From NCBI GenBank assembly GCA_013813715.1, contig JACCRF010000153.1:1-32552 (forward strand): a DNA stretch of 32,552 nucleotides, read 5' to 3'. Numbering within the stretch: the stretch's first letter is position 1; each line of letters starts with the position of its first letter. The DNA is from Gemmatimonadaceae bacterium (GTDB taxonomy: Bacteria; Gemmatimonadota; Gemmatimonadetes; Gemmatimonadales; Gemmatimonadaceae). The notes beneath the pieces are model-generated. The model ran no database searches. It was not told where the DNA came from and saw only the letters and a list, made by a program, of their open reading frames with translations. Positions 1-32,552 of this stretch are shown here, piece by piece. Position numbers and translations under genes: made by a program.

Positions 1-177
<177 letters not shown>

Positions 178-230
178 ACGCCGAATCGTTCTGCAACCGA
201 TATGACCTTCCCGCGTGGAACCGCAGCGAG

Positions 231-1520
231 ATGAAGGTTCTGCTCGTCGGGAACGGCGGGCGCGAGCACGCCATCGCGTGGAAGCTGCTCCAGGACGACC
301 CATCGCTCGAGCTCATCTGCGCGCCCGGTAACGCCGGACTCGCCGAGATCGCCGAGTGCATACCGGTGAAGCCGACCGATGTGCGCGGATTGGCGGCGTT
401 CGCCCATCGGGCGGATGTCGATCTCACCGTCGTCGGGCCCGAAGCTCCACTCGCCGGCGGAATCGTGGACGCGTTTCACGAGGACAAGAAGGCGATATTC
501 GGCCCAACGCGCGCGGCCGCGGAGATCGAGACCTCCAAGCGATTTGCCAAGTCCATCATGGAGACCGCGGCGGTGCCGACAGCGCATGCGACGCATCACC
601 GCCGAGCCGACGACGCGATCGCGGCGGCGAACGCCCTCGGAACTCCGGTAGTCATCAAGGCGTCGGGACTCGCGGCCGGCAAAGGGGTTGTCGTCGCACA
701 GAGCAGCGAGGAGGCCGAGCGAGCGATCAATCTCATGCTGCGTGACCGGGCGTTCGGCGACGCGGGCGAGGAGATCCTCGTCGAGGAGTTCATGGAGGGA
801 GAGGAGCTCTCCGTGTTCGCGATCACGGACGGCACGAACTTCATCACGATGCTCCCCGCACAGGATCACAAGCGGTTGCTGGATGGCGATCTCGGCCCAA
901 ACACCGGAGGCATGGGAGCGTATGCGCCCGTCTCGATCGCGACACCGTCGCTCATGAACATCGTCTCGGCCCACGTGTTCGAGCCCGTTCTCGCCGAGAT
1001 GCACCGCCAGGGCCGTCCGTTCACCGGGCTGCTGTACGCCGGATTGATGGTGTCGGAGAGTGGCCCTCGCGTCGTCGAGTTCAATTGCCGGTTCGGCGAT
1101 CCGGAAACGCAGGCGATACTGCCGCTGATGCAGAGCTCGCTTCTCGACCTCATAAATGCTGTCGCTGAGGGCGCTTCGCTGGCCGGCATGGAGCCCATCC
1201 AGTGGAGCACTGACCACGCGGCGACGACAGTGCTGGCGGCCCATGGCTATCCCGATTCCGTGAGAACGGGCGACGGCGTCCGGGTCCCCGCCCTGCCGAA
1301 CCGCGTTTACGTATTTCACGCTGCCACCACGCGCGACTCGGAGAGCGGCGAGCTGCGAACAAGCGGCGGACGGGTGCTGTCAGTCACTGGCGTCGGCGAG
1401 ACAATCGCCGCGGCGGTTGAAGGCTCGACCGCGCACGCCGAGCGGATTTCGTTCGACGGGAAGCAGTTCAGACGCGACATCGGTTGGCGCGAGCTGGAGC
1501 GGAGTGCCCGAGCTACCTGA
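231..1520 (+). CDS. purD: Phosphoribosylamine--glycine ligase (GAR synthetase)
   Basis: This 429-residue protein joins phosphoribosylamine to glycine with ATP, the second step of de novo purine synthesis in the cytosol. The N-terminus carries the GNGGREHA motif. The ATP-grasp core shows a glycine-rich loop (KASGLAAGKGV), the PNTGGMGAYAP signature and VEFNCRFGDPETQ, which holds metal- and ATP-binding residues. The length is normal for PurD. I chose the ATG at 231 because it starts directly at the MKVLLVGNGG sequence; the open frame extends 37 codons upstream without conserved features. No strong ribosome binding site is visible. The 3' end overlaps mutM by 17 bases, which suggests co-transcription with the downstream repair genes. 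Confidence 0.96.
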   Translation: MKVLLVGNGGREHAIAWKLLQDDPSLELICAPGNAGLAEIAECIPVKPTDVRGLAAFAHRADVDLTVVGPEAPLAGGIVDAFHEDKKAIFGPTRAAAEIETSKRFAKSIMETAAVPTAHATHHRRADDAIAAANALGTPVVIKASGLAAGKGVVVAQSSEEAERAINLMLRDRAFGDAGEEILVEEFMEGEELSVFAITDGTNFITMLPAQDHKRLLDGDLGPNTGGMGAYAPVSIATPSLMNIVSAHVFEPVLAEMHRQGRPFTGLLYAGLMVSESGPRVVEFNCRFGDPETQAILPLMQSSLLDLINAVAEGASLAGMEPIQWSTDHAATTVLAAHGYPDSVRTGDGVRVPALPNRVYVFHAATTRDSESGELRTSGGRVLSVTGVGETIAAAVEGSTAHAERISFDGKQFRRDIGWRELERSARAT

Positions 1521-2331
1521 AACCGAGACGATCGCCCGCGACTTGCACGCCTCGGTAGCGGGACGAACGGTTGCCAAAGTGACCGTCGCGAGGCCAGATG
1601 TTCTGCGCGAGGTGGGAGAACGGGCGTTCAGGCGCCGGCTCAGGGGCGTGGGGATCGTGGGAAGCTGGCGGCGCGCGAAACTCATCGTTACAGACCTTTC
1701 GACCCGCGACCGGCTTGTCGTGCAGCCGCGCTTCACCGGCGCGCTGATCGTTGACGACGGCACGCTGGACCCCGCATTGCTCGCGTACTCGACAATTCGT
1801 CTGGTACTCGACGACGGGCGATCCATTCACTACTGCGACGTCCGCCGCCTGGGCACCGTTGCCCTCATGAACGAGACGCGATTCGAGGAGTACAGCGCCG
1901 CGCTCGGAATAGAGCCTCTTGACTCCACCTTCACAGCATCCCAATTATCGGGCGTTCTTCGGGTATCGAATCAGCCGGTAAAGAAGGTGTTGATGGATCA
2001 GCGCAGGATTGCCGGGATTGGAAACATCTACGCCAACGAAGCGCTCTGGCGGGCTGGGATAGATCCCTCGCGCGCAGCGGGGACGATCGCAGCCGGCGAA
2101 GCGGCACTGCTGAGGGACTCGATCGTCGCGGTGCTCGAGGAGTCCATCGCCGCGCGAGGCACGAGCTTTCGTGACTACCGCGACGCGAAAGGCCAACGCG
2201 GCGGGTTCGCCGCGAAGCTCCAGGTGTACGGGCGCGAAGGCCAGCCTTGCGTTCGCTGCGGGTCGCGACTCGTTGGAACTCACGCGATCGACGGCCGCGC
2301 CACCGTGTTCTGCGCCCGTTGCCAGTCGTGA
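1504..2331 (+). CDS. mutM: Formamidopyrimidine-DNA glycosylase (Fpg/MutM family)
   Basis: This 275-residue base-excision repair enzyme removes oxidised bases such as 8-oxoguanine and cuts the abasic strand. The GTG start at 1504 is fixed by the family requirement for Pro2-Glu3 directly after the initiator: the protein begins VPELPETE, with Pro2 the catalytic nucleophile. Lys59 matches the conserved beta-hairpin lysine. The helix-two-turn-helix region reads GIGNIYANEALWRAGI (residues 171-186). A C-terminal zinc finger uses C249, C252, C270 and C273, with the DNA-binding arginine at about R265. Where E. coli Fpg has an HLGMSG-type lesion loop, this protein has QPRFTG, so its lesion preference may be Nei-like. 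It overlaps purD by 17 bases, and its TGA overlaps the next GTG (GTGA). Confidence 0.93.
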   Translation: MPELPETETIARDLHASVAGRTVAKVTVARPDVLREVGERAFRRRLRGVGIVGSWRRAKLIVTDLSTRDRLVVQPRFTGALIVDDGTLDPALLAYSTIRLVLDDGRSIHYCDVRRLGTVALMNETRFEEYSAALGIEPLDSTFTASQLSGVLRVSNQPVKKVLMDQRRIAGIGNIYANEALWRAGIDPSRAAGTIAAGEAALLRDSIVAVLEESIAARGTSFRDYRDAKGQRGGFAAKLQVYGREGQPCVRCGSRLVGTHAIDGRATVFCARCQS

Positions 2332-3434
2332 CTCTCATCCGTGCTGTGTCGCAGCGGCTCGAACCGACGAGCGATGCGCAGATTGCGGTGATGAAGGATG
2401 TAGTCAGATCTGGCGCCGCCGACCGGCCGGGCATCTACCGGATGCTTTCGTCGAGCGGCGAAGTTGTCTACGTCGGAAAGTCGAAGCGGCTGCGGAGTCG
2501 CCTGCTGAGTTACTTCCGCTGCGCGTATCCGGCGGACAAGGGTGCCCGCATCCTTCGCGCGGCCGACGCGATCGAGTGGGACTACACGCCGAGCGAATTT
2601 GCCGCGCTGCTGGAGGAGCTCCGCCTCATCAAGAGGTTCAGGCCCCGGCTCAATGTTGCCATGAAGCGGGACCCCGGACACTACTCGTTCATCAAGGTGA
2701 CGCGCGGCGCAGCGCCCAAGCTGGCCGTGGTACGCGGCGCGTCGGCAGACGACGCCTCCGTTTACTACGGCCCCTTCGTGGGTGCCGGCCGGATTGGTGA
2801 GGCCCTTCGCGAGCTCAGCGACGCCCTGATGCTGCGCGACTGCAAGTCCGACATGAAGATGCATTTCAGCGATCAGCAGGAGCTGTTTCAGCTCATGCCA
2901 AGAACCCCTGGCTGCATCAGATACGAAATCGGAAAGTGCCTCGGCCCGTGCGTCGGCGGCTGCTCGGTCGCCGAATATGATGAGCGCGTCATGCTGGCAC
3001 GCGCGTTTCTGGATGGAGCGAGCGATGGCCCGATCGAGATGCTTCGCCGGAAGATGGACGACGCGAGCGAGCGTCTGGAGTTCGAGCGGGCAGCCGCCTA
3101 CCGCGACAAGCTGGGACGACTGGAGGCCTTGCGCGAGCAGTTCGGCCGGCTGCGCTTCGCGGTGGAGACTCTTTCATTTGTATATACGGTGCGCGGCCAC
3201 GGGGGTGAGGATCGTGTCTATGTGGTGAAGCGGGGAGTCGTGCGTGCGGAGCTGGCGAAGCCCCGGTCGTCGTGGCAGAGAGCCAAGCTCAAGCGGCTGG
3301 TCGATGACATCTTCGCGACTGGTGAGCGGCCGACGGCGAGCATCCCGACACACGAGATCGACGAGCTGCTGCTGTTGTCGTCGTGGTTCAGGCGGTTCCC
3401 CAAAGAGATGGGGCGGACACGTCAGGTATCGTAG
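2328..3434 (+). CDS. UvrC N-terminal-half-like GIY-YIG nuclease with Fe-S cysteines and UVR motif
   Basis: The protein has 368 residues from a GTG start that overlaps the mutM stop (GTGA), which indicates translational coupling. The GIY-YIG nuclease domain spans about residues 30-112, with GIY at 35-37, YVG at 48-50, a downstream arginine, the metal-binding glutamate near 96-97 and N109. A cysteine set (C172, C196, C204, C208) matches the UvrC iron-sulfur cluster site. A UVR (UvrB-interacting) helix pair lies at about 236-272. After this comes an ~95-residue tail with IDELLLLSSWFRRFP instead of the RNase H-like and HhH domains, so UvrC's 5' incision half is missing. It is therefore like Cho or the GIY-YIG half of bacterial DnaQ-GIY fusions. 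It probably nicks damaged DNA, perhaps loaded by UvrB. The family call is firm and the biological role is inferred. Confidence 0.85.
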   Translation: MTLIRAVSQRLEPTSDAQIAVMKDVVRSGAADRPGIYRMLSSSGEVVYVGKSKRLRSRLLSYFRCAYPADKGARILRAADAIEWDYTPSEFAALLEELRLIKRFRPRLNVAMKRDPGHYSFIKVTRGAAPKLAVVRGASADDASVYYGPFVGAGRIGEALRELSDALMLRDCKSDMKMHFSDQQELFQLMPRTPGCIRYEIGKCLGPCVGGCSVAEYDERVMLARAFLDGASDGPIEMLRRKMDDASERLEFERAAAYRDKLGRLEALREQFGRLRFAVETLSFVYTVRGHGGEDRVYVVKRGVVRAELAKPRSSWQRAKLKRLVDDIFATGERPTASIPTHEIDELLLLSSWFRRFPKEMGRTRQVS

Positions 3435-3478
3435 CCGCCGCGATCACGTTCCTCCTGTTCGACCGGAGGCCCGGCGGC
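3434..3478 (+). terminator. Nested stem-loop after the GIY-YIG gene
   Basis: The outer arms GCCGCCG (3434-3440) and CGGCGGC (3472-3478) enclose inner arms CCTCC (3451-3455) and GGAGG (3465-3469). The structure begins on the last base of the nuclease stop codon and lies between convergent genes. There is no U-tract after it, so it may be a barrier hairpin rather than a classic intrinsic terminator. Confidence 0.3.
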
Positions 3479-3519
3479 GATGTTCGGGATCGCACACTTT
3501 TATGCCGTCAGGTTCGGGG

Positions 3520-3915
3520 TTACCGCCCGGACTTGGGAAAGTAGCGGACGTCCTCGAGTCCCTTGAAGTCGGAGTCCTGAGTCCAGAGGATGGCAGCGGA
3601 CTGCCGAGCTGTGGCGTAGACGACGGAATCGGCGAGCGGGAGCTTGAGCTGTTCGCCCAGCCTCGCCGCTGTGATTGATAACTCGGCATCGAGGTCAACC
3701 ACTCGGCCCCGTTTCATGGCCCCAGCCGCCCGCAGGGCATCCTCTTCTCCACGCTGCCCGAGAAACACTCTGACCACCTCGAACAGGCAAATAGACGGGA
3801 CAATCAACTGCGCAGTGTCCTCGATTGCGCCAGCGAATCGGGGTGCCGAGGGCTCAGCCGCAAAATACGCGAGCCACCCGGACGAGTCGACGACGTTCGG
3901 ACGACTTGCCGCCAT
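3520..3915 (-). CDS. vapC: PIN-domain ribonuclease toxin (VapC-like)
   Basis: This 131-residue protein fits the VapC toxin family, small metal-dependent RNases that cut tRNA or rRNA when not held by their antitoxin. The acidic PIN residues are visible: D10 in VVDSSGW, E46 in LFEVVRV, D96 in PLADSVVYATA and D114/D116 in TQDSDF. The length is typical. The ATG at 3915 lies four bases after the stop of the upstream AbrB-type antitoxin gene, the standard antitoxin-then-toxin order. The target RNA cannot be read from the sequence. Confidence 0.88.
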   Translation of the reverse strand: MAASRPNVVDSSGWLAYFAAEPSAPRFAGAIEDTAQLIVPSICLFEVVRVFLGQRGEEDALRAAGAMKRGRVVDLDAELSITAARLGEQLKLPLADSVVYATARQSAAILWTQDSDFKGLEDVRYFPKSGR

Positions 3916-3919
3916 CGCG

Positions 3920-4126
3920 CTATAGTCGGTCGTCGTCGCGGTCCAGCCTTGTGTCCATCCCGGCCGCGAAACCCCTGAGCGAAGCCGCGGTTTCGACCGG
4001 CATCAGCTCGATCCGCCCGTCGTACACAAAAGCATGGAGCCGCTGCCCGGGCTTGAGCCGCAGCTTCTCGCGAACGCCCTTCGGAATCACTACCTGGAAC
4101 TTCGGTGAGACAGTTACCACTGTCAT
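3920..4126 (-). CDS. vapB: AbrB/SpoVT-type antitoxin (VapB-like)
   Basis: This is a 68-residue protein with an N-terminal swapped-hairpin AbrB domain (MTVVTVSPKFQVVIPKGVRE, continuing into KLRLKPGQRL). This fold binds DNA as a dimer in MazE- and VapB-type antitoxins. The acidic/basic C-terminus (MDTRLDRDDDRL) would bind and block the VapC active site. I chose the ATG at 4126 because a strong GGAGGAG ribosome binding site sits directly upstream and the domain starts there; the open frame runs further upstream without recognisable sequence. The pair is probably autoregulated through the repeats at 4136-4175. Confidence 0.87.
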   Translation of the reverse strand: MTVVTVSPKFQVVIPKGVREKLRLKPGQRLHAFVYDGRIELMPVETAASLRGFAAGMDTRLDRDDDRL

Positions 4127-4135
4127 GCCTCCTCC

Positions 4136-4175
4136 AATCGATCGACTAATTGTATGACGATAGTCTAATCGATCG
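4136..4175 (-). promoter_or_regulatory. Putative vapBC operator/promoter with paired AATCGATCG repeats
   Basis: Two copies of AATCGATCG, each containing the palindrome CGATCG, start at 4136 and 4167. That is 31 bases apart, about three helical turns. On the minus strand a TACAAT hexamer, close to a -10 consensus, lies between them. The site is just upstream of the antitoxin ribosome binding site, as expected for toxin-antitoxin autoregulation. Binding by the antitoxin is inferred. Confidence 0.5.
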
Positions 4176-4384
4176 CCCGCCCGGAGTACAGGCACGTCGG
4201 GAAGGCGCACCGCCCGGTTCCGTGAAATTGGGCACGCGGGATAATGACGCGGTCGCCCGTGTGAGCCCTCATCATCCGAACCCATGTCAAACCGCATTCG
4301 CGCGCACGGCGCCACGACCTGTCTCATTGGCATTGGCGCGCCAAGCGGTGGACATCCCGGGTATTGGAGGCCCGCTTGTCGTTG

Positions 4385-5002
4385 TCAGGTCCGTTCGTCG
4401 CGCCGGACTTGGGCACCATCCCACCTCTTCCCCAGCTGATGGGCAACGCCGAGCTGGTCTAGCACTCGCGCCACCACGAAATCCACCATGTCGCTGACAC
4501 TGGAAGGCCTCGTGTAGAAAGCAGGAGCCGCCGGCAGCACTACCGCCCCCGCGCGGGCAAGCCTAAGCATGTTGGCAAGGTGAATCGCGCTCAGCGGCGT
4601 TTCGCGCGGCACCAGCACCAGCTTGCGCCTCTCCTTGAGTGCCACGTCCGCCGCCCTCTCTATCAGCGACCGTGATGCGCCGACGCTGATTGCCGACAGC
4701 GTCCCCATCGAGCATGGACACACGACCATCCCCGCGCTGAGAGCCGATCCCGACGCCGGGGGCGCGCCCCTGTCATCGTTGCTGTAGACGGTCACGAATC
4801 CATCCCACGCTTCCGCTCCGACTTCCCGCCGCAGGTCTTCGAGCGACCCGATACTCGTCTCGGTGCTCAGCAGCCGCAATCCGTGAGACGAGACGATGAG
4901 CGACACCGGCTGCTGCGCACTCGCGAGCTGCTGTAACAGCCGCACCGCGTAGGGGGCACCGGACGCTCCCGTTATCCCGAAGACGAGCGGCGGCACACTC
5001 AC
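4385..5002 (-). CDS. ubiX: Flavin prenyltransferase, UbiX/MqnM type
   Basis: This 205-residue enzyme attaches a dimethylallyl group to FMN to make prenylated FMN, the cofactor of UbiD decarboxylases. The N-terminal flavin-binding loop is GITGASGAPYA (residues 9-19). The later family blocks VVCPCSMGTLSAI, PRETPLSAIHLANML and the PAFYTRP segment near the C-terminus are intact. The GTG start at 5002 overlaps the TGA of the UbiA-like gene (GTGA), so the two are translationally coupled. The UbiD partner lies two genes upstream in the same operon. Confidence 0.94.
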   Translation of the reverse strand: MSVPPLVFGITGASGAPYAVRLLQQLASAQQPVSLIVSSHGLRLLSTETSIGSLEDLRREVGAEAWDGFVTVYSNDDRGAPPASGSALSAGMVVCPCSMGTLSAISVGASRSLIERAADVALKERRKLVLVPRETPLSAIHLANMLRLARAGAVVLPAAPAFYTRPSSVSDMVDFVVARVLDQLGVAHQLGKRWDGAQVRRDERT

Positions 5003-5904
5003 GAGGTCAGTCGCTCGGCGAGGACGAACACAAAGAACACGATGCTGATCACGCCGTTCATCGTGAAGAACGCGGCATCGAGACGTGACAGATCGCCCGG
5101 CCTCACGAGGGAATGCTCATATAGAAGGAGAATTGCGGCGATGGCGCAGCCGATTGCGAACAGCCACCCGGCGCCCGCAGTGACGCCAACGGCCGCCAGC
5201 ATCACCACGGTGAGCACGTGCAGTCCGCGGGCGGTCATCAGCGCGTTCTTCTCCCCAAGGGCAGCCGGCAGTGAATGGAGCTTCTGCCGGCAGTCGAACT
5301 CGATGTCCTGCAAGGCATATAGGATGTCGAACCCGCCGACCCACGTAGCAACGGCCAACGCCAGCGCGACGAGAAGCCACCACGGATCAGTCCACTGCCC
5401 GGCAATTGCGAGATACCCGCCCACCGGCGCGATCGAAAGCCCAACGCCGAGCACCAGGTGGCACCATCGGGTGAACCGCTTCGTGTAGCTGTAGAACAGC
5501 ACCCACGCCAATGCCACTGGTGACAGCGCGAGGCAAAGGGGATTGAGCTGCCACGCCGCGACGACGAATAGCAGTGCGGCGGCCGCGACCGCGACACTTG
5601 CGCCCGTAACTGTGAGCGCTCCGGACGGAAGCTCGCGCGACCTGGTACGCGGATTGAGCGCGTCCACGTCGCGATCAACGATCCGATTGAACCCCATCGC
5701 CGCGAACCGCGCGGCGGCGAAAGCAACGACAACCCACGCAACAGCGCCGAACGTGACCGGTGCGACGTAGCTCGCGAGCGTCACGCCGACAAGCGCGAAC
5801 GGCAGCGCGAACACGGTGTGTGGAAGCTTTACGAGATTCGCGTACCGCACAACGGCGGACGCGCCCCTGAACGTCTGCCCTTCTCTCCCGGTGGTGGCGC
5901 TCAT
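4999..5904 (-). CDS. ubiA: UbiA-family aromatic polyprenyltransferase (MqnP-like)
   Basis: This 301-residue integral membrane protein transfers a polyprenyl chain to an aromatic acid during quinone synthesis. The first Asp-rich motif is N73-x3-D77-x3-D81 (NRIVDRDVDALNP). The second includes DIEFDCRQKLHSLP near residue 200. Several hydrophobic helices surround them. The ATG at 5904 overlaps the UbiD stop (ATGA); an open frame continues upstream but covers the UbiD gene. UbiX, UbiA, UbiD and UbiE together, without ubiquinone hydroxylases, fit the late futalosine-pathway menaquinone steps (MqnP, MqnL, MqnM). The exact substrate is inferred. Confidence 0.93.
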   Translation of the reverse strand: MSATTGREGQTFRGASAVVRYANLVKLPHTVFALPFALVGVTLASYVAPVTFGAVAWVVVAFAAARFAAMGFNRIVDRDVDALNPRTRSRELPSGALTVTGASVAVAAAALLFVVAAWQLNPLCLALSPVALAWVLFYSYTKRFTRWCHLVLGVGLSIAPVGGYLAIAGQWTDPWWLLVALALAVATWVGGFDILYALQDIEFDCRQKLHSLPAALGEKNALMTARGLHVLTVVMLAAVGVTAGAGWLFAIGCAIAAILLLYEHSLVRPGDLSRLDAAFFTMNGVISIVFFVFVLAERLTS

Positions 5905-7379
5905 ACGCCGAGGCCGAGCCGGCTCCACATCAGGTCCACTCGCGCCTTTGTCGCGTCGTCCATCTCGATCAGCTTCGGCCAGTTGCGCGTGAATCCCTCC
6001 TCGGGCCACTTCCGCGTCGCGTCGATTCCCATCTTCGACCCGAACGTAAATGCACGGCTGGAGTGATCGAGCACATCCATCGGCCCCATCGAGAATCGCG
6101 TGTCGCGCTGGGGGTCGATGTTGTTGAGTGCGACCCACCACGCCTCCTGCACGTTCCTGACGTTGACTTCCTTATCGAGAATCACAAGCACCTTGGCGAG
6201 CGACATGAGACCCTGGCCCCACATCGCGTTCATGACCTTGTACGCCTGACCGGGATACTGCTTGTCGATCGACACGAAAACGAGATTGTGAAAAATCCCC
6301 TCTGCGGGCATGTGGTAGTCCACGATCTCGGGAATCGTGAGCTTGAGAAGTGGCAGAAAGATCCGTTCGGTGGCGTGGCCGAGGTAGTAGTCCTCCATCG
6401 GGGGCTTGCCCACGATCGTTGTCGCGTACACCGGCGAGCGACGCATGGTGATCGCAGTGACGTGCACCTTCGGATAGAGATCAGCCTCCGAGTAGAAACC
6501 GGTGTGGTCGCCGAACGGACCCTCCACCACGAGTTCCTCGGCAGGGTCAATGAAGCCCTCGATGACCATCTCCGACTCGGTCGGCACCTCGAGGTCGCAT
6601 GTGACTGCCTTTGTGAGGGACACCGGCTCGCGTCGCAGGAATCCGGCGAAGATGAACTCATCCACCGTAGGCGGCAGCGGCGCGGACGCCGAATAGACCG
6701 ATGCCGGATCGGCCCCAATCACGATGCACACCGGCATCCTGGTTCCTGTCGCCGCCATCTCTCGCCAGTGCGCTGCCCCGACCTTGTGACGCTGCCAATG
6801 CATCGCCAGCGTGTCCCTGCCCAGAACCTGGACGCGATACATGCCGACATTGCGGATCTTTCGCTTCGGGTCGCGCGAGATCACCATCGGCAGCGTGATG
6901 TACGGACCGCCGTCCTCCGGCCAGCAGGTAATGACCGGGAGCTTCGCGAGATCAATGTCGCTGCCTTGAAGGACTACCTCCTGGCAGGCGGGCTTTCCAC
7001 GGCGCATGCGTGGCGGAAACTTGGCCACCTCCATCAATCGCGGAAGCATCGAGAGCTTTCCCCGCAGACCTTCGGGAACCTTTAGATCGAGGAGCTTCGT
7101 GATGCGCGCGCCAATGTCGTCGAGGTGCTCGACGCCCAGGGCGAGGCACATCCGACGCATCGAGCCGAAGAGGTTGATCGCGACGGGATACTGCGAACGC
7201 GAGCCGTCGTCGAGTGTGACGTTTTCGAACAAGAGCGCCTTTCCGCCGCCTGGCTGTTTCATGACGCGGTCTGCGATCTCGCAGAGCTCGAGCTTCGCCG
7301 CAACGGGATGCGCGATGCGGGCGAGTTCCCCCGTCGCCTCGATGGCGTCGATGAAAGAAGAAAGAGTGTCGAGGCTCAA
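5901..7379 (-). CDS. ubiD: UbiD-family decarboxylase (menaquinone biosynthesis, MqnL-like)
   Basis: This ~492-residue enzyme uses prenylated FMN to decarboxylate a polyprenylated aromatic acid. Family blocks include the PAEELVVEGPFGDHTGFYS segment, which holds the acidic catalytic region, and long conserved stretches with GMYRVQVLGRD, TIVGKPPMEDYYLGHATER and KVLVILDKEVNVR. The start is uncertain. A TTG at 7379 gives an N-terminus (SLDTLSSFIDAIEATGELAR) that matches the usual beginning of UbiD proteins. Another TTG at 7424 adds 15 residues and overlaps ubiE by 35 bases. Neither has a strong ribosome binding site. The gene sits between ubiE and ubiA in an overlapping operon. Confidence 0.92.
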   Translation of the reverse strand: MSLDTLSSFIDAIEATGELARIAHPVAAKLELCEIADRVMKQPGGGKALLFENVTLDDGSRSQYPVAINLFGSMRRMCLALGVEHLDDIGARITKLLDLKVPEGLRGKLSMLPRLMEVAKFPPRMRRGKPACQEVVLQGSDIDLAKLPVITCWPEDGGPYITLPMVISRDPKRKIRNVGMYRVQVLGRDTLAMHWQRHKVGAAHWREMAATGTRMPVCIVIGADPASVYSASAPLPPTVDEFIFAGFLRREPVSLTKAVTCDLEVPTESEMVIEGFIDPAEELVVEGPFGDHTGFYSEADLYPKVHVTAITMRRSPVYATTIVGKPPMEDYYLGHATERIFLPLLKLTIPEIVDYHMPAEGIFHNLVFVSIDKQYPGQAYKVMNAMWGQGLMSLAKVLVILDKEVNVRNVQEAWWVALNNIDPQRDTRFSMGPMDVLDHSSRAFTFGSKMGIDATRKWPEEGFTRNWPKLIEMDDATKARVDLMWSRLGLGV

Positions 7380-7389
7380 GTTGATAGCT

Positions 7390-8139
7390 TCAGATTGGCC
7401 GCTCGCCAGCGTGGATCGCGGCAATACCGAGTGTAAGCGCGCGCCAGGTGACGTTGACGAATCCGGCGCGGGTCATTCGAGCCGCAAGCTCTTCCTCCAC
7501 CGGAAAGTTCGCAACCGACTTTGGCAGATACCTGTATGCGGTTCGATGCCCGCTCACCAGCCCGCCGACCGCGGGAAGCACCTCATTGAAGTAGAGCTGG
7601 TAGCCGGCGTTGATCAATCGCGAACGCGGAGTCGAGAACTCCAGTATCACGAACCGCGCTCCGGGCGAGAGCACCCGATGCACTTCCCTTAGACCAGCAT
7701 CGAGATCGGCGACGTTGCGGATGCCGAACGCCACGATCGCACCCGACATCGTTGCCGCTGCCAGCGGCAGTCGGAGCGCGTCGGCACCGACAGGCGAGAT
7801 TCTCGATGAACCGATCTTGCCCTTTCCGGCACGCAGCATAGGCTCCGCGAAGTCGGCGCCGATCACCGAGCCGCTGAAGCCCCGCGTCGCGGCGAGCGCG
7901 GTACTCACGTCGAGCGTGCCCGCGCAAAGATCGAGATACCAGCCTGCCGGATCTCGCTCAACGCCCAGGAGCGCGATCGCTTTCCGGCGCCACACCCGAT
8001 CGATGTTGAGACTGAGAAGGTGATTCAGCAGGTCGTAGCGTGGCGCGATCTCGGAGAAGATCTGCCGAACGTATGCGCTCTTCTCCGCGCCGCCGGCGGC
8101 CGCTCGAATGGCGGTGGCATCGTCAGTCGCTATCGCCAT
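7390..8139 (-). CDS. ubiE: Demethylmenaquinone/ubiquinone C-methyltransferase
   Basis: The protein has 249 residues and is a class I SAM-dependent methyltransferase that performs the last methylation of menaquinone (also called MenG). The family opening VRQIFSEIAPRYDLLNHLLS is followed by the SAM-binding loop LDLCAGTLDVS and the post-motif FGIRNVADLDAGLREVHRVL. The ATG at 8139 is the first gene of the quinone operon and is divergent from the sigma-factor gene. No Shine-Dalgarno sequence lies upstream on this strand, so initiation may be leaderless or weak. Confidence 0.93.
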   Translation of the reverse strand: MAIATDDATAIRAAAGGAEKSAYVRQIFSEIAPRYDLLNHLLSLNIDRVWRRKAIALLGVERDPAGWYLDLCAGTLDVSTALAATRGFSGSVIGADFAEPMLRAGKGKIGSSRISPVGADALRLPLAAATMSGAIVAFGIRNVADLDAGLREVHRVLSPGARFVILEFSTPRSRLINAGYQLYFNEVLPAVGGLVSGHRTAYRYLPKSVANFPVEEELAARMTRAGFVNVTWRALTLGIAAIHAGERPI

Positions 8140-8193
8140 GGAGGAAAGTTGCCGGGCGCGTAGTAGTGGGGCAAGCTAACTTTGACAACGCGA
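8140..8193. promoter_or_regulatory. Short divergent promoter region between ubiE and the sigma-factor gene
   Basis: These 54 bases must hold control signals for two divergent genes. A symmetric element is present: AAAGTTGCC (8145-8153) and GGC...AACTTT (8170-8183). I see no convincing -35/-10 pair, so the promoter call rests on gene orientation. Confidence 0.35.
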
Positions 8194-8802
8194 ATGACAC
8201 CATTGACCGCGCCGCCACCGATATCGAGCCTTCCGGATCCCGAAATCGTCGCCCTCGCGCGAAAGGGGTCGGAGAGTGCGTACCGCGAGCTGGTCGCGCG
8301 TTACGAGCGTCCCGTGTTCTCTCTTGTATTTCGCATGGTCCGTGATCGCGAGACCGCGGAAGATCTCTCGCAGGAGACCTTCATTAAGGTCCTCAACAAC
8401 CTCGACCGGTACAGCCCCGAATTCAAGTTCTCGAGCTGGCTGTTCAAGATCGCGAATAATCTCACCATCGATCATCTCCGCCGCCGGCGCGTGGATACGG
8501 TGAGCATCGAGGGCGCCCCCGATGCGGTTACATCGGAGAGCGCCAAGGCGACCTCGATCGCCGTCGTTTCCGGAAACGAATCGCCGCTCGAGGAGCTCGA
8601 GTCGCGCGAGCTGGGGACAGCGATCGAGGGCGCGATAGCCCGCCTCCGGCCCGAGTACAGGGCCTGCATCCTGCTCAGACACGTCGAGGACCGGTCTTAC
8701 GAGGAAATCGCCGAGATCGTCAAGCTGCCGCTCGGCACCGTCAAGACGTACATCCACCGGGCACGCCATGAGCTCAGGGCCGCTTTGGAGGACGTCCGGT
8801 GA
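8194..8802 (+). CDS. ECF-type RNA polymerase sigma factor (sigma-70 family, RpoE-like)
   Basis: This 202-residue protein directs RNA polymerase to a regulon of stress or envelope promoters. Region 2 covers roughly residues 28-98, with the core-binding DRETAEDLSQETFIKV and the -10-recognition segment FSSWLFKIANNLTIDHLRRR. Region 4 covers about 143-196, with the helix-turn-helix SYEEIAEIVKLPLGTVKTYI. I chose the ATG at 8194; an in-frame TTG at 8182 would add four residues. No clear ribosome binding site is visible. The next gene downstream encodes a membrane protein that may act as its regulator. Confidence 0.93.
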   Translation: MTPLTAPPPISSLPDPEIVALARKGSESAYRELVARYERPVFSLVFRMVRDRETAEDLSQETFIKVLNNLDRYSPEFKFSSWLFKIANNLTIDHLRRRRVDTVSIEGAPDAVTSESAKATSIAVVSGNESPLEELESRELGTAIEGAIARLRPEYRACILLRHVEDRSYEEIAEIVKLPLGTVKTYIHRARHELRAALEDVR

Positions 8803-8911
8803 CCGCCTTGAAACGCTGCCCCTCCGACCTCTGCGCCCCTGCTCAATTCTGCGTCTGGCATTTCTTGAAACCCGGCCTTTGGAGTCCCCGTAGTCCCACT
8901 GTGAGGACATT

Positions 8912-9466
8912 TTGAAAGACGACACCACACCCGAAGAATTCGAACCGATCGCGGCGGCCATGAAGCGGCTGCCGTATTTCGAGCCGTCTCCGCATTTCGC
9001 TGATCGGGTCATGGCGCGGGTCCATATCGCGCCGGGTGCGCAGATGCCGGTGATTGCGAAGGTGGCCCCGGCCTCATATCCCGCTCGCCGTCCGATCGTG
9101 GTACCCGAACGGGCCCAACCCGCTGCACCTCCGGCCCATTACTTCCCTCGCTCAATCCCCGCACGAATCGCAGCCGTCGCCCTCCTTGGCACGCTGAGCG
9201 TGGCGATGTCGCTCGTTGCCCTGATCTCGATGTTCCAGGTTGACCTGCTCGTCTTCGTTGCGCGCGTCTTCGGCGAGAACGCTATCGGCTTCCTCGCCGC
9301 CCTCGGAGCAGACGCTGCCGCAACGGCGACGACGACTGCCACCGGGTCGGTAGCCGCGGCAGGAACGATTACCGGAGCGGCAGTCATCGGCTCGTTCGCC
9401 CTCGGAGCCATTGCCGCTACCGCGGGACTGCGCGCGGCAGCTTCCGCAAGCCGCAGGGCGGCCTGA
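8912..9466 (+). CDS. Membrane protein, possible anti-sigma-like regulator
   Basis: This 184-residue protein is unrecognised at family level. It starts at a TTG with a GAGG ribosome binding site about six bases upstream. Residues 1-80 look cytosolic and include a FADRVMARV stretch of the sort seen at the end of short anti-sigma domains. Hydrophobic segments follow at about 83-108, 111-134 and 146-172, the last two very rich in Ala, Gly and Thr. It lies directly after an ECF sigma gene and overlaps the next gene by one base (TGATG). Location and topology make a sigma-regulator role plausible, but I see no zinc-binding HxxxCxxC motif. Confidence 0.6.
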   Translation: MKDDTTPEEFEPIAAAMKRLPYFEPSPHFADRVMARVHIAPGAQMPVIAKVAPASYPARRPIVVPERAQPAAPPAHYFPRSIPARIAAVALLGTLSVAMSLVALISMFQVDLLVFVARVFGENAIGFLAALGADAAATATTTATGSVAAAGTITGAAVIGSFALGAIAATAGLRAAASASRRAA

Positions 9467-10404
9467 TGATCCGACGTCTCCTCTGTGCCTCTGCGTCTCG
9501 GCAGCTTTCCTTATGGCTGCTCGTGGTCACTGCGGTGTTCGTCCCAAGCACGGTTCGCGCCCAGGACGGTCGGGTCGTTCGCCCAAACGTCACGACATCC
9601 GGCTCAGTGGTGGCTCTCAACGGCAATCTTGACGTTTATGGAACCGTTCGCGGCAACGCGACCGCGCTGAAGGGTGATGTTATCGTGCATCGGGGCGGGC
9701 GCGTGCAGGGCGATGCGATCTCGATTGCGGGACGCGTCCGAAACGAGGGCGGCGTCGTAGACGGGCGGATGAAGACGTACGGACGGCATGTGAAACACAT
9801 CCGCCGAACCCCGGCCCGCGTAATCCGTCACGATACCGGCCGCACCGTGGGACTAGCGCTCGGCTGGCTGCTGATGGTGTCGCTCATCGGCTTCGCGCTG
9901 CTGGCGTTCGGCCCCGAGAAGCTCAGTATCGTCGTCAACACGATGCAGGGCGGCATCGGCAAATCGCTCGGCAGCGGGCTCATCGGCCAGATCGCGATCG
10001 TTCCAGGAGCCGTCGCGGTCGTTGCACTGCTCGCGGCGAGTCTCGTCGGCATCCTCCTCATTCCGCTCGGCTTGATTGCCTTCATGTTTCTCGTTGCGGG
10101 GGTCGCGATGTTCGGCTTCGTGGCTGTCGCGACGATGACCGGCGCGGCGATCGGTGGTGGTAAAAACCGCGACGATACCCCGAATGGCGCAATGCTTCGC
10201 GCGTTTGTGACGGGGACCGGCGTCTTCCTTGGTCTGTGGGTCGTTACCGCCCTGCTCAGCGGCATTCCGCTGATTGGCGCAATAGTTCGCTCATTCGCTT
10301 CGGCGGTGACGTTCATCGCTGTTACGACCGGCTTCGGCGCGGTTCTGCTGTCCTACTGGCGGGGCGAGTTCAAGGCTGCGCGGCCGAAAGGGTCTGAAGT
10401 TTGA
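9466..10404 (+). CDS. Exported membrane protein with bactofilin-like repeat region
   Basis: The protein has 312 residues with a signal peptide (cleavage probably after VRA, residue 32). Residues 45-100 form short beta-type repeats (SGSVVALNGNLDVYGTVRGN and on), like the right-handed beta-helix of bactofilins and polymer-forming proteins. About four to five hydrophobic helices lie between 127 and 295. This gives an extracytoplasmic beta-helix tethered to a polytopic membrane domain. It overlaps the preceding gene by one base and so belongs to the sigma-factor operon. Its function is unknown. The first codons contain a repeat-like DNA segment. Confidence 0.7.
   Translation: MIRRLLCASASRQLSLWLLVVTAVFVPSTVRAQDGRVVRPNVTTSGSVVALNGNLDVYGTVRGNATALKGDVIVHRGGRVQGDAISIAGRVRNEGGVVDGRMKTYGRHVKHIRRTPARVIRHDTGRTVGLALGWLLMVSLIGFALLAFGPEKLSIVVNTMQGGIGKSLGSGLIGQIAIVPGAVAVVALLAASLVGILLIPLGLIAFMFLVAGVAMFGFVAVATMTGAAIGGGKNRDDTPNGAMLRAFVTGTGVFLGLWVVTALLSGIPLIGAIVRSFASAVTFIAVTTGFGAVLLSYWRGEFKAARPKGSEV
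9471..9505. repeat. Dispersed-repeat-like segment within signal-peptide codons
   Basis: The stretch includes CCTCTGTGCCTCTGCGTCTC. Its other-frame translations (PLCLCVSA on one strand, CRDAEAQRRR on the other) are the familiar signature of a short repeat found between genes in many bacterial genomes. Here it lies inside coding sequence. A weaker similar stretch (CCTCTGCGCCCCTGCTC) lies near 8830 between genes. Confidence 0.45.
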
Positions 10405-10443
10405 GCCACGGATGCGCAGATGGGCATCTGTGGTTCAGGTTTT
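10403..10443 (+). terminator. Intrinsic terminator between convergent genes
   Basis: A 13-bp stem (10403-10415 with 10424-10436), with two G-U wobbles and an 8-base loop, is followed by AGGTTTT. The U-run suits transcripts from the plus-strand gene ending at 10404. The stem overlaps the end of the mrp coding region on the other strand. Confidence 0.5.
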
Positions 10444-11589
10444 AGCGTATGCAGCGGAAAGCGTCCCGGCCGTACGGATAAGAGCCACCGACGCCGCCGA
10501 TCCCGGCTCGCCTACCACGATCGGTATTCCCGAGTCTCCACCCTCCAGCACCTGGGGATAGAGGGGAATCTGGCCGAGCAGCGGAACGCCGAGTTCGGTC
10601 GCGAGCGCCTCGCCTCCGCCCGAACCGAAGATTCGCGACTGCTTTCCACAGTCCGGGCACTCTAGCCAGCTCATGTTCTCGATTACGCCGATCACCGGGA
10701 CGTCGACACGCTGGAACATCTTCGCGCCGCGGAGCGCGTCGCCCGCCGCGACCTTCTGCGGAGTCGTGACGATCACGGCCCCGGAAACGAAAGTCGCCTG
10801 CACCAGTGAGAGTTGTGCGTCGCCGGTTCCCGGTGGCAGGTCTACGAGCAGAAAATCGAGCTGGCCCCACGCGACGTCGCGAAGAAACTGGTTGATCACC
10901 TTCATTATTATCGGTCCGCGCCAGATCGCCGGCTGATCGCGCTCGATGAGGAATCCGATGCTGACCAGCTTGATGCCGTGCGCCTCGAGCGGAATGATCT
11001 TGCCGCCCGGGTCGACCTGGAGCGGAGAGTTGACGCCCATCATCCGCGGGATGTTCGGACCGTAGATGTCGGCGTCCAGCAGGCCGACACGTGAGCCCTG
11101 CTTCGCGAGTGCAACCGCAAGATTCGTCGCCACGGTGGATTTCCCGACGCCGCCTTTTCCGCTCGAGATGGCGATCACCGTTCCGAGGTTCGGGTAGGTG
11201 ACCGGCGTCTGGGCGGGTACTGGTGCTCGCTGGGATTGAGGCTCCTGTCCCATCACTGGCAGCGCCCTTGGCTTGTTCCCGCTGCGCGGCTTGGGGAGCG
11301 CATCGTTGGTCGGCGCGGCCGAGACACCCGCTTCGGCTCCTCCCTGCGCTGCGTCCTTGACGTCCACGCGCACTTCCGTCACCCCCGAGAGCTGCTCGAC
11401 CGCCTGCCGCGCGTCACGGACGATTGTGGCGTCGTCGGCAGCGGAAACGAAAATACTGAAGCGGACTTTTCCATCAACGGTGGTAGCGATGTCACGCACC
11501 ATTTCGGCCTCGAGGATGTTGAGCCCGAGGCGGTTGTTGCGGATTCTCGCCAGTGCGGCGTCGATGCGGATCGGGAGACTATCGGTCAT
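10435..11589 (-). CDS. mrp: Mrp/ApbC-family iron-sulfur cluster carrier ATPase
   Basis: This 384-residue cytosolic P-loop ATPase binds and delivers Fe-S clusters to apo-proteins. Residues 8-78 form the N-terminal MIP18/DUF59 domain. An Ala/Pro-rich linker follows, then the NTPase domain with a deviant Walker A (GKGGVGKST, from residue 144), DADIYGPNIPRMMG, LPPGTGDAQLS and the cluster-binding CPDC (311-314). The full-length two-domain layout matches bacterial Mrp. The ATG at 11589 is used. A NifU-like protein encoded nearby at 12160-12381 supports an Fe-S assembly role. Confidence 0.94.
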   Translation of the reverse strand: MTDSLPIRIDAALARIRNNRLGLNILEAEMVRDIATTVDGKVRFSIFVSAADDATIVRDARQAVEQLSGVTEVRVDVKDAAQGGAEAGVSAAPTNDALPKPRSGNKPRALPVMGQEPQSQRAPVPAQTPVTYPNLGTVIAISSGKGGVGKSTVATNLAVALAKQGSRVGLLDADIYGPNIPRMMGVNSPLQVDPGGKIIPLEAHGIKLVSIGFLIERDQPAIWRGPIIMKVINQFLRDVAWGQLDFLLVDLPPGTGDAQLSLVQATFVSGAVIVTTPQKVAAGDALRGAKMFQRVDVPVIGVIENMSWLECPDCGKQSRIFGSGGGEALATELGVPLLGQIPLYPQVLEGGDSGIPIVVGEPGSAASVALIRTAGTLSAAYAKT

Positions 11590-11785
11590 TCGTCGGTTGG
11601 TAATGGACCAGACCTGAGCCAGCGAAAGTTAATGGTTCGTCCTCTTCCCATTGCGGCGCTCATTGAGGACTGCTATGCGTTATCGCGTCCCACTCCAGGT
11701 TTCTGTATGCGGGGCCTCGTGTCCCGGCCAGAGTGACGCCTTATCCTGTTCGTCCGCTGATCCACCCCACATGGAGGAGTCTTAG

Positions 11786-12121
11786 ATGAGAGCCCTTCGA
11801 TCCACCGTCGCCCTGGCGTGCACCGTGGCCGTCATGGCGTGCCAGACAGCATCCGCCGTTAGCGTCGGCCGTGCTGGATCCCCGGCTGAACTCGCATTGC
11901 GCGCGAACTCAGATTCGCACGACGCATCATTCATGACCGCTGGCAACACCGCGGGCATCGTCAGGCCTTCACAGGCGGTCGCTGTGCGGGAGATCAATCG
12001 TCGCAACACAGCCAGTGCCGCCGCGACGAGCGGGCGGAAAACGCTGCTGGTCGTTGCGGTAATCGCCGCCGTGATCGTCGTGGCGGTTCTCGTCGCCGAC
12101 GGCGACGGCTCAGGCTACTAA
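11786..12121 (+). CDS. Small membrane or lipoprotein-like protein, unknown function
   Basis: This 111-residue protein starts at an ATG with a clear GGAGGAG ribosome binding site. The N-terminus (MRALRSTVALACTVAVMACQ) resembles a signal peptide, possibly with a lipobox ending at C19. A second hydrophobic helix spans about 86-104 before a short acidic tail. The middle is polar and unremarkable. I do not recognise a family. A 196-base gap separates it from mrp upstream, with no other gene visible there. Confidence 0.6.
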   Translation: MRALRSTVALACTVAVMACQTASAVSVGRAGSPAELALRANSDSHDASFMTAGNTAGIVRPSQAVAVREINRRNTASAAATSGRKTLLVVAVIAAVIVVAVLVADGDGSGY

Positions 12122-12159
12122 CTGTCTCACCTTGTTCCTGTCACTAGATCCTGAACGAG

Positions 12160-12381
12160 TCAGTCCGATATAACAACCTGGCGCACTTCGGGCACACGCT
12201 GCCTGACGTGCGCCTCGAGGGCTGTCGCGAACATCGCCGGAGATCCGGCGCAATCGGGACAGGTTCCGTCCATGCGGACAGTAAGCCGTCCCGACGCGGG
12301 CACAAACTCGGCCAGCTCCAGCCGGCAATGATCGATCCGAAGCAACGGAGTTGCGTCAGCAAGGACCGCCGCGATGCTCAT
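12160..12381 (-). CDS. NifU-like C-terminal domain protein (Fe-S scaffold)
   Basis: This short protein (73 residues from the ATG at 12381) matches the NifU C-terminal domain. It has a beta-strand lead-in (GRLTVRMDGT), the cluster-binding CPDC (C41, C44) and a helix ending in VPEVRQVVISD. Such proteins assemble or carry [4Fe-4S] clusters. In-frame starts further upstream (ATG 12429, TTG 12438) would add a basic stretch without conserved features. It is close to mrp, another Fe-S carrier, and on the same strand, but separated by a gene on the opposite strand. Confidence 0.75.
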   Translation of the reverse strand: MSIAAVLADATPLLRIDHCRLELAEFVPASGRLTVRMDGTCPDCAGSPAMFATALEAHVRQRVPEVRQVVISD

Positions 12382-12466
12382 CTCGACAGCGGTGACGGAA
12401 CGGCCTGAGCGGCGTCGCAAACCCTTCATGCATCGCAAGATAGAATACGCTCGCGGGGTTCGCCAC

Positions 12467-12496
12467 GGCGGACACGGGATACCGTGTAGGCCCGCC
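12467..12496. promoter_or_regulatory. Hairpin upstream of the pyrimidine catabolic island
   Basis: ACACGG and CCGTGT form a perfect stem around a GATA loop (12472-12487), framed by GGCG and CGCC arms. It lies about 70 bases before the first gene of the catabolic island, in a 185-base gap. It could be an operator or an RNA hairpin; no regulator gene is nearby. Confidence 0.3.
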
Positions 12497-12566
12497 GGGG
12501 AGATTCCCTTGCTCGCCCGTGGTTTCCATGCCAGTTTGCACTCAGTTCCACCCTCTGTAGGAGTGC

Positions 12567-14021
12567 ATGAAATACCCTGAAGTCCGGAACTACCTCGCCG
12601 GCGATTTCGTTGCCGGCGATCACCGGTACCTGGACGTTTCCAATCCGGCCGATGGGTCGGTTATATCGCGAGTTCCGCTCTCATCACGCGACGACGTGGA
12701 CCGCGCGGTGGCGGTCGCCAGGAAAGCGTTCCCCGCCTGGTCCGCGCTGCCGATCAAGGAGAGGGTGCAGGTGTTCTATCGCTACCGCGCGCTCCTCGAA
12801 GAGAATATCGAAGAGCTGACCGCCCTCGTTACCGAAGAAAACGGCAAGGTCTACGCGGAGGCGAAAGCGGAGATCCTCAAGTCCATGGAGCTGACGGAGT
12901 TCGCTTGCTCCCTGCCGCAGATCACCGCCGGCGAAGTACTCGAGGTGAGCCGCGGAGTCGAGTGCCGAATCGAGCGCTTTCCCCTCGGCGTCGTCGCGTC
13001 GATTGCACCATTCAACTTTCCGAACATGGTTCCCAACTGGACCATTCCCAACGCCATTGCGCTCGGCAACTGCCTGATCCTCAAGCCGTCCGAGCTGGTT
13101 CCGATGAGCGCGAACCGCATTGCCGAGCTGCTTGCGGAGGCAGGGCTTCCTGAGGGCGTGTTCCAGGTAGTCCACGGCGGCAGGGACGTCGTCGAGGCGA
13201 TCTGCGACCACTCGGGGATCGAGGCGATCAGCTTCGTCGGCTCGACCAAGATCGCGAAGCTGGTGTACCGCCGCGGTTCCGCCAACCTGAAGCGCGTCCT
13301 CGCGCTGGGTGGCGCAAAAAACCACCTCATCGTCATGCCGGACGCCGATCCCGAGATGACCTCATCGAATGTGGTTGCGTCGATGTCGGGATGCGCGGGG
13401 CAACGGTGCATGGCGGCGTCGGTGATGGTCGCCGTCTCGAACACCGATCATATCATTCAGCGGATGATCGATCACGCAAAGACCGTCGTGCCCGGGGAAA
13501 ACCTCGGCCCGGTGATTTCCGCCGAAGCGAAGAAGAGGATCGAGCGCTACATCACGGAGGCAGAGGAAGCCGGCGCGAAAGTGCTCGTGGATGGCCGGAA
13601 CACGGTCGTTCCTGGCAAGGAGCGCGGGTTCTACATCGGGCCGACGATCATCGATCATGTCACTCCCGATATGCGCATCGCGCAGGAAGAGGTATTCGGG
13701 CCGGTGATCGTCATCATTCGCACCAGCGATCTTGATCAGGCGCTCGCCGTCGAGAACGCATCGCCGTATGGCAACGCGGCTTCGGTATTCACCGAGAGCG
13801 GCGCCACCGCGCGCTACGTAATGGAACGGGCGAGCGCGGGAATGGTCGGCGTCAACGTGGGAGTACCCGTGCCGCGTGAGCCATTCTCCTTCGGTGGATG
13901 GAACGAGTCGAGGTTCGGCGTTGGCGATATTACCGGCCGCGGCTCGATTGAGTTCTGGACACGCTCCAAGAAGATGACGACGAAATGGAACAGCGAGCAC
14001 GGCGTAAACTGGATGTCATGA
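12567..14021 (+). CDS. mmsA: CoA-acylating (methyl)malonate-semialdehyde dehydrogenase
   Basis: This 484-residue cytosolic aldehyde dehydrogenase converts malonate semialdehyde or methylmalonate semialdehyde, with NAD and CoA, to acetyl-CoA or propionyl-CoA plus CO2. The catalytic cysteine is C281 in GCAGQRCMAAS, and the oxyanion-hole N150 lies in PFNFPN. The usual general-base Glu of ALDHs is absent (LALGGAKNH), which is characteristic of the CoA-acylating MMSDH branch. A ribosome binding site (TAGGAG) precedes the ATG. It is the first gene of the pyrimidine island and would complete the pathway from beta-alanine or beta-aminoisobutyrate. Valine or inositol catabolism are alternative roles for the family. 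Confidence 0.93.
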   Translation: MKYPEVRNYLAGDFVAGDHRYLDVSNPADGSVISRVPLSSRDDVDRAVAVARKAFPAWSALPIKERVQVFYRYRALLEENIEELTALVTEENGKVYAEAKAEILKSMELTEFACSLPQITAGEVLEVSRGVECRIERFPLGVVASIAPFNFPNMVPNWTIPNAIALGNCLILKPSELVPMSANRIAELLAEAGLPEGVFQVVHGGRDVVEAICDHSGIEAISFVGSTKIAKLVYRRGSANLKRVLALGGAKNHLIVMPDADPEMTSSNVVASMSGCAGQRCMAASVMVAVSNTDHIIQRMIDHAKTVVPGENLGPVISAEAKKRIERYITEAEEAGAKVLVDGRNTVVPGKERGFYIGPTIIDHVTPDMRIAQEEVFGPVIVIIRTSDLDQALAVENASPYGNAASVFTESGATARYVMERASAGMVGVNVGVPVPREPFSFGGWNESRFGVGDITGRGSIEFWTRSKKMTTKWNSEHGVNWMS

Positions 14022-14038
14022 CCGGCGCCTCAAGGCCG

Positions 14039-14115
14039 CGTGACTGGTGACTGGTGACGGGCAACGGGCCACGGGTGACGGATAACGAGTACCGGGTACC
14101 GGGTAACGGGTACCG
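14039..14115. repeat. Degenerate 7-bp tandem repeat, 11 units
   Basis: Eleven consecutive heptamers fit a GGTACCG/GGTAACG/GGTGACG pattern, running in perfect 7-base register from 14039 to 14115 between mmsA and preA. The units nearest preA are closest to GGTACCG. The array ends seven bases before the GGAGG of the preA ribosome binding site. A shorter version occurs at 27094-27121. Confidence 0.85.
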
Positions 14116-14129
14116 GAAATGGAGGTAGC

Positions 14130-15266
14130 ATGGCTGTAGACACCTCGGTCGAGTTCACGGGAATCCACTTCGAGAATCCCTTCCTGCTTTCGTCGGCCCC
14201 TCCGACCGAGTCGGAGAGCAACATCATGCGGGCGTTTGATGCGGGTTGGGGAGGGGTCGTGAGCAAGACGATCGGACTGCATCCCGTGGTAAACGTCTAC
14301 GGTGCGAAGGCGAAATTCATGCGCACGTCGGCCGACAATGCGCAGGTATCGATGAAGAAGCGCGACAACGCCGCGCTGCATTCCTCGTGGAACTGGGAGC
14401 TCATCTCCGACAAGCCGATCGACTGGTGGGAGCCGCGCATTCGCCGCATCAAGGAGGCGCACCCCGGGAAGGTGCTGATTGCGTCGATAATGGCGGGTTC
14501 CGGCAATGACAAGGAGCTCGGTAACTGGCAGCTTCTCGCAAAAGCCTGTCAGGAAGCCGGCGCGGACGGCCTCGAGCTCAACTTCTCATGTCCGCATATG
14601 GACCGTAAGGACATGGGTTCCAACATCGGGAAGGACAAGGTGCTCTGCTCAACGGTGACAGAAGCCGTGAAGGAGGTCGCCAATGTCCCGGTGTGGTGCA
14701 AGCTGACTCCGGCCACGGCGAACATCGTCGAGGAGGCGGGCGCGTGCTTTATCGGAGGCGCGGACGCGATTGTCTCATCGAACACGTTCCCGTCGCTGCC
14801 ACTGATCGACGCCGAAACGCTGGAGTTCGAGATCAACGTTGATGGCTACGTCTCGAGCGGCGGATTGGGGGGGCCCGCGATTCTGCCGATGGCGCTGGCC
14901 AAGATGGCGCAGCTCACGCAGGCATTCCCCGACAAGAGCTTTTCCGGAATCGGGGGGATCTCGGACATGTCGCAGGCGGTGAGCTATTTCGCCCTCGGGT
15001 GCGGAACGGCTCAGGTGTGTACGGCGGCGATGCTCGATCACGCCATCGGGCCCAACGTCATCAAGCGCCTCAATGAGCAGTACGCGGCTTTCCTGGAGAA
15101 GCACGGCTTCAAGTCGCTCGAGGATTTCCGCGGCGCGCGCCGCGATCGCGTCGTGCTCCAGTCGCAGATCCGCCGTCCGAGCACCTCCGACTATGCGGGC
15201 GGTTATGAGCCCGTCGAGGGTTATGCGGCACCGGCCGCGCACGAAGCGGCCCCGGTGACGCAGTAG
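14130..15266 (+). CDS. preA: PreA-like dihydropyrimidine dehydrogenase FMN domain, lacking the ferredoxin domain
   Basis: This 378-residue protein belongs to the PreA / dihydropyrimidine dehydrogenase TIM-barrel family, which reduces uracil or thymine using FMN. Family features are GWGGVVSKTIG (39-49), KVLIASIM (114-121), LELNFSCPHM (148-157), CKLTPATANI and the FMN phosphate-binding GIGGIS and GCGTAQVCTAAM stretches. The usual PreA carries two [4Fe-4S] clusters in a C-terminal ferredoxin domain that accept electrons from PreT. Here the last ~70 residues contain no CxxCxxC motif and end in an Ala/Pro-rich tail, so that domain is absent. A good GGAGG site precedes the ATG, and the next gene starts directly after its stop. 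No preT lies in the window. The substrate is inferred from context; a related dihydroorotate-type activity is an alternative. Confidence 0.88.
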   Translation: MAVDTSVEFTGIHFENPFLLSSAPPTESESNIMRAFDAGWGGVVSKTIGLHPVVNVYGAKAKFMRTSADNAQVSMKKRDNAALHSSWNWELISDKPIDWWEPRIRRIKEAHPGKVLIASIMAGSGNDKELGNWQLLAKACQEAGADGLELNFSCPHMDRKDMGSNIGKDKVLCSTVTEAVKEVANVPVWCKLTPATANIVEEAGACFIGGADAIVSSNTFPSLPLIDAETLEFEINVDGYVSSGGLGGPAILPMALAKMAQLTQAFPDKSFSGIGGISDMSQAVSYFALGCGTAQVCTAAMLDHAIGPNVIKRLNEQYAAFLEKHGFKSLEDFRGARRDRVVLQSQIRRPSTSDYAGGYEPVEGYAAPAAHEAAPVTQ

Positions 15267-16697
15267 ATGACCGCAACAATGCCCCCCGCCAGCGCGCAGG
15301 CTGCTCCGCAGTCCGCAGTTATCCCGCTGTCCGCAGTTAGTCCGCGGTCCGCATTGGTGCCGATGCCCCCCTGCGATCACGTCCCCCGCAAGTACCAGGG
15401 GCCGTCACGCGCGGAAGTCCTGGCGATGCGGAAACAGTACGCCAATCCCGCCGTCTTCACGCTGTACAAAGATCCTCTCATGCTCGTCGAAGGGCACATG
15501 CAGTGGCTGTTCGACGAGACCGGGCGCCGCTATCTGGACATGCTCGCAGGCATCGTCACGGTTTCCTGCGGCCATTGTCATCCGAGGGTAACGGCGAAAA
15601 TCCACGCGCAGGTTGACACGCTCCAGCACGCGACGACGATCTATCTGCACCCGGGGATGGCGGAGTTTGCGAAGAAGCTCGCGTCGAAGATGCCCGAAGG
15701 GCTCGACGTCACCTATTTCCTGAACAGCGGAAGCGAGGCGAATGACCTCGCCGTGCAGATGGCGCGGCTCTACACCGGGAACAGCGACGTGATCGCCCTT
15801 CGGAACTCCTACCACGGCGCGTCTCCCTCGGCCAACACGCTGACGTCGCACAGTACGTGGAAGTACGCTGTCAACGGCAGCGGCGGCGTTCATCACGCCA
15901 TCAATCCGGATCCTTATCGGAGTCCATTCTCCGGCACGCCCGAGGAGATTGCGTCTCAGAGCGCGGCCGACATCCGCGACCTAATCCGCTACTCCACTCC
16001 CGGCAAGGTCGCGGCGTTCATCGCCGAGCCAATTCAGGGTGTGGGGGGGACGACGCATGGTGCGCCGAACTACCTCAAGGAAGCCTACGCGATCGTCCGC
16101 GAGCATGGCGGACTCTGCATCGCCGATGAGGTGCAAACCGGATTCGGGAGGACCGGTGACCACTACTGGGGATTCCAGAACTGGGACGTCGTTCCGGACT
16201 TCGTCGTGATGGCGAAGGGCATTGGCAACGGCGTGCCCCTGGCCGCGGTGACGACGCGCATGGAGATCGCGCAACAGCTCACGCAGCGCGTGCACTTCAA
16301 CACGTTCGGCGGCAACCCGGTGTGCATGGCGGCGGGCATGGCGGTGCTCGACGTGATCGACGAGGATGGGCTTCAGGAGAACTCGCGCGTGGTGGGTGGG
16401 CGGCTCAAGGGCGGACTTCGAAAGCTGATGGATGAACACCCTCTTATCGGCGATGTTCGCGGCATGGGGTTGATGCTCGGTGTTGAGCTCGTTCGCGACC
16501 GCTCGAGCAAAGAGCCCGCGAAAGCGGAGACGCTTCAGGTGCTCGAGGAGGCACGCGCAATGGGCGTGCTCATCGGCAAGGGCGGGCTCGACGGCAACGT
16601 CATCCGCATCAAGCCGCCGATGTGCATCACCGCCGAGGACGCCGATTTCGCCCTCGATGTGATCCACCACGCATTGGCGGAGGCCGAAGCGCGGTGA
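15267..16697 (+). CDS. Class III aminotransferase, AGXT2-like (beta-alanine/beta-aminoisobutyrate)
   Basis: This PLP enzyme of 476 residues (444 from the internal ATG) probably moves the amino group of beta-alanine or beta-aminoisobutyrate to pyruvate or glyoxylate, giving the semialdehyde used by MmsA. The PLP lysine is K317 (VMAKGIGNG) and the cofactor-binding Asp is D287 (CIADEVQTGFGR). From PPCDHVPRKYQ onward it strongly resembles animal AGXT2 as I recall that sequence. The first 32 residues include a three-copy six-residue repeat and have no family counterpart. The ATG at 15363, just after that repeat, is a credible alternative start. The 15267 ATG directly abuts the preA stop. The 3' end overlaps the next gene (GTGA). 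Confidence 0.9.
   Translation: MTATMPPASAQAAPQSAVIPLSAVSPRSALVPMPPCDHVPRKYQGPSRAEVLAMRKQYANPAVFTLYKDPLMLVEGHMQWLFDETGRRYLDMLAGIVTVSCGHCHPRVTAKIHAQVDTLQHATTIYLHPGMAEFAKKLASKMPEGLDVTYFLNSGSEANDLAVQMARLYTGNSDVIALRNSYHGASPSANTLTSHSTWKYAVNGSGGVHHAINPDPYRSPFSGTPEEIASQSAADIRDLIRYSTPGKVAAFIAEPIQGVGGTTHGAPNYLKEAYAIVREHGGLCIADEVQTGFGRTGDHYWGFQNWDVVPDFVVMAKGIGNGVPLAAVTTRMEIAQQLTQRVHFNTFGGNPVCMAAGMAVLDVIDEDGLQENSRVVGGRLKGGLRKLMDEHPLIGDVRGMGLMLGVELVRDRSSKEPAKAETLQVLEEARAMGVLIGKGGLDGNVIRIKPPMCITAEDADFALDVIHHALAEAEAR
15309..15362 (+). repeat. Three 18-bp tandem units at the aminotransferase N-terminus
   Basis: Units at 15309-15326, 15327-15344 and 15345-15362 share a TCCGCA core and encode the six-residue repeats QSAVIP, LSAVSP and RSALVP. 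The array ends exactly one base before an in-frame ATG (15363). Confidence 0.8.
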
Positions 16698-18085
16698 GAT
16701 TCGACAAGATCGTTCGAGGCGGCAACGTTGTGACGCCGCGCGGTACCAGCGTCACCGACGTCGGTATCGTGGGTGAGAAAATCGCCGCAATCGGGCCTGA
16801 TCTCGACGGCTCGCCCGGCGCGCAGATCATCGACGCCAGCGGCCACCACGTAATTCCGGGTGTGCTCGACGTGCACGTCCACCTCGAGCTGCCCTTCTGC
16901 GGAACCGTCTCGTCGGACGACTACCGAACCGGAACTCGCGCAGGCGCCCGCGGCGGCGTTACGACGCTGATTGACTTCGCGATTCCGTACGCCAACGAAT
17001 CGCTGAGCCAGGCCGCCGATAACTGGATGGCCCGTGCCGAAGGGAAAGCGCTCATCGACTACACGTTTCACATCTGCATCACGCGGTACAACGAGCACAA
17101 GGATCAGATAAAGGGAATGGTCGACCGTGGCTTCACCACGTTCAAGGAGTTCATGATCTATGAGTCGGAGGGCTGGCAGTCAGACGACCGCGCGCTCTTC
17201 GGAACGCTGGAGAAAATGAACGAGTACGGTACGATGCTCCTTGTCCATGCCGAGTCGTCGCGCGTGCTCGACGAGCTGATCGAGCGCCATCACACACCGG
17301 CGCTGATGAAGGAGCACGGCGCGCGCCTGCATCGGATGACGCGCCCCAACTTCATCGAATCGGAGGCAGTGCAGCGTGTGGTGACCTGGTGCGAGGCCAC
17401 TGGTGGGCAGCTCTATATCGTCCACATGTCGACCGGAGAGGCCACGGACATCGTCAAGGCCGCGCAATCGCGTGGGGTGCCAGTCGTGGCCGAGACATGT
17501 GCGCAGTACCTGGTGCTGGATGACAGCGTGTTCGACCGCGAGGACGGCCACCTCTTCGCCTGCTGCCCGCAGCTCAAGAAGCCGAAGGATTCCGCGCGAC
17601 TGTGGGAGGGACTGAGGGACGGAGAAGTGTCGGTCATATCCACCGACACGTGCACGTTCACCCGAGAGCAGAAGGCGATGTGGGAGGGCGACTGGACGAA
17701 GATCCCGATGGGAATGCCGGGACTCGAGACGCTGTTGCCGCTGACGTACACGCACGGTGTGCTGAAAGACCGCATCTCGCTCGAGGACATGTGCATGAAG
17801 CTCAGCACGAACCCGGCGAAGATCATGGGGCTGTATCCGCGGAAGGGCGCAATCGAGGTGGGGAGCGACGCCGACCTCGCGATAATCCACCCGGACCGCG
17901 TGCATTGCGTCGACTGCGAGATCATGGAGACCAACGCCGACTGGTCGCCGTTTGAGGGATGGGACCTCGCGGGCTTTGCGCGCACGACCCTGTCGCGCGG
18001 AGACGTCATCGTGGATGACTACGCGGTGGTCGGGAAGGAAGGCCGGGGAAAGTGGCTGCCCCGGACGACGGCGGGACTACGATAG
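16694..18085 (+). CDS. hydA: Dihydropyrimidinase / D-hydantoinase
   Basis: This 463-residue cytosolic cyclic amidohydrolase opens dihydrouracil or dihydrothymine to N-carbamoyl-beta-amino acids. The binuclear metal site is complete: H61 and H63 in DVHVHLE, carboxylated K151 in TTFKEFMIYE, H185 in LLVHAES, H244 in YIVHMSTGEA and D318 in VISTDTCTFT; Y156 is the expected substrate-stabilising tyrosine. The length is typical. I chose the GTG at 16694, which overlaps the aminotransferase stop (GTGA) and puts RFDKIVRGG at the N-terminus as in the family. The open frame upstream covers the preceding gene. It acts between PreA and beta-ureidopropionase. Confidence 0.95.
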   Translation: MRFDKIVRGGNVVTPRGTSVTDVGIVGEKIAAIGPDLDGSPGAQIIDASGHHVIPGVLDVHVHLELPFCGTVSSDDYRTGTRAGARGGVTTLIDFAIPYANESLSQAADNWMARAEGKALIDYTFHICITRYNEHKDQIKGMVDRGFTTFKEFMIYESEGWQSDDRALFGTLEKMNEYGTMLLVHAESSRVLDELIERHHTPALMKEHGARLHRMTRPNFIESEAVQRVVTWCEATGGQLYIVHMSTGEATDIVKAAQSRGVPVVAETCAQYLVLDDSVFDREDGHLFACCPQLKKPKDSARLWEGLRDGEVSVISTDTCTFTREQKAMWEGDWTKIPMGMPGLETLLPLTYTHGVLKDRISLEDMCMKLSTNPAKIMGLYPRKGAIEVGSDADLAIIHPDRVHCVDCEIMETNADWSPFEGWDLAGFARTTLSRGDVIVDDYAVVGKEGRGKWLPRTTAGLR

Positions 18086-18129
18086 AATTCTCCCGGCCCA
18101 GCGCCGCCGGTCGCGTCCATAATACCACA

Positions 18130-19623
18130 ATGCACACCATTGAAGAGCTTGACGCAGAGCTGTCGGACAGCCCCTTGTGGAATCCGGATCTCGCCCCGAC
18201 ACCTCTCTCGCGTCGCACGTGGTCGACCTACAACATCGCCGCGCTGTGGATCGGAATGGCGGTGGTCATCACTACCTACACGCTCGCGTCGGGGCTGATG
18301 CAGCAGGGGATGAACTGGTACCAGGCGCTGTTTACCATCCTCCTTGGCAACGTGATCGTGCTGGTGCCAATGGTCTTGAACGCGCACGCAGGCACCAAGT
18401 ACGGCATCTCGTTTCCGGTGCTCTGCCGCGCAAGTTTCGGAGTGAAGGGAGCGAACGTCGCGGCGATGCTTCGCGCTGTCGTCGCGTGCGGATGGTTCGG
18501 AATCCAGACATGGATCGGTGGCCTCGCTCTCGACGCGCTGCTCGGCGCTGCGTGGCCCGGATGGACGGAGATCGGGATCCATACCGGCATCGCTTTCATG
18601 ATTTTCTGGGCGATTCAGGTTTACATCATCCTCAAGGGGACGGAAGGCATCAAAGTGCTCGAGAGCTGGTCGGCTCCGCTGCTTCTTGGAGGGGGTCTCC
18701 TGCTGCTCTGGTGGGCGATCCGGAACGGTGGCGGACTCGGCGCCATTCTCGCCGGATCGTCTAGACTGCAGCAGGGCTCGACGCCGTTCTGGACACTCTT
18801 CCCCGCCGCGCTTACCGCTAATGTAGGCTATTGGGCGACGCTTTCTCTCAATATTCCCGACTTCACGAGATACGCGAAAAGCCAGCGCTCGCAGGCGATG
18901 GGCCAGGCACTTGGACTCCCCGGGGCGATGGTGCTCTTCGCGTTCATCGGGGTGGCGGTGACGAGCGCGACGATCGTGATATTCGGCAAGGCAATCTGGG
19001 ATCCGGTTGAGCTGATCACGCGAATCGGCTCGCCGGCGATCATTATCTTCGGCGCGCTCGTCATTCTTGCGGCGCAGCTCACGACCAACATGGCGGCAAA
19101 TGTTGTGTCGCCGGCCAACGATTTCTCGAACCTCAGCCCGCGCAGGATAACCTACGTAACCGGCGGTCTCATTACCGCGGTAATCGGAATTCTGATGATG
19201 CCGTGGAAGCTGTATTCTGACGCGGCGGCGTACATATTCACCTGGCTCATCGGCTACTCGAGCCTCATGGGCGCACTCGGCGGAATCCTCATCGCCGATT
19301 ACTGGATCGTAAAGCGGCAGCGCCTCGACCTCCGCGATCTATTTGCAGTCGAGGGACGCTACACCTACTCCAATGGCTTCAACTGGCGGGCGATAGCCGC
19401 ACTCGTGCTCGCGATCCTTCCGGTCGTGCCCGGTTTCATCACCGCCGCCACGACGCCTGGCGGTCAGGTCGCGAATCCCGACCTCTTCGACCGGCTGTAC
19501 ACGTACGCCTGGTTCGTCACGTTTGCGCTGAGCTTCGCGCTCTATCTTATTCTGATGCGGGGTACGGCACGCGACCACGAGCCCGAAAGCCCCGCGCGGA
19601 ACTACTCCATCACCGGAAGCTGA
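18130..19623 (+). CDS. NCS1-family nucleobase permease (uracil/hydantoin/allantoin type)
   Basis: This 497-residue inner-membrane transporter has about 12 hydrophobic helices and is likely driven by a cation gradient. Mhp1-like substrate-site features are present: W122 and Q126 in CGWFGIQTWIGG, W235 before LNIPDFTRYAK, and NMAANVVSPANDFSNL in helix 8. Given its place among uracil and thymine degradation genes, import of uracil, thymine or their dihydro forms is likely; hydantoin or allantoin are alternatives. I chose the ATG at 18130, where the family sequence starts. An upstream GTG at 18052 would overlap the dihydropyrimidinase gene. No ribosome binding site is evident. Confidence 0.92.
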   Translation: MHTIEELDAELSDSPLWNPDLAPTPLSRRTWSTYNIAALWIGMAVVITTYTLASGLMQQGMNWYQALFTILLGNVIVLVPMVLNAHAGTKYGISFPVLCRASFGVKGANVAAMLRAVVACGWFGIQTWIGGLALDALLGAAWPGWTEIGIHTGIAFMIFWAIQVYIILKGTEGIKVLESWSAPLLLGGGLLLLWWAIRNGGGLGAILAGSSRLQQGSTPFWTLFPAALTANVGYWATLSLNIPDFTRYAKSQRSQAMGQALGLPGAMVLFAFIGVAVTSATIVIFGKAIWDPVELITRIGSPAIIIFGALVILAAQLTTNMAANVVSPANDFSNLSPRRITYVTGGLITAVIGILMMPWKLYSDAAAYIFTWLIGYSSLMGALGGILIADYWIVKRQRLDLRDLFAVEGRYTYSNGFNWRAIAALVLAILPVVPGFITAATTPGGQVANPDLFDRLYTYAWFVTFALSFALYLILMRGTARDHEPESPARNYSITGS

Positions 19624-19639
19624 GACAGGAACCGACCGA

Positions 19640-20509
19640 ATGCCGAAAGTCGTGAAGTGCGGCCTCATCCAGGCCACACACGCGTGCGACACCAGCGAGC
19701 CCCTCGAGACGATCAGGGAAGCCAATATCGCCAAGCACGTGCCGCTGATCGAGCAGGCCGCGAGCGAGGGCGTGCAGATTCTCTGCATGCAGGAGATCTT
19801 CACCGGACCGTATTTCTGCGCCGAGCAGACGACACGCTGGTACGACTCCACCGAGCGGATTCCCGACGGGCCAACGACGAAGCTCATGCAGGAACTGGCG
19901 AAGCGGCACAACATGGTGATCGTCGTGCCGATTTACGAAGAGGAATCGCCCGGCGTGTACTACAACACCGCCGCCGTCATCGACGCCGACGGCACCTATT
20001 TGGGCAAGTATCGCAAGAACCACATTCCCCATGTTGCGCCGGGATTCTGGGAAAAGTTCTACTTCAAGCCGGGCAACCTCGGGTATCCCGTGTTCAAGAC
20101 GGCGTACGCCGACATCGGCGTCTACATCTGCTACGACAGGCACTTCCCCGAAGGGGCACGGGCGCTCGGGCTGAATGGCGCGGAGATCGTGTTCAACCCG
20201 TCGGCGACCGTCGCCGGGCTGTCGGAGTATCTATGGAAGCTCGAGCAGCCCGCCCACGCCGTGGCCAACGCGTATTTCGTCGGCGCCATCAATCGTGTGG
20301 GACGCGAGCAGCCCTGGGACATCGGCGAGTTCTACGGCCAGAGCTACTTCTGCGATCCGCGCGGTCAGTTTCTGGCAACCGCGAGCCGAGACAAGACCGA
20401 GTTGGTCACTGCCGAGCTCGATCTCGACAAGGTGCGCGAGGTGCGGAACGTCTGGCAGTTCTACCGTGATCGGCGGCCTGAGACGTACGACGAGCTCGTA
20501 GCGCTGTAA
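19640..20509 (+). CDS. Beta-ureidopropionase (N-carbamoyl-beta-alanine amidohydrolase)
   Basis: This 289-residue carbon-nitrogen hydrolase (nitrilase superfamily) splits N-carbamoyl-beta-alanine or N-carbamoyl-beta-aminoisobutyrate into the beta-amino acid, ammonia and CO2. The catalytic triad is visible as E52 (CMQEIFTGPYF), K126 (LGKYRKNHIPH) and C164 (VYICYDRHFPEGAR). Residues FNPSATVAGLSEYLWKLEQP follow the family pattern for carbamoyl substrates. The ATG at 19640 is preceded by an AGGA site. It is the last gene of the island. N-carbamoyl-putrescine amidase is a related alternative, made less likely by the neighbours. Confidence 0.93.
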   Translation: MPKVVKCGLIQATHACDTSEPLETIREANIAKHVPLIEQAASEGVQILCMQEIFTGPYFCAEQTTRWYDSTERIPDGPTTKLMQELAKRHNMVIVVPIYEEESPGVYYNTAAVIDADGTYLGKYRKNHIPHVAPGFWEKFYFKPGNLGYPVFKTAYADIGVYICYDRHFPEGARALGLNGAEIVFNPSATVAGLSEYLWKLEQPAHAVANAYFVGAINRVGREQPWDIGEFYGQSYFCDPRGQFLATASRDKTELVTAELDLDKVREVRNVWQFYRDRRPETYDELVAL

Positions 20510-20559
20510 ATACGGGCACCCACGTCGCAGAGAACTGACGGCGCTACCGGAAACATCGA

Positions 20560-20907
20560 ATGAAGGATTTCGACACCTATCAGTCGCTCGCGCTGCGCAC
20601 CGCTTCCCCTGACAGCCTCGTTGACGCACCCGCGATGCTGAACGCGGCCGCACTCGGATTGGCAGGAGAGTCAGGCGAGATCGCCGATCACGTTAAGAAG
20701 ATCATGTTTCACGGTCATCCTCTCGACGACGCAACCCGCGACAAGATCGCAAAGGAGCTCGGCGACATTCTCTGGTACTGCGCGATGGGCGCCCGCGGAG
20801 TCGGCATGGGGCTCGGCGAGATCGCGACAATGAACGTCGAGAAGCTGAAGAAGCGCTACCCTGGAGGGTTCAGTGCCGAGAGGAGTCTGAACCGGCCGGA
20901 CGGTTAA
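20560..20907 (+). CDS. MazG-like nucleoside triphosphate pyrophosphohydrolase
   Basis: This 115-residue all-alpha protein has the MazG metal-binding set E37 and E40 (LAGESGEIADH) plus E66 and D69 (KELGDILWYC). Members hydrolyse NTPs or dNTPs to the monophosphate and pyrophosphate, often for house-cleaning of nucleotides. The protein is a single short MazG domain. It lies 50 bases after the beta-ureidopropionase gene on the same strand. Its stop overlaps by four bases the stop of the convergent nrnA gene. The exact nucleotide substrate is unknown. Confidence 0.85.
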   Translation: MKDFDTYQSLALRTASPDSLVDAPAMLNAAALGLAGESGEIADHVKKIMFHGHPLDDATRDKIAKELGDILWYCAMGARGVGMGLGEIATMNVEKLKKRYPGGFSAERSLNRPDG

Positions 20908-21938
20908 GCGAGCGCGTCAGAAGCCGTCGCGCCCACAAACTCCCGCGCCGCGTTCACGACTGTATGCCGCACCTCGTCCATCGTACCCGGTATCAGCGCC
21001 CCCGAAGCTCGCGCATGCCCGCCGCCCCCGAACTTCCTCGCGAACTCGTTGACGTTCACGTCGCCCGTGCTGCGAAACGATACCTTGATCTTCCCGTGTC
21101 CGAGGTCACGAAAGAGGATGGCCATCCGCGTTCCGCCAACCGACCGCGGATGCTCAGCAAGCCCTTCCAGATCTTCCGACTTGAGTCCGTATTCTTCAGC
21201 AGCGCCCGCCGCGACTGAAATCCACGAAACTCCGTAGGCGGGATCCACCTCCAGGGTCGCGAGCGCGTCGCGAAGCAGGTGAAGCCGGCCGATGGGGTGC
21301 GATGCGTACAGGCGCCGGTACATCGCCTCCGGCTCGACACCAGCAGCGAGAAGCTGGCTCGCCACGGCGAGGCAGCGCGCGCTCGTGTTCGCGAACCGGA
21401 ATCCGCCGGTGTCGGTGAGCAGCGCGACGTATAACGCGACAGCCATCTCCGGCGTTAGCTCGATACCGAGGGTCACTGCCAGGTCGTAGATCAGTTCACC
21501 CGTCGCGCAGGCGCTCGTGTCGGCGAGAATCTGATCGGTCGGCGGCTCGTCGCTCGGGATGTGATGGTCGATCACGAGCTTCGGGATTCGGAGCGATCGC
21601 ACGGTGTCGGCGAGTGACCCGAGCCGCTTCACGTCGTTGATGTCGAGCACAATCAGGAGGTCGGCTGTTCGAAGCCCCGCGGAACCTTCGGATGACGCGT
21701 CCACCACGCCAGTATGGAGCAGGAACCTGAATGCCTCGGGCCACGGTGTCGGATTGACGATTCTCACCGTCATGCCGAGAGACTCGAGAATCCGCGCCAA
21801 CGCAACCTCGGAGCCGCAGCCGTCGCCGTCCGCGTTAATGTGAGTGGATATTACGACAGAGCGCCCCGCGCGGAACTCACGCGCGAGACGCTCGATCGCT
21901 TCTCTTCGGGCTTGCGATACGGTTAGGAGATCAACCAC
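20904..21938 (-). CDS. nrnA: DHH/DHHA1 phosphoesterase, NrnA-like
   Basis: The protein has 344 residues and belongs to the family of nanoRNases and pAp phosphatases that finish RNA turnover. Motifs are H33-x-x-D37-x-D39 (STHINADGDG), D99 (VLDINDVKRL), the DHH triad D124-H125-H126 (VIDHHIPSD), D176 (LLTDTGGFRF) and the C-terminal DHHA1 signature FGGGGHARASG. I chose the GTG at 21938, preceded by GGAGG. It overlaps the end of the amino-acid permease gene by eight bases, so the two are translationally coupled. An open frame continues upstream to 22001 without family similarity. Cyclic-dinucleotide product hydrolysis is a possible role. Confidence 0.9.
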   Translation of the reverse strand: MVDLLTVSQARREAIERLAREFRAGRSVVISTHINADGDGCGSEVALARILESLGMTVRIVNPTPWPEAFRFLLHTGVVDASSEGSAGLRTADLLIVLDINDVKRLGSLADTVRSLRIPKLVIDHHIPSDEPPTDQILADTSACATGELIYDLAVTLGIELTPEMAVALYVALLTDTGGFRFANTSARCLAVASQLLAAGVEPEAMYRRLYASHPIGRLHLLRDALATLEVDPAYGVSWISVAAGAAEEYGLKSEDLEGLAEHPRSVGGTRMAILFRDLGHGKIKVSFRSTGDVNVNEFARKFGGGGHARASGALIPGTMDEVRHTVVNAAREFVGATASDALA

Positions 21939-23478
21939 TGGCCTCCGCTGATCCGATGCGCGAATGCGCCTTTCCGTACAGGAAGTAGATAAGGAGTCCA
22001 AGGATCAGCCACACGATGAGCCGGATCCAGGTGTCGCTGGGCAGGCTGTACATCATGTAGCCGCAGATGAGAATGGCGAGAATCGGAACCAGCGGCACCA
22101 GCGGCGTCCGGAAGGGCCGCGGGATGTCCGGACTCTTGCGGCGCAGGACGATGATGCCGGCCGACACGATTACGAAAGCGAGCAGCGTGCCGATGGATAC
22201 GAGCTCCCCGAGCAGACCGATCGGAAAGAGGCCCGCGATTACGGCGCACACCGCTCCCGTAAGGATCGTCGTGATGTACGGCGTCCGGAACTTCGGGTGG
22301 ATCTTGCCGAACACCGGCGGCAGGAGCCCGTCGCGTGACATGGTATAAAAGATTCGTGGCTGCGCCATGAGCATTACCAGTACCACTGACGCGAGCCCGG
22401 CTATCGCTCCGATGTTGATGATCGGCGTGAGCCAGGAGAGCGCCGGACCAGCGGCGTCGATTGCCACGAACACCGGGTGCGGTACGTCCAGGTTCCGGTA
22501 ACTGGTGAGACCAGTCATGACGAGCGCCATCAGTATGTACAGTACCGTACATATCGCGAGTGACCCGAGAATTCCGATGGGCATGTCGCGCTGCGGATTC
22601 TTCGCCTCCTGCGCCGCCGTCGAGACAGCGTCGAATCCGATGTACGCGAAGAAGACCACCGCCGCGCCACGGACGATGCCGGACCAGCCGAATTGCCCAT
22701 AGGTGCCTGTGTTCTCGGGAACGAACGGGTGCCAGTTGTCGGAGTTGACGTACATGAAGCCGAAGCCGATGACGAGTAGCACGATCGCCATCTTTACGAC
22801 CACAATCACATTGTTGAACCGTGCCGACTCCTTTATTCCGAGCACGAGCAGGAAGGTCATGAGTCCGACGAGGAACATCGCCGGCACATTGATAACGCCG
22901 CCCGCTACAGAGTATCGCGACGTGTCGCACACTGCGTCCGTGGCGACCTTGATGACCTGGTTCGTTGCCGGATCGAAGCAGATCTGCGAAGCCACGAGAG
23001 TATGAGTCCCCTCAATCCCCAGTGGAGCACTCGTAAACTGCACCGGGATACGGAAGCCGAGCTCGTTCATGAACGCCGAGAAGTAGCCAGACCATCCAAC
23101 GGCGACAGTCGCGGCACCGAACAGGTATTCGAGAATCAGGTCCCAGCCGATGATCCACGCCGTGAGCTCGCCGAGCGTCGCGTAGCCGTAGGTGTACGCG
23201 CTGCCGGCGATCGGAATCATCGCCGCGAACTCCGCGTAGCAGAGGCCGGCGAACAAGCACCCCAGCCCCGCCACGATGAAGGAGTAGACGATAGCCGGTC
23301 CGGCGTACTGCGCCGCCGCAGTTCCGGTGAGGACGAAGATGCCGGCACCAATGATAGCCCCGATGCCGAGTGTCGTCAGGTTGAGCGCGCCAAGAACGCG
23401 CTTCAAGCTATGGGTGCCTTCCTCCCCAGCCGCTTCGGCCTGTAGCGAGGCGACGCTTTTCTTCGACCAGATACCCAT
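21931..23478 (-). CDS. APC-superfamily amino-acid permease (YfnA/CAT-like)
   Basis: This 515-residue inner-membrane transporter has about 12 hydrophobic helices. The helix-1 signature TLGIGAIIGAGIFVLTG, the block PIAGSAYTYGYATLGELTAW and FFAYIGFDAVSTAAQEAKNPQRDMP place it with the cationic amino-acid transporter-like APC group. A ribosome binding site (GGAGAA) precedes the ATG at 23478. A loop of roughly 60 residues (about 150-215) containing two cysteines lies between early helices and is longer than in many relatives. The amino acid carried cannot be read from the sequence. It is coupled to nrnA by an eight-base overlap. Confidence 0.92.
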   Translation of the reverse strand: MGIWSKKSVASLQAEAAGEEGTHSLKRVLGALNLTTLGIGAIIGAGIFVLTGTAAAQYAGPAIVYSFIVAGLGCLFAGLCYAEFAAMIPIAGSAYTYGYATLGELTAWIIGWDLILEYLFGAATVAVGWSGYFSAFMNELGFRIPVQFTSAPLGIEGTHTLVASQICFDPATNQVIKVATDAVCDTSRYSVAGGVINVPAMFLVGLMTFLLVLGIKESARFNNVIVVVKMAIVLLVIGFGFMYVNSDNWHPFVPENTGTYGQFGWSGIVRGAAVVFFAYIGFDAVSTAAQEAKNPQRDMPIGILGSLAICTVLYILMALVMTGLTSYRNLDVPHPVFVAIDAAGPALSWLTPIINIGAIAGLASVVLVMLMAQPRIFYTMSRDGLLPPVFGKIHPKFRTPYITTILTGAVCAVIAGLFPIGLLGELVSIGTLLAFVIVSAGIIVLRRKSPDIPRPFRTPLVPLVPILAILICGYMMYSLPSDTWIRLIVWLILGLLIYFLYGKAHSRIGSAEASG

Positions 23479-23516
23479 TCGATTTTCTCCGTGAGCAGCG
23501 GAAATGAAGCAATTGC

Positions 23517-23548
23517 GGGCCGGACGGGCATGCCAGAAGAGCCGGCCC
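23517..23548. other. GC-rich hairpin between guaB and the permease gene
   Basis: GGGCCGG (23517-23523) and CCGGCCC (23542-23548) can form a 7-bp stem with an 18-base loop. It lies in the 192-base gap upstream of the permease and downstream of guaB. There is no T-run, so I cannot say whether it terminates guaB or regulates the permease. Nothing else is visible in this gap. Confidence 0.25.
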
Positions 23549-23670
23549 GGCAGCGGTACGTCGTCGTTACAAAGCGAGGGGAAGTTGTCGCGCCGGATGA
23601 ACCGTTGTCAAGCAAAACCGGTGTCTGTCAGCTTCAAATTCGTCCTTACATCTCCTGACAATTGGAGCGA

Positions 23671-26312
<2,642 letters not shown>

Positions 26313-26380
26313 TGGCGGATCTCCCGTGGCTGGTACGAGCGTCACTGCCCGCTACGGTACGCGGCGGGATCAGGAACGTC

Positions 26381-26414
26381 AACATAGAAAGACGCGGAGG
26401 TGACTTTCTATGTT
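26381..26414. repeat. Perfect 11-bp inverted repeat
   Basis: AACATAGAAAG (26381-26391) and CTTTCTATGTT (26404-26414) are exact reverse complements around a 12-base spacer. The element lies between the divergent S9 hydrolase gene and the SusC/SusD remnant. It could be a dyad operator or a scar of a lost element. It is not terminator-like. Confidence 0.75.
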
Positions 26415-27070
26415 GCATTTCAACTTGACGGTCGCGTACCGCCCTCCCATTATGCCCGCCTGTTTACGCTCCGTCCTGGAGGTCTTTCCGAGCGGCCAGC
26501 CGGGCAGCGGAACCAATATCCTGCTGCGGTCGCCGACCAGCATCAACAAGTCCACGTCACCGCTCATCGTCGTGGACGGCGTGGTTCTCAGCCAGGCATT
26601 CGCCGGATCAACCGCCGACCTCGAGTCGGCAGCCGGCCGTGACTGTCGCCGAGATGGACCTGCTCAAGGCGGAGGCGCTCATTCGCGTGAATCGCGCGGC
26701 GGAAGCGGTCGCGCTGATCAACAAGACGCGCGTGGCGAACGGGCAGCTACCGCCGGTGACGCTGAACGGCCCGCCAGACGAGCCCGGATGCGTGCCGCGC
26801 AAGTTCAATGGCCAGTGCGGCAGTCTCTGGGATGCGTTGCGCTACGAGAAGGGAATCGAAATGCTCGGGGTGGATGCCGTGGTGCGCTTCTTCGATGCCC
26901 GGGGTTGGCAGATGCTGCCGGAAGGAGCTTTCACGCAGTTGCCCGTGCCGGGGCGCGAGCTCGGAACCCTGCAGCTCGATCTCTATACCTTCGGCGGGCC
27001 GGGGGGCGAATCGTCGGCGCCCGTTCCGGATTCCGAGCGATGCCCGGTAACGCTGCCGCGTTGTCCGTGA
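26410..27070 (+). pseudogene. SusC-SusD deletion remnant (TonB plug fragment joined to SusD C-terminus)
   Basis: Two pieces of a nutrient-uptake gene pair lie side by side in different frames. About 26480-26620 reads as part of a SusC/TonB-receptor plug domain (GSGTNILLRSPTSINKS, then SPLIVVDGVVLSQAF). From about 26624 a second frame reads as the C-terminal ~145 residues of a SusD/RagB lipoprotein (VAEMDLLKAEALIRVNRAAE, INKTRVANGQLPPVT, LRYEKGIEML, FFDARGWQMLPEG, LYTFGGPGG) and ends at a TGA at 27068. The receptor barrel, its signal peptide and most of SusD are missing, as expected for one internal deletion across a susC-susD operon. No function is expected. Confidence 0.75.
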
Positions 27071-27093
27071 ATATCTGAAAAGCGATTAGGTCG

Positions 27094-27121
27094 GGCACCG
27101 GGTACCGGGTACCAGTTACAG
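27094..27121. repeat. Short copy of the 7-bp repeat
   Basis: Four heptamers (GGCACCG, GGTACCG, GGTACCA, GTTACAG) run in register after the SusD remnant. The last unit contains the stop codon of the DUF1232 gene on the minus strand. The units match the array at 14039-14115. Confidence 0.7.
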
Positions 27122-27580
27122 CCGCCCGATCGTCCTCAGCCGCCGCCGCATGCGCCGCGGGAGGAAGAACGCGCACGCCGCGAGGATCTTCTCGAGATTC
27201 AGCTTCTCGAGATCGGCCGGATCGCCCGGCCAGTACTTCTGCACCACAGCGTGGCCGGCGTTCGCGATCAGTCGCTGGAGCGCAAGGATCAATAGGAAGA
27301 CGTCGTCCACTTCACCAAGGAACGGGATGAAGTCGGGCACTACATCAATCGGCAGGAGGATGTAGGCGATCGCGCCGGCCACCACGAGCTTGTCGATACT
27401 CGCGACCCGCGCATCGGTGATGAGTCCGTAGAGGAGCCGCAGGAAATTCGGGATCTCGCCTATCGTTCCCGATACGGTGCGCTTCGCGCCGGTGCGTGGA
27501 GTCGCCGAAACCTTGACGTCGTCCGGAAGCTTGCGGGCGCGCCGTCCGGCCGCCGTCGTGCTGCGTCTCGCTGTCGTCAC
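27116..27580 (-). CDS. DUF1232 (YkvA-like) membrane-associated protein
   Basis: This 154-residue protein carries the DUF1232 signature YILLPIDVVPDFIPFLGEVDD (the central LLPIDVVPDFIP is at 75-86), flanked by hydrophobic helices at about 64-80 and 92-106. A basic, Thr/Ala-rich N-terminus and a basic C-terminus (PRRMRRRLRT) surround it. The GTG start at 27580 overlaps the stop of the preceding gene (GTGA) and has a GGGAGAAG site upstream. The family has no settled function; its association with the envelope cluster suggests a membrane role. Confidence 0.83.
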   Translation of the reverse strand: MTTARRSTTAAGRRARKLPDDVKVSATPRTGAKRTVSGTIGEIPNFLRLLYGLITDARVASIDKLVVAGAIAYILLPIDVVPDFIPFLGEVDDVFLLILALQRLIANAGHAVVQKYWPGDPADLEKLNLEKILAACAFFLPRRMRRRLRTIGRL

Positions 27581-27987
27581 TTGCCGTCTTCTCCCGGAGG
27601 ATGGGGTAACTGGCTGCCAAGCTCGTGCGGTCCGCCGCGCGGAATCGGGGGCGAGGCGGGCGGTTGCGCCGGAGGTGTCGAAGTGCCCGACGCCGCGTCC
27701 ATGATCCCCGTTGCAACAGACTTGCCAGCGGCGGCGACCTCACTGATCGCGCCCACTGCTTTGTTCATGATGTTCATCGTGCCCGAGATCGCGTTTGCCG
27801 AGACCTTCCCTGCCCGGAGCGTATCCTCCACTCCCTCAGCGAACCGTCGCAGCGGATTGGCCGGCTGGGCTACCCTTGGGGCGTATTTCGAATCGAGAAA
27901 GTCGATGTAATCGAGGGCCTGGCTCAGCTTGTCCTCGGGGAGCATGTCCAGCTTTCGCATCAACCGGTCGCGCAGAATGTCGTTCAT
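27577..27987 (-). CDS. Small helical protein with Pro-rich tail, unknown function
   Basis: This 136-residue protein is not recognised. Residues 1-36 (MNDILRDRLMRKLDMLPEDK, then LSQALDYIDFLDSKYAP) resemble the short helical 'LPEDKLxxxLDFIDFL' segment seen in DUF2281-like proteins. The middle (about 48-100) is Ala/Gly-rich and probably helical, and residues 103-136 are Pro-rich. The ATG at 27987 has GAGGAC just upstream; an open frame continues to 28032 but overlaps the previous gene. It lies 16 bases after the M15-type gene and is coupled to the DUF1232 gene. Confidence 0.65.
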   Translation of the reverse strand: MNDILRDRLMRKLDMLPEDKLSQALDYIDFLDSKYAPRVAQPANPLRRFAEGVEDTLRAGKVSANAISGTMNIMNKAVGAISEVAAAGKSVATGIMDAASGTSTPPAQPPASPPIPRGGPHELGSQLPHPPGEDGK

Positions 27988-28003
27988 GTCCTCTGACTCC
28001 TCC

Positions 28004-29053
28004 TCAGCCCCGCCACCGCGCGCGCTTTCCACGGGCGTCGATGTGAACGTACGTCGTGCGCGTGTGGCCGCTCGTATAGATGCCCAATCCTCCTACGAGG
28101 CTCGGGTGCCTGAGTTCCACGATCTCGACCGCAAGGCCCACCATCCGGCTGTCCATCGCCGTGTATCTCCCATCCCCGTTTGCATCGATCGCGACATCGG
28201 CAGCGTCTCCATACTGGTGCTGGCTGTCCCTGGCGGCGCGTTTGATTCTTCGGTTGTGGTCGGGAGCCCGGAAGCCCGACTTCACGTCGAGGGCCAGATC
28301 GATCGGCCGGGCGGAGCCGTGCCAGCGGGTGATCTCCGAGATGACGAGCTCGATCTTGTCGAGAAGCCGCGGGCTCACCGCCGCATACCGCGGCCACGTC
28401 TCTTGATTGTCGTGATTCAGAAAGTCCGCCACGCGCAGGTGCCGGCTGATCTGAATATCGACGTCGCGTGGGGTGATCTCCAGAAATCCGGCAGGAGGAT
28501 CCTGATTCCCGGCGAGCCGTTCGGCGAGGTAGGTGCCGATCCGGTACCCGTTCAGCATCGTCCCTTCCTTCTCTTCGAAGGGAACCAGCACGGCGAGCGT
28601 GAGCCCCCCGACCACCCTGCGCTTTCCGTCACGAACGAGCGCGAGACGGTAGAACCCGGGCGTCGTCGGGGCCCTGACCTTTGCTCCGAAAAGCAGACGG
28701 GGAGATTGAGTGGCGCGCGTGTCGCCGACCCTGACCCAGTCATAGGAGAGCGCGGTGGGGTCGCCGCGCACATCGAGCGGGTACTCAACGATCTCGCCGG
28801 GCATCGCGAACCGGAGGAGAACGCCGCCGCTCGGTCCATAGGCAACAGCGGACGGGGCGGCGGCGGGCATCCTTCGGGACACGAAGCTACCGAACGGCCG
28901 CTCTCCGAAAGCTTCACCGGGACTATAAAACTGGAACGCACCCATGACCGCGACAGCCATGAGACCGGCGGTGGCGATGAGCGCGGGGCGCCGATGCCGG
29001 TACGGAGACACGTCCGGCGCCACTAGGCGCCGGTCGGGGGTGCTGAAATCCAT
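28004..29053 (-). CDS. M15/DUF882-like peptidoglycan peptidase, membrane-anchored
   Basis: This 349-residue protein has one N-terminal membrane helix (about 23-43), a beta-rich middle domain (about 70-160) and a C-terminal zinc-peptidase-type domain. The motif SQHQYGDAADVAID (277-290) supplies the H279 and D286 ligands, and TYVHIDARG (H337) supplies the third, as in D-Ala-D-Ala carboxypeptidases of the M15/VanY/Hedgehog fold. SGFRAPDHNRRI (259-270) is also family-typical. It is expected to trim peptide stems of cell-wall murein in the periplasm. I chose the ATG at 29053; the open frame upstream lacks conserved residues. Confidence 0.85.
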   Translation of the reverse strand: MDFSTPDRRLVAPDVSPYRHRRPALIATAGLMAVAVMGAFQFYSPGEAFGERPFGSFVSRRMPAAAPSAVAYGPSGGVLLRFAMPGEIVEYPLDVRGDPTALSYDWVRVGDTRATQSPRLLFGAKVRAPTTPGFYRLALVRDGKRRVVGGLTLAVLVPFEEKEGTMLNGYRIGTYLAERLAGNQDPPAGFLEITPRDVDIQISRHLRVADFLNHDNQETWPRYAAVSPRLLDKIELVISEITRWHGSARPIDLALDVKSGFRAPDHNRRIKRAARDSQHQYGDAADVAIDANGDGRYTAMDSRMVGLAVEIVELRHPSLVGGLGIYTSGHTRTTYVHIDARGKRARWRG

Positions 29054-29155
29054 GCTCACAAGGTAGTAGGGAAAGGTCTTGGATGCCAAGAAAATGAGTT
29101 GATGGGAGATCGGGGGCTGCTGCGAAAAAGGGCCGAAATGAACGGGAGCGAACGG

Positions 29156-30013
29156 TCAGTAGATGTAGACCGGAGTTCCCACCGGCACCATCTCGTACAG
29201 CTTCTCGATGTCCTCATTGCGGAGCCGGACGCAGCCGTGACTGACGGCCTGGCCGATCGACTCGGGCTTGTTCGTTCCGTGAAGCGCATAACCGTCCCCC
29301 AGGAGAAGGCGCCGCGTGCCGAGCACGCCCTTATAGCGACGCTGATTCGTACCGAACGGGGGGATGATGATGTTGCCATTCACCACGATCTCGCGGCCAT
29401 CGGTTGCCTCCAGCGGGACTTCGCTGCCGTCCGAGTAGCGCTTCACGACCTCAGAACCGCTCACCCGCACCACCGAACCGTCGGACGCCGGGATGCTCAT
29501 GCCGCGCTCCATTCGCACCAGACCCAGCCCGCGCTTGATCGCCTGCTCCTGAAAGTGCCAATCGGGCGGAACCCACGCGGGATCGATTTCCTTTCCCTGG
29601 ATGCTCAGCCTGCCCCGCGGTGTATCGAACTTCCACTGCTTGCCGCCACTCGAGCTGACGAGGGTTTTGCCGCTGCCGGTGGCGATTTGAGTGTTGAAGA
29701 GAACCTCGTTGCCCTGCTTGTACCACAGCTGCCGCTCTTCGATGCTCACGACGAGGTAGGCTTGATTGGACGGAACGACCGGGGTCGCCGCCATGAGCTG
29801 ATTGAGACTGTCGGAGGTGCTCCCGAGCCTGGCCTTTACCTCTTCGAGCACGCCGAGGTTGTCGTTGAAGACCATTCGATTGACGTCGCGCTGGTAGCGG
29901 AGATCGGCGGTCTTCGTGACGAGTGTCGCGCTCGCGACCGTCGCCGCGACGAACACGAGGAGCGTGCCCCAAACCCATTTTCCGCCGTGCGCCAGCGTGT
30001 CAACGATAGCCAT
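29156..30013 (-). CDS. L,D-transpeptidase (YkuD domain), membrane-anchored
   Basis: This 285-residue protein has an N-terminal membrane anchor (about 13-32), a short coiled linker (about 40-75) and a YkuD domain from about residue 85. The catalytic pattern is complete: H245 in [13 protein letters not shown], then [15 protein letters not shown] with H259 and nucleophile C261. The protein ends in VGTPVYIY, the usual final strand. Such enzymes form 3-3 crosslinks in peptidoglycan or attach proteins to it. It lies 33 bases after a paralogue that lacks the active site. Confidence 0.92.
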
Positions 30014-30046
30014 TCGTCTACCTTGGTTTGAGTAGCTGTGCGCGCA

Positions 30047-30733
30047 TCAGTAAAAGTATACCCGCATGCCGCGACTAAGATTCGGCAGGATTGCCTTCAG
30101 ATCGGATTCCCGGATGCGTACGGTTCCCGGAGCAATCGGGGTCGAATCGCTCGCCAGCATCGCCACGTTTGCCGGCGCGATGACAGTTCCTCCATCCAGG
30201 GTAATTCCCGATTCCGACGCCTCGACGACAGTCCGCTGTCCGCGGGGAACGACGACCGGGATCGAGTCAGACCCATTGAACACTTTCGCTTCGGGGCCGA
30301 AGGCCGCGGGCATCTCTCGGAGCACCGCGCCCTCGCGCTCGAGGTAGATCCTCCCGCTGTCGATCGCAACTGAGAGGTGGAGCCGCTTCTCGAACTTGGC
30401 CTGAAGGCGCGCAAGCTCGAGGGCGATGCGCGTCTTGTTCTCCTCGGCGGCAATGATCGCCTCGGTCTTCGAACGCTCCGTTTCGGTCATGCTCCCCTGA
30501 AGACGCGCCACTTCACGCTCGTACGCTCCCCTCTTGTAGATGAGAAAGCCGTCGAGCGCGAGCATGATCGCGACGGCGAGAAGCAACGTCAGGACGAAGC
30601 CGGGATACGTCCGCCTGAAGTCGCGCCATCCGCTGCGGCGGCGATCGCCGCGATCGCCCTTCGCGGAATCGCGGCGGCCTGCGTCCGGGTCAGGACTGCC
30701 GAGCTGCGAAGGGCCATCCGACTCGACTTTCAT
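30047..30733 (-). CDS. L,D-transpeptidase-like protein lacking the active site
   Basis: This 228-residue protein has a membrane helix at about 44-66, a charged coiled coil at about 68-116 and a compact C-terminal domain. The first strand (LSVAIDSGRIYLEREGAVLR, 120-139) and the ending (TVRIRESDLKAI then RGMRVYFY) align with the start and end of the YkuD domain next door. Where the active enzyme has SHGC-VRLR, this one has APGT-VRIR (201-208), so both the histidine and the cysteine are gone, and the HGT motif is absent too. It may be a structural or regulatory partner of the active enzyme. The homology is my reading by eye. Its ATG abuts the upstream TAG. Confidence 0.7.
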   Translation of the reverse strand: MKVESDGPSQLGSPDPDAGRRDSAKGDRGDRRRSGWRDFRRTYPGFVLTLLLAVAIMLALDGFLIYKRGAYEREVARLQGSMTETERSKTEAIIAAEENKTRIALELARLQAKFEKRLHLSVAIDSGRIYLEREGAVLREMPAAFGPEAKVFNGSDSIPVVVPRGQRTVVEASESGITLDGGTVIAPANVAMLASDSTPIAPGTVRIRESDLKAILPNLSRGMRVYFY

Positions 30734-31321
30734 CTAGCGTCTGGTGAGACTTTGAAGGTCGAGAATGGCAACGCCGGCGGGCTCGCTGCGTCCGTTCCGG
30801 ATGCGCGCGGTGACCGTCACCAGTGCGAGCGGCGGCAGGCTGCGCACACTGCTCAGCAGAGTGGCCGGCACCGCGATGTACACGAGTGTCTTCTCGGCTC
30901 CAGGGCCTAGCGCGAGCAGATACTGCTCGCCCGGCTGGAGGTCGCTGCGAAGCGGGTCAGCTGTCTGAAGCGACACGGCCTCGACCTCCCATCGCACCAG
31001 CTTGCCACGAGAGCCGGCCGGATCGCTGCGTATGTCGGCCGCGCTGAGCGGCCGAAGCGTGCTGTCGCTCACCAGCAGATCCGATTCGCGCACCCATCCC
31101 TCGAGCCGCACCCTCACCCAGTCGCGTTCCCGCGCGATGACTTCGACTTTTGCGTCCTTTGCGATCTGACCAAGGGGAGTGCCAGGCGTCGACGCGGTGG
31201 ACGGCGCGGCGCGAACGACCGTCGCCCGCGTCGCGCTGTGCAAGTCTCCACGAAGGTCGGCCTGCTGTGCACCGAGTGGGCGCGCGAAGAGAGCCAGTAT
31301 GAAAAGTGAAAAAATGCGCAT
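30734..31321 (-). CDS. Exported SH3-like (SH3b) domain protein
   Basis: This 195-residue protein has a signal peptide (MRIFSLFILALFARPLGA, cleavage near residue 18). Residues about 30-85 look like a bacterial SH3 domain (TRATVVRAAPSTAS, DAKVEVIARERDWVRVRLEG, WVRESDLL), which often binds cell-wall peptides. The remaining ~100 residues form a predicted beta-rich region that I do not recognise. It is the first gene of the envelope operon; its TAG is directly followed by the ATG of the next gene. The 78-base gap upstream is shared with divergent gpmI. Confidence 0.78.
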   Translation of the reverse strand: MRIFSLFILALFARPLGAQQADLRGDLHSATRATVVRAAPSTASTPGTPLGQIAKDAKVEVIARERDWVRVRLEGWVRESDLLVSDSTLRPLSAADIRSDPAGSRGKLVRWEVEAVSLQTADPLRSDLQPGEQYLLALGPGAEKTLVYIAVPATLLSSVRSLPPLALVTVTARIRNGRSEPAGVAILDLQSLTRR

Positions 31322-31399
31322 AGCTGGATGGGGCTTTTTTGCAGGCGTACATTTGAATCAGCGAGGTCTAACGTACACTCTTACACTCAACGAGCAACT

Positions 31400-32552
31400 A
31401 TGGCCGCCGACAGGTCGCGCCCCGTCGCGCTCATCGTTCTGGACGGTTGGGGATACCGCGAACAGGTTGAGGGAAATGCGATCGCCCTCGCTGATACGCC
31501 GGCGTGGGACGCAATCTGGCGACACCCCGGACGAACGTTGCTCGATGCCTCCGGACTACGCGTCGGACTGCCCGACGCACAGATCGGTAACAGTGAGGTC
31601 GGCCACCTGAACCTCGGCGCCGGCCGCGTTGTGATGCAGGACCTGGTTCGCATCTCAGCGGCGATCCGCGACGGGTCATTCTTTCGGAACGACGCGCTCG
31701 TCGCTGCCTGCCACCAGATAACGACATCCGGCGGCACGCTGCATCTCATGGGTCTGCTCGGCGAAGGGGGTGTCCACGCGATTGACGAGCATCTGTACGC
31801 GCTGATCGAACTCGCGCGCCGGGAGCGCGTGCCGCGAGTAGCTCTTCACGTGTTCATGGACGGCCGCGACACGCTGCCGGCGTCGGGCCTCGGCTACATG
31901 GAGAACCTGCTCCGCTTCATCGGCGAGCGCAGCGGCTCGAATTCCTTCGCCTCGGGCATCGAGGTCGCCAGTGTGTCGGGCCGGTACTACGCGATGGACC
32001 GCGATCGCCGGTGGAACCGCACCGAGCTCGCCTATCGCGCGATCGTGGATGGGACGGGTCCGATGGCATCGGGCCCGAGAGAAGCAATCGTCACCGCCTA
32101 TGACGCGCATGTCACCGATGAATTCATAATGCCGGTAACAATCGTCCGTGAGGGAGCTGCCGTTGCGCCGATGCGCGACGGCGATGCGGTGATCTGCTTC
32201 AATTATCGGTCCGACCGCATGCGACAGATCGTACGCGCTCTGATCGACACGGCATTCGACGGGTTCGATGTCGCGCGGCGGCCGAAAGTCAGCGTAACCA
32301 CGCTCACGGTTTACGACAGAAAGTTCAGCATCCCGGCGGCGTTCGCGCCGCAGTCGATGGAGCGCATCCTCGCCGAGGTTCTCGCGCACCACGGTCGTAC
32401 GATGCTGAAGACCGCGGAAACCGAGAAGTACCCGCATGTGACTTACTTCTTCAACGGGGGGATCGAAGCCGCGTGCAGTGGGGAGGACAGAATTCTCGTG
32501 GCGAGCCAGAAGGTCGCGACCTACGACCTGATGCCCGAGATGAGCGCGCCCG
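31400..32552 (+). CDS. gpmI: 2,3-bisphosphoglycerate-independent phosphoglycerate mutase (3' truncated)
   Basis: The first 384 codons of this glycolytic enzyme are present; the frame runs off the end of the window with no stop. It interconverts 3- and 2-phosphoglycerate with two Mn ions. The metal-binding D15 (LIVLDGWG) and phosphoserine S65 (GNSEVGHLNLGAG) are in place. Later blocks read VFMDGRDT, SVSGRYYAMDRD, CFNYRSDRMRQ and KTAETEKYPHVTYFFNGG. Family length is about 510 residues, so roughly a quarter is outside the window. No strong ribosome binding site precedes the ATG at 31400. Confidence 0.95.
   Translation, partial: MAADRSRPVALIVLDGWGYREQVEGNAIALADTPAWDAIWRHPGRTLLDASGLRVGLPDAQIGNSEVGHLNLGAGRVVMQDLVRISAAIRDGSFFRNDALVAACHQITTSGGTLHLMGLLGEGGVHAIDEHLYALIELARRERVPRVALHVFMDGRDTLPASGLGYMENLLRFIGERSGSNSFASGIEVASVSGRYYAMDRDRRWNRTELAYRAIVDGTGPMASGPREAIVTAYDAHVTDEFIMPVTIVREGAAVAPMRDGDAVICFNYRSDRMRQIVRALIDTAFDGFDVARRPKVSVTTLTVYDRKFSIPAAFAPQSMERILAEVLAHHGRTMLKTAETEKYPHVTYFFNGGIEAACSGEDRILVASQKVATYDLMPEMSAP

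Follow-up and report, generated by a model that had tools for sequence, protein, structure and literature searches.

A short, ferredoxin-domain-less member of the dihydropyrimidine dehydrogenase family in a pyrimidine-degradation operon of Gemmatimonadota

In dihydropyrimidine dehydrogenases (DPDs), electrons normally pass from NAD(P)H to FAD, through four [4Fe-4S] clusters and finally to FMN, the last two clusters being located in a C-terminal ferredoxin domain. The human enzyme, in which electrons take this route via [4Fe-4S] clusters, decides 5-fluorouracil toxicity. To our knowledge all described DPDs keep Fe-S clusters, the FAD-less clostridial PydAc included. The C-terminal clusters of DPYD were described to pass electrons to FMN, and it was raised as an open question whether DPD requires the cluster chain or has kept it as a relic of module assembly (PMC8097209). 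Mammalian DPYD (1gth, 1h7w) is a single chain with an FAD/NADPH domain and four [4Fe-4S] clusters, whereas normal PreA, as in the E. coli PreTA enzyme (and bacterial PydA2), ends in a ferredoxin domain in which CxxCxxC occurs twice, and has PreT as its partner. PydAc of Clostridium chromiireducens, an enzyme of strict anaerobes, has no FAD/NAD(P)H unit and is encoded in a Pyd cluster without PreT-type partner, but it keeps both ferredoxin domains (theoretically four clusters; PMC7332683). Reduction of the uracil ring without Fe-S is performed by Dus, a related FMN barrel with a catalytic cysteine and a helical domain, which acts on tRNA and in which NADPH reduces FMN directly and FMN then reduces the uracil ring (PMC9176250). 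Class 1A dihydroorotate dehydrogenases (DHODHs) and fungal dihydrouracil oxidases (PMC9585004) are also single-domain FMN barrels without Fe-S and with dihydropyrimidine substrates, but in them the dihydropyrimidine is oxidised, with fumarate or O2 as acceptor. In a literature search, made mostly outside subscription papers, no description of a bacterial DPD lacking Fe-S clusters was found.

The window analysed here is a whole 32.5-kb contig (32,552 nucleotides) of a Gemmatimonadota MAG of 3.73 Mb (96.6% complete, 2.8% contaminated); the nearest named relatives are MAGs of Gemmatimonadaceae. It harbors six genes on one strand (Table 1), among them the gene of a short DPD-like protein, which starts 108 bp past the semialdehyde dehydrogenase gene and abuts the aminotransferase start. 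Together the six genes are a complete reductive uracil/thymine route, an assignment that follows the established knowledge of the Pyd pathway. An earlier note, made from the sequence alone, had claimed that the remaining genes of reductive pyrimidine breakdown are adjacent, and this was borne out by the profile matches and the common strand. In such a route uracil would first be converted to dihydrouracil by the short protein, after which dihydropyrimidinase, ureidopropionase, transaminase and the CoA-acylating semialdehyde dehydrogenase would act.

Table 1. Operon genes and features of the short protein in the window.
Feature	Position	Strand	Description
CoA-acylating (methyl)malonate-semialdehyde dehydrogenase	12567..14021	+	TIGR01722, 540 bits, over cut-off
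Short dihydropyrimidine dehydrogenase (DPD), putative	14130..15266	+	ATG start, 378 aa, FMN TIM barrel, no ferredoxin domain
Short-form-specific insertion, residues ~57-80	14298..14369	+	G-A/P-K-x-K-F-x-R-T...SMKK; many conserved basic residues; from alignment blocks
Predicted catalytic cysteine C154	14589..14591	+	Equivalent to pig DPYD C671, in active-site loop SCPHMDRKDMGS; from alignment
Conserved cysteine-free C-terminal tail	15129..15263	+	FRGxRRDRVVxQSxIRRP....YxGGYE..EGYAxP, where the two-cluster ferredoxin domain would be
Class-III aminotransferase, probable beta-alanine/3-aminoisobutyrate transaminase	15267..16697	+	PF00202; substrate from context
Dihydropyrimidinase	16694..18085	+	TIGR02033, 430 bits, over cut-off; start approximate, mechanical ORF opens 16622
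NCS1-family nucleobase permease	18130..19623	+	TIGR00800 over cut-off, PF02133; start approximate, mechanical ORF opens 18052
Carbon-nitrogen hydrolase, probable beta-ureidopropionase	19640..20509	+	PF00795; role from operon

To the profile search, the top curated family of the 378-aa protein was the PreA model NF006183 (293 bits). The match spans profile positions 3-328 of 422, the Fe-S part of the profile being unmatched, and the cut-off of 335 bits was not reached; with the same model E. coli PreA scored 688 bits and a normal Gemmatimonadota PreA 667 bits. DHODH/PyrD models gave 127-138 bits versus the 293 of PreA, and the DusB model only 21.6 bits (cut-off 293.3), which places the protein outside the Dus family, from which it is remote in sequence. 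Pig DPYD was the nearest solved structure by sequence (E 3e-42). A CxxCxxC motif was found nowhere in the protein, no reading frame with CxxCxxCxxxC was detected in 14900-16900 on either strand, and the sole string of this type in the window (20024, minus strand) falls into a stop-broken frame. Hence the earlier claim of a full PreA barrel without ferredoxin motif stands, the PreA-model match covering the barrel only. The motif is indeed absent from the last ~70 residues mentioned there, although this length was slightly generous, as the alignable known fold stops near residue 347 and only ~31 residues follow. A frameshift hiding a ferredoxin domain was not found: there is no downstream frame, and the short architecture and the tail are conserved in four phyla. 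In the predicted structure the tail has low pLDDT (about 42-61 past residue ~350); being conserved yet poorly predicted, it may become ordered upon binding something. A motif for NAD(P)H binding was not detected in the short protein.

In a maximum-likelihood tree (281 columns) the short forms were recovered as one clade (100%) and as sister to PreA (96%), with pig DPYD just outside the two and the DHODHs, class 1A sequences included, split off at 100%. The question whether the protein is a DHODH or belongs with PreA and DPYD is thereby answered in favor of the latter. The AlphaFold2 model showed a confident barrel (pTM 0.83), and its best structural match was the FMN domain of DPYD (Z 36.5, 301 residues, rmsd 2.4, 33% identity), while DHODHs reached Z values of about 31. 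The genome encodes a separate pyrD beside pyrF (L070 4015-4950, G000:C132), which is of class 1B (PyrDB) type. A DHODH identity was rejected by tree, model scores and this genuine pyrD, as the short protein neither groups with class 1 DHODHs nor has their model as its best. With PreA/PydA it shares the DPYD-type barrel residues, the uracil-contacting residues, the catalytic cysteine and, in Gemmatimonadota, the same pathway clusters; unlike them it has neither the C-terminal ferredoxin domain nor a PreT partner, and it scores below 335 bits with NF006183. It differs from PydAc, with which it shares the missing FAD/NAD(P)H unit, in that no ferredoxin domain is attached to the FMN domain. Judged from its sequence, the short protein is within the DPD family in the wide sense, having its position inside the DPYD and PreA clade, but it is not a PreA, because the two defining features of the latter, ferredoxin domain and PreT, were looked for and are missing.

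In 395 genomes of the phylum Gemmatimonadota, two separate sets of matches were obtained. Matches at 73-90% identity over the full length (short forms) were present in 32 genomes and matches at 36-43% identity, mostly in longer frames (normal PreA type), in 22. At the loci read, Gemmatimonadota short forms comprised about 372-394 aa (one was longer only through a mechanical start) and ended in the cysteine-free tail; the normal PreAs comprised 411-456 aa, the full-length ones read having 426-456 aa and two CxxCxxC each. Most normal loci have a PreT gene directly upstream of preA. At short loci the other pathway genes are present and the PreT gene is absent. A scan of 84,980 species genomes yielded 205 relatives, of which the best 80 were read; these belong to Gemmatimonadota, Acidobacteriota, Chloroflexota and Rhodothermales, plus one bin labelled Wallbacteria. 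All but one of these best 80 of 205 (79/80) are 369-401 aa long, lack the cluster motif and share one tail, while the remaining homologue, L075, gave no more than 20 aa in the frame that was read. The short form thus occurs in soil bacteria of at least four phyla. Gene order varies between phyla, and dihydropyrimidinase, ureidopropionase, permease or transaminase recur beside the short gene in many loci. The named short-form records among the matches listed are all MAGs, and viral contigs yielded no relative. In acidobacterial loci including L129 and L141, small genes resembling hydroxyisourate hydrolase and OHCU decarboxylase (urate breakdown) were seen by eye, which suggests joint purine/pyrimidine catabolic islands.

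Short form and normal PreA largely exclude each other. Among 692 sampled genomes of Gemmatimonadota and Acidobacteriota, 51 had the short form, 64 had a match of the 36-46% type, which was counted as normal PreA (in Acidobacteriota by identity alone), and none had both; chance would give ~4.5 (p 0.007, no relatedness correction). For Gemmatimonadota alone the numbers were 32, 22 and 0. The exclusion is not absolute, since one Chloroflexota genome with the short form (G439, locus L148) encodes a PreT-PreA pair as well: at a second locus (L156) a PreT gene lies beside a normal PreA gene, partly N-masked. The two types can therefore coexist outside Gemmatimonadota and Acidobacteriota.

Candidate electron partners were sought. 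The earlier note had reported no preT, and in the window as well as in the 96.6%-complete genome none was detected. A single protein of the PreT type (PF14691) is encoded in the genome, on contig C35. It is GltD-like, has 602 aa with additional ferredoxin motifs, and its gene is followed by two 2-oxoacid:ferredoxin oxidoreductase subunit genes (L069 1844-6500, G000:C35); given these neighbors it is not PreT. Such GltD-like and oxidoreductase genes are present in many, not all, short-form genomes. With a PreT query, orthologues (E 1e-79 to 1e-281) were found in nearly all normal-PreA genomes and in none of the 32 short-form Gemmatimonadota, in which the matches were at best GltD-like (about 34-40% identity, with E values of 1e-47 or weaker); 11 of the 32 gave no match at E 1e-10. 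No PreT was present in the fetched flanks of the best 80 of 205 loci, and 16 of 49 further short-form genomes of other phyla had no match at E 1e-20; GltD/PreT-like proteins occur in some Chloroflexota and Acidobacteriota short-form genomes. As the short protein has no clusters, no GltD-like partner could supply it with electrons by the known path.

PyrK was considered as a borrowed partner and discarded, as its domain (PF10418) exceeded the cut-off in 4 of 37 Gemmatimonadota genomes, none of them short-form. The PyrK Fe-S domain is missing from the own genome despite the PyrDB-type pyrD, and it stays under the cut-off in 33 of the 37. Around the short gene no recurring partner gene was recognised beyond the pathway genes in the loci of the best 80 of 205, a reading in which several small acidobacterial gene clusters remain without assigned identity. 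Plant-type FNR domains, the type covered by the FNR search, were absent from the own genome and from 23/32 short-form genomes. A census of donor genes was made in 27 short-form genomes (>=90% complete, <=5% contaminated), of which 11 were without 2-oxoacid:ferredoxin oxidoreductase and 21 without plant-type FNR domains. Nine (G127, G213, G142, G044, G091, G008, G228, G243 and G306) lacked both of these and also a GltD-like protein with E below 1e-20. The own genome encodes a stand-alone FdxA ferredoxin and a ferredoxin-type (KorAB-type) 2-oxoacid oxidoreductase. Of the earlier suggestion that the electron chain is encoded elsewhere, the parts concerning PreT and PyrK did not survive these searches, and a generic ferredoxin such as the FdxA present here is what is left of it.

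Since the clusters and PreT are both gone, the FMN would have to be reduced directly from outside. That the protein is a minimal DPD, whatever its electron donor, is probable, and tree and intact frame support the earlier proposal of an unrecognised minimal dihydropyrimidine dehydrogenase. The narrower reading, a minimal, Fe-S-free DPD whose FMN takes electrons directly, most likely from NAD(P)H, has in our estimation about an even chance of being right. We hypothesize NAD(P)H as direct donor by precedent, which is provided by Dus, and by elimination. Alternatively, the FMN of the same minimal DPD might be reduced by a diffusible carrier (a ferredoxin such as FdxA, or a flavodoxin) docking on the barrel, perhaps via the conserved basic insertion and the tail, whose conserved Arg/Lys could dock an acidic ferredoxin. 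We consider such a carrier possible but rather unlikely. PydAc does accept electrons from free ferredoxin (PMC7332683) and FdxA and the KorAB-type oxidoreductase are at hand in the own genome, but PydAc retains its own clusters for receiving the electrons, no ferredoxin gene was recognised as recurrent neighbor of the short gene in the loci of the best 80 of 205, and the nine well-complete genomes mentioned above have no POR/KOR, plant-type FNR or close GltD-like protein. Because of these gaps NAD(P)H is favored over ferredoxin, and genome content leans to it as donor.

The active site was compared with that of DPYD. All ten DPYD residues compared, K574, N609, E611, I613, N668, S670, C671 (C154 here), K709, N736 and T737, are identical in 56/56 short forms; from established DPYD knowledge we take them to be pyrimidine-binding, FMN-binding or the acid. 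The SCPHxM active-site loop with the catalytic cysteine is present and is one residue shorter than in DPYD, an invariant M-D-R stands for the G-M-G-E of DPYD, and W89 takes the position of DPYD I610. Uracil as substrate, the direction of the reaction and FMN binding are presumed here. If NAD(P)H is the donor, it would bind at the FMN face, donate its hydride and depart, and uracil would then bind (ping-pong), as proposed for Dus. Uracil would sit over FMN, held by the counterparts of the asparagine, glutamate and threonine residues that bind it in pig DPYD, C154 would protonate C5, and C6 would receive the hydride from FMN.

The altered loop and W89, together with the apparent purine-breakdown genes around some acidobacterial loci, would also fit a different substrate, i.e. 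another pyrimidine or a hydantoin-like ring feeding the same downstream enzymes. We regard this as improbable, as every listed pyrimidine-contacting residue of DPYD is conserved, and uracil and thymine suit dihydropyrimidinase, ureidopropionase and methylmalonate-semialdehyde dehydrogenase. In a reverse role the protein would take electrons from dihydrouracil, as an oxidase or a dehydrogenase, and hand them to oxygen or a different acceptor. This reading is modelled on fungal single-domain class-I DHODH-like proteins that lack Fe-S and are dihydrouracil oxidases; these are Ura1-like according to their authors (PMC9585004). Here the neighbors are dihydrouracil-consuming enzymes and a nucleobase permease, the short gene replaces PreT-PreA in otherwise equivalent clusters, and an oxidase would undo the pathway, which makes this role very improbable. 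That the gene is an artefact (by frameshift or misassembly), a decayed normal PreA (pseudogene) or a plain DHODH, to which the origin from one MAG and the NF006183 score under the cut-off might point, has a next to negligible chance, since the short architecture and tail common to the 79/80 (best 80 of 205) from four phyla exclude frameshift or MAG error, and strong conservation, tree position and separate pyrD argue against the rest.

The preferred reading, a widespread single-domain DPD in which NAD(P)H donates directly to FMN for the reduction of free uracil, without Fe-S, FAD or partner, is one that we hold to be right or wrong with similar probability. If true, the whole electron chain of DPYD would be dispensable for the reaction, and the protein would do with free bases, independently, what Dus does with tRNA. 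Direct reduction of the FMN would be the part surprising to a specialist. As a natural family with the uracil site and without the chain, the short forms make the question of chain necessity directly testable. They would offer a uracil reductase of small size that may tolerate oxygen well, and with them the pathway would become recognisable in Gemmatimonadota, Acidobacteriota and Chloroflexota of soil, the window's protein being under the current PreA-model cut-off.

Apart from the operon genes, further features of the DNA were observed. Degenerate tandem-like repeats (ACGGGTAACGGGTACCGG-type units of ~21 nt) lie at 14043-14112 between the dehydrogenase and the short DPD gene, and CCGCAGTCCGCAGT-type units, 18 nt apart, are found at 15305-15368 inside the start of the aminotransferase gene. 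Further upstream, the stretch 8182-10404 holds genes for a sigma-factor-like protein, a small membrane protein and a bactofilin-like protein; in close relatives (L033, L035) they lie next to the pyrimidine operon in conserved order with Mrp.
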